Shown: positions 1 to 39,867 of the stretch, piece after piece
How the letters are laid out: every line of letters begins with the position of its first letter
Numbering within the stretch: the first letter of the stretch is position 1
Assembly: GCA_023383705.1 (NCBI GenBank)
Contig: JAHDYM010000018.1
Coordinates: 1-39,867, forward strand
Source of the DNA: Gammaproteobacteria bacterium
GTDB taxonomy: Bacteria > Pseudomonadota > Gammaproteobacteria > Steroidobacterales > GCA-2729495
Direction: 5' to 3'
Length of the DNA stretch: 39,867 bases
Position numbers and translations under genes: made by a program
Notes under the pieces: model-generated
Database searches by the model: none
Told to the model about the DNA's origin: nothing
Seen by the model: only the letters and a program-made list of their open reading frames with translations

Positions 1-41
1 GCTTTCCAAGCGTGCGCCTTCAGCCACTCGGCCACCTCTCC
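1..41 (-). tRNA. serT-like: tRNA-Ser (anticodon GGA), 5' half only; cut by window start
   Basis: Read on the minus strand, positions 41 to 1 give an acceptor strand GGAGAGG, then TG, a D-arm of the GCCGAGTGGCTGAAGGC type typical of class II tRNA-Ser, and an anticodon stem CACGC with loop TTGGAAA. The anticodon GGA lies at positions 7 to 5 and reads UCC/UCU serine codons. The variable arm, T arm and 3' end lie outside the window. The gene follows dapA and a small lipoprotein gene in the same direction, with about 70 bases between. Confidence 0.88.
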
Positions 42-60
42 GGCTTGTCTGTTCGACTGA

Positions 61-84
61 AACGGGCGGCAAGGTTAGCCCGTT
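61..84 (-). terminator. possible hairpin between lipoprotein gene and tRNA-Ser
   Basis: Positions 61-67 (AACGGGC) and 78-84 (GCCCGTT) are a perfect 7-base inverted repeat around a 10-base loop, lying after the stop of the small lipoprotein gene and before the tRNA. There is no clear T-run after it on the minus strand, so termination is uncertain; it could also be a processing hairpin upstream of the tRNA. Confidence 0.3.
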
Positions 85-111
85 GCGGCCAGCGCTTCAA
101 TGCGTGGGCGC

Positions 112-384
112 TCAGTCAGCGGGCTTCTCTTTGCGGAAGTACTCCGGCGGCCGGTCCAGGCAATCGCTGACCACCCCGCCCTCACCTGCCGGCGGAGCTG
201 GTGGAACCTGCATCGTCGAGGAACGTTCCGGAGCATCCAGCCCCTCGGGAATCCTGAGCTCGGGCAGGCTGGTGCTCTGCTGATACTCCTTGGGCTTTGA
301 GCAACTCTTGTCGGGCGAGGAGGAAAAACAGCCCGCCAATGCCACGACCGAAAGCAACCCCAGCAGGCTGGCCCTGAACAACAA
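112..384 (-). CDS. short BamC-like outer-membrane lipoprotein (lasso region only)
   Basis: 90-residue lipoprotein: signal sequence with lipobox ALAGC and acylated Cys19. Residues 34-61 follow the spacing of the unstructured N-terminal region of BamC, which in E. coli wraps BamD: Y34, then L40-P-E-L43, P46, G48-L49, P52 and a final P61. The two helix-grip domains that make up most of the roughly 340-residue BamC are absent; the protein ends soon after the lasso-like segment with a Pro-rich stretch and one more Cys pair region (C28, C75). The start is TTG at 384 with AGGGGAG about nine bases upstream, one base after the dapA stop. The dapA-bamC order is the usual gammaproteobacterial one, which supports the assignment. 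What is seen is the lipobox and motif spacing; BamD binding is inferred. Confidence 0.72.
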   Translation of the reverse strand: MLFRASLLGLLSVVALAGCFSSSPDKSCSKPKEYQQSTSLPELRIPEGLDAPERSSTMQVPPAPPAGEGGVVSDCLDRPPEYFRKEKPAD

Positions 385-385
385 C

Positions 386-1285
386 TCAGGCTGCTCCCCT
401 GCCCACGCCAGTCAGCAGACCGGCACGGCTCATGGCCGATTCAACCCGCCCCCGAAAGGCATCGCTGAGCGGAGTCAGCGGCAGGCGCAGACCACCAGGA
501 ATAAGCCCCAGGCGCTCCAGGGCCCACTTGACGGGAATCGGGTTGGATTCGATGAACAGATCCTGATGCAGGCCGGCAAGACGCTCATCGAGTTCTGTTG
601 CCCGGGGCCGGTCGCCCTTGAGCGCGGCCTTGCACATTTCAGCCATCAGTGCCGGTGCGACGTTGGAGGTCACGGAGATCACCCCCTGCCCGCCCTGCAG
701 CATGAACTCGCAACCGGTCGCATCGTCACCGCTGAACAGCAGGAAATCCCCGCCACAGGACTCACGCAGTGGCTGCAAACGGCTCAGGTCGCCGGTCGCT
801 TCCTTGATGCCCACGATGCCCGGATGAGCGGCAAGCCGTGCGACCGTTGCGGTCTGCATGTCCACGCCGGTACGGCCGGGCACGTTATAGAGGATCAGTG
901 GCAACTCGATGGCATCGGCAATGGCGACGAAGTGCCGGTAAAGGCCTTCCTGGGTCGGCTTGTTGTAGTAGGGCGTGACGACCAGGTAACCCTTGATCGG
1001 GAACCCGGCAACGGCCCGGGACAAGTCGATGGTCTGCGCGGTGGAGTTTGATCCGGTACCGGCGATGACGGGGATCCGTCCGGCGGCGCGATGGGCGGCA
1101 ACGCGGATGACCTCGGCGTGCTCTGCCTTGGTGAGGGTACTGGCCTCGCCGGTAGTCCCCGCGATTACCAGGCCATCGGTCCCCTGCGCGACATGCCAGT
1201 CGACCAGCCGCTCCAGGCAGGCGAAATCCACCGCCCCGTCGTCATTCATGGGGGTGACCAGCGCGACCAGGCTGCCTGAGAACAT
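386..1285 (-). CDS. dapA: 4-hydroxy-tetrahydrodipicolinate synthase
   Basis: Cytoplasmic aldolase-type enzyme that condenses pyruvate with aspartate semialdehyde, the first committed step to diaminopimelate and lysine. The 299-residue TIM barrel keeps the E. coli numbering exactly: Schiff-base Lys161 in VGIKEATGD, the catalytic triad Thr44, Tyr107 and Tyr133, and Arg138 in NVPGRTG. The ATG at 1285 gives the normal MFSGSLVALVTPM start. The gene is divergent from gcvR and is followed after one base by the small BamC-like lipoprotein, so the two are probably translated from one message. Nothing unusual in length or active site. Confidence 0.97.
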   Translation of the reverse strand: MFSGSLVALVTPMNDDGAVDFACLERLVDWHVAQGTDGLVIAGTTGEASTLTKAEHAEVIRVAAHRAAGRIPVIAGTGSNSTAQTIDLSRAVAGFPIKGYLVVTPYYNKPTQEGLYRHFVAIADAIELPLILYNVPGRTGVDMQTATVARLAAHPGIVGIKEATGDLSRLQPLRESCGGDFLLFSGDDATGCEFMLQGGQGVISVTSNVAPALMAEMCKAALKGDRPRATELDERLAGLHQDLFIESNPIPVKWALERLGLIPGGLRLPLTPLSDAFRGRVESAMSRAGLLTGVGRGAA

Positions 1286-1365
1286 GCGAGTGAACCGGAG
1301 ATCGGGAAGAGGCAGCGATGGTACTTAGCGCATTGCAGGGTCGCAAGGGCAAACCCCGCAATGCC

Positions 1366-1393
1366 TTGATGCGGGTCCATTTACCGGTACACT
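1366..1393 (+). promoter_or_regulatory. candidate sigma-70 promoter for gcvR-bcp-bepA-mlaA
   Basis: TTGATG at 1366-1371 and TACACT at 1388-1393 are separated by 16 bases and lie 38 bases before the gcvR ATG, inside the dapA/gcvR divergent gap. Both hexamers match the consensus at four positions. Prediction by eye only. Confidence 0.35.
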
Positions 1394-1430
1394 GACCCTC
1401 CACTTTTCAAAGCATCTGCAGCCCATATCC

Positions 1431-1958
1431 ATGGAAAAACTTCTGGCGGTAACAGCAATAGGCCCGGATCGCGCCGGCGTGGTTCGCGATCTCAGCCAGG
1501 CAATCAATGCTGCCGGCGGCAGCATCCGCGAAAGCCGCATGATCGCCCTGGGTACGGAGTTTGCCGTGATGATGCTGGTCTCCGGCAACTGGCATACCGT
1601 CGCCAAGCTGCAAAACAGCCTGCTGGCGCTCCAGCAGCAATCCGACCTGACGGTCACCGTACGCGAGACCCAGCCGCGTCCCGCCGAGGCGGCCGCGCCC
1701 TACACCATCGACGTCGTGACCCTTGACCACGAGGGTATCGTTTTCGGGCTGTCGAACTTTTTTGCCACCCGCAATCTCGAAATATCCGAGGTCAACACCC
1801 GACGCTACAATGCGCCGCATACCGGCGCGCTGATGTTCAGCGTGCAGATGACCGTGAACGTGCCACGTTCGGTGCACGTAGCCACCCTGCGCGAAGAATT
1901 CCTCGAGTATTGCGACGAACAGAACCTGGATGCCGTGATGGAACCGGCACACCGCTGA
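1431..1958 (+). CDS. gcvR: GcvR-type tandem ACT-domain regulator
   Basis: 175 residues with two ACT domains: the first about residues 4-75 (LLAVTAIGPDRAGVVRDLS), the second about 93-168 (TIDVVTLDHEGIVFGLSNFF). In E. coli GcvR has this length and architecture and antagonises GcvA, repressing the glycine cleavage operon when glycine is scarce by binding the amino acid through its ACT domains. No DNA-binding domain is present, so it should act through a protein partner; no gcvA is in the window. Position divergent from dapA and just before bcp is the conserved gammaproteobacterial arrangement. The ATG at 1431 is the only reasonable start. Confidence 0.88.
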   Translation: MEKLLAVTAIGPDRAGVVRDLSQAINAAGGSIRESRMIALGTEFAVMMLVSGNWHTVAKLQNSLLALQQQSDLTVTVRETQPRPAEAAAPYTIDVVTLDHEGIVFGLSNFFATRNLEISEVNTRRYNAPHTGALMFSVQMTVNVPRSVHVATLREEFLEYCDEQNLDAVMEPAHR

Positions 1959-1987
1959 ACGAACCACGCAGGAACACAGGACACCAC

Positions 1988-2455
1988 ATGAGCGCAATCA
2001 AGATTGGCAAGGTCGTACCCGATTTCAGCGTGCCGGCAACCGGCAACCAGACCATCAGGCTCAAGGACCTGCGCGGGAAGAATGTGGTCGTGTATTTCTA
2101 CCCCAAGGACAACACGCCGGGGTGCACGACCGAAAGCTGCGACTTCGGCGCGCTGCACGGGAAATTCCGGAAGAAAAACACCGTGATACTCGGCGTATCC
2201 CGCGACAGCCTCGCCTCGCACGAGACGTTCAGGGCCAAATTCGAATTCCCCTTCGATCTGCTCTCCGATGGCGACGAAGCACTTTGCAGGCTGTTCGACG
2301 TGATCCGCGAAAAGAACATGTATGGAAAGAAAGTCTTCGGCATCGAGCGAAGCACCTTCCTGATCGACCCCGCAGGCAAACTCCAGCGCGAATGGCGCAA
2401 GGTGAAGGTGGAAGGTCACGCCGCCGAGGTGCTGGAGGCCATTGGCGCCGACTGA
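1988..2455 (+). CDS. bcp: thioredoxin-dependent peroxiredoxin (Bcp/PrxQ type)
   Basis: 155 residues, AhpC/TSA fold. It reduces H2O2 and organic hydroperoxides with electrons from thioredoxin. The peroxidatic Cys46 is in the TPGCT motif, preceded by YFYPKDN, and Cys51 five residues later is the resolving Cys of the atypical two-Cys PrxQ group. The ATG at 1988 is chosen because it places the conserved beta-strand start (IKIGKVVPDFSVP) correctly; an in-frame upstream ATG at 1910 would overlap the end of gcvR. The stop TGA shares its last base with the ATG of bepA, so the two are translationally coupled. Confidence 0.96.
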   Translation: MSAIKIGKVVPDFSVPATGNQTIRLKDLRGKNVVVYFYPKDNTPGCTTESCDFGALHGKFRKKNTVILGVSRDSLASHETFRAKFEFPFDLLSDGDEALCRLFDVIREKNMYGKKVFGIERSTFLIDPAGKLQREWRKVKVEGHAAEVLEAIGAD

Positions 2456-3930
2456 TGCGGCTGAGACGTTCAATTCTGGCGCTGGTGGCCAGCGGACTGG
2501 TCATCAACCCGCTGCCGGCTGCAAACAGCGACTTGCCGGACATCGGCAGCCCGGGCGACACGGTTCTTTCTCGGGATCTCGAACTGCAGATTGGCCGCAG
2601 CATTTACCGCAGCCTGGTCAATGCTGACCGCGTGATCAGTGATCCGGAGATCCAGGAATACGCCCAGGACATCGGACAGAAGCTTGCGATCCACGCGCAG
2701 GACGGCGATTTCCAGTTCAACTTCTTCGTTGTCGATGACAGTGCAATCAACGCCTTCGCCCTGCCCGGTGGCTACATTGGCGTGCATTCAGGGCTGATTC
2801 TTGCAACAAAATCAGAAAGCGAACTGGCCGGCGTCATCGCCCATGAAATCTCGCATGTCACGCAGCGGCACATATCCCGTGCGGTTTATGCGAACCAGCG
2901 CAACAGCATCCTCAGCATGGCGGCAATGCTGGGCGCCATCCTGCTTGGCGCAGCCAGTGGCAGCAGCGATGCCATAACCGGCGCCATTGCCACCGCACAG
3001 GGCGTTGCAGCCCAGCAGCAGATCAACTTCACCCGGGCCAACGAATACGAAGCCGACCGGGTCGGGGTTGGCGTCCTGGCTGCTGCCGGTTTCGATCCAC
3101 AGGCCATGCCGTCATTCTTCGAGACCCTCGCTAGGCAGAGCGGCCCGCTCGAGAGCCAGGCACCGGAGTTCCTGCGCACGCATCCGGTGACGGTCAACCG
3201 CATCGCCGAGACGCGCGAGCGCGCAGCATCCCTGCCCCGCCCCGAGGTCGACGATACGGCTGGCTACTCGCTGACCAAGGCGCGAATCCGCGTACTTTCC
3301 AGCCCCACGCCGCAGAAGGCCCTGGAGTTTTTCCTCGGCGAACAACAGGACCCGAAGAGCATCGGCAATCTGGGTACCGATTACGGCATTGCCCTGGTAC
3401 GCATGCAATTGGGTGAGTACGGTGTCGCACGCGACCTGTTCCGCAACCTGCGCGCTGCGCACCCCGGCGTGATTCCCTTTCATACCGGCCTCGCAAATGC
3501 GGAACTGGCCCTTGGCAACAAGGCGCCGGCATTCCTGATCTACGACCAGGCGATGACGCTGTTTCCCCGCAACGTGCCGCTGACGGTCCACTATGCCGAG
3601 GCGCTGATGGCCAACGGGAATCCGCAGAAGGCGCACAGCATCCTGCTCGACCTGTTGAACAATGTGCCGCCCACTGCACAGCAGGTACGCCTGATCGCCC
3701 TGGCAGCCAGCGCTGCCGGCGATACCGCAGAGGCGCACTACTACATGGCCGAGTTGCACCTGATCAAGGGGGATGCAACGATGGCCGCCGACCAGCTCAG
3801 GCTGGCCCTGTCCATTCCAGGTCTGAACAGCGTACAGAAGGCCCGCTTCAGCGCGCGGCTGGACCAGATCATGGAATGGGTGCAAAAAGAACAGAGAGCA
3901 AAACGCGCAAGCGACGGAAATGCACAATGA
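2455..3930 (+). CDS. bepA: BepA-type periplasmic M48 metalloprotease/chaperone with TPRs
   Basis: 491 residues. An N-terminal signal peptide (about residues 1-23, ending PLPAAN) exports it to the periplasm. The M48 zinc protease domain carries H130-E131-x-x-H134 in AHEISHVTQRH and the downstream NEYEADR motif near residues 196-202 that supplies the third ligand; His in the LRTHPVT segment matches the regulatory fourth ligand of E. coli BepA. The C-terminal half, from about residue 300, is alpha-helical TPR repeats. In E. coli BepA (YfgC) assists LptD maturation and degrades stalled outer-membrane proteins. It overlaps bcp by one base and mlaA by four, placing it with outer-membrane homeostasis genes. 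The ATG at 2455 fits both coupling and signal peptide. Confidence 0.93.
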   Translation: MRLRRSILALVASGLVINPLPAANSDLPDIGSPGDTVLSRDLELQIGRSIYRSLVNADRVISDPEIQEYAQDIGQKLAIHAQDGDFQFNFFVVDDSAINAFALPGGYIGVHSGLILATKSESELAGVIAHEISHVTQRHISRAVYANQRNSILSMAAMLGAILLGAASGSSDAITGAIATAQGVAAQQQINFTRANEYEADRVGVGVLAAAGFDPQAMPSFFETLARQSGPLESQAPEFLRTHPVTVNRIAETRERAASLPRPEVDDTAGYSLTKARIRVLSSPTPQKALEFFLGEQQDPKSIGNLGTDYGIALVRMQLGEYGVARDLFRNLRAAHPGVIPFHTGLANAELALGNKAPAFLIYDQAMTLFPRNVPLTVHYAEALMANGNPQKAHSILLDLLNNVPPTAQQVRLIALAASAAGDTAEAHYYMAELHLIKGDATMAADQLRLALSIPGLNSVQKARFSARLDQIMEWVQKEQRAKRASDGNAQ

Positions 3931-4685
3931 AAGACCTGCGTAAATCGAGCCTGGCGCTTGCAGTTGCCCTGGCACTTGTCATCAGCAGTGGTTGCGCCAG
4001 CAGCAAGGTTGTACAGGACCAGGAAGCGTGGGATCCGATCGAACCCTTCAACCGGGCCATGTACAAGGTCAACGACATCGGCGACCGGTACGTGCTGCGG
4101 CCGGTTGCGGTTGGCTATGAACGGGGGCTGCCACCCCAGATGCGCAACGGTATCCAGAATTTCTTCAGCAATATCAGGTACCCAATCACCATTGTTAACA
4201 ACTTCCTGCAGGGAAAGTTTCGGGATGGTGGTCGCGATACCGGCCGCTTCGTGCTGAATACGACGGTCGGCCTGTTTGGTTTTTTCGACCCGGCAACCCG
4301 CATCGGCCTGGAGGAAAACGACGAGGACTTTGGGCAGACGCTGGGCAAGTGGGGCATCGGTGAAGGACCATATATCGTGTTGCCCGTGTTTGGCCCCGGC
4401 ACGCTGCGCAGCTTCACTGGCAATGTTGCCGATTCGCCATTGACGCCGCTGGTCGACGTCACCACGAGCGACGTCGATATCGCCTGGGCGCTCTGGTCGC
4501 TGTACCAGGTGGACAAGCGTTCGCGACTGCTGGACGCCGACCAGCAGGTTTACGAAGCCTATGATCCCTACCTGTTCGTGCGCGATGCCTACCTGCAGAA
4601 CCAGCGCTACAAGCTGTACGACGGCAATGTGCCCGAAGACGACAGCTACCTCGACGAGGACGAGGCAGAGGACGAGGCCGAATAG
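3927..4685 (+). CDS. mlaA: MlaA (VacJ) phospholipid-removal lipoprotein
   Basis: 252-residue outer-membrane lipoprotein that takes mislocalised phospholipids from the outer leaflet and passes them to MlaC. Signal peptide with Cys23 after VISSG (Ser at -3, slightly degenerate lipobox). The family hallmark EAWDPIEPFNRAMYKVND begins right after the mature N-terminus, and the NFFSNIRYPITIVNNFLQGK and GLFGFFDPA segments form the amphipathic ring that lies in the membrane. The C-terminus is a strongly acidic tail (EDDSYLDEDEAEDEAE). The start overlaps the bepA stop by four bases. The stop lies one base from the stop of the convergent mlaB. Confidence 0.96.
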   Translation: MKDLRKSSLALAVALALVISSGCASSKVVQDQEAWDPIEPFNRAMYKVNDIGDRYVLRPVAVGYERGLPPQMRNGIQNFFSNIRYPITIVNNFLQGKFRDGGRDTGRFVLNTTVGLFGFFDPATRIGLEENDEDFGQTLGKWGIGEGPYIVLPVFGPGTLRSFTGNVADSPLTPLVDVTTSDVDIAWALWSLYQVDKRSRLLDADQQVYEAYDPYLFVRDAYLQNQRYKLYDGNVPEDDSYLDEDEAEDEAE

Positions 4686-4686
4686 C

Positions 4687-4995
4687 TCAGCCGCCGTTAC
4701 CGGTCACCAGCATCTCTTCGACACCGCTGAGCCTGGCAATTGCCAGCAGCTTTTCCGGCAGGGCCGTGAACCGCACGCTGCGCCCCTCCGCCTGCCCCAG
4801 CCTCAGCCATTCAAGCAGCAGGGCAAGGCCGGCGCTGTCGACCTTCGTCACGCCACTGAGGTCGATGGAAACCCCGGAAGTGCCGGCAAACATGCTGCGG
4901 CCAGCATCCAGCAACTGGCCGGCTGTCGAGAAAACCAGCGGCCCGCTGAGGGCAAGGCGCCCTGGTGCTTCGGACCGCAATACCGGCGGGTTCAT
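4687..4995 (-). CDS. mlaB: MlaB STAS-domain subunit of the Mla ABC transporter
   Basis: 102-residue cytoplasmic STAS protein that binds the MlaF ATPase and stabilises the MlaFEDB complex. Residues 43-60 carry the STAS signature IDLSGVTKVDSAGLALLL, with Ser54 in the position corresponding to the conserved hydroxyl residue of STAS domains. It is the last gene of mlaFEDCB and overlaps mlaC by four bases. The short length and gene position make the call secure despite low sequence conservation of STAS proteins. Confidence 0.92.
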   Translation of the reverse strand: MNPPVLRSEAPGRLALSGPLVFSTAGQLLDAGRSMFAGTSGVSIDLSGVTKVDSAGLALLLEWLRLGQAEGRSVRFTALPEKLLAIARLSGVEEMLVTGNGG

Positions 4996-5636
4996 CTGGC
5001 TGCCGCACCCGGTGCTGGCGGCCTGGCAAGCGTCCCGGCGTCGAGCCTGGCGGCATCCGCCTGCAGCCGGGCGATCACGGCGTCGATGCCCTTGGCCTTG
5101 ATTTCGGCATTGAACTGGTTCCGGTAGTTCTGCACGTAGGAAATCCCTTCGATACGCACATCGAAAGCGCGCCAGCCGTCCTTGGTCTGGTGCAGGCTGT
5201 AATTGACCGGCAGGCTGGTGCCATCGTCGAGTTGCATGACGCTCCTTACCACCGTGTTCTTCGGGTCGGGTACGGCGGCCGCCATCGGCAGGATCCTGAC
5301 CTTGTCGCGCTCGAAGCGCAGCACGTAGCGTGCGTAGCTGCGCAACAGGAAGTTGTAGAAGGTATCGATGAATTCCTTCCGCTGCTCGGCAGTTGCGGTA
5401 CGCCAGTGCTTGCCCAGTACGAGACGGCCGGCATAGTCGGTATCGAACACGGGCAGGAACACCTCGTCCACCAGCTTGTAGAGATCGGCCGGATTGGCTT
5501 CAAGGCGGGTCCGCTGGCCCTCGATGCGTTGCGCAAGCGTTTCCGCGGTCTCGGTGACCACCTGGTCAGGCGTCCGGCTGTCCGCCTGCGCCACGGCAGA
5601 CAACAGCAGCAGGCACAACGTTGCAAGAATCTTCAT
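4992..5636 (-). CDS. mlaC: MlaC periplasmic phospholipid carrier
   Basis: 214 residues with a cleavable signal peptide (residues 1-18, SAVAQA before DS). Belongs to the Tol_Tol_Ttg2 family; it ferries phospholipid through the periplasm between MlaA and MlaFEDB. Visible family features are LVDEVFLPVFDTDYAGRLVLG, the FIDTFYNFLLRSYARYVL helix, and the GWRAFDVRIEGISYVQNYRNQF strand-helix near the C-terminus. The tail is Ala/Pro-rich and probably disordered. 14 bases after mlaD and overlapping mlaB. Confidence 0.95.
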   Translation of the reverse strand: MKILATLCLLLLSAVAQADSRTPDQVVTETAETLAQRIEGQRTRLEANPADLYKLVDEVFLPVFDTDYAGRLVLGKHWRTATAEQRKEFIDTFYNFLLRSYARYVLRFERDKVRILPMAAAVPDPKNTVVRSVMQLDDGTSLPVNYSLHQTKDGWRAFDVRIEGISYVQNYRNQFNAEIKAKGIDAVIARLQADAARLDAGTLARPPAPGAAAR

Positions 5637-5650
5637 GGAACCGTCATCCT

Positions 5651-6145
5651 CTACTCTTCAACGGAAGGCGATGCCCCGGTATCACCCTCCTCCGCCTTGT
5701 TGAACAGGAACTTCCCGATCAACTGCTCAAGCACCACAGCCGACTGGGTGATCTGCAGCTCGCTGCCTTCCTTGAGATAGCTGTCGGAACCACCGGCGCC
5801 GATACCCACATATTTGCTGCCCAGCAAGCCGGCAGTCAGTATGCTGGCGTCCGAATCATCGGGGATGCGGCTGAACTGGCTGTTAATGCGCAGCGTGACC
5901 AGGGCGTCGAGACGGTCATTGTCAAATTCGATGCGCTCGACACGACCGATGTTCACGCCGGACATCGTGACCTGCGAACGGACCTTGAGGCCGGCCACGT
6001 CCTCGAAGCGTGCCGTGACCCGATAACCCTCGTCACCGGCATATTCGTCGAGATCCGTGGTCTGGGTCGCCAGAAAAAGCAGGGCCGCAAAACCCAGCAA
6101 TACGAACAGCCCGGTACCGAGCTCACGTGGTCTGCTGCTTTCCAT
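5651..6145 (-). CDS. mlaD: MlaD MCE-domain subunit
   Basis: 164 residues: one N-terminal membrane anchor (about residues 10-27), then a single MCE domain (about residues 38-118) with the typical YRVTARFEDVAGLKVRSQVTMSGV start and a LGSKYVGIGAGG strand. MlaD forms a hexameric ring that channels lipid between MlaC and the MlaE permease. The C-terminal region after about residue 118 is shorter and acidic. Spacing of 12 bases from mlaE supports cotranscription. Confidence 0.95.
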   Translation of the reverse strand: MESSRPRELGTGLFVLLGFAALLFLATQTTDLDEYAGDEGYRVTARFEDVAGLKVRSQVTMSGVNIGRVERIEFDNDRLDALVTLRINSQFSRIPDDSDASILTAGLLGSKYVGIGAGGSDSYLKEGSELQITQSAVVLEQLIGKFLFNKAEEGDTGASPSVEE

Positions 6146-6157
6146 CCCGTTTGGTCC

Positions 6158-6925
6158 TCAAATCAGAAACGCGGTGATCATGTAGTCGAGTATCAGCACG
6201 ACTATCGAAGTGGTAACCACGGTACGCGTGGTGGCCATGCCGACGCCCTCGGCGGTGGGCGCGCAATTGTAGCCTTCATAGACCGCAATCAGGCTGGCTG
6301 CGATGCCAAACACGATGCTCTTCGACACGCCTTCGCCGATATCCTCGGGATCGACATACTCCTGCATCTGCGACCAGAAGGCACCGCCATCCACGCCCAT
6401 GATGTACACGCCGATGAACCAGGCGCCGAGTATGCCGATGGCATTGAATACTGCAGTCAGCAACGGGACTGAAATGGCGCCACCGACAAAGCGCGGCGCG
6501 ACGATGCGCCGGATCGGATCGATGGCCATCACCTCCAGGGCGGCGAGCTGGTCGGTCGCACGCATCAGGCCAATCTCGGAAGCAAGGGCAGTGCCGGCCC
6601 GTCCGGCAAACAGCAGGGCGGTAACCACCGGCCCGAGTTCCTTGATCAGTGTCAGCGCGACACCCGCCCCGAGTATGTCCTCCTGGCGCAGGCGGGCCAG
6701 CGAATCGTAGCCCTGCAGGCCGATCACCATGCCGACGAAAAAGGCCGAGGTCATGATGATCACCAGCGACAGCACGCCCGCATTGTGAATCTGTGCCGAG
6801 ATCAGTCGCGGACGGGTGAATGCCGCCGGGCACTGCGCCAGGATCTCGCCAAGGAACAGCACCACCGCGCCGAGCTTGCGCAGCGCGGCCAACTGGCTGT
6901 TCCACAACTGCCTGAACAGGGCCAT
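6158..6925 (-). CDS. mlaE: MlaE permease
   Basis: 255-residue inner-membrane permease of the MlaE/TRAP-ABC family. Family features include the ITMTSAFFVGMVIGLQGYDSL-like segment near residues 58-78 (here beginning IIMTSAFF), LIKELGPVVTALLFAGRAGTALASEIG near 93-118 which couples to the ATPase, and MRATDQLAALEVMAIDP. Five to six hydrophobic helices are visible. Its ATG overlaps the mlaF stop by one base (TGATG). Confidence 0.95.
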   Translation of the reverse strand: MALFRQLWNSQLAALRKLGAVVLFLGEILAQCPAAFTRPRLISAQIHNAGVLSLVIIMTSAFFVGMVIGLQGYDSLARLRQEDILGAGVALTLIKELGPVVTALLFAGRAGTALASEIGLMRATDQLAALEVMAIDPIRRIVAPRFVGGAISVPLLTAVFNAIGILGAWFIGVYIMGVDGGAFWSQMQEYVDPEDIGEGVSKSIVFGIAASLIAVYEGYNCAPTAEGVGMATTRTVVTTSIVVLILDYMITAFLI

Positions 6926-7740
6926 CAGGAGCTACCCAGCAACTGCTGCCGGTAGTCCGGCGCGGGATAATGAAACGGCACCGGCCCGTCGGCGGCACCG
7001 GTCATGAACTGCCGCACCAGCTCGGAGTCGCTGTCGGCAAGCTCGTCTGGGCGGCCACTGGCGATAACCCTGCCTTCCGAGAGCACCAGACAGTGGTCGG
7101 CGATCTGGGAAATCTCGGCCACGTCATGTGAAACGACCACGCTGGTGAGTCCGAGTGCATCGTTGTTGAGGCGGATCAGCCTGAGGACCACGCCCAGCGA
7201 GATCGGATCAAGCCCGGAGAAAGGCTCGTCGTACAGCAGGAGTTCGGGGTCCAGCACCATGGCCCGGGCCATCGCCACGCGCCGCGCCATGCCACCCGAC
7301 AGCTCGGAGGGCATGAGACCGGCCGCACCGCGCAAGCCAACCGACTGCAATTTGGTCAGGACCACATTGCGCAGCAGGCGTTCGGGCAGGCTGGTGTTCT
7401 CCCGTACCGGGAACGCGACGTTCTCGAAAACGTTGAAGTCAGTGAGCAGCGCGCTGTTCTGGAACAACATGCCCATCTGCCTGCGCAGTGCATAGAGATC
7501 CGGACGGGACAACCGGTTGACCTCCTGCCCGGCCACCCGCACGCTACCCTCGTCGGGCCTGAGCTGCCCGGTCAGCATGCGCAGAAGGGTGGTCTTGCCG
7601 CAGCCGCTCGGCCCCATGATCGCCGTGATGCTGCCACGTGGAATCGCCAGCTCCAGTCCATCGAAGATCACGCGGCTGCCGCGTGAAAAGCGCAGGCCGC
7701 TGATCTCGATCAGATTGTCAACAGCCTGAGATGGTTTCAC
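6925..7740 (-). CDS. mlaF: MlaF ABC ATPase
   Basis: 271-residue ATP-binding subunit that powers phospholipid transport by the Mla complex. Walker A GPSGCGKTT near residues 43-51, signature LSGGM, Walker B LLLYDEP with FSGLDP, and the H-loop VVSHD are all intact. The C-terminus extends past the NBD (GPVPFHYPAPDYRQQLLG), matching the MlaF tail that reaches over the neighbouring subunit and MlaB. The start is GTG at 7740; no good alternative exists before Walker A. It is the first gene of mlaFEDCB and is divergent from sufR across 135 bases. Confidence 0.95.
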   Translation of the reverse strand: MKPSQAVDNLIEISGLRFSRGSRVIFDGLELAIPRGSITAIMGPSGCGKTTLLRMLTGQLRPDEGSVRVAGQEVNRLSRPDLYALRRQMGMLFQNSALLTDFNVFENVAFPVRENTSLPERLLRNVVLTKLQSVGLRGAAGLMPSELSGGMARRVAMARAMVLDPELLLYDEPFSGLDPISLGVVLRLIRLNNDALGLTSVVVSHDVAEISQIADHCLVLSEGRVIASGRPDELADSDSELVRQFMTGAADGPVPFHYPAPDYRQQLLGSS

Positions 7741-7838
7741 GCGAATTCCACAAGCCCGTCATCTTTGCAGGGCGCGAAGGATAACAAAATTCCACGGCAC
7801 GACCCGGATATCCTCGGCAGTGGACCCGGCCGGGGCTA

Positions 7839-7867
7839 TTCCCCTGAAAAGCATATTGGACTAAGAT
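7839..7867 (+). promoter_or_regulatory. candidate sufR promoter implying a leaderless start
   Basis: TAAGAT at 7862-7867 resembles a -10 box (four of six), with a poor -35 (TTCCCC, 7839-7844) 17 bases upstream. A start seven bases after the -10 would fall at about 7874, two bases before the sufR ATG. No Shine-Dalgarno sequence precedes that ATG, which agrees with a leaderless message, but the -35 is weak. Confidence 0.3.
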
Positions 7868-7878
7868 GGTCCCATATG
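7852..7878. promoter_or_regulatory. palindromic operator on the sufR start, IscR type-1-like
   Basis: Arms CATATTGGAC (7852-7861) and GTCCCATATG (7869-7878) are inverted repeats matching at nine of ten positions, with a seven-base spacer TAAGATG. The core GACTAAGATGGTC matches 11 of 13 positions of the IscR type-1 site consensus as I recall it (GACTRWWWYAGTC), and the flanking ATA/TAT ends match too. The right arm includes the ATG of sufR, whose product is a Rrf2/IscR-family regulator, so Fe-S-dependent autorepression is the natural inference. The site also lies 112 bases from the divergent mlaF start. Confidence 0.7.
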
Positions 7879-8346
7879 CTCCGCATCAGCAAATTGACCG
7901 ACTACGGCACCATGATCCTCGTGTACCTCGCGGCACACACGGGCGGAGTCTGCTCGGCCAACGATGTCGCCAACGGCACGCGGATCGCGCTGCCCACCGT
8001 GCAGAAACTGCTGAAAATCCTCGCGCGCGGGGACCTCGTGCATTCGCTGCGTGGCGCCGAGGGCGGCTATGCACTGTCACGTCCGCCGGAAAGCATCAGC
8101 GCGGCGGAAATCGTCGACGTGCTGGAAGGCCCGCTCAGCATCACCGAATGCAGCATGACCGACAGCCAGTGCGAACTCGAGCATGGCTGCCCCGTCGGTG
8201 ATGCCTGGCAGAAGATCAACCGGGCCATCCGCTGTGCACTGGACACGGTAACACTGGCCGACCTCGCGCATCCGCCGCACGAGTTTCCGCTGGTTGACCT
8301 GTCGGCACGACGCAGCCGGACGGCCGAGCGCCGCTCGCACGACTGA
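7876..8346 (+). CDS. sufR: SUF operon Fe-S-sensing regulator, Rrf2/IscR family
   Basis: 156 residues. N-terminal winged helix (about residues 2-70, LRISKLTDYGTMILVYLA to LRGAEGGYALSRP) of the Rrf2 family, then Cys92, Cys99 and Cys105, the expected ligands of an Fe-S cluster (IscR uses Cys92, 98, 104). The C-terminal 35 residues after HPPHEFPLVDL form a short basic tail. Position first in the suf operon fits the gammaproteobacterial 'SUF system Fe-S cluster assembly regulator'. The ATG at 7876 is chosen because Rrf2 proteins begin right at this motif; an upstream in-frame start at 7765 would add 37 unconserved residues and cover the operator. Probably autoregulated through the palindrome overlapping the start. 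Confidence 0.9.
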   Translation: MLRISKLTDYGTMILVYLAAHTGGVCSANDVANGTRIALPTVQKLLKILARGDLVHSLRGAEGGYALSRPPESISAAEIVDVLEGPLSITECSMTDSQCELEHGCPVGDAWQKINRAIRCALDTVTLADLAHPPHEFPLVDLSARRSRTAERRSHD

Positions 8347-8364
8347 CGGGTACAGAGATCGGAG

Positions 8365-9816
8365 ATGGACAGCAAAGTACAGAATCCTGGCCTGGATGAA
8401 CTCGTCAGCCGTCGCTACCAGCATGGCTTTGTCACGGACATCGAGTCGGACACGGTAGCGCCCGGTCACAGCGAGGACGTGATCCGCTTCATCTCGCGCA
8501 AGAAAGAGGAACCGGAATTCCTGCTCGAGTGGCGCCTCAAGGCCTATCGCCACTGGCTGACCATGCGTGAACCGGAATGGGCCCGCCTGCACTATCCGCC
8601 CATCGATTACCAGGATATTTCCTACTATTCGGCGCCGAAGAAGACGCCGGGGCTGAAGTCCCTGGACGAAGTCGACCCGAAGCTGCTCGCCACCTACGAG
8701 AAACTCGGCGTGCCCCTGCACGAGCGGGCGCGACTGGCCGGTGTCGCCGTGGACGCGGTGTTCGACAGCGTGTCGGTCACTACCACCTTCAGGGACAAGC
8801 TCGCTGCAGCCGGCGTGATCTTCTGCTCCTTCTCGGAGGCTGCCCGGGAACACCCGGAACTGGTCCGGCAGTACCTCGGTACGGTTGTCCCCTACCGCGA
8901 CAACTACTTCGCCGCGCTCAATTCCGCGATGTTTACCGATGGTTCCTTCGTGTATATCCCGAAGGGCGTGCGCTGCCCGATGGAGCTGTCGACCTATTTC
9001 CGCATCAACCAGGCCAAGACCGGCCAGTTCGAGCGCACGCTGATCATTGCCGAGGAAGGCAGCCACGTCAGCTACCTGGAAGGCTGCACGGCGCCACAGC
9101 GTGACGAGAACCAGTTGCATGCCGCCGTCGTTGAACTGGTGGCCCTGAAGGATGCGACCATCAAGTACTCCACGGTCCAGAACTGGTATCCCGGCGACGA
9201 GAATGGCGTCGGCGGGATCTACAACTTCGTCACCAAGCGTGGCGACTGCCGCGGTGCCAATTCGAAGATCTCCTGGACCCAGGTCGAGGCCGGTTCGGCC
9301 ATCACCTGGAAGTATCCGAGCTGCATCCTGCGCGGCGAGAACTCGGTCGGCGAATTCTACTCGGTGGCCGTCACCAACAACCTGCAGCAGGCCGATACCG
9401 GCACCAAGATGATCCATATCGGCCGCAATACCCGCAGCACCATCGTCTCGAAGGGCATTGCGGCCGGACGCTCGCAAAGTTCCTACCGGGGACTCGTCAA
9501 GGTGCTGCCGACAGCCGAAGGCGCCCGCAACTTCACGCAGTGCGATTCACTGCTGATGGGCAGCCACTCGGCCGCACACACCTTCCCGTACATGGAAATA
9601 CGCCATCCCGGCGCCATCGTCGAACACGAAGCCACCACCTCGAAGATCGGCGACGACCAGCTGTTTTATTGCCGGCAGCGCGGCCTGTCGCAGGAAGATG
9701 CCGTCAACCTGATCGTCAACGGCTTCTGCAAGCAGGTGTTCCGCGAACTGCCGATGGAATTCGCCGTAGAGGCACAGAATCTGCTCAACGTCAGCCTGGA
9801 GGGCGCAGTCGGCTGA
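8365..9816 (+). CDS. sufB: SufB, Fe-S assembly scaffold subunit
   Basis: 483 residues, full length. With SufC and SufD it forms the SufBC2D scaffold on which Fe-S clusters are built. The C-terminal beta-helix core has the invariant Cys393 (E. coli Cys405, at the cluster-forming SufB-SufD interface) in [11 protein letters not shown], and HxxxTSK at residues 421-427 (His421, Glu422). The middle carries the conserved [19 protein letters not shown] segment. It starts 18 bases after sufR. Confidence 0.97.
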
Positions 9817-9836
9817 CCGCCTGCGTTTATCGCCCC

Positions 9837-10622
9837 GTGCAAGCCACACCGTTACTGACCATCAAGGACCTTCGGGTCACCGTCGCCGGAAGGGAAATCC
9901 TGACCGGCATGAACCTCGTGGTAAACGCTGGCGAGGTCCACGCCATCATGGGACCCAACGGCTCCGGTAAAAGCACGCTGGCACATGTCCTTGCCGGCCG
10001 CGAGGGCTACACGATCACCGCGGGTTCGGCGATTTTCCGCGACCAGGACCTGCTCGCCATGGCACCGGAAGAGCGTGCCCGCGCCGGGCTGTTCCTCGGG
10101 TTCCAGTATCCGGTCGAGGTACCGGGTGTCAGCAACGTCTACCTGCTGCGCGCCGCCCTGAACGCCCGCCGCAAGGCCCGTGGCGAGGCCGAGATCGACA
10201 CCGCGCAGTTTCTGCGCCTGGTCCGCGAGAAGGCGAAGCTGATGCAACTCAACGAGAGCTTTCTCAACCGCGGTGTCAATGAAGGCTTCTCGGGTGGCGA
10301 AAAGAAGCGCAACGAGATTTTCCAGATGGCGGTACTCGAACCGGTGCTCGGCATACTCGATGAAACCGATTCAGGGCTCGATATCGATGCGCTGAAGGTC
10401 GTTGCCAACGGCGTCAACAGCCAGCGTGGTCCGGACCGTGCCTTCGTGCTGGTCACGCATTACCAGCGCCTGCTCGACTACATACAGCCAGACTTCGTGC
10501 ACGTGCTGGCCGGCGGGCGGATCATCCGCACCGGCGACAAGTCGCTGGCGCTCGAGCTCGAAGCACAGGGTTACGACCAGACAGTGGCTGCGGCGAGAAA
10601 CCAGTCGCAGATTGCACGATGA
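9837..10622 (+). CDS. sufC: SufC, Fe-S assembly ATPase
   Basis: 261-residue ABC-type ATPase. Walker A GPNGSGKST (residues 39-47), SufC-type signature FSGGEKKRNE, Walker B LGILDETDSGLD, and H-loop VLVTHYQR are intact. ATP binding dimerises SufC and opens the SufB-SufD interface for cluster assembly. The start is most likely GTG at 9837, 20 bases after the sufB stop; there is no clear Shine-Dalgarno sequence and the next ATG (9909) falls too late in the domain. The stop overlaps the sufD ATG by four bases. Confidence 0.95.
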   Translation: MQATPLLTIKDLRVTVAGREILTGMNLVVNAGEVHAIMGPNGSGKSTLAHVLAGREGYTITAGSAIFRDQDLLAMAPEERARAGLFLGFQYPVEVPGVSNVYLLRAALNARRKARGEAEIDTAQFLRLVREKAKLMQLNESFLNRGVNEGFSGGEKKRNEIFQMAVLEPVLGILDETDSGLDIDALKVVANGVNSQRGPDRAFVLVTHYQRLLDYIQPDFVHVLAGGRIIRTGDKSLALELEAQGYDQTVAAARNQSQIAR

Positions 10623-11905
10623 ACACCGTCCTCAGCCCGGCCTGGCGCGACGCCTGTCAGCGCAACCGGGATGCCATTCCGCAACTCACATGGCTGACCG
10701 GCCTCCGTGATTCGGCCCTCAGCCTGCTGTCCAGTCGCGGCCTGCCCGACAGCGGTCAGGAAGACTGGCGCTACACGAACCTCGCCGATTATCTGCAGCG
10801 CGGCGCCGCCGGGCTCATCGACCCGGATCATGCAAACGATTCTGCTGCTCAGCTGCAACTGATACTGGACGATGGCCGCGCCGTGTCGCCGGTCGCCGGT
10901 GCACACGCGCTGCCGGCCGGCATCGAGCTGTACAGCCTGCGCGAGCTTGGCTCCGAACTGCGCGACCACGCCGCCAGCCTGCTGGCCGGAAAAGATCGCG
11001 AGGGCGAGCCCCCTGCCCTGGCGGCACTGAACCTCGCGCTGCTGAGTGATGGCTGGTATCTGCGCAGCACTTCAACGGCCACCGGAACCCCGCCCGCGCT
11101 GCACCTGCGCCTGGCCGGGAGCCGCGCGGGCATCGCCCAGCTGCGCCTGCTCGTCGATGTGGCGCCCGGCAGCCGCCTGAACCTCCGCATCGAACACCAG
11201 GGGCCGGCTGGCACGCTCGCCAATGCCGTCACGCAGATCCGCTGTGGCGCCGGCTCGCATCTCGATCTGCTGCGTATCCAGGACCTGCCCGCCGACAGCC
11301 TGCTGACGGAAACGACCCAGATAGAACTCGATGCCGATGCGACGCTGGCTGCCACCAGCCTGGACTTTGGCGGACAGCTGGTGCGCCAGGATCTGTCGAT
11401 CGCGCTGTCAGGCCCGGGTGCGAAGGCGAACATCCACGGCGCCTTCCTGGTCGACGGCCGCCGGCACGTCGACAACCACACCACGGTGGAGCATCGCGCG
11501 CCGGACACCAGCAGCCGGGAAATTTTCCACGGCCTCGCTGCCGGCCATGGCCGCGGCGTGTTCAACGGCCGGATCATCGTGCGGCCCGGCGCGGTGCGCA
11601 CGGCATCCGCACTCAACAGCCGCAACCTGCTGCTCGAGAAAACCGCCGAAATCGACACCAAGCCGGAACTCGAGATCTACACCGATGATGTCCGCTGCAG
11701 CCACGGGGCAACCACCGGCCAGCTGGATGCCAACGCCCTCTTCTACCTGCGCAGCCGTGGCCTCGGCCCCGCGGAAGCGCGCCAGGCGCTGATTACCGCC
11801 TTTCTGCATGCAACGCTCGCGCAGATCGTGCCCGAAGATCTTTCCATGCAGGTTGCGGCCCGGCTGCAGGCCCGCCTGGCAGCAATGTCCAAAGCGGCAA
11901 GCTGA
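10619..11905 (+). CDS. sufD: SufD, Fe-S assembly subunit
   Basis: 428 residues, paralogue of SufB and partner in SufBC2D; needed for iron entry. The C-terminal beta-helix core contains Cys360-Ser-His362 in DDVRCSHGATTGQLD, matching E. coli Cys358/His360 at the cluster interface. The N-terminal helical part has EDWRYTNL (residues 48-55), a family hallmark. Coupled by 4-base overlap with sufC and 1-base overlap with sufS. Confidence 0.96.
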   Translation: MNTVLSPAWRDACQRNRDAIPQLTWLTGLRDSALSLLSSRGLPDSGQEDWRYTNLADYLQRGAAGLIDPDHANDSAAQLQLILDDGRAVSPVAGAHALPAGIELYSLRELGSELRDHAASLLAGKDREGEPPALAALNLALLSDGWYLRSTSTATGTPPALHLRLAGSRAGIAQLRLLVDVAPGSRLNLRIEHQGPAGTLANAVTQIRCGAGSHLDLLRIQDLPADSLLTETTQIELDADATLAATSLDFGGQLVRQDLSIALSGPGAKANIHGAFLVDGRRHVDNHTTVEHRAPDTSSREIFHGLAAGHGRGVFNGRIIVRPGAVRTASALNSRNLLLEKTAEIDTKPELEIYTDDVRCSHGATTGQLDANALFYLRSRGLGPAEARQALITAFLHATLAQIVPEDLSMQVAARLQARLAAMSKAAS

Positions 11906-13170
11906 TGAACAGCAACGCAACAACATTGACGAGCGGCGCGGCTGCCCTGGCCGGCGGTCTTGATGTCGAGGCAATCCGGCAGGATTTTCCGATCCTGCAC
12001 CAGCAGATCAACGGCTATCCGCTGGCCTACCTCGACAGTGCGGCATCGACACAGCGGCCGGTACAGGTGATCGATGCGATCCGGCGTTACTACACGCACG
12101 ATCATGCCAACGTCCATCGGGGCGTGCATACGCTGAGCCACCGCGCAACCGACATCTACGAAGGGGCACGGGAAACCACCCGCCGCTTCATCAACGCTCG
12201 CTCGACACGCGAGATCGTGTTCACGCGCGGGACCACCGAGGCCATCAACCTGGTCGCCGCAACGCTGGGCCAGCGCCTGGGTGCCGGCGACGAGATCCTG
12301 ATCAGCGCGATGGAGCATCACTCCAACATCGTGCCGTGGCAGATGCTCTGCGAGCAGCGGGGAACCATCCTGCGCGTTGTGCCCATCAACGACCGCGGCG
12401 AGTTGTTGCTCGACGAGTTCGAAAAGCTCATCGGCAAGCGGACACGCCTGGTCGCGATCACCCATGTGTCGAATGCGCTGGGTACCGTGAATCCCGTGCA
12501 GCAGATCGTCGCCAGCGCACATGCCCGCGGCATACCCGTGCTCATCGACGGCGCCCAGGCGATCGCACACCAGGCGGTCGACGTGCAGGCCATGGACTGC
12601 GATTTCTATGCCTTCTCCGGGCACAAGATGTGCGGACCGACCGGCATCGGCGTGCTCTATGGCCGCGAGTCCCTGCTGGAAACCCTGCCACCCTGGCAGG
12701 GCGGCGGCGACATGATTCTTACCGTGAGCTTCAGTGGCACCACCTACAACGAACTGCCCTATCGACTCGAAGCCGGCACACCGCATATCGCCGGCGCCGC
12801 GGGCCTTGGCGCCGCCATCGATTATCTGCAGAAAATCGGCATGGAGGATATCGCCCGCCACGAGGCGGATCTGCTGGCCTATGCCAGCCAGGCCCTCGGT
12901 GAAGTGCCCGGCCTGCGACTGGTCGGCACCGCCGCGCACAAGGCCGGCGTCGCATCCTTCAATATCGACGGCATACACCCGCATGACATCGGCACCGTCC
13001 TCGACCAGCACGGCGTGGCAATACGCGCCGGCCATCACTGTGCGATGCCGGTCATGGAACGCTACGGGATTCCCGGCACGGCCCGGGCATCCTTCGCCTT
13101 CTACAACACGCGCACGGAAATCGACCAGATGGTCGGGGCGCTGCGCCTGGCCATACGGATGTTCGCGTGA
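11905..13170 (+). CDS. sufS: SufS cysteine desulfurase (type II)
   Basis: 421 residues, PLP-dependent; removes sulfur from L-cysteine as a persulfide for Fe-S assembly. PLP Lys241 is in SGHKMCGPTG, His139 stacks in SAMEHHSN, and the persulfide Cys379 is in RAGHHCAMPVM, a short loop typical of type II enzymes. The first 20 residues are a low-complexity extension relative to E. coli SufS, which begins near DVEAIRQDFPIL. Type II desulfurases need a sulfur acceptor (SufE or SufU); SufU is encoded next. Confidence 0.96.
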   Translation: MNSNATTLTSGAAALAGGLDVEAIRQDFPILHQQINGYPLAYLDSAASTQRPVQVIDAIRRYYTHDHANVHRGVHTLSHRATDIYEGARETTRRFINARSTREIVFTRGTTEAINLVAATLGQRLGAGDEILISAMEHHSNIVPWQMLCEQRGTILRVVPINDRGELLLDEFEKLIGKRTRLVAITHVSNALGTVNPVQQIVASAHARGIPVLIDGAQAIAHQAVDVQAMDCDFYAFSGHKMCGPTGIGVLYGRESLLETLPPWQGGGDMILTVSFSGTTYNELPYRLEAGTPHIAGAAGLGAAIDYLQKIGMEDIARHEADLLAYASQALGEVPGLRLVGTAAHKAGVASFNIDGIHPHDIGTVLDQHGVAIRAGHHCAMPVMERYGIPGTARASFAFYNTRTEIDQMVGALRLAIRMFA

Positions 13171-13619
13171 GCGACAAGACCACATCCCTGACGGAGCTTT
13201 ACCGGCAGACCGTCCTCAACCACAGCCGGAATCCCCACAATTGCCGGCGGCCCGCGAACTGGGACCGCGAGGCCGAGGGACACAACGCATTGTGCGGGGA
13301 CAAGGTGCATGTGTACCTCGGCATGCGGGGGCAGGCACTGGCCGATGTCAGCTACGAAGCCAGCGGTTGCGCGATTTCACTGGCCTCGGCCTCGATGATG
13401 AGCGATGCGGTGGCCGGGAAAACCGAATCGGCTGCACGCCAGACCATCGATGACTTCATCGGTGACCTGTCCGGCCTGCAGCCCGGGAAACTGGAGGGCG
13501 AGCTGGCTGCCCTCGGCGGCGTGCGCGACTATCCGTCGCGAATCCGCTGCGCGACGCTGCCATGGCAGACCTTGCGTGCGGCGCTCGATGCGGTTCAGGA
13601 AACCGTAACCACGGAATGA
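13167..13619 (+). CDS. sufU: SufU-type sulfur acceptor/scaffold
   Basis: 150 residues, NifU N-terminal/IscU-like fold. Conserved Cys43 in ALCGD, Cys68 in ASGCAIS and Cys129 in IRCATLPW, with Asp45, match the zinc-binding site of SufU, which accepts persulfide from SufS. The insert of about 20 residues between the second and third Cys (near residues 95-120) is the feature that separates SufU from IscU. Starts with GTG overlapping the sufS stop (GTGA). No sufE is present in the operon, so SufU is the likely SufS partner. Confidence 0.93.
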   Translation: MSDKTTSLTELYRQTVLNHSRNPHNCRRPANWDREAEGHNALCGDKVHVYLGMRGQALADVSYEASGCAISLASASMMSDAVAGKTESAARQTIDDFIGDLSGLQPGKLEGELAALGGVRDYPSRIRCATLPWQTLRAALDAVQETVTTE

Positions 13620-13628
13620 GACAGGACA

Positions 13629-14180
13629 ATGAATGGCATCGACAACGAACCGGTAGTCATCAGGCGTGACGTCGAGGGGCTGGTGGTGCCGACCGGCACC
13701 CCGGTGCTCCTGCCCAAGGATTCACTCGCCTACATCACGCAGGCGATGGGCGGCAGTTTTACCGTCTATTTCGAAGGGAACCTGATCCGCGTCGCCGGCG
13801 TCGATGCCGACGCGCTTGGCAAGGAGCCGGTTGCACCGCCATCCCTGCCCGAGAACGCCACCGACGAGCAGTTTGAAGCGCTGGCCTGGGAACAGCTGAA
13901 GACGATCTATGACCCGGAGATCCCGATCAATGTCGTCGACCTCGGCCTGGTCTACGCCTGCAACATCTCCAGGCTGCCGTCAGGCGAGCGGGTGGTGAAC
14001 ATCATGATGACGGTCACCGCACCGGGCTGCGGCATGGGCGAAATCCTGCTGGAAGAGGCTCGCCAGAAGATCAGCCTGATCCCGACCGTGGCCGAGGTGA
14101 ATGTCGAACTGGTCTTCGATCCGCCATGGAACCGCGACATGATGTCGGAGGCCGCGCGACTCGAAACCGGCCTGTACTGA
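13629..14180 (+). CDS. sufT: SufT, DUF59/MIP18-type Fe-S maturation factor
   Basis: 183 residues. The C-terminal half (about residues 80-165) is the MIP18/DUF59 domain with DPEIPINVVDLGLVY and the conserved Cys134 in TAPGCGMG. The N-terminal 60 residues (RRDVEGLVVPTGTPVLLPKD) are the extension that defines the SufT subgroup. SufT proteins help mature Fe-S enzymes under high demand; the exact reaction is not known. It follows sufU after nine bases and precedes the sixA-like gene by four. Confidence 0.92.
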   Translation: MNGIDNEPVVIRRDVEGLVVPTGTPVLLPKDSLAYITQAMGGSFTVYFEGNLIRVAGVDADALGKEPVAPPSLPENATDEQFEALAWEQLKTIYDPEIPINVVDLGLVYACNISRLPSGERVVNIMMTVTAPGCGMGEILLEEARQKISLIPTVAEVNVELVFDPPWNRDMMSEAARLETGLY

Positions 14181-14184
14181 GCCG

Positions 14185-14679
14185 ATGCTGCGCCGTCTCA
14201 CCCTGCTTCGCCACGCAAAGTCTTCGTGGCAGGAATCCGGTGTCAGCGACCACGACCGCCCGCTCAACCAGCGCGGCGAGCGAGACGCGCCGGTGATGGG
14301 TCGTCGCCTGCTGGCGCGCGGTGCCAGGCCCTCGCTGATCCTCTGCAGCACGGCCCTGCGGGCCCGCCACACCGCACAGATCATCGCCCGCGAACTCGGC
14401 TACCCGGCTGAATTCCTGCAACGCGAACCGGAACTGTACCTGGCCACGCCGGAACAGATCATGGCAGTGATTGCCCGCCAGGCCGATTCCTTCCGGAACA
14501 TCATCGTCTGTGGCCACAACCCCGGCCTGACCGAACTGGCCAACCGGCTCACCGGCAGCGACATAGACAACATACCCACCTGCGGACTGGTCGAGATCGA
14601 GCTCAACCTCGCAAGCTGGGCGGATATCGCGGCTGCCTCAGGTACCCGGCAGCTTTACGACTATCCGAAGAAGGGCTGA
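14185..14679 (+). CDS. sixA: SixA-type phosphohistidine phosphatase
   Basis: 164 residues, histidine phosphatase superfamily. The RHG-type motif is LLRHAKSSW with Arg9 and nucleophile His10; Arg59 region (STALRARHTA) and the second catalytic His111 in CGHNPGL are present. E. coli SixA dephosphorylates phosphohistidine on phosphotransfer proteins such as ArcB and the nitrogen PTS; the substrate here is unknown. The ATG lies four bases after the sufT stop, so it is most likely the last gene of the suf transcript. Confidence 0.87.
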   Translation: MLRRLTLLRHAKSSWQESGVSDHDRPLNQRGERDAPVMGRRLLARGARPSLILCSTALRARHTAQIIARELGYPAEFLQREPELYLATPEQIMAVIARQADSFRNIIVCGHNPGLTELANRLTGSDIDNIPTCGLVEIELNLASWADIAAASGTRQLYDYPKKG

Positions 14680-14690
14680 CTGGCCGGCAA

Positions 14691-14721
14691 TGCGGTGGCG
14701 ATACTCCATGACGCCACCGCA
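14691..14721. terminator. hairpin between convergent sixA and small membrane-protein gene
   Basis: TGCGGTGGCG (14691-14700) and CGCCACCGCA (14712-14721) form a perfect 10-base inverted repeat with an 11-base loop, centred in the 50-base gap between two genes that converge. It lacks a T-run on either strand, so it may act as a bidirectional transcript-end hairpin rather than a canonical intrinsic terminator. Confidence 0.55.
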
Positions 14722-14729
14722 CGGAAAAG

Positions 14730-15002
14730 CTACTGCTGCGAGTCGAGCTGCTTACGTATTCGCATACATTGCAACACACCGAAATAAATTATCCCGATCA
14801 TAATGACGGCAAAATTGATCGGTGTTATCGGAATGACGTTTCTCTTCAATACCCCATAAAGCGCGGCAACGACTGCCATTGAGACAATCAGCGCCGACCA
14901 CAGAAGGGCCGGAGATCGCCTCGCCGAGGAACTGCCCCGCAAGATATTGACCGCGATGGCCAGCAGCACGAGTACCGACAGGAGAACTACGGTAGTCACC
15001 AC
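14730..15002 (-). CDS. small membrane protein of unknown function
   Basis: 90 residues that I do not recognise. Three hydrophobic helices are visible: about residues 3-21, 33-53 and 58-77, with a basic loop (RGSSSARR) after the first and a basic C-terminus (RIRKQLDSQQ). The start is a GTG at 15002 with a strong AGGAGG eight bases upstream, which is the best evidence that this is a real gene; a second GTG follows directly. It lies downstream of the PIN toxin gene in the same direction with 32 bases between, and converges with sixA. AT content is a little higher than in neighbours, which may mark it as accessory. Confidence 0.65.
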   Translation of the reverse strand: MVTTVVLLSVLVLLAIAVNILRGSSSARRSPALLWSALIVSMAVVAALYGVLKRNVIPITPINFAVIMIGIIYFGVLQCMRIRKQLDSQQ

Positions 15003-15034
15003 TGTAACGGCCTCCTGTGGTCGAAAGTCCCAAC

Positions 15035-15406
15035 CTACTTCCGAACAACCTTCACATGCGGCAAGCCGGTGAAATGCGCATCGCTGGTAACGAGTGTCGC
15101 GTTGTGCTGGCGCGCGGTGGCATAAATGATGGCATCTGCGGTTGCCAGTTTGAATTCACGCGCAACCTCTGCCGAGAGCAATGCCAACGAGGTATCCAAT
15201 ACGACAACGTTTGCAGTCTGGGTCGCCGCGATACTTGCCAGCGCGATAGCCTGGTCCATTTCGCGATACAACCACTTGTATAACTCATGTTGCACAAGGG
15301 TGGGAACGATCAGCGTATCGGGCGAATTCAGGTAGCGCGCATAGCTTCTGGCGAGCGGTGAATCGATCATCCACTCGATCCAGCCACAGGTATCCACCAG
15401 GAACAT
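15035..15406 (-). CDS. PIN-domain ribonuclease toxin (VapC-like)
   Basis: 123 residues, PIN fold. The four acidic residues of the metal-dependent RNase site are present: Asp5 (FLVDTCGWIEW), Glu41 (VQHELYKW), Asp91 (LATADAIIYATA) and Asp109 (LVTSDAHF). VapC toxins cleave tRNA or rRNA when freed from their antitoxin. The ATG directly abuts the TGA of the upstream antitoxin gene with no spacing. The target RNA cannot be read from the sequence. Confidence 0.87.
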   Translation of the reverse strand: MFLVDTCGWIEWMIDSPLARSYARYLNSPDTLIVPTLVQHELYKWLYREMDQAIALASIAATQTANVVVLDTSLALLSAEVAREFKLATADAIIYATARQHNATLVTSDAHFTGLPHVKVVRK

Positions 15407-15616
15407 TCAGGTACGATCGGTCCGGTCGCGGTATTGCGCGGGGTTCGCCCCGCGTGCAACACCGCGCAGGTTCTTGATGGATGTTCTCGGTACAAGCTGA
15501 AGAATGGAACCCATGGGGATCAGCTCGAATTGCTGCCCAGGCTGCAGTTGCATGGCTTCCCGCACCGCTTTCGGCACGGAAAGCTGGAATTTGCTGGATA
15601 ACGTGGCCGTGCTCAT
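15407..15616 (-). CDS. AbrB/MazE-type antitoxin of the PIN toxin
   Basis: 69 residues. Residues 2-45 form a swapped-hairpin AbrB DNA-binding domain (STATLSSKFQLSVPKAVREA, then LQPGQQFELI); the C-terminal 24 residues (IKNLRGVARGANPAQYRDRT) are the likely toxin-neutralising tail. The ATG at 15616 is preferred over an upstream in-frame start at 15676 because the domain begins here. It lies directly before the toxin gene. A candidate promoter and an inverted repeat lie just upstream, consistent with autoregulation by the toxin-antitoxin complex. Confidence 0.86.
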   Translation of the reverse strand: MSTATLSSKFQLSVPKAVREAMQLQPGQQFELIPMGSILQLVPRTSIKNLRGVARGANPAQYRDRTDRT

Positions 15617-15620
15617 TTTA

Positions 15621-15645
15621 CGAATCCGTGATCGATCGGGATACG
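15621..15645. promoter_or_regulatory. inverted repeat upstream of antitoxin gene, candidate operator
   Basis: CGAATCC (15621-15627) and GGATACG (15639-15645) are arms of an imperfect inverted repeat (six of seven pairs) around a spacer that itself contains the palindrome GATCGATC. It lies between the predicted -10 box and the antitoxin ATG, where a toxin-antitoxin autorepressor would bind. Confidence 0.4.
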
Positions 15646-15647
15646 GC

Positions 15648-15676
15648 AATCTACACCCCGGCAGCGAAGAGGACAA
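15648..15676 (-). promoter_or_regulatory. candidate promoter of the toxin-antitoxin pair
   Basis: On the minus strand TTGTCC (15676-15671) and TAGATT (15653-15648) are spaced by 17 bases and each match four of six sigma-70 consensus positions. The -10 ends 31 bases before the antitoxin ATG. Confidence 0.4.
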
Positions 15677-15727
15677 GCGGCCGCAAAGCCTGCTGACCGG
15701 CCACGCGACAAGGCTGCGTACAGCCGG

Positions 15728-17593
15728 TCAATCAACCGTACAGAAACAGTGGTAGTAGAGACTGCGGGGATCGTTGAGTGCCGTGAGTGACTTGAACTCG
15801 CGATCCAGCGAGCGCATCGTCCGGCGCAGCAGATCACTGGGCATAACCGCCGTTTCCCGCAGGCCCAGCGTGTTCAATACACGCACGCCTCGCATGATGA
15901 ATTCGGCAGCCAGTTTCTGGGAGAAGCTCAGCTCGGGTTCGATATAGCTCTGCCCGTAACTGCCCTCATCGAGTCCGGCGCGGCTGGCCGCAGCCTTGAC
16001 GGCATCCCCCAGTCCGCCGAGGCTGTCCACCAGCCCGAGTTCCAGGCCATCGGCACCGATCCACACGCGCCCGCGGGCAATGCTGTCAGCGCGTTCCGGC
16101 GTCATCTCGCGTGCCGCAGCAACCTGGCCGACGAAGATCCGGTAGGCATCCTCGACGCTGGCCGTCAGCACCCGGCGCGCATCCTCGCCGAGCGGCCGGT
16201 CGAGCCGCAGCTGGCCGGCGAGCTTCGTGGTGCCAAAGCCATCGACATGCACGCCGAGCTGCTCCAGCCCGCGCTGCACGGTCGGCAGTAGTGCGCCCAC
16301 GCCGATCGAACCGGTGATCGTGCTGGCGCTGGCCCAGATCTCGTCGGCCGGCATGGCGATGTAATAGCCACCCGATGCGGCGACCGAACTCATCGAAGCG
16401 ATCAGCGGCTTGTCAGCAGCCTTGAGCGCGGCCAGTTCGTCATTGATGACCTGCGAGGCGAACATGCTGCCGCCCGGACTGTCGATCCGCAGTACCACGG
16501 CGCTGACGCTGTCATCCAGCCGCGCCTCGCGGATCTGCGCGGCCAGGGTGTCACCACCGACGGTTCCCGGCGGTGCCTCGCCATCGACGATTTCCCCGGC
16601 AGCGACGATGATCGCGACATTGCGCTCATGCGGCTCGGCGAGCTTGCGTTCGATGGCGGTGGCTGCCAGATAGTCCTGGAAGCCTATCGCGCTGTAGCTG
16701 CCATCATCGGCACCACCCGGACCCACGATCTCCATCATGTACGCGTCGAACTCCGGACGCCCCATGAGGCGATCGACCAGGCGCGCATCGACCGCCGCCC
16801 GGGCCGCGTGCCCGTCGGCGCCTTCGATCACGGTGGCAAATTCGTTGGTATAGGTATCCAGGGCTTCCTGGCTCAGGCCACGGGCCTCGGCCACATCGCG
16901 CCCCCAGGCGCTCCACAGGGAACCCACCCAGCGCTGGCTGGCCTCGCGGTCCTCAGCCGACATGTCGTCACGGGTAAAGGGCTCGACAAAGGACTTGAAC
17001 TCACCGACCTTGAACACGTTGACGTCCACATAGAGCTTCTCGAGCGCGCTCTTGAAGAACATCCGGTAATACTCGTAGCCCTCGAGATACACCATGCCGA
17101 GGTCATGCATGATCACCTCATCGGCACGCGCGGCGAGATAGTACTGGTCACGGGTGTAGCCATTGCCGAAGGCGACGACTTTCTTGCCGGCGGCGCGCAC
17201 CTTGTCGATCGCCTGCCCCACCGACTGCAGCTTGGCGAGGCCACCGGCTTCGAGGCCGTCGAGTTCGAGGACCACAACCTGGATACGCTTGTCGCCGGCG
17301 GCGTATTCGAGGCTGTCGACGATCTCGCGAACCAGCGTCTGCGGCTCTGCCTGGTTGTTCAGTTCGGCGATCGCGCGATCGAGCGGACTGCCTTCCAGCT
17401 GCTCCACCAGCGCGCCGCCCGGATTGACCACCAGTGCCGCAGTGGATGGCACCGGCGCAACGCCGCCAGCCAGCCCGGCCAGCAGGACGATGAACAGGGC
17501 CAGCAGGAGTATGAGATGCAATACCCGGCGCAGGGTGTCCAGGCCGTACCAGAGCGCCCGTACCAGTTTCGTCAGGAATCCGCGTATCGACAT
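15728..17593 (-). CDS. sppA: signal peptide peptidase SppA, 67-kDa type
   Basis: 621 residues, two tandem S49 protease halves as in E. coli SppA. One N-terminal membrane anchor (about residues 24-46). The catalytic dyad is split between halves: Lys200 in KVGEFKSFVEPF and nucleophile Ser407 in SSVAASGGYYIA. The enzyme digests cleaved signal peptides in the inner membrane and faces the periplasm. ATG with GGAGAG seven bases upstream. It is the last gene of a long minus-strand run, 33 bases after the dehydrogenase gene. Confidence 0.95.
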   Translation of the reverse strand: MSIRGFLTKLVRALWYGLDTLRRVLHLILLLALFIVLLAGLAGGVAPVPSTAALVVNPGGALVEQLEGSPLDRAIAELNNQAEPQTLVREIVDSLEYAAGDKRIQVVVLELDGLEAGGLAKLQSVGQAIDKVRAAGKKVVAFGNGYTRDQYYLAARADEVIMHDLGMVYLEGYEYYRMFFKSALEKLYVDVNVFKVGEFKSFVEPFTRDDMSAEDREASQRWVGSLWSAWGRDVAEARGLSQEALDTYTNEFATVIEGADGHAARAAVDARLVDRLMGRPEFDAYMMEIVGPGGADDGSYSAIGFQDYLAATAIERKLAEPHERNVAIIVAAGEIVDGEAPPGTVGGDTLAAQIREARLDDSVSAVVLRIDSPGGSMFASQVINDELAALKAADKPLIASMSSVAASGGYYIAMPADEIWASASTITGSIGVGALLPTVQRGLEQLGVHVDGFGTTKLAGQLRLDRPLGEDARRVLTASVEDAYRIFVGQVAAAREMTPERADSIARGRVWIGADGLELGLVDSLGGLGDAVKAAASRAGLDEGSYGQSYIEPELSFSQKLAAEFIMRGVRVLNTLGLRETAVMPSDLLRRTMRSLDREFKSLTALNDPRSLYYHCFCTVD

Positions 17594-17626
17594 CGCAAGC
17601 TCTCCATATGCCGGGCAGGCGACCGC

Positions 17627-18748
17627 TCAACCACCCGGCTGGTAGCTGATGCGGTAGATTGCACCGCGCTCATCGTCACTCACCAGCAGGGACCCGTCCG
17701 GTGCCACCAGCAGGTCTACCGGCCTGCCCAGCACCTTGTCCCCATCAAGCCAGCCCTCGGCAAAGGTCTCGTACGAAACGGCCGAGTTGCCTTTCAGCCG
17801 CACCAGCGAGATCCGGTATCCGGTCCGGCCAGCCTCCTTGCTCCGGTTCCAGGAACCGTGCTCGGCGATGAATACCTGGTTGCGGTACTCGGCCGGGAAC
17901 ATGGTGCCCGTGTAGAACCTGACACCCAGCGGTGCCACGTGCGGCCCCAGCTTCTGCACCGGCGGCTCGGCCTGCGCACAACTGCCGAGCGCACCGAACT
18001 CCGGATCGACCACATCGCCGCCATGACAGTACGGAAAGCCGAAATCGAGCCCGGCCTTCGCCATGCGGTTGAGTTCACAGGCCGGCACATCGTCACCAAG
18101 CATGTCGCGGCCATTATCGGTGAACCACAACTCGCCAGTCTGTGGATGCCAGCTCATTCCGACCGAATTACGCACCCCCCGGGCAATCACTTCACGGCCG
18201 CTGCCATCGGGGTTCATGCGCAGGATCTGGCCGAAGTCCTTCTCGTCGCAGACATTGCAGGGTGCGCCGAGCGGCACATAGAGCTTGCCGTCAGGGCCGA
18301 ACGCCAGGTACTTCCAGGCATGCAGCCCGTTCTTGTAGGGCAAGTCCGCGGCGATCACCTCGGGCACGCGCGGGCCGGCGACCTGCTGCTCGGCCTGCGG
18401 AAAACGCGCGACCTGCCACTGTTCCGCCACGTACAGCGCACCTTTGTGGAAGGCCACGCCGTTCGGAACCTTGAGACCCTGCACGAAGGTGGTGACCTGC
18501 GGACGCTCGCCGAGCGCGTCATGGATCGCATACACCGTTCCCGCACCAAATCGCGTGCCGACGAACAGCGTGCCCGCATCGCCCAGGGCCATGGAACGGG
18601 CCTTCGGCACATCGGCGACGAGGATCTCGGCCTTGAAGCCGGGCGGCAAACGCAGGAAATCGGCAGGCGTTCCGGCCAGCGCAGGTGTACCGGCCAGCAG
18701 GGCGAGAACGAGGCAGAACAAGTGCGTCAGGGAGCGGCAAGAGCTCAT
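17627..18748 (-). CDS. exported sorbosone/glucose dehydrogenase-type beta-propeller
   Basis: 373 residues. Signal peptide of about 26 residues ending TPALA. The rest is a six-bladed propeller of the PQQ-dependent sugar (glucose/sorbosone) dehydrogenase family: LPPGFKAEILVADVPKARSMA at the first blade, then LKVPNGVAF, GVRNSVGMSWHPQTGELWFTDNGRDMLGDD and GRPVDLLVAPDGSLLVSDDERGAIYRI. Four extra Cys in the middle (APCNVC, PACE, PYCHGG, GSC) probably form disulfides; none is in a CxxCH haem motif. Many members oxidise unknown substrates and PQQ binding is not proven. The ATG at 18748 is chosen over a GTG at 18763 because GGAGG lies eight bases before it. It follows dctM by 49 bases. Confidence 0.8.
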   Translation of the reverse strand: MSSCRSLTHLFCLVLALLAGTPALAGTPADFLRLPPGFKAEILVADVPKARSMALGDAGTLFVGTRFGAGTVYAIHDALGERPQVTTFVQGLKVPNGVAFHKGALYVAEQWQVARFPQAEQQVAGPRVPEVIAADLPYKNGLHAWKYLAFGPDGKLYVPLGAPCNVCDEKDFGQILRMNPDGSGREVIARGVRNSVGMSWHPQTGELWFTDNGRDMLGDDVPACELNRMAKAGLDFGFPYCHGGDVVDPEFGALGSCAQAEPPVQKLGPHVAPLGVRFYTGTMFPAEYRNQVFIAEHGSWNRSKEAGRTGYRISLVRLKGNSAVSYETFAEGWLDGDKVLGRPVDLLVAPDGSLLVSDDERGAIYRISYQPGG

Positions 18749-18797
18749 AAGGCTGTCCTCCACAGAGTGTCGGCAGTCCGCGTCAGGGCCTCTTCCA

Positions 18798-20057
18798 TCA
18801 CCTTCCGGTCAGGGCCAGGGACAGCGGGCTGACAAAGGTGATCAACAGTACTGCGACCAGCAGTATCAGCACAAACGGAAAGGTTGCGGCACAGACCGTG
18901 AGTACCGGCTGCTCGAAGCGGTAACTCGAGATATACAGGTTCAGGCCGATCGGCGGCAACAGGTAGCCGAGCTCCATGGTCGCAACGAAGATGATCCCGA
19001 GGTGGACGGGATCGACTCCGTACTGCGCCGCGACCGGCAATATCAGCGGAACGACCAGGACCAGGGCCGAATAGATATGCAGGATACAGCCGATGACCAT
19101 CAGGAAACCGACCAGCAGGAGCAGGAAGGTGGTCTGGCTGGATATGTACCGGGTGACCAGTTCGATCAGCATCTGCGGAACCTGGGCATCGATCATGTAG
19201 TTGGTCGAGGCCAGCGAGATACCGAGGATCAGCAGGATGCCGCCGACCAGCACCATCGAGTCGCGCACGATGCCCGGCAGCTTGCGCAGCGGGATCTCGC
19301 GGTAGATCAGCGTTTCGACCACCAGCACGTAGACAACTGTCACGGCGGCAGCCTCGGAGACCGCGACCAGGCCGCTGTAGATCCCGCCCAGCACGACGAA
19401 CGGCAGTGGCAACTCCCAGATGGATTCGCGGGCGGCCTGCCCGACTTCGCGCCAGGAGAAATCCGAGATCGGACGCCGGTTGGAGCGGTTCATCCACAGG
19501 CAATAGGCGGCCAGCACGAGCATCATCAGCGTGCCCGGCAGGATGCCGGCGACGAACAGCTCGTCGATGGAAACCTCGGCGACGATCCCGTAGATGATCA
19601 GCGGCAGCGACGGCGCAAACAGCAGGCCGAGGCTGCCCGAGGAGGTGACCAGGCCAAGCGTGAAACCTTCCTTGTAGCCGGACTGCACCAGGGCCGGGTA
19701 CAGCAAGGCGCCGATTGCAATGATCGTGACACCCGAACCGCCGGTAAAGGCCGTAAAGAGCGAACAGGTCGCCACCGCCACCATCGCCAGACCGCCCGGC
19801 AGCCAGCCGAGCAAGGCGGAACTGAGGCGTACCAGCCGTGCCGCAGCCCGGCTCTCGCTCAACAGATAGCCCGCAAAGGTGAACAGCGGGATGGCCAGCA
19901 GTATCGGTGTTTCCGCGATACCGAAGATCTCGATGGGGACTGCGGTCAGCGGTATGTCACTGCGCGCGAAGCCGAGCAGCGCGCTGGCGCCGATCACGGC
20001 GAACAGGGGGGCGCCCATCAGCGCCAGCACGATCAGCACGAGGCCGGTCAGGATCAC
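18798..20057 (-). CDS. dctM: TRAP transporter large permease (DctM)
   Basis: 419 residues with about 11-12 hydrophobic helices, DctM family. FTAFTGGSGVTIIAIGALLYPAL and the matching second-half segment PHLGIIFVATMELGYLLPPIGLN-like (here VHLGIIF...) are the two re-entrant hairpin regions of the ion-transporter superfamily, expected to bind Na+ and move substrate with an elevator mechanism. GTG start overlapping the dctQ stop by four bases. Works with DctQ, DctP and TatT encoded directly upstream. Confidence 0.93.
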   Translation of the reverse strand: MILTGLVLIVLALMGAPLFAVIGASALLGFARSDIPLTAVPIEIFGIAETPILLAIPLFTFAGYLLSESRAAARLVRLSSALLGWLPGGLAMVAVATCSLFTAFTGGSGVTIIAIGALLYPALVQSGYKEGFTLGLVTSSGSLGLLFAPSLPLIIYGIVAEVSIDELFVAGILPGTLMMLVLAAYCLWMNRSNRRPISDFSWREVGQAARESIWELPLPFVVLGGIYSGLVAVSEAAAVTVVYVLVVETLIYREIPLRKLPGIVRDSMVLVGGILLILGISLASTNYMIDAQVPQMLIELVTRYISSQTTFLLLLVGFLMVIGCILHIYSALVLVVPLILPVAAQYGVDPVHLGIIFVATMELGYLLPPIGLNLYISSYRFEQPVLTVCAATFPFVLILLVAVLLITFVSPLSLALTGR

Positions 20058-20593
20058 GACTGCGATCCACGGCGCGACAAGGCGAGCAACCGGCTGCCCA
20101 CCGCGATCAGATACCGGTAGGCGATCAGCACAAAGCCGGCCGGCAACACGGTCTGGAACGGCCAGACCGGCAACTCGCCGAAAATCTGGTCACCGAACTC
20201 GCGGGACTCCGCGACAAACTCCCAGGAATACCAGGCCAGCACGCCGGCAACGGCCACCGTAAACAGGTCGACGATGATTGCGGTCACCATGCGTCCGGTC
20301 CGGGAAAGAAACCGCGAAAGCAGGTCTATGCGCAGATGCACGTTGTCCCTGCTGGCAGCCACCGCACCGATGATCGCCGCCCACAGCACCATCAGCCGCA
20401 AGGCTTCATCCGCCCAGCCGATGCCTGTGCCCACGACGTTGCGCAGCATGACCTGGTAGGCAGCCAGACCGATCATGGCGAACAGGATGATGGCAAGCAG
20501 CAGGTTTTCGAGCCCGCGCCCGATGCGTCCGGCCCACTGCAGAAGGCCGCCCGGCTCGCCGGACTGGTCCGGCGACTGCGGCGACCAGCTCAC
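20054..20593 (-). CDS. dctQ: TRAP transporter small permease (DctQ)
   Basis: 179 residues, four predicted helices (about residues 24-46, 61-80, 99-121, 141-160). DctQ family signs are LLAIILFAMIGLAAYQVMLRNVVGTGIGWADEALRL with Trp-Ala-Asp-Glu, and HLRIDLL between helices two and three. It scaffolds the DctM permease. GTG start overlapping dctP by four bases, so the transporter genes are translationally coupled. Confidence 0.92.
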   Translation of the reverse strand: MSWSPQSPDQSGEPGGLLQWAGRIGRGLENLLLAIILFAMIGLAAYQVMLRNVVGTGIGWADEALRLMVLWAAIIGAVAASRDNVHLRIDLLSRFLSRTGRMVTAIIVDLFTVAVAGVLAWYSWEFVAESREFGDQIFGELPVWPFQTVLPAGFVLIAYRYLIAVGSRLLALSRRGSQS

Positions 20594-21636
20594 TGTGGCG
20601 AACCAGCCGCCTTGGTGGCCGGCCGGCTGGCGCGATACTCCTGCACATAGCCGCGGGCCTCACGCAGCAGATCGGCGGAGAAGCCACCGCTGGCCGCCAG
20701 CTTGTCCATCGCAGCGGCGGTCGATGCCCGCCACACCGGCACTTCCGCCGGATCCAGCTGCAGGAACTGCATGCCGTTCGCCCGCAGGGCGCTCTCGGCC
20801 TTGGCGTTGTCGATGCGGTTCTGCGCGTCGAAATGCTTGTAGAGCTTCGTCATCACCTCGCGCAGCACGGCCTGATCGGCTGCACTGATGCCCGTCAGCG
20901 CATTCTTGTCGATGGCGAGCAGGCCGATCGTGTAGCTGAGCGGCTGGGTCGTGATGTACTTCGTTTTCGTATACCACTGCAGCACCACCGCACCGACCGG
21001 CGGTGTCGCCACGATGTTGAGCAAACCGGTCTGCAGTCCCGTGAGCACATCGGTGACCGGCAAGGCAACGGGCGACAGCTGCAGTGATTCCATCGCGGCA
21101 TAGCTGCTCGGGTCCCCTTCCGGCACCCAGATTTTCTGGCCACGCAGGTCGGCGATGCCCTTTACCGGCTTGTTGGACATCAGGTAGGCAAAGCCGCCGC
21201 CGGCAAAGCCGAAGGATACGAAGCCGGCCTTCTCCAGTCCGGCAGACAGCCGGTCATCGAGCCGGCTGCGCACGAAATCCACTTCGTCGAGCGTGTCAAA
21301 CAGCATCGGCGAACCGTAGATGACGATGTCCGGATACCGCTCCTGCAGGCCGTTGGAGGTGAACACGCCGCCGTGCAACTGGCCGATCCGGATCTTGCGC
21401 AGCACCTTCCGGTCCGTGCCCTGTATGCCACCACCATAGAACTTCAGGTTGACGCGACCCGCCGTGCGTTCCTTGATCTGCAGGCCGGCAGCACGCAGGT
21501 CTTTCATCCACGACGAGCCCTCGGGTGCAACCGTGGCGATCTTCAGGTCAGTCGCATGCAGCACGGCAGGCAGACAGACGCCGGCGAGAATGATCAGGGC
21601 GCGCAGTGCCCCCAGGCTTCGTTGCAGCGGAATCAT
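20590..21636 (-). CDS. dctP: TRAP transporter periplasmic binding protein, TPAT (TatP-like) type
   Basis: 348 residues, signal peptide about 1-28 (PAVLHA before TDLKIATVAPEGSSW). DctP fold: FYGGGIQGTDRKVLRKIRIGQLHGG, and DLRGQKIWVPEGDPS near residues 163-177. In classic DctP/SiaP proteins this last motif is LKGLKIRVP, whose Arg clamps the substrate carboxylate; here Trp170 replaces it. That and the adjacent tatT gene place the protein in the TPR-associated TRAP group, for which a hydrophobic or otherwise non-carboxylate ligand has been proposed from Treponema pallidum Tp0957. The true ligand is unknown. ATG 15 bases after the tatT stop. Confidence 0.88.
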   Translation of the reverse strand: MIPLQRSLGALRALIILAGVCLPAVLHATDLKIATVAPEGSSWMKDLRAAGLQIKERTAGRVNLKFYGGGIQGTDRKVLRKIRIGQLHGGVFTSNGLQERYPDIVIYGSPMLFDTLDEVDFVRSRLDDRLSAGLEKAGFVSFGFAGGGFAYLMSNKPVKGIADLRGQKIWVPEGDPSSYAAMESLQLSPVALPVTDVLTGLQTGLLNIVATPPVGAVVLQWYTKTKYITTQPLSYTIGLLAIDKNALTGISAADQAVLREVMTKLYKHFDAQNRIDNAKAESALRANGMQFLQLDPAEVPVWRASTAAAMDKLAASGGFSADLLREARGYVQEYRASRPATKAAGSPQ

Positions 21637-21651
21637 CGGAATAACCTGCCT

Positions 21652-22566
21652 CTAGAAATAATCTTCGGCTGAAGCCAGCAGCTCGGTGGCCTGCCGCTGG
21701 GCCAGCATGTTGAACAGTGTATAGCCGGGCTGGCGGGGATCCGCCTGCATCACCTCGTTCAGGAGCTGGTCGTGCAGTTCGCGGTCGTAGACCAGGCGCG
21801 CATAACCGCGCGCATACTCGACGAGTACGCCAAGGTCACGCCGGCCGGTCAACTCCAACGCACGCTCGAAATAGGTCCGCCCGCGTTCAGGCTGCCCGCC
21901 GAGCGCCTCCGGCCGCAGCGTATTGAGCACACCAAGATAGGTATTGACCAGCGCCGCATCGCTGTCGGGACTGATCGCCAGCAAGCGGGTCAGGATGGCC
22001 TCTATCCGGGGCAGTTCGGCGAGCGCTTCCCAGTCATCGCCATGCGTCCTGATATAGGCCAGCGAGCCGATCACATAGCCCAGCAGTGCCGAGGCATCGT
22101 CGGCACCGGCCTTGCCGAGCTGCTGCTCCAGCTCCGCATAGGGCAACCTGTCGATACCACAGCCAGGCCGCCGGCCATCGGCGCACAGCGCCCGCACACC
22201 GTAGTCGCGCGCATGCACCGCGAGATTTGCCGAGCGGGCGGAATCCGTGACGAACACCACGGCATAGGCGGCATAGAGCCGGGCCGCTGCACCGAGTACC
22301 TCGCCAGAGGCCTCGGGCGATGCCGCCAGCGAATCCAGGATCAGCAGATAGGCCGGCAGGCTGTCGCGGACAAGCTCGGGATCATCCTGGTTGAGGATTG
22401 CCGACGAGAGATTCGTGGCGAAGTCCGCAGCGGCGGATTGCGCCATGCTGGCGCAGCCTGACAGCGCGCCACCACACACGAACAGAACCGCTGCGACTGC
22501 GTGACGCAGCCTGAGCCCGGGCCGGTATGGCTCCGGGCCAGCGCGATGCCTCGGCGGACTGCGCAC
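21652..22566 (-). CDS. tatT: TatT-family TPR lipoprotein partner of the TRAP transporter
   Basis: 304 residues. A basic N-terminus, a hydrophobic stretch and lipobox LSGC place acylated Cys38 at the mature end. The remainder is helical: LLILDSLAASPEASGEVLGAAARLYAAYAVVF, a Gly/Cys-containing loop, then TPR-like helices ending QPGYTLFNMLAQRQATELLASAEDYF, typical of the TAtT family. In T. pallidum, Tp0956 of this family is a trimeric lipoprotein that docks the binding protein. The start is GTG at 22566 without a strong Shine-Dalgarno sequence, only 17 bases after the rplS stop; a shorter start nearer the signal core is possible. Confidence 0.85.
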   Translation of the reverse strand: MRSPPRHRAGPEPYRPGLRLRHAVAAVLFVCGGALSGCASMAQSAAADFATNLSSAILNQDDPELVRDSLPAYLLILDSLAASPEASGEVLGAAARLYAAYAVVFVTDSARSANLAVHARDYGVRALCADGRRPGCGIDRLPYAELEQQLGKAGADDASALLGYVIGSLAYIRTHGDDWEALAELPRIEAILTRLLAISPDSDAALVNTYLGVLNTLRPEALGGQPERGRTYFERALELTGRRDLGVLVEYARGYARLVYDRELHDQLLNEVMQADPRQPGYTLFNMLAQRQATELLASAEDYF

Positions 22567-22583
22567 CGGCGAGTCCCGGGGGA

Positions 22584-22928
22584 TCAGACCTTTTCGCGAA
22601 TACGTGCGGACTTGCCGCTGCGATCACGCAGGTAGTAGAGCTTGGCCCGGCGCACGGCACCACGACGCTTCACGGTGATCTCCGCGATCGTCGGGCTGTG
22701 CAGCGGGAAGACGCGCTCCACGCCCTCGCCATGCGACACCTTGCGCACCGTGAACGACGAGTTCAGACCCCGGTTCCGGCGGGCGATAACCACGCCTTCA
22801 TAGGCCTGCAGACGCTCGCGGTTGCCTTCCTTGACCCGCACCTGTACCACGACGGTGTCGCCCGGCACGAAGTCGGGAATCCCGGTCTTGAGGGCTTCGG
22901 ATTCGAGTGTTTCGATGATGTTTCGCAT
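22584..22928 (-). CDS. rplS: 50S ribosomal protein L19
   Basis: 114 residues, usual length. [26 protein letters not shown] at the N-terminus and the [25 protein letters not shown] core are standard. L19 sits at the 30S-50S interface. The ATG at 22928 is preferred over a TTG at 22940 because it matches the family start. It ends the rpsP-rimM-trmD-rplS cluster but is followed at once by tatT. Confidence 0.97.
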
Positions 22929-22988
22929 GGTCGTGTCCAACTCTGTTCAAACGCCTGTTCAAGCCCGTCTGCATCGACCGGTACCGGT

Positions 22989-23759
22989 CTAATGCAACGG
23001 GCGGTTATCGTCCTCATTCCCGAGTCGCCGCTCCTCGAGAAACTCGTCGAGCAGCCTGCGATCCTCGGTCGTCAGGCTCCGGCCCTGCAGCAGCTCGGGC
23101 CGGCGCAGACTGGTCCTGCCGAGTGCCTGCTTCCTGCGCCAGCGGCGGATGGCTTCGTGATCACCCGCCAGCAAGACGCCGGGAACGGCCCGGCCCTCCA
23201 CAACTTCAGGCCGCGTGTAGTGCGGGTGATCCAGCAGCCCGGCCGAGAATGAATCCTCGACAGCCGACTGCCCATCGCCCAGCACACCAGGCAGCAATCT
23301 CACGGTCGCATCGATGACGGCCAGGGCAGCAAGCTCGCCGCCACTCAGCACGAAATCACCAAGCGACAACTCCTCGTCGCAGACCATCTCGATCAGACGC
23401 TCATCGAAGCCTTCGTAACGGCCCGCGACCAGCACCATTCCGGGCAGCGTCGCCAGCCGTCGCGCAACCGCCTGGTCGAACTTCCGGCCCTGGGGCGTCA
23501 GGAAAATCACCGGGCTTCCCCCGGGGACCTGACTCCGTGCAGCCGCTATCGCGGTTGCACAGGGCTCGACCCGCAGCAGCATTCCCGGGCCACCGCCATA
23601 GGGCCGATCGTCCACCGTTCCGTGCACGTCGGTCGCATAGCCACGCGGATCCACGCTGCCTACCCGCACCAGTCCGCGCTGCACTGCCCGGCCGACCACA
23701 CCAAGTTCCGTGAATGGCGCGAGCATCTCCGGGAACAGCGATACCACCGCGATATCCAC
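22989..23759 (-). CDS. trmD: tRNA (guanine37-N1)-methyltransferase
   Basis: 256 residues, SPOUT knot enzyme that makes m1G37 next to the anticodon and prevents frameshifting. SAM-binding knot residues are visible in [23 protein letters not shown] and [19 protein letters not shown]; the catalytic Asp-containing C-terminal domain carries [11 protein letters not shown] start ([12 protein letters not shown]). Follows rimM after 36 bases. Confidence 0.97.
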
Positions 23760-23795
23760 GCTCGGCGCATCCTCGTCTTCAGCCGCGGATCCCGG

Positions 23796-24308
23796 CTAAA
23801 AATCGGGATCCCAGTCAACCGTGATCACGCGCTGGTCCGTATCGACTCCGGTAACCACCCTGCCGTACAGGAAGGGCACCAGGTGCCGGCCTTCACCGAC
23901 CACGACCATCACATCGTTGGCGCCGGTCTCGAACAGGTGATCCACACTGCCAAGAACCACGCCAGTCAGGGTCTGAACCTTCATCCCCTGCAAATCTGTC
24001 CAGTAAAACTGCTGCCGGCCCGCCTTGCCGAGTACAGCCCGATCCACTTCTATGCCTGCCCCGGTCAGGGCTTCCGCTGCATCCCGGTCATTGACGCCGT
24101 CGATCAGGGCAACGACACCATCACCGTGCGCACGCCCGGCAAGCAACTTCACCTGCCGGCTCTGGCCATCCACGACCAGGTACCAGGGACTGTAGCCAAC
24201 GATGTTCTCGCGAGGATCCGTGTACGAGTACACCTTTACCCAGCCACGAACCCCGAACGAACCGCTGATCCTGCCGACTGCAACCCTGTTGTCATTCGCT
24301 GCAGTCAT
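23796..24308 (-). CDS. rimM: ribosome maturation factor RimM
   Basis: 170 residues. N-terminal RimM domain (VAVGRISGSFGVRGWVKVYSYTD) and C-terminal PRC-barrel (FYWTDLQGMKVQT, LVPFLYGRVV). It binds S19 and assists 30S head maturation. The ATG at 24308 is directly preceded by a strong hairpin and has no exposed Shine-Dalgarno sequence, suggesting translational restraint. Confidence 0.95.
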   Translation of the reverse strand: MTAANDNRVAVGRISGSFGVRGWVKVYSYTDPRENIVGYSPWYLVVDGQSRQVKLLAGRAHGDGVVALIDGVNDRDAAEALTGAGIEVDRAVLGKAGRQQFYWTDLQGMKVQTLTGVVLGSVDHLFETGANDVMVVVGEGRHLVPFLYGRVVTGVDTDQRVITVDWDPDF

Positions 24309-24343
24309 GGGTTGCGGATACCGGCAACGCGTACCGTCAACCC
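24309..24343 (-). promoter_or_regulatory. mRNA hairpin abutting the rimM start codon
   Basis: In the minus-strand message GGGTTG-A-CGG-TAC (24343-24331) can pair with GTA-T-CCG-CAACCC (24321-24309), about 12 base pairs with one-base bulges on each side and a nine-base loop. The stem ends at the base before the rimM ATG, covering the place where a ribosome-binding site would be. In E. coli the rimM (21K) start in this operon is known to be held down by mRNA structure, lowering RimM and TrmD relative to S16 and L19; a similar role is inferred. Confidence 0.5.
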
Positions 24344-24383
24344 GCGACGGGCCTCACGGTCCCGCAACAGTGAACGGCAGTGC

Positions 24384-24650
24384 TCAGGCGGCCTTGGCAA
24401 CTCCGGCCTGGCGCCGAATGCTCTTCAACAGCGAGGCGACACGCTCGGAAGGCTGGGCGCCGACACCGGTCCAGTACTCAACGCGCGCCAGGTCGATGCG
24501 CAGCTTTTCTTCATTCGCGGTAGCCATGGGGCTGAAAAAACCAAGCCGCTCGACGTAGCGGCCATCTCTGGCGCGCCGCGAGTCACAAACCACGATATGG
24601 TAAAAGGGCCGCGCCTTGGCGCCTCCGCGGGACAGACGGATCGTAACCAT
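24384..24650 (-). CDS. rpsP: 30S ribosomal protein S16
   Basis: 88 residues, full length, [21 protein letters not shown] start and [10 protein letters not shown] core. Early-assembly 30S protein. First gene of rpsP-rimM-trmD-rplS, transcribed away from ffh with a 97-base gap that holds a candidate promoter. Confidence 0.97.
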
Positions 24651-24701
24651 CGTTCTGCTAATTCCTGTTAAATCTGAAAGCCGGGCAGGTGTAAGCCGGC
24701 A

Positions 24702-24730
24702 ATCTTACTTGAAAATTCGGCAATTGGCAC
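24702..24730 (-). promoter_or_regulatory. candidate promoter of the rpsP-rimM-trmD-rplS operon
   Basis: On the minus strand GTGCCA (24730-24725) and TAAGAT (24707-24702) are 17 bases apart, each matching four of six sigma-70 positions, inside a locally AT-rich stretch 51 bases before the rpsP ATG. Confidence 0.4.
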
Positions 24731-24747
24731 CGTTCCCGGCGGTTTGA

Positions 24748-26094
24748 CTATCGCCCGAAGCCCGGCAAGCCCCGCAGCATGCGCCGCAAGCCGCCCTGCC
24801 CCATCTTTTTCATCATTTTCTGCATCTGGGTGTACTGCTTGAGCAGCTGGTTGACCGCCTGCACGGGCAACCCGGCACCGGCGGCAATGCGCTTCCGGCG
24901 CGATCCGTCGATGAGCCCGGGCCGGCGGCGCTCCCGGGGGGTCATCGAGTTGATGATCGCGATCTGGCGACGCAGCATCCGCGGGTCCACCTGTCCGGCC
25001 AGCTTTTCGGCCGACATGCCAGCCGGCAGCGGCAGCTTGCCGAGCATGCTCTCGACCCCACCGAGACCGCTGATCTGCTCGAGCTGGGCACGCAGGTCGT
25101 TGAGATCGAACTGCTTGCCGGAGGAGATCTTCTCGGCCAGTTGCGCCGCGGCCGCGTGATCGGCCTTGCGCTGCACCTCCTCGACCAGCCCCAGCACGTC
25201 ACCCATGCCGAGGATCCGCGAGGCCATGCGGTCGGGATGGAATGGCTCCAGTTCGTTAACTGCCTCACCAGTACCGAGAAACTTGATCGGCGCACCGGTC
25301 ACCGCCTTGACGGACAGCGCGGCGCCACCGCGTGCATCGCCATCGGTCTTGGTCAGGATCACACCGGTAAGCGGCAACACGGCGGCAAATGCCTGGGCCG
25401 CATTCACGGCGTCCTGGCCAGCCATGCTGTCGACGACAAACAGCGTCTCGATCGGCGCGGTGCGCTCGCGCATCTCGCGCACTTCATCCAGCAGGCTGCT
25501 GTCGAGACGGCTGCGGCCGGCGGTGTCCAGGATCAGGACATCGAGCTGGGCCAGGCGGGCAGCCTTGAGCGCCTGGTCGGCAATTGCCAGCGGGCCCAGC
25601 CCGGGCTCTGCACCCAGATAGGGAACATCGATCGATGCAGCCAGCCGCTCCAGCTGCAGCATGGCGGCCGGACGCTGCGTATCGGTACTGGCGAGACCCG
25701 CCCGCTTGCCCAGCCGCTCGCGGATGTAGACCGCCAGCTTCGCAGCGGTCGTGGTCTTGCCTGCGCCCTGCAGACCTGCCAGCAGGATGACGGCTGGCGG
25801 CTGATGGCGCAGGTTCAGCTCGGCGACGCCCTCACCCAGGGTTGCCGTCAACTGCTCATGCAGGATCTTGATGAAGGCCTGCCCGGGCGTCAGGCTGCGC
25901 AATACCTCCGCGCCAACCGCACGCTCGCGCACGCGTGCGACGAAGTCGCGGATCACGGGCAACGCAACGTCAGCCTCGATCAGCGCCCGCCGCACATCGC
26001 GTACGGCATCCTCGATATTCTCTTCGGTCAGCCGTCCGCGACCACGCACCTGGTCGAGAACGCCACGTAACCGCTCGCTGAGACTGGCAAACAT
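24748..26094 (-). CDS. ffh: signal recognition particle protein Ffh
   Basis: 448 residues. N domain about 1-90, G domain with P-loop GLQGAGKTTT (107-116), DTAGR, and TKTDGDARGGAALS, then the Met-rich M domain ending MQKMMKKMGQGGLRRMLRGLPGFGR that binds signal sequences and 4.5S RNA. It targets nascent membrane proteins to FtsY. Divergent from a corB-like gene; in E. coli ypjD also lies here but is absent in this window. Confidence 0.97.
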   Translation of the reverse strand: MFASLSERLRGVLDQVRGRGRLTEENIEDAVRDVRRALIEADVALPVIRDFVARVRERAVGAEVLRSLTPGQAFIKILHEQLTATLGEGVAELNLRHQPPAVILLAGLQGAGKTTTAAKLAVYIRERLGKRAGLASTDTQRPAAMLQLERLAASIDVPYLGAEPGLGPLAIADQALKAARLAQLDVLILDTAGRSRLDSSLLDEVREMRERTAPIETLFVVDSMAGQDAVNAAQAFAAVLPLTGVILTKTDGDARGGAALSVKAVTGAPIKFLGTGEAVNELEPFHPDRMASRILGMGDVLGLVEEVQRKADHAAAAQLAEKISSGKQFDLNDLRAQLEQISGLGGVESMLGKLPLPAGMSAEKLAGQVDPRMLRRQIAIINSMTPRERRRPGLIDGSRRKRIAAGAGLPVQAVNQLLKQYTQMQKMMKKMGQGGLRRMLRGLPGFGR

Positions 26095-26148
26095 GCTCTG
26101 GCCCCGGAAAAATGCTGAAACCCGTCACGCCGGAGCGCGACCGGCGGG

Positions 26149-26154
26149 ATTGTA
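26149..26154 (-). promoter_or_regulatory. candidate -10 box of ffh
   Basis: TACAAT on the minus strand (five of six consensus positions) lies 54 bases before the ffh ATG. The best upstream -35 (TGCACA) would need a 19-base spacer, so only the -10 is proposed. Confidence 0.35.
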
Positions 26155-26191
26155 TGCAATTCAGGCCCTTGGATGTGCAAAGACCGGTTCC

Positions 26192-26221
26192 TTGACACAG
26201 CTGCAGCCCATTGGTCACCAT
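26192..26221 (+). promoter_or_regulatory. candidate promoter of the corB-like gene
   Basis: A perfect TTGACA at 26192-26197 faces the corB-like gene, but the best -10 at an 18-base spacing is CACCAT (26216-26221), which matches poorly. It lies about 35 bases before the TTG start. Confidence 0.3.
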
Positions 26222-26256
26222 GACATCCCGCTTTGCGCCGCCAGGGGCCTACTTCA

Positions 26257-27537
26257 TTGGGCGACGATCTGTCCGCCAGTACACTCACCGCACTCCTTGT
26301 CCTGCTGCTCCTGATTTCAGCCTTCTTCTCGGGCTCCGAAACAGCACTTCTGACGCTCAACCGCTACCGGCTGCGACACAGGGCACGACAAGGCCACCTG
26401 GGCGCACGGCTGGCAGAACGCCTGCTGGCGCGTCCGGACCGCCTGATCTCGCTGATACTCATTGGCAGCAACATCGCCAATACGCTCGCAACCGCACTGG
26501 TTACCATGGCGGCGCTGCGGATCGGTGGACCTGGTGGCGTTGCCATCGCCAGCGTCGGCCTCGCTTTCGTGATCATGGTATTCACCGACGTCATGCCGAA
26601 GACGCTCGGCGCACTGCGCTCCGAGGCACTCGGGCTGCCTGCCGCGATCGTCTATTTCGTGCTGCTGAAGGTCACCCTGCCGGTAGTCTGGTTCATCAGC
26701 GCCATCTCGAACACGCTGTTGCGGCTGTTTGGCGTAAAGCCCGACCAGACCAACCCGCACCACCTGACGCTGGAAGAATTGCGCACGCTCGTGATGGAAG
26801 CCGGCACGAAACTGCCGCGGCGGCGACAGCGCATGCTGATGTCGATACTCGAACTCGAGGACATGACCGTCGACGAGATCATGATTCCCGACAACGCACT
26901 GGTGGGGATCGATCTCGACAACGACTGGAACGAGATCGCCACCACGATCACCACCAGCCGGCACAGCCGCCTGCCGGTGTTCCGGGGCAGCATCGAAAAC
27001 CTGGTCGGCATCCTCTACATCCGCAAACTGGTCATGACCGACGCGGGTGCGCTCGACAAGGCCGTCATCGAGTCGAAGATGGACGAGCCGTTCTTCATCC
27101 CGGAGGGCACCTCCCTGCATGGGCTGCTGGGACAGTTCCAGCGCAGCGGGCAACGCACTGCTTTCGTCGTGGACGAGTATGGGGACATACAGGGTCTGGT
27201 AACCATCGAAGACCTGCTGGAAGAGATACTCGGCGAATTTTCCGGCAACGGCACCGAAGCGCCCGATGAAGTCCGTCGCGAGGACAAGTCCGATTCATGG
27301 CTGGTGGATGCCGGCATCAATGTGCGGGCACTGAACCGCCGGATGCGCTGGCACCTGCCGACCGACGGACCAACGACGCTGAACGGACTGATACTGGAAC
27401 AGCTGGAAACCTTCCCGGTCGCCGGCACCGTGCTGAAGCTCAACGGCTACCCGGTGGAAATCACCGAAATCGGCGACAACGTCGTGAAAACGGTACGGAT
27501 ACGACCGCCACCGGCGGACAGCCTGGCCGAAGCCTGA
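26257..27537 (+). CDS. corB: CorB/CNNM-family membrane protein with CBS pair
   Basis: 426 residues. DUF21/CNNM membrane domain (about residues 8-190) beginning SAFFSGSETALLTLNRYRLR with GSNIANTLATALVTMAAL and DVMPKTLGALRSE; a CBS pair (about 200-325: VDEIMIPDNALVGIDLDND, SRHSRLPVFRG, DEYGDIQGLVTIEDLLEEILGEF); and a CorC/HlyC C-terminal domain. The family is linked to Mg2+ export and cobalt resistance; older 'hemolysin' names are misleading. TTG at 26257 with AGGGG nine bases upstream is preferred to a TTG at 26233. It converges on radA with nine bases between. Confidence 0.9.
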   Translation: MGDDLSASTLTALLVLLLLISAFFSGSETALLTLNRYRLRHRARQGHLGARLAERLLARPDRLISLILIGSNIANTLATALVTMAALRIGGPGGVAIASVGLAFVIMVFTDVMPKTLGALRSEALGLPAAIVYFVLLKVTLPVVWFISAISNTLLRLFGVKPDQTNPHHLTLEELRTLVMEAGTKLPRRRQRMLMSILELEDMTVDEIMIPDNALVGIDLDNDWNEIATTITTSRHSRLPVFRGSIENLVGILYIRKLVMTDAGALDKAVIESKMDEPFFIPEGTSLHGLLGQFQRSGQRTAFVVDEYGDIQGLVTIEDLLEEILGEFSGNGTEAPDEVRREDKSDSWLVDAGINVRALNRRMRWHLPTDGPTTLNGLILEQLETFPVAGTVLKLNGYPVEITEIGDNVVKTVRIRPPPADSLAEA

Positions 27538-27546
27538 GCGTTCTCC

Positions 27547-28911
27547 TCAACCAGCCGAAGCCTGCAAGGCCGGCAGGACCCGCATGACATCCTGCAGGCT
27601 GTCCACCAGGATCAGTTCCATGCCTGCGATCGCTTGCCGGGGCTGGTTTGCCCGCGGCGCCAGGGCCCGGTGAAAGCCGACCTTGGCCGCTTCGCGCAAG
27701 CGCTCCTCGCCATAGGCAACCGGACGCACCTCCCCGGCGAGACCCACCTCGCCAAACACGACGAGGTCGCGTGGCAGCGGACGATCGCGCACGCTCGATA
27801 TCGTGGCGAGCAGGGCCGCCAGGTCTGCGGCCGGCTCGGCGATACGCACGCCACCAACCACGTTGACGAACACGTCGCAGGCATGCGTGGAAATGCCGGC
27901 ATGCCGGTGCATCACTGCCAGCAGCAGGGTCAGGCGGTTCTGTTCGAGCCCGATCGCCACCCGCCGCGGCGGGCTGCCGCCGCCCTGGTCAGCGAGTGCC
28001 TGCACCTCGACGAGCAAAGGCCGGCTGCCCTGGTGCACAGCGGTGACCACACTCCCCGGCACCGCATCCGTCCGTTGCGACACAAACAGCGCAGACGGGT
28101 TCTTGACCTCGCGTATGCCACCCTCGGTCATGACGAATATGCCGATTTCGTTGGCGGCACCGAAACGGTTTTTCACGGCGCGCAGGATCCGGAAGCGGCT
28201 CGCAACCTCGCTCTCGAAGTAGAGAACCACATCGACCATGTGCTCCAGCAAGCGGGGTCCGGCGATCTGGCCATCCTTGGTGACGTGACCGACAAGAATG
28301 ACGGTGATCCCGGTCTGCTTGGCCAGCCTCACCAGCAGGCTGGCACAACTGCGCAACTGGTTGGGCGAACCGGGCGCCGACGGCAGCAGGTCGGTCACCA
28401 TCGTCTGGATCGAGTCGACGACCACGCAACCGGGATTCGTCTGTTCGACGGCGGCCAGCACATCCTCGACGCGGGTCGTCGCGATCGCCGTGACCCTGTC
28501 CAGCGGCAGGCCCAGGCGATGGCCGCGCAGGCTCACCTGCTGCAGGGATTCCTCACCGCTTGCGTAGAGCGTGGTCCGGCCGGTTTCGAGCCGGGCAGCA
28601 GCCTGCAGCAGCAGCGTCGACTTGCCGATACCCGGATCGCCACCGATCAGTACCGCCGAACCCTGTACCAGGCCACCACCGAGGGCGCGATCCAGTTCGC
28701 TGAGTCCCGTGCGGATCCTTGGTACGGTCTCGCCACCCACGGCCGAAAGCAGCTGCACACCCACTTCGGGCAACCCCGCCTTCGGGCGACTGGCCTCGAT
28801 CACGCGCGGCTCGAGGGAGTTCCAGGCGGCACAGGACGGGCACTGCCCCTGCCACTTCGTGGTACTCGCGCCACAGTCGCCACAGACATAGGCTTTCTGC
28901 GCTTTGGCCAT
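27547..28911 (-). CDS. radA: DNA repair protein RadA/Sms
   Basis: 454 residues. N-terminal C4 zinc finger (Cys10, Cys13, Cys24, Cys27), RecA-like ATPase with Walker A GGDPGIGKST (90-99), the RadA-specific KNRFG motif (247-251), and a C-terminal Lon-protease-like domain (DVFVNVVGGVRIAEPAADLA). RadA is a ring helicase that drives branch migration in recombination. The ATG at 28911 is taken because MAKAQKAYVCGDCG is the family start; the reading frame stays open upstream by chance. AGGAG lies 12 bases before it. Confidence 0.95.
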   Translation of the reverse strand: MAKAQKAYVCGDCGASTTKWQGQCPSCAAWNSLEPRVIEASRPKAGLPEVGVQLLSAVGGETVPRIRTGLSELDRALGGGLVQGSAVLIGGDPGIGKSTLLLQAAARLETGRTTLYASGEESLQQVSLRGHRLGLPLDRVTAIATTRVEDVLAAVEQTNPGCVVVDSIQTMVTDLLPSAPGSPNQLRSCASLLVRLAKQTGITVILVGHVTKDGQIAGPRLLEHMVDVVLYFESEVASRFRILRAVKNRFGAANEIGIFVMTEGGIREVKNPSALFVSQRTDAVPGSVVTAVHQGSRPLLVEVQALADQGGGSPPRRVAIGLEQNRLTLLLAVMHRHAGISTHACDVFVNVVGGVRIAEPAADLAALLATISSVRDRPLPRDLVVFGEVGLAGEVRPVAYGEERLREAAKVGFHRALAPRANQPRQAIAGMELILVDSLQDVMRVLPALQASAG

Positions 28912-29024
28912 CGGGACTTGCGACTCCTGAAAGCTGCCGATTTCGGGATGTAAAACCGCTTCTGCGGGTGGAAACCCAAACCCAGGTCTCAACCTGCAGA
29001 ACGTGATCCGCATACTATTTTGTA

Positions 29025-31475
29025 ATGCGTCCAGGCGACAGTCACGAATCCCGCTTTCCGCACCGGGCGGCAGGTGTTGCGTTGTGCGTCGTACTGGCAT
29101 TGCTGTTCTGGGCAGGCGCCGACCGGCTGGTCGGGATCGAACGCGGTTATTTCGACCTGTTCCAGCGGCTCGCGGCCGGCCCGGCCCAGGCGCCGGTCCT
29201 GATCGTGGATACCGGCGCAGCCGGGGAAAATCCATGGCTGACACCGGGTTTTGACGAGTTGTTGTTGCGGGCCAGGTCGGCCGGCGCCCGACTGGTCGTG
29301 CCGGCCTCACCACCACCTGCAGTGGTTGCCGACCAGGATATCGCCCGCCTGCAGGCCCTGATCGCGCTGGAGAAGCGCTCGACCTCCCTGCAGAACCCGG
29401 CACAGCCTGGCCTCCTCGCCAGACAGTTGCAGGAAGCCATGCAGCGGCTGGGACAGCAGCAGAGAAACACCGCTGCCGCCACAGCGAGCGCCAACCTGGT
29501 CCTCGGCCTCGGCACAAGCGATCTAGTACCGGGGCGTGAGCAGGCAGAAAGCGGTTGCGAAAAACGCATTGCAGGTGCCAGTGCCCAGTACGGCGAAACA
29601 GCGACCGGTGAGCGCCTGAAGGTCATTGCCGAAGTCAGTCCGGCCCTGTGTGAAGCTGCGGTGGCCCTCGGTCACCTGCAGACCAGCACCGATCGTGACA
29701 ACGTGCTGCGCCGGCTGTCACCGGGCTTGCCGACCCCTGCGGGGATGTTGCCGTCCGCTGCCATGGCAACCGTGCGCACCGCTGGCCTGGCATCGCAGGA
29801 CCCGTCCTCGACAGGCGACCGGTGGATCCGCTTCCATGCGGGCGGGCAGTCAGCCGGTTTTCGCAGCATCCCGGCGGCGGAACTGCTCGCTGGCGGCGAC
29901 GTCGCAGCACTCAAGGATCAGATCGTCATCATCGGTGCGGCATCAGGCAGCATGACGACCCCCATCGGCAGCCAACTCGGGCCGGCGGCATGGTTGGCAA
30001 CCGAAGTCGCCAATCTCGCCGGCAAGGAGTACATCAGCCGTCCCCGATGGACAGCATGGGCCGAACTGTTGATCGCCCTGCTGATTGGTATGGGCGCAGG
30101 TCTCGCTGGTCGCCTGCCACTCAGTCGCGCAGCCGTGCTTGGCGTGGCTGGTGCAGCCGTGCTGCTGGTGGCCGAGTACACGCTGCTGCTCGCCGGAACC
30201 TGGCTGCACCTGACAGGCCTCGCCCTGTTCTGCCTGACCGGCATGGCCATCCTGCAGGGCCTCGCACACCTGCCTGGACGCCCGCTTGGCATTGCCAGGC
30301 CCTCGCCTGGTGACACACCGGCAAGCGAACAGGGTCCCGGTGAGCAACTCGATCTGGCCTTTTCCGTGCTGCGCCAGCAACCCACCACCGACCGGACCAA
30401 GGAGAAACTGTACGATCTCGCCATGGAGCACGGTCGAAAACGGGACTACGCGCGAGCCGAACGCGTCTTTCGCCACCTTGCTGCACGCGACCCGAACTAT
30501 CGTGACGTGGCGAACAAGCTGGAAAAACTGTCTGGTGCCCGGGGTGGCCCGGTGAAAAAAACTCCGGCTCCGGCCGGGGCCAACGCGACCGCGTCGGCCC
30601 CGGCCGAAACCGCACCGGCGTCAAACTCGTCGGGGATCCGTACGCTCGGGCGCTATGAACTTGAGCGGGTGATCGGCCGTGGCGCAATGGCCACCGTTTA
30701 CCTCGGCCGCGACCCGACCATCAACCGGCGTGTGGCGATCAAGACCCTGCCGCTCGCCGAGGAGTTCGAGGAGAGCGATCTCGCGACAGCACGGGCCAAC
30801 TTCACGCGGGAAGCCGAATCAGCCGGGCGACTCAGCCACCCGCATATCATCTCGATCTATGATGCGGGCGAAGACAGCCAGGTTGCCTACCTGGCGATGG
30901 AGTACATTGAAGGACGCTCGCTGAGCCATTACGCACAGGTGGGGCGCCTGCTTGCACCCCGCGTGGTTTTCGAACTCATGGCGCGGGCAGCGGAGGCGTT
31001 GCACTATGCTCATACCCAGAACGTCGTGCACCGTGACGTGAAGCCCGCGAATATTCTCTACAATCCGGCTACCGACACCATGAAGATCACCGACTTCGGT
31101 ATCGCCAGACTCACGGACTCCAGCCGGACCCGGACGGGCATCATCCTCGGTACGCCTTCATACATGTCACCGGAACAACTCTCGGCCAGCCAGGTAACCG
31201 GACAGTCGGACCTCTATTCACTCGGGGTAACGATGTATCACCTGCTTACCGGTGCACCGCCATTCCAGGCAGATTCGATTCCGCGCCTGATGGACAAGAT
31301 CGTGAACCAGCGTCATCGCCCGGTGGCTGACATCCGCGACGACGTGCCGCCCTGTACCGACAGCATTCTCGACCAGGTGCTGGCCAAGGACCCGGCTGAC
31401 CGCTTCCCGAGCGGTCGTGCGTTCGCCCATGCGCTGCGCGAGTGCGCCAGCCGTCTGGCGGCCGATCACATATGA
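29025..31475 (+). CDS. CHASE2-domain receptor Ser/Thr protein kinase
   Basis: 816 residues. One helix at about 15-33, a periplasmic CHASE2 sensor domain about 36-335 with VIIGAASGSMTTPIG near its end, three further helices (about 345-363, 369-391, 396-413), a helical TPR-like segment (about 441-503, ending AARDPNYRDVANKLEKL), an Ala/Pro linker, then a eukaryotic-type kinase domain 544-805. Catalytic features: G-loop GRGAMATVYLG (551-561), Lys573 in AIK, HRDVKPAN (669-676), DFG (690-692) and GTPSYMSPE. All catalytic residues are intact, so it should be active. Signal for the sensor is unknown. Overlaps the phosphatase gene by four bases. The ATG at 29025 is the first start after an in-frame stop; no Shine-Dalgarno sequence is visible, and TACTAT at 29013-29018 would place transcription start on the ATG itself. 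Confidence 0.9.
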   Translation: MRPGDSHESRFPHRAAGVALCVVLALLFWAGADRLVGIERGYFDLFQRLAAGPAQAPVLIVDTGAAGENPWLTPGFDELLLRARSAGARLVVPASPPPAVVADQDIARLQALIALEKRSTSLQNPAQPGLLARQLQEAMQRLGQQQRNTAAATASANLVLGLGTSDLVPGREQAESGCEKRIAGASAQYGETATGERLKVIAEVSPALCEAAVALGHLQTSTDRDNVLRRLSPGLPTPAGMLPSAAMATVRTAGLASQDPSSTGDRWIRFHAGGQSAGFRSIPAAELLAGGDVAALKDQIVIIGAASGSMTTPIGSQLGPAAWLATEVANLAGKEYISRPRWTAWAELLIALLIGMGAGLAGRLPLSRAAVLGVAGAAVLLVAEYTLLLAGTWLHLTGLALFCLTGMAILQGLAHLPGRPLGIARPSPGDTPASEQGPGEQLDLAFSVLRQQPTTDRTKEKLYDLAMEHGRKRDYARAERVFRHLAARDPNYRDVANKLEKLSGARGGPVKKTPAPAGANATASAPAETAPASNSSGIRTLGRYELERVIGRGAMATVYLGRDPTINRRVAIKTLPLAEEFEESDLATARANFTREAESAGRLSHPHIISIYDAGEDSQVAYLAMEYIEGRSLSHYAQVGRLLAPRVVFELMARAAEALHYAHTQNVVHRDVKPANILYNPATDTMKITDFGIARLTDSSRTRTGIILGTPSYMSPEQLSASQVTGQSDLYSLGVTMYHLLTGAPPFQADSIPRLMDKIVNQRHRPVADIRDDVPPCTDSILDQVLAKDPADRFPSGRAFAHALRECASRLAADHI

Positions 31476-32296
31476 GCCTGCGCCCAAAATTCAACACGCT
31501 GCAGCTCTCGGATACCGGCAAGGTACGCGAGCACAACGAGGATGCGATTGGCAGCAACCGCGACATCGCCCTGCTGGTTCTGGCTGACGGGATGGGTGGC
31601 TACAACGCCGGCGAGGTGGCGAGCGGCATCGCCGTGCGCACCGTGCTGGAACTGGTACCGCCGGCCTGCGAGCGCGAGACAAGGAATGCCACCGATCCCG
31701 AAACCGGCCTGATGCGGCAGACGATCATCCTGCGCGATGCGATTGCGCGGGCCAACAAGGTCATACACCAGACCGCCAAGATGCAGCCGCAATGCGAAGG
31801 CATGGGGACCACCATTGTGGCCTGCCTGTTCTACGACAACCGCGTCTCGATTGCGCACGTCGGCGATTCACGCCTGTACCGTCTGCGCAAGAACCGCTTC
31901 GAGCAACTGACCATGGATCACTCCCTGCTGCAGGAACTCGTGGACCGGGGTTTCTACTCACCGGAAGAGGCAGCCCGGTCCACCAACCGGAACTACGTGA
32001 CCCGGGCGCTGGGCGTGGAACCGACCGTGCAGGTAGAACTCCAGGAACTCGAAGTACAGCCGGAAGACATCTACCTGCTGTGCTCTGACGGCCTTTGCGA
32101 CATGGTTGAGGACGAGGATATTCACTTAACGATCAGCACTTTTAATGCTAATCTTGAAATGGCAGGTCAACAGCTGATCCGGCTCAGCAATGACCACGGG
32201 GGAAAGGACAACATCTCGGTCATGCTCGCGCAGGTGGTCGAACCGTTCCCGGCACGCACCAGCATGCTGCAGCAGATCCGCAGCATCTTCAGTTAG
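31472..32296 (+). CDS. PP2C-family Ser/Thr phosphatase
   Basis: 274 residues, PPM/PP2C fold. Metal-site motifs are all present: VREHNEDAI (Asp about residue 24), VLADGMGGYNAGE, GMGTTIVACL, AHVGDSRLYRL, LLCSDGLCDMV and KDNISVML. It should reverse the modification made by the upstream kinase. ATG overlaps the kinase stop (ATGA), so the two are made together. A short extension after the last motif (RTSMLQQIRSIFS) is not explained. Confidence 0.93.
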   Translation: MSLRPKFNTLQLSDTGKVREHNEDAIGSNRDIALLVLADGMGGYNAGEVASGIAVRTVLELVPPACERETRNATDPETGLMRQTIILRDAIARANKVIHQTAKMQPQCEGMGTTIVACLFYDNRVSIAHVGDSRLYRLRKNRFEQLTMDHSLLQELVDRGFYSPEEAARSTNRNYVTRALGVEPTVQVELQELEVQPEDIYLLCSDGLCDMVEDEDIHLTISTFNANLEMAGQQLIRLSNDHGGKDNISVMLAQVVEPFPARTSMLQQIRSIFS

Positions 32297-32316
32297 GCTG
32301 ACAGGACAAAACTGAT

Positions 32317-33048
32317 ATGGCACGACTGATTCTGAGCCTCGATTCGCAGGTCCTTGCCGAATACAACATGAGCAAGGAGCGTTATACGGTTGGCCGCTTG
32401 CAGGACAACGATATCCGCATCGACAACCCGACCGTCAGCGGCCATCACTCGCTGATCATCAACATCCTCAACGACTCCTTCCTTGAAGACCTGAACAGCA
32501 CGAACGGTACCTACGTCAACGGCCGTCTGATCAAGAAACACGCCCTGCAGAACGGCGACGTCATCACCGTTGGCCGTCACCAGCTGCGCTTCGTCGACGG
32601 GGTCAGCGATGACGATGCCGACGAGTTTTCGCGCACCATGGTCATTGAACGGCAGATCGGCGGCGCGGAGTCGCTGGCCAAGGCTGCTGCAGTTTCGGCC
32701 CAGGCGAATGCGGCATCCGCCGCCTCGAACGGTACAGCTGCCCGCCCGGCCGGCGCGGAACCGGCTTCGAAGCCGTTGTCCGTCGGCAAGGTCCAGGTAC
32801 TGAACGGCTCCTTCGCCGGGCGGGAAATTCCGCTCAACAAGGCGCTGACAACCCTTGGACGTGCCGGCGTGCAGGTTGTCGCCATCACCCGGCGGGCTGA
32901 CGGCTATTACATCGTGCAGGTGGAAAATGCCGCCGACCGCGAACCACCGCGACTGAACGGGCAGCCACTCGGCGTGCAGGCCTGCAAACTTGCCGACAAC
33001 GACGTCGTGGAGATCATCGGCATCAAGATGGGTTTCTTCCTCGGCTGA
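32317..33048 (+). CDS. FHA-domain protein with degenerate second FHA repeat
   Basis: 243 residues. The N-terminal FHA domain (about 5-95) has the full phosphothreonine-binding set: GR at 26-27, Ser41-Gly-His43-His44 and LNSTNGTYVNG (59-69). A Thr107-containing SRTMVIER segment follows, then an Ala-rich linker, then a second FHA-like beta-sandwich (about 153-243) that keeps LGRAG and LNGQPL but lacks the Ser-x-x-His motif, so it probably does not bind phosphothreonine. It lies 20 bases after the phosphatase gene. Most likely the reader of kinase-made phosphothreonine; partners unknown. Confidence 0.9.
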   Translation: MARLILSLDSQVLAEYNMSKERYTVGRLQDNDIRIDNPTVSGHHSLIINILNDSFLEDLNSTNGTYVNGRLIKKHALQNGDVITVGRHQLRFVDGVSDDDADEFSRTMVIERQIGGAESLAKAAAVSAQANAASAASNGTAARPAGAEPASKPLSVGKVQVLNGSFAGREIPLNKALTTLGRAGVQVVAITRRADGYYIVQVENAADREPPRLNGQPLGVQACKLADNDVVEIIGIKMGFFLG

Positions 33049-33064
33049 GGAAGGCCGTGCCGGC

Positions 33065-34174
33065 CTAGCCGGCTTCCAGGCGTACCGCCACGCGCCGGTT
33101 GATGCCTGTCATCAGCGTCCAGGGAATGGTGTTGGCCGCCACCGCCACGTCCTCGACGCTCGGCCCGTCACCCCACAGGACGACGCGGTCACCGATGGCA
33201 GCTCCCGGCACCTCGGTGAGGTCAATGCTGATCATGTCCATCGAAACCCGGCCTACCAGGCTGCCGAAGGCTTTGCCGACACCGACCGGGGTGCCGCTGC
33301 GCGCATGCCAGGGATAGCCATCGGCGTAACCGGCTGCGGCGATTCCAAGCACGCTGTCGCGTGCTGCGATCCAGTGTCCACCGTAGCCCACCCGCTGCCC
33401 TCTCGGCACCCGCTTGACGGAGATGAGCCGTGTCTCGAAGGACATCGCCGGCTGCAAACCAAGCGCTGCAGCCGAATGCGGGCGCAGCGGTGATGCACCG
33501 AACAGCATGATGCCGGGCCTGACCCAGTTGCGCCCGGCACAGGGCAGCTTCTGGCTGGCACCCACGGTATCCGGCCACTGCAGGATTGCCGCCGAATTGG
33601 CGATGCTGATGTCACCGTCCCAGCCCTTCAGCAAGGCGGCGAAGTTCGCGATCTGTGCCGTGGTTGCCGGATCGTCCTGCTCATCGGCACTGGCCAGATG
33701 GGTCATCAGCGTCAGGCCACTGACCGAGCGACACTGGCGCAGGCGGGAAATCGCCGCCGGCACGGCAGGCAGCGGCAGGCCCAGGCGGGCCATGCCGGTA
33801 TCGACCTTCAGCCAGCACCAGACCGGCGTGGCTGCACCGGCGTTCTCGAGCAACTCCAGTTGCTCCGGCGCATGCACCACCACATCGATGGCAAGGTCAG
33901 CCGCGGTACGCAGTTCCCCGGCCGTGATGCAGCCACCCAGTACGACGAGCCGCTTGCGGATACCCGCCTCACGCAGCTGCACGGCCTCTTCGAGGCGGGC
34001 CACGGCGAAGGCATCAGCGGATTCGAGGATGTGCGCGACCGGTACCAGCCCGTGCCCGTAGGCGTTGGCCTTGATGACGGCGAGCACCGGACAGCCCGGT
34101 GCGGCCGCGCGGACTTTCTGCAGGTTATTGCGCAAGGCGGCCGGCCGGATCACCGCGACCGCTGCAGGCGTCAC
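33065..34174 (-). CDS. alr: alanine racemase, biosynthetic
   Basis: 369 residues, PLP-dependent fold-type III enzyme making D-alanine for peptidoglycan. PLP Lys35 in AVIKANAYGHG and the catalytic Tyr264 in RVGYGGHW are present, as are WLKVDTGMARLG and SMDMISIDLT. GTG start overlapping the dnaB stop (GTGA), the usual dnaB-alr arrangement. It converges on the FHA gene with 16 bases between. Confidence 0.96.
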   Translation of the reverse strand: MTPAAVAVIRPAALRNNLQKVRAAAPGCPVLAVIKANAYGHGLVPVAHILESADAFAVARLEEAVQLREAGIRKRLVVLGGCITAGELRTAADLAIDVVVHAPEQLELLENAGAATPVWCWLKVDTGMARLGLPLPAVPAAISRLRQCRSVSGLTLMTHLASADEQDDPATTAQIANFAALLKGWDGDISIANSAAILQWPDTVGASQKLPCAGRNWVRPGIMLFGASPLRPHSAAALGLQPAMSFETRLISVKRVPRGQRVGYGGHWIAARDSVLGIAAAGYADGYPWHARSGTPVGVGKAFGSLVGRVSMDMISIDLTEVPGAAIGDRVVLWGDGPSVEDVAVAANTIPWTLMTGINRRVAVRLEAG

Positions 34175-35553
34175 CGAAACCCCTCGACTTCGGGGGCGTA
34201 ATTCTCGAACTTCGTGAAGCGGCCGAGGAAGGTCAGCGGAAACTCGCCGACGGGTCCGTTTCTCTGCTTCGCGATGTGGATGTCGGCAATCCCCTTGCGC
34301 GGACTGTCGCTGTTGTAGACCTCATCGCGGTAGATGAACAGGATCAGGTCGGCATCCTGCTCGATTGCGCCCGATTCGCGCAGGTCGGACATCACGGGCT
34401 TCTTGTCGGTACGCGTCTCGACACTGCGGTTGAGCTGCGACAGCGCGATGATCGGCACGTTGAGCTCGCGGGCGAGTGCCTTGAGCCCGCGCGATATTTC
34501 CGAAATCTCGGTGGCCCGGTTCTCGGAGGCGCCGGCCACGCGCATCAGCTGCAGATAGTCGACGACGATGAGATCGAGTCCGCGCTCGCGCTGCAGGCGT
34601 CGCGCCCGTGCCCTGACCTCGGTCGGCGTCATGGCCGGCGTGTCATCGATATAGATCGGCGCTTCCTGCATCTGCTGGATCGCGCCGTTGATGCGTGGCC
34701 AGTCGTCGTCGCTGAACCGGCCGTTGCGCAGATGCGACTGATCGACCCGGCCCAGCGAGGAAACCATGCGGAATGCGAGCTGCTCGACCGACATTTCCAT
34801 GCTGAACACGGCAGCCGACTTCCGCGCCCCCAGGGCCGCGTTCTCGGCGATATTGAGCGCGAACGAGGTCTTGCCCATCGACGGACGGCCGGCAATGATG
34901 ATCAGGTCGCCGCCCTGCAGTCCGGCGGTGAATTCATCCAGCTTGGTGAATCCGGTGGGCAGGCCAGTCACTGCACCGGGCGACTGGTGCAGGATGTCGA
35001 GCCGCTCCACCGTGCCGGTCAGGACCTCGCTGAGACGCACGAAGCCGGAACCCCGTCGCTGTCCCCGCTCGGCAATCTCGAATACGCGCCGCTCGGCTTC
35101 ATCCACGAGCTCGCTGATGGGCCGCCCTTCGGGGTGGTAGGCGAGGCCGGCGATATCATTGCCGACTTCGATGAGGCGCCTGAGCAGCGCGCGCTCGCGG
35201 ATGATGCGCGCGTAATTGACGACATTGGCGGCGCTCGGCGTACCCGTGACGAGCTCGCTGAGATAGGCGGTACTGCCGGCGTCGGTCAGCTCGCCGCGCG
35301 AGGCCAGGTGGGCCGACAGGGTGACCGGATCGGCGGGCTGGCCGCGTTCGGACAGCTCCTGGACTGCGGAGAAAATCAGGCGATGATCGGGACGGAAGAA
35401 ATCCGCCGAGCTGACCCGATCGGCAATCCGGTCCCAGCTGCTGTTGTCGAGCATCAGCCCGCCAAGCAGCGCCTGCTCGGCCTGTATGGAACTCGGGGGA
35501 ACCGGCAGTTCTGCCAATGCCCCCGATTCGCGCCGGGGACCAGAAGTCGCCAC
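34171..35553 (-). CDS. dnaB: replicative DNA helicase DnaB
   Basis: 460 residues. N-terminal helical domain about 18-120 (PPSSIQAEQALLGGLML), linker, RecA-like domain with Walker A GRPSMGKTS (222-230), DLIVVDYLQLM Walker B, and the R-finger region FIYRDEVYN. No intein interrupts the P-loop, a common insertion site in DnaB. GTG start with a run of G (AAGGGGGG) a few bases upstream. Lies 29 bases after rplI. Confidence 0.97.
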   Translation of the reverse strand: MATSGPRRESGALAELPVPPSSIQAEQALLGGLMLDNSSWDRIADRVSSADFFRPDHRLIFSAVQELSERGQPADPVTLSAHLASRGELTDAGSTAYLSELVTGTPSAANVVNYARIIRERALLRRLIEVGNDIAGLAYHPEGRPISELVDEAERRVFEIAERGQRRGSGFVRLSEVLTGTVERLDILHQSPGAVTGLPTGFTKLDEFTAGLQGGDLIIIAGRPSMGKTSFALNIAENAALGARKSAAVFSMEMSVEQLAFRMVSSLGRVDQSHLRNGRFSDDDWPRINGAIQQMQEAPIYIDDTPAMTPTEVRARARRLQRERGLDLIVVDYLQLMRVAGASENRATEISEISRGLKALARELNVPIIALSQLNRSVETRTDKKPVMSDLRESGAIEQDADLILFIYRDEVYNSDSPRKGIADIHIAKQRNGPVGEFPLTFLGRFTKFENYAPEVEGFR

Positions 35554-35582
35554 GCCTGCCCCCCTTTTATCGTTGCGCCGTC

Positions 35583-36050
35583 TCAGCCCGACTGTGCTGC
35601 CGTTTCCTCGGCCACCACGCTGATGCGGATCGTCGCATTCACGTCCGAGTGGAAATGCAGCTCGATGGAGTGCTCGCCGAGCGTGCGGATCGGACCATCG
35701 GGCAACCTGACCTCGCTGCGCCGCACGGGCACGCCGGCAGCGGTGCAGGCCTCGGCAATATCGGCCGTACCCAGCGATCCATACAGCTTGCCCTCGGTGC
35801 CGGCCTTGGCAGCCAGCTTGAGTTCCAGCTTCGACACATCGGCCGCACGGGCCTGCGCTGCTGCGAGTTCATCCGCCTGCTTTGCTTCCAGCTCGGCACG
35901 ACGTGCTTCGAAAACAGCGATATTGCCCGGCGTAGCCAGCGTCGCCTTGCCACGGGGGAGCAGGAAATTCCGCCCATAGCCCGAGCGGACCTTGACGCGA
36001 TCACCGATCACACCGAGATTCTCAACCTTCTCCAGCAGAATTACGTCCAT
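35583..36050 (-). CDS. rplI: 50S ribosomal protein L9
   Basis: 155 residues: N-terminal domain [32 protein letters not shown], long connecting helix, and C-terminal domain ([14 protein letters not shown]). Slightly longer than E. coli L9 (149) through its C-terminal tail. Standard position before dnaB. Confidence 0.97.
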
Positions 36051-36096
36051 TGCTTCACTCTCTATCCGTTACGCGTGTCGCGCCGAGGGGCGCGTA

Positions 36097-36981
36097 TTAA
36101 ACCACATTCGTCCTGCTTCGGCGCAGGCTGACCAGATTGTCCAGTATACCGGTGGCCGTCAGCCCGACCAGCAGCAGGCCCGCCAGCGAGGCACTTAACA
36201 TCAGCGGTCCGTACAGCGCGACCGACCAGTATCGTGGCCAGGCGCGGTGGTCGGCGGTCCAGTGGATCACCGCCAGACCCTGCGCGACGAAGCCCGTCGC
36301 CAGCACCAGCAAGACAGCGGTTCCCGCGTCGTCGAGACCGATGGCGATCGCCGCCAGCCCCAGCAGGCCGAGCCCGGTCAGCGCACGCCCCAGCCGCAGT
36401 TGCAGCACCTGCCGACGCCAGGCTGGGCGATCGCCGGACGCTGCCAGCGAGCCGCCGAGCACCAGCGCGATCAGCACGCTCATCAGCGCGCTGGCTCCGA
36501 TCACGCCATACATCAGGGCAGCCAGCCGTCCCAGCCAGTCTGCGGGCAGCCCCTCGCTCTGCGGCAGTCCGGCCGAACGGATCAACTGCTCCAGTACCGG
36601 CAGCCAGTAGCTGCGCGCATCGGGCAGGACCAGGCTGAACACGAATACCGCGAGCACAGCCAGGGCCACCAGTACCTGCACCGCCAGGTCAAACGAACCG
36701 GTGCGCCCCAGCAGGTGGCCGCCGAGCAGCGCCCCTGCCCACATGCTCAGGGCACCGACCACTGCCGAGTCCCAGGGACCGCCGCTGAGCGCCAGCAGCA
36801 ACACCAGGATGCCGAGAGCAGCCAGACAGTCCGTGAGCGCCGTCCGCCAACCCGCCCTCGCCGCAGTCATGGCCACGACCGCGCCGCTCAGCAGGTTGAC
36901 GAGCGGCAGCAGCAAGGTGCCCGCGATCAGGAAAATACGCGTTCGACGATTGCTGCTCAGCCAGCTGGCCAGACGACTCAT
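36097..36981 (-). CDS. multi-pass membrane protein, DUF2232/YybS-like
   Basis: 294 residues with about eight hydrophobic helices, including RIFLIAGTLLLPLVNLLSGAV-like and SALMSVLIALVLGGSLAAS, and a basic C-terminus (LRRSRTNVV). Membrane proteins of the DUF2232 family commonly lie between rpsR and rplI in gammaproteobacteria; function unknown. ATG at 36981 is taken, with a GTG three bases upstream as an alternative. The assignment rests on position and helix pattern more than on motifs. Confidence 0.75.
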   Translation of the reverse strand: MSRLASWLSSNRRTRIFLIAGTLLLPLVNLLSGAVVAMTAARAGWRTALTDCLAALGILVLLLALSGGPWDSAVVGALSMWAGALLGGHLLGRTGSFDLAVQVLVALAVLAVFVFSLVLPDARSYWLPVLEQLIRSAGLPQSEGLPADWLGRLAALMYGVIGASALMSVLIALVLGGSLAASGDRPAWRRQVLQLRLGRALTGLGLLGLAAIAIGLDDAGTAVLLVLATGFVAQGLAVIHWTADHRAWPRYWSVALYGPLMLSASLAGLLLVGLTATGILDNLVSLRRSRTNVV

Positions 36982-37026
36982 CACCGAATCGGCAACTGGT
37001 ACCGGGACCGGTTGCGCGGATCAGTC

Positions 37027-37251
37027 TCAGTGCTTGTCGGTGTAGGGCAGCAGCGCCAGGAAACGGGCCCGCTTCACGGCAGCCGCCAGCTGCCGCTGAT
37101 AGCGCGACTTCGTGCCCGTGATGCGACTCGGGACGATTTTCCCGGTCTCGGTGACATAGGCGCGCAGGGTCTCGAGATCCTTGTAGTCGATCTCCTTGAC
37201 GCCCTCGGCCGTGAACTTGCAGAACTTGCGACGCCGGAAATACTTGCTCAT
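37027..37251 (-). CDS. rpsR: 30S ribosomal protein S18
   Basis: 74 residues, full length ([17 protein letters not shown] start, [29 protein letters not shown] core). Partner of S6 on the 30S platform. No priB gene lies between rpsF and rpsR, unlike E. coli. Confidence 0.97.
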
Positions 37252-37291
37252 CGAACTGTCCTCAAATCAAACCAGATGCCTGCGTGTGCGC

Positions 37292-37726
37292 TCAGTCTGC
37301 GTCAGCAGCCGAGTCAACGTCCGGACCGTCGCCGACGTCGGCATGGCCGGCAGGCACGCGTTCAGCGGAATCATCGCTGCGATCACCACCGGAGCGACCG
37401 GACTCTTCCGCGGCTTTCACCAGCGGCGAGGGCTCGGTAACGGCTTCATCACGCTGCATGACCAGGTGGCGCAGCACGGCATCGCTGAAGCGGAAGGCAC
37501 CGACGAGTTCAGCCAGTGTCTCCTGGCCGCACTCGACGTTCATCAGCAGGTAATGGGCTTTGTGAACCTTGTGTATCGAATGTGCCAGCTGACGCCGGCC
37601 CCAGTCCTCGACACGATGTACGTTGCCACCGCCGGCGGCGACCATGCTGCGATAGCGCTCGAGCATTGCGGCAACCTGCTCGCTCTGGTCAGGATGAACG
37701 AGCACGACAATTTCGTAGTGACGCAT
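37292..37726 (-). CDS. rpsF: 30S ribosomal protein S6
   Basis: 144 residues. [18 protein letters not shown] start and the [18 protein letters not shown] strand are diagnostic. The C-terminal 40 residues are acidic and low-complexity ([20 protein letters not shown]), similar to the tail that RimK extends with glutamate in E. coli. The ATG at 37726 has AAGGAG seven bases upstream. Confidence 0.97.
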
Positions 37727-37806
37727 GTTGTCTCCTTGTGGATTAAAGCCACCCATCCATGTGGTGTGGCAAGGACCGGTCAGCGCAGCTGCCCGGGCGG
37801 CGCATC

Positions 37807-38568
37807 CTACCGGAGCGGACGGGTGCCCGGCAACCTCGCCGTGCGCTGGCGGACGCACTCGTAGAGGAAAATCCCGGCTGCCACAGCCACATTGAGGCTG
37901 CTGACGGCACCCCGCATGGGCAGGCTGACCAGGTGGTCGCAGGTCTCACGGGTCAGGCGGCGCATGCCCTCGCCCTCCCCGCCCAGCACCAGCGCGGTAC
38001 CGGTGGTCAGGTCCAGTTCGTACAGCGAACCGGTGGCCTCGGCATCGGCACCCACGATCCACAGCCCCTGCTGCTTGATGCCTTCCAGGAAACGGACCAG
38101 GTTGCCCACCTGCGCGATGGCCTGGCTTTCTGCCGCACCGGCGGCCACCTTGCTGACCACGGGGGTCAGATCCACGTTGCGGTTGCGCGCCACGACCACC
38201 AGATCCGCACCCGCCCCGTCCGCTGCGCGCAGGCAGGCGCCAAAATTGCGTGGATCCTGGACCCCGTCGAGCACCAGCACCAGCGGTCGCTCGATCGCGG
38301 CCAGCCGGTCGCGGGCGGCGGCTTCCGACAGGGGCCCCGACTCGCTGGCAGTCGCCGCAACGCCCTGGTGCTTGGCCGTACCGGTCAGTCGCTCGAGCTC
38401 CTCGGCAGGAACACGCCGCACCCGGACGGCCCTGGGCAGGACATCGGCAAGCCGCGCCTCGCGCTCGGCGCCCAGGTCAGCCTGGAGGTAAACACACTCA
38501 ACCGTGTCGGCACGGCCCAGCAACAGCTGCCGGACCGCGTGTATGCCGTAGAGAATCCTCTGCGCCAT
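37807..38568 (-). CDS. rlmB: 23S rRNA (guanosine2251-2'-O)-methyltransferase
   Basis: 253 residues, SpoU-family SPOUT enzyme. N-terminal L30e-like domain (about 1-75), then motif 1 [18 protein letters not shown] (Asn108, Arg114), motif 2 [10 protein letters not shown] and motif 3 [18 protein letters not shown] (Ser224-Leu-Asn226). Methylates the P-loop G2251. ATG at 38568, chosen by the family start [12 protein letters not shown]. 37 bases after rnr. Confidence 0.95.
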
Positions 38569-38605
38569 GCCTAGCAACCCATCCGCGAACCGTGCACGGG
38601 AAAAA

Positions 38606-39867
38606 CTAGCGCCGCTGCCGGCCTGGCCTGGCCGCTTTGGCAGCCCGGGCGGGCATTGCCGGCCGGCCGGCCGGCGGCCGTGATCCGGACGGCTGCGAAT
38701 CGAGCGCAAGGTCGATCCTCGCTTCCCCCGGATCGACGCGGACCACGCGCACGCGCAGGTCTTCGCCGAGCATAAAGGTGCGCCCGGTGCGTTCGCCCTT
38801 GAGACCCAGCCCGCCCGGCTCCAGGTGGTAGTAGTCGTTTGGCAGGTTGGAGACATGGATCAGCCCGTCCACGAACAGCTCGCGCAGCATCACGAACAGG
38901 CCGAAGTGGGTGACACCGGTAACCACGCCGTCGACCACCTCGCCAACCCGGTGCTGCATGAACAGGCACTTGCAGCGCGCATCGACATGGCGTGTGGCCT
39001 CGTCGGCGCGCCGCTCCAGCATCGAGGTGTTTTTCCCTAGCTGTTCCATCGCCGGGGCGTCATAGCTGAATGCGCCCGGCTTGCCGCCATCGATCAGGTG
39101 ACCGATGGCCCGGTGCACGAGCAGATCCGGATAGCGGCGGATCGGCGAGGTGAAATGGGTGTAGGCGGACAGGGCCAGGCCAAAGTGCCCGTTGTTCGCC
39201 GGCTGATAGATCGCCTGCGTCATGCTGCGCAATACCGCAGTAGCGAGCATCGGAAAATCCGGCCGGTCCCTCAGCAACTGCAGCCCGCGGTTGATTTCGC
39301 GCGGTCGTGTCCTGGCGGTAGCGGGCAGCGGCACGCCCAGGCCCTGGAACAGCAGCCGCAATTCCTCCAGCTTGTCGCCTTCGGGGCCGTTGTGGACGCG
39401 GTACAGGGTGTTGATACGATGGCGACCCAGATAGCGTGCTGCCTCGACGTTCGCCGCGATCATGCATTCCTCGATCAGGCGATGCGCGTCATTGCGCAAC
39501 CGCGAACGCACGCCGCTGATCGCACCAGACTCGTCGAGTTCGATCTTCGTCTCGGGCAGATCGAGGTCCAGCGCTCCGCGCCGTGCCCGCGCGCTGGCCA
39601 GCGCCGCGTAGACGCCGTAAAGGTTCTCGATCAGCGGACCCAGCCGGCGAATGTGGGCATAGCCCGCGGGATCCGCGCCCCGATGCACAGCATCGACCTG
39701 CTCATAGGTCAGCCGGGCGTGCGAGTGCATCACCGCACGATAGAACTTCGCCCGGATCACCGCCCCCCGCTTGTCGATCTGCATCTCGCAGACCATGCAC
39801 AGGCGGTCGACTTGCGGCTTCAGCGAGCAGAGCTCGTTGGACAGCGCCTCCGGCAACATCGGCACGA
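38606..39867 (-). CDS. rnr: ribonuclease R, 3' two-thirds of the RNB domain onward (5' end outside window)
   Basis: 419 codons visible; the gene runs off the window's right edge, so the N-terminal cold-shock domains and the catalytic Asp cluster of the RNB domain are not seen. Present are MLPEALSNELCSLKPQVDRL, the RNB signature THFTSPIRRYPDLLVHR, a C-terminal S1 domain (GEVVDGVVTGVTHFGLFVML) and a short basic Ala/Pro/Arg tail. RNase R is a 3'-5' exoribonuclease that degrades structured RNA and aids tmRNA-linked decay. The tail is shorter than the Lys-rich tail of the E. coli enzyme. Confidence 0.96.
   Translation of the reverse strand, partial: VPMLPEALSNELCSLKPQVDRLCMVCEMQIDKRGAVIRAKFYRAVMHSHARLTYEQVDAVHRGADPAGYAHIRRLGPLIENLYGVYAALASARARRGALDLDLPETKIELDESGAISGVRSRLRNDAHRLIEECMIAANVEAARYLGRHRINTLYRVHNGPEGDKLEELRLLFQGLGVPLPATARTRPREINRGLQLLRDRPDFPMLATAVLRSMTQAIYQPANNGHFGLALSAYTHFTSPIRRYPDLLVHRAIGHLIDGGKPGAFSYDAPAMEQLGKNTSMLERRADEATRHVDARCKCLFMQHRVGEVVDGVVTGVTHFGLFVMLRELFVDGLIHVSNLPNDYYHLEPGGLGLKGERTGRTFMLGEDLRVRVVRVDPGEARIDLALDSQPSGSRPPAGRPAMPARAAKAARPGRQRR

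Follow-up and report, generated by a model that had tools for sequence, protein, structure and literature searches.

The closest described counterpart of the protein considered here is the E. coli lipoprotein BamC. In structures of the BAM complex, the BamC lasso comprises residues 32-85 (PMC5056442) and coils round BamD (PMC13067283, PMC5056442). The first of two helix-grip domains starts at residue 101, according to a passage in PMC3359395, and a helix-grip domain is described as moving with SurA in E. coli (PMC11970506). In work with purified BamD, position 114 of this protein, at the BamC-binding site, is reported to crosslink to substrate; in vivo it did not (PMC10945584). This crosslinking suggests that the lasso covers a surface otherwise able to bind unfolded outer membrane proteins. 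One text states that BamC occurs in all beta- and gammaproteobacteria (PMC3359395). Note that, from 293 gammaproteobacterial genomes, Table 1 of that paper lists 187 BamC hits, and that its motif analysis discarded truncated sequences. The same paper describes BamF of Alphaproteobacteria. This is a lipoprotein whose short N-terminal motif is akin to the BamC lasso and precedes another domain. The locus differs; in C. crescentus the gene comes after that for signal peptidase II. In the open-licence literature, searched as titles, abstract openings and passages, we found no description of a BamC consisting of the lasso alone.

Our subject is a gene in a window of 39,867 nucleotides, meaning the whole stretch of DNA analysed. 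The gene, here called short bamC, lies at 112..384 on the minus strand, starts with TTG and encodes a lipoprotein of 90 residues (344 for E. coli BamC, NP_416972.4). Residues 1-18 (331..384, minus strand) are a signal peptide with lipobox LAG-C. Cys19 (328-330, minus strand) is predicted to be lipidated from the lipobox LAGC, residues 16-19, and is invariant among 17 short forms of the host order (profile A1, see below). Position +2 is Phe, without the Asp inner-membrane retention signal. An earlier note on this DNA had described a 90-residue open reading frame after dapA with a lipobox and a BamC-like spacing. All are exactly present, with the pattern reading Y34-x5-L40-P-E-L43-x2-P46-x-G48-L49-x2-P52.

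The gene order around short bamC is that of E. coli MG1655, bamC-dapA-gcvR-bcp. Upstream of short bamC, after a gap of 1 nt, is dapA (386..1285, minus strand; DHDPS, E 2.2e-100). The conserved block continues with genes for a gcvR-like ACT protein (1431..1958, plus strand) and a bcp-like peroxiredoxin (1988..2455, plus strand). More broadly, dapA neighbours bamC in 41 of 42 full-length forms and in 37 of 38 short forms of the order examined. As a separate observation, genes for outer membrane upkeep cluster around bamC-dapA in the window. A gene for an M48 protease with TPRs (BepA-like) is nearby, at 2452-3930, and an mlaA-like gene, identified by eye, faces a run of mla-like genes at 3876-7740.

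Profile matches in both directions link the product to BamC. Residues 33-81 match positions 1-50 of 323 in Pfam PF06804 (BamC) with an E-value of 3.6e-4 and 20 bits, under the curated cut-off of 25 bits. Similarly, the match to NCBIfam PRK11679 (BamC; E 6.7e-5) scores 21.9 bits, far under the full-length cut-off of 371 bits. The cut-offs are fitted to the whole protein and so are missed by a match of 50 positions. The reverse comparison used profile A1, built from 17 short forms of the host order only, in which ten columns are invariant. Against 177,635 PDB sequences, the top matches of A1 are BamC chains (8adg_C, E 3.4e-5; 5d0o_C, E 3.5e-5; 9cmw_C, E 5.2e-4). Across the class, A1 matches 191 of 370 genomes at E <= 0.01, and many of these matches sit at the N-terminus of full-length BamC open reading frames. 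Finally, we scored the window protein with a profile built from E. coli BamC and 29 further full-length BamCs. The match covers model positions 8-65 of 371 and reaches 36.1 bits.

Alignment with E. coli BamC is consistent with these scores. The lasso core, residues 28-61 (202..303, minus strand), aligns with E. coli residues 35-68. Shared positions are Tyr34/Tyr41, Leu40/Leu47, Glu42-Leu43/Glu49-Leu50, Pro46/Pro53, Gly48/Gly55, Pro52/Pro59, Pro61/Pro68 and Pro79-Pro80/Pro84-Pro85. The last of these are part of the segment C-L-D-R-P-P-E-Y-F, residues 75-83 (136..162, minus strand), where RPP is opposite E. coli Arg83-Pro84-Pro85. Like BamC, then, the protein is a lipoprotein encoded after dapA, with a lasso that has Tyr, Leu-x-Glu-Leu, Pro-x-Gly and Pro, and a closing Arg-Pro-Pro. 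It differs in having no helix-grip domains and in having two additional cysteines, Cys28 and Cys75.

A chance match is possible for short sequences rich in proline. The gene could instead encode an unrelated small lipoprotein of the LptM type, which happens to follow dapA and resembles BamC only in its lipobox and prolines. Among PDB sequences, A1 does match a 67-residue chain named 'Lipoprotein' (9leg_D, E 0.12), which we take to be LptM from its length. However, BamC chains outrank 9leg_D, with E-values down to 3.4e-5, and the window protein has no match to LptM (PF13627) up to an E-value of 1. Furthermore, the similarity spans the lasso through to RPP, with invariant columns, and nearly all full-length forms and short forms of the order occupy the bamC locus, as counted above. 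We consider chance resemblance highly improbable.

The profile of full-length BamCs finds no helix-grip match in the window protein. Since the E. coli lasso ends at residue 85 and helix-grip domain 1 starts at 101, the window protein stops between the two, at the place where that domain would start. Beyond the stop, by comparison with congeners, is the 5' part of a tRNA-Ser(GGA) gene (1..41, minus strand), cut by the contig end and 70 bp from the stop codon. Note that ARAGORN called no tRNA-Ser(GGA) in the window, this fragment included. In one congener (L003), tRNA-Ser(GGA) starts 72 bp beyond the short bamC stop. The tRNA gene is intact at the locus in 10 of 13 loci scanned, the window counted among the 13, and this leaves no space for hidden helix-grip domains. 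The absence of these domains, stated in the earlier note, is thus borne out by the lack of a match and by the stop followed by the tRNA fragment. These observations also bear on an artefact, in which short bamC would be a truncated or frameshifted full-length gene near a contig end. The gene is only 111 bases from such an end, in an assembly of 162 contigs. Nevertheless, the stop is clean, the tRNA-Ser follows as in congeners, and the same short gene is found in two relatives with single-contig genomes (G010 and G017), which refutes this explanation for practical purposes.

Lasso, lipobox and locus are those of BamC, and the two folded domains are missing. Hence, we regard the protein as a reduced orthologue rather than a standard BamC. 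As judged from its sequence, the gene is a bamC orthologue that covers the N-terminal lasso alone.

A full-length BamC might be encoded elsewhere. In the host genome, PF06804 matches only short bamC, so the search for a second copy, suggested in the earlier note, found none. Because this metagenome-assembled genome (MAG) also has no BamD over the cut-off (G000; TIGR03302), the absence of full-length BamC from it would alone say little. The matter is settled by relatives, since no BamC match exceeds the Pfam cut-off in any of 196 genomes of the host order. A set of 60 genomes likewise gave none. E. coli, among the controls, does exceed the cut-off. Across the class, 238 of 370 genomes reach it. 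The lasso gene itself was found in 184 of the 196 genomes, and in 58 of 60 genera; for genomes at least 90% complete and at most 5% contaminated the count is 141 of 145. No lasso match was found in the other 12 of 196. Profile matches in both directions, synteny, the lack of a full-length BamC and conservation across the order all support what the earlier note had proposed, namely BamC reduced to its lasso. Three loci (L016, L025 and L027) match other parts of the BamC profile and have no dapA beside them; these were taken as chance and left uncounted. Region L165, a guess without a match, was likewise excluded from the counts.

The lack of BamD here most probably reflects a gap in the assembly. 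Where tested, BamD is essential. BamA was found in the host genome. Among 40 genomes in the search of relatives, 33 have an ordinary BamD over the TIGR03302 cut-off (the host is one of the 40 but not of the 33), and these include five of seven congeners. A PF13525 match in the host genome was considered as a candidate BamD and proved to be a CpoB-like protein.

The two additional cysteines are newly recognised here, and the earlier note does not mention them. The first, Cys28 (301..303, minus strand), is six residues before the lasso Tyr, opposite E. coli Val35, and is invariant in the order sample. The second, Cys75, is in C-L-x-x-P-P and opposite E. coli Leu80. The pair thus aligns with residues 35 and 80 of E. 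coli BamC, the two ends of the lasso. A regular expression detects both cysteines in all 46 order members examined (38 short and 8 fused to another domain, see below) and in none of the 42 full-length BamCs examined. The set of 42 excludes L074, which has no lasso match. Elsewhere in the class, among the matches listed, 8 of 28 short forms have the pair and one more has the first cysteine only; note that these short forms are open frames short by look. In the periplasm, Cys28 and Cys75 probably form a disulfide. The BamD sequences read, from 19 of 20 loci, have no further cysteine common to all, so a bond within the peptide is likelier than one to BamD.

The lasso also occurs in other contexts. 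Besides standing alone, it can be joined to both helix-grip domains, to a single one or to an NTF2-like domain. In the host order, 8 of 46 members examined have the lasso followed by an NTF2-like domain (L002, L010, L015, L017, L020, L026, L167 and L168, in families f5, f8, f9, f11 and f12). These fusions are absent from the earlier note and are newly recognised here. Pfam Cds6_C (PF24125) exceeds its curated cut-off in three of five fused proteins scanned and is under it in the other two. A profile made from the eight fused proteins scores each of them above 130 bits, as it must by construction. The window protein has no counterpart of this domain. Outside these fusions, six proteins (L141, L142, L153, L157, L158 and L159) have the lasso and the second helix-grip domain only, at model positions of about 240-370, in open frames of about 190-270 residues. 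They belong to a class of nine with a single helix-grip domain, in which profile support for that domain extends to these six, is partial for L155 and is lacking for L140 and L154; the latter three were assigned by length. Contig ends or a possible break make three further loci (L151, L152 and L156) ambiguous, and these were left out of the classes.

We now consider the direction of change. Lasso-only forms could be reduced or, alternatively, BamC may have begun as a lasso-only lipoprotein and gained its helix-grip domains later, in lineages other than the host order, which would have kept the old state. Some evidence is compatible with the latter. Lasso-only BamCs occur in many families, and the N-terminal motif of BamF is described as related to that of BamC while its C-terminal domain is different (PMC3359395). 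Moreover, the best stop-free match of A1 outside the class is the N-terminus of a BamF (G818, E 0.013), in weak agreement with the motif published for BamC and BamF. However, it is one of just eight weak matches (E 0.004-0.09), and no convincing lasso, or reliable lasso-only gene, was found outside the class in 396 genomes of the phylum. The BamF scores are low, partly due to the signal peptide. BamF was also considered as a homologue of short BamC and set aside, given weak scores only. PF11233 (DUF3035) has no match in the window protein or in genomes G000, G010 and G017, and no cysteine pair was noticed in six BamF sequences read.

A tree of rpoB, from 28 selected genomes, speaks more directly to the question. 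Two of the 30 genomes entered, G046 and G305, were left out for want of a match, and the tree was rooted on two genomes from outside the class. The host order is monophyletic (100/100). A clade at 95/94 unites it with the remaining cysteine-pair lineages and with two genomes classed as having a single helix-grip domain, one (G511) with profile support and the other (G205) by length only. Full-length lineages are the sister group of this clade (91/94) and also make up the deepest branches. Hence, the order is nested among lineages with full-length BamC, and reduction fits better than an ancestral form. Helix-grip presence needs four changes on this tree, and loss is favoured. Note that the tree is of one gene and has several weak inner branches. 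A tree of DapA (122 rows, unrooted) scatters short forms from outside the order among full-length forms, and joins most short forms of the order with full forms of the E. coli type. Shortening does happen. Family f126 holds one full-length form (L122, in G488) and two short forms without the cysteine pair (L136, in G305; L137, in G407), and these short forms are a recent reduction. Family f43 is another separate short lineage, with lasso-only BamCs of 82-83 residues, also without the cysteine pair, in genomes of about 1.5-1.8 Mb (L131, L132 and L133). Taken with the joining in the DapA tree, the reliance of the rpoB tree on a single gene with weak inner branches leads us to keep an ancestral lasso as an unlikely yet live alternative. 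Of the two readings offered in the earlier note, the minimal part of BamC is thus favoured and the ancestral form is not.

If the gene is reduced, it could be a decaying remnant, in which case the lasso is a functionless residue of a dying bamC. Loss of BamC is described as having a slight effect in E. coli (PMC13067283), and the DapA tree indicates that short forms arose more than once. The wide retention of the gene in the order (184 of 196 genomes, 58 of 60 genera) argues against decay, as do the ten invariant columns and purifying selection between close congeners. For three close congener pairs, dN/dS is 0.13/2.25 (where dS is close to saturation), 0.19/0.97 and 0.18/1.29. For a fourth, more distant pair (L014), the values are 0.62/1.00 and constraint is scarcely visible outside C-L-x-R-P-P. 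We think decay very unlikely. Our best overall explanation, to which we assign a probability of roughly 80%, is that the window gene is the host bamC, reduced to its BamD-binding segment.

By analogy with the E. coli structures, short BamC most likely binds BamD. AlphaFold2 modelled the single chain, from 13 sequences, as unfolded (pLDDT 66, pTM 0.17), with the highest local pLDDT (80) over residues 21-30 of the mature peptide. An unfolded chain is expected of a peptide ordered only on a partner. We propose that short BamC is exported, would be lipidated on Cys19 and would be anchored at the inner face of the outer membrane. Some 70 unfolded residues may then lie on the TPR face of BamD, like residues 32-85 of E. 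coli BamC. A Cys28-Cys75 disulfide would close a loop of about 48 residues, holding the peptide on BamD without helix-grip domains. Presumably, these domains disappeared in an ancestor shared by the order and its closest relatives and, in some families, an NTF2-like domain may have replaced them. Short BamC would be expected to cover BamD in the manner of the E. coli lasso and to have no further role. The window protein lacks the moving, SurA-linked helix-grip domain of E. coli BamC.

More tentatively, and at somewhat less than even odds, the lasso might be a transferable tag for docking on BamD that predates any particular cargo. In different lineages it would carry both helix-grip domains, a single one, an NTF2-like domain or no cargo, with BamF maybe another case. 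In the host order and its nearest relatives, the lasso would now be a disulfide-closed loop on BamD. This would make the folded domains dispensable, and fix the face of BamD that is under the control of a mobile BamC in E. coli.

A BamC consisting of the lasso alone, throughout an order, qualifies the claim that BamC occurs in all beta- and gammaproteobacteria. It is also a natural experiment that parts the lasso from the helix-grip domains; what selection retains is the work of the lasso. The prediction is that the E. coli lasso, by itself, should supply a distinct function. Conversely, roles proposed for the helix-grip domains, such as movement with SurA and surface exposure, become lineage-specific. 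The cysteine pair and the exchange for an NTF2-like domain offer new, directly testable handles on both.

Follow-up and report, generated by a model that had tools for sequence, protein, structure and literature searches.

Tryptophan at the place of the carboxylate-clamping arginine in the binding protein of a proteobacterial TPR-protein-associated TRAP transporter

What does a TRAP transporter take up when its periplasmic binding protein lacks the arginine with which such proteins clamp carboxylates? The question is raised by a 39,867-nucleotide stretch of a gammaproteobacterial genome (NCBI GenBank assembly GCA_023383705.1, contig JAHDYM010000018.1), hereafter the window, in which a DctP-family protein reads KIWVP at residues 168–172, placing Trp170 where DctP-type TRAP proteins have the carboxylate-clamping Arg. 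A sequence-only reading of the window had called attention to this motif and to the missing Arg, and both are borne out by the reading of the ORF and by alignment to the solved classical TRAP binding proteins 4p47, 4n8y, 4xfe and 4ng7, in which Trp170 falls on the Arg of KIRTL/KIRV. The same reading had described the Arg as near-universal elsewhere, in agreement with its presence in 96.8% of 6142 sequences (PMC4646407). The protein, here designated TatP, is encoded within the following group of genes:

17627-18763, minus strand: GSDH-family gene (glucose/sorbosone dehydrogenase-like beta-propeller), 34 bp after dctM
18798..20057, minus strand: dctM, large TRAP membrane subunit (PF06808, E 3.2e-83; TIGR00786), with a 4-bp overlap with dctQ
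20054..20593, minus strand: dctQ, small TRAP membrane subunit (PF04290, E 2.1e-28), with a 4-bp overlap with tatP
20590..21636, minus strand: tatP, DctP-family periplasmic binding protein of 348 aa (PF03480, NF037995, AF2 model), with a signal peptide without lipobox
21652..22566, minus strand: tatT, TRAP transporter T-component (PF16811, E 5.6e-63), with the lipobox LSGC and Ala at +2

The tatP gene runs from an ATG at 21636 to a stop at 20590, and tatT lies upstream of it across a gap of 15 bp. Membership of TatP in the DctP family is established by its PF03480 match (E 1.1e-30, 107.4 bits against a curated cut-off of 23.4), and its AF2 model (mean pLDDT 93.2, built with 50 sequences) has a fold matching those of TRAP binding proteins and of Tp0957. 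One operon carries a PF16811 gene, a DctP-type binding protein gene and dctQM, the gene set of a TPR-protein-associated TRAP transporter (TPAT), and tatT-tatP-dctQ-dctM is a TPAT of the Treponema pallidum Tp0956/Tp0957 type. TPATs are a recognised, little-understood kind of bacterial uptake system described in 2012. The source genome (2.93 Mb, 96% complete) yielded a single PF03480 match and a single PF16811 match, both at this locus, and as far as these searches show TatP is the only DctP-type binding protein of that genome.

The assignment is reinforced by TatT, which has the helical, TPR-like fold of Tp0956. Its AF2 model (mean pLDDT 95.4) finds its best structural match in Tp0956 itself (4di3_A, Z 26.0, rmsd 2.4, 252 residues aligned; 3u64, Z 25.6), followed by 8g52, an entry described as a TPAT family transporter (Z 24.1), and by the TPR domain of PTPIP51 (Z 18.7), which binds and transfers phospholipids in vitro (PMC9239997). 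BstC, which binds 4-methylsterols (PMC10942540), is matched at Z 17.2 (7t1s_B, rmsd 3.8, 223 aligned). The modelled resemblance to lipid-binding proteins is no more than suggestive, because further TPR proteins follow from Z 16 down. Besides the fold, TatT has the lipobox LSGC, with the consensus LxGCAS in relatives; the alignment is the better guide here, as a regular-expression count over stop-to-stop frames, in which true starts are unset, undercounts the lipobox of TatT. Ala at position +2 of a lipoprotein points to sorting to the outer membrane, and TatT is probably situated there. TatP, on the other hand, probably moves freely between TatT and DctQM, since its signal peptide has no lipobox and a lipobox-like match occurred in just 3 of 168 TatT-adjacent TatPs by the regular-expression count. 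Two Cys residues and a C-terminal Phe (a YF end) are also invariant among the TatT proteins; they may reflect a disulfide and an interface with TatP.

Within TatP, three positions of the binding site deserve attention:

21129-21127, minus strand: codon TGG of Trp170, which takes the position of the clamp Arg in alignments and column comparison
21187..21189, minus strand: codon of Ala150, which pairs with the GFRNLT Arg when TatP is aligned to 4p47
21004..21006, minus strand: codon of Thr211, which pairs with the QENP Asn when TatP is aligned to 4p47

The places of Ala150 and Thr211 are those that we take to correspond to SiaP Arg127 and Asn187. Position 150 is Ala in 76% of TatPs and mixed in classical controls, while the column of Thr211 holds Asn in 22 of 31 controls and mostly Ala, Thr, Ser, Ile or Gly in TatPs. 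In these alignments, canonical pocket places other than that of Trp170 are altered as well. Position 170 is nevertheless the most discriminating column between TatPs and classical proteins (Jensen-Shannon divergence 1.00), and TatP lacks the Arg that marks SiaP-type carboxylate binding. Residues 168–172 lie in a strand of the AF2 model; in SiaP-type proteins the clamp Arg is likewise on a strand, with its side chain directed into the cleft (PMC5812351), and Trp170 is predicted from the alignment to face the cleft as well.

How general is this replacement? DctP homologs came from three sources: a protein search in relatives, a TatT-based search across the class, and a scan of genome contigs. 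Classical paralogs from the relatives' genomes served as controls. Sampling bias toward residue 170 can be dismissed: the contig scan used four peptide patterns, none of which covers position 170, and the PF16811 scans chose loci by TatT and not by the binding protein. Among the 168 binding proteins with TatT within 2.5 kb, 166 have Trp, two have Phe and none has Arg. The 166 include copies of the window's own gene as well as other near-copies; with these removed, 140 Trp and two Phe proteins beside TatT stand against 31 Arg controls. Where no TatT was found, the counts were 35 Arg, five Trp and one Leu, that is, Arg in 35 of 36 once the five Trp cases are set aside. Of these five, L092 retains a TatT tail at the contig edge, and L094, L132 and L139 start at a contig edge; L121 (1-950), a Trp-type TatP preceded immediately by another protein gene and not by tatT, is the sole clear exception. 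The association of Trp or Phe with TatT is thus near one-to-one. Trp170, which might have been thought peculiar to the window's protein, is instead a clade-wide signature, and Trp-type TatPs span the Pseudomonadota, Thermodesulfobacteriota and Myxococcota.

Nor is Trp170 a sequencing slip, because Trp is kept in same-genus proteins (66–90% identity) and in all other close relatives covering the region. The notion that the Arg was lost by drift in a decaying or non-functional binding protein has next to no plausibility in the face of an intact operon and of Trp in 140 of 142 non-redundant TatT-adjacent sequences from three phyla; such conservation rules out both drift and error at this residue.

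A quick maximum-likelihood tree adds a phylogenetic dimension. A branch with SH-aLRT 95 sets off all Trp rows, the two Phe rows (L037 and L039, both TatT-adjacent) group with Tp0957 (80), and the Trp, Phe and Tp0957 rows together are separated from the Arg rows (SH-aLRT 97). TatP accordingly groups with Tp0957 and not with Arg-type proteins, Tp0957 being a long branch in this tree. The link to Tp0957 suggested by the sequence-only reading is in this way upheld by the TatT neighbour, by the TatT fold and by the tree. Aligned to the Phe of L039, Tp0957 has Ala at the Arg place, in agreement with the published account (PMC4646407). Trp170 is most likely a replacement of the clamp Arg that became fixed in the proteobacterial TPAT clade. 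A second TatP subgroup (L033, L036, L045, L048 and similar loci) carries RIWLWQGD instead of K(I/V)WVPEGD; these proteins form their own clade (99) beside their own TatT genes, and some genomes have both kinds of TatP.

What ligand might such a cleft hold? Our view of pocket hydrophobicity, ligand class, transport direction and the part played by the Trp side chain is one that we infer from the foregoing and from T. pallidum, for which the proposed route leads a hydrophobic molecule from TatT, an anchored lipoprotein whose pore is hydrophobic, to TatP and thence to TatQM (PMC5812351); a hydrophobic pocket in Tp0957 and a pore in Tp0956 have been published (PMC4646407, PMC5812351). We consider it fairly probable that the window's protein, as the TatP of a TPAT with Trp170 as a fixed replacement of Arg, has a cleft that holds a hydrophobic ligand by apolar contacts. 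The lipoprotein TatT, probably outer-membrane-bound, would admit to its pore a molecule that is hydrophobic and perhaps lipid-like, and hand it to TatP, whose cleft would grip it by apolar contacts instead of a salt bridge, with Trp170 forming part of the wall; with Trp for Arg, the cleft would accommodate an uncharged or apolar portion of the ligand. TatP would then deliver its cargo to DctQM for import driven by an ion gradient.

The loss of the Arg had been taken from the outset to argue for a different, perhaps hydrophobic ligand. The absence of the residue and the published view of TPATs speak for this; as proof, however, the loss does not suffice, because Csal_0678, a TRAP binding protein without the Arg, binds ethanolamine (PMC4646407). 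That precedent invites an alternative in which TatP binds a small polar or cationic ligand without a carboxylate, such as an amine or alcohol, with Trp170 engaged in cation-pi or stacking interactions aided by Asp175 or Glu173. Asp175 is 96% conserved in TatPs and far less so in controls, and the Glu173 position is mostly Glu or Gln, yet such a ligand would have no obvious use for TatT, a pore protein with lipid-binding relatives (PMC10942540, PMC5812351), and we regard this reading as unlikely. Rather unlikely, too, and slightly more so, is a fatty acid or other amphipathic acid whose carboxylate would be held elsewhere or by water while Trp borders the site of the acyl chain. SiaP without its Arg still binds sialic acid via water at high concentration (PMC4646407), and the basic residues conserved in TatP by column comparison include Arg123 and Lys81; against this, SiaP mutants lose much of their affinity (PMC4646407), and the other canonical polar places of the TatP pocket are changed too. 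In the apolar cleft that we favour, an aromatic side chain might, as suggested earlier, stack on a ring or line a lipid-sized cavity; the Ala of Tp0957 shows that an aromatic is not needed in every TPAT.

The genomic surroundings bear on the history of the system. The TPAT genes follow the ffh-rimM-trmD-rplS cluster, starting 17 bp after rplS (18798-26094, minus strand, with the TPAT genes included). Upstream of tatT, rplS is found in 42 of the 69 loci that extend far enough to show it, in all but one within 140 bp, and TatT is present in 35 of the 36 relatives that belong to this genus or family; the rplS linkage and the spread of TatT fit vertical inheritance. Perhaps the TPAT is co-expressed with the translation genes, and a transporter co-transcribed with such genes would be unusual; a scan for promoters turned up no sigma-70-like site there, a result of little weight when taken alone. 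At the other end of the operon, the GSDH-family gene can be rejected as a fifth, obligatory TPAT part, being found in 22 of 62 related loci. Searches of the source genome gave no FadL-family match, and FadL as an alternative lipid route complementing the TPAT finds no backing among 60 relatives, in which it shows no inverse relation with TatT. The source genome likewise has no match to the cyclase family PF13243, and on this ground we reject traffic in sterols or hopanoids made by the cell itself. It is tempting to speculate that proteobacterial TPATs constitute a vertically inherited, ion-coupled route of lipid import or retrieval, often located directly behind trmD-rplS, with Trp170 as a fixed and functional element of a lipid-sized cleft. 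We hold this wider proposal to be doubtful; if true, it would mean ion-coupled transport of a membrane lipid or other hydrophobic molecule, work otherwise known mainly from ATP-driven systems.

TatP is an ordinary member of an established kind, the proteobacterial TPAT binding proteins, and earlier publications had already put forward both that TPATs have lost the Arg and that their ligand is hydrophobic. Across all DctP proteins without the Arg, the residue most often found in its stead is Phe (PMC4646407), and TatP homologs were described as having mostly Ala at the Arg place (PMC5812351), where the present survey finds Trp instead. The near-invariant Trp was not found in the TPAT literature searched, whose scope excluded the primary 2012 papers, and we do not claim it as new. 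Its practical value is that one column, with Trp, Phe or Ala versus Arg, tracks TatT in nearly all loci surveyed and offers a simple marker for TPAT binding proteins, which annotation pipelines label as plain DctP. Free-living proteobacterial TPATs furthermore provide tractable proteins for a ligand search.

Set beside known systems, the locus most closely resembles the T. pallidum TPAT (Tp0956, Tp0957 and TatQM), with which it shares the gene set, the TatT fold, a DctP fold without the Arg, and a clade in the quick tree. The two differ in that T. pallidum has a single tatQM gene (PMC5812351), whereas dctQ and dctM are separate here, and in that Tp0957 is a lipoprotein with Ala at the Arg place, whereas the window's TatP has Trp170 and no lipobox; the two binding proteins are 20–21% identical. 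With classical DctP proteins such as SiaP, TatP shares PF03480, the fold and the dctQM partners, but it departs from them in its missing clamp Arg, its Ala150 and Thr211, and its TatT neighbour. The sterol-binding BstC of Methylococcus capsulatus belongs to the same TatT superfamily as the window's TatT; its partners, however, are the PhnD-like BstB and BstA, not DctP and DctQM (PMC10942540).
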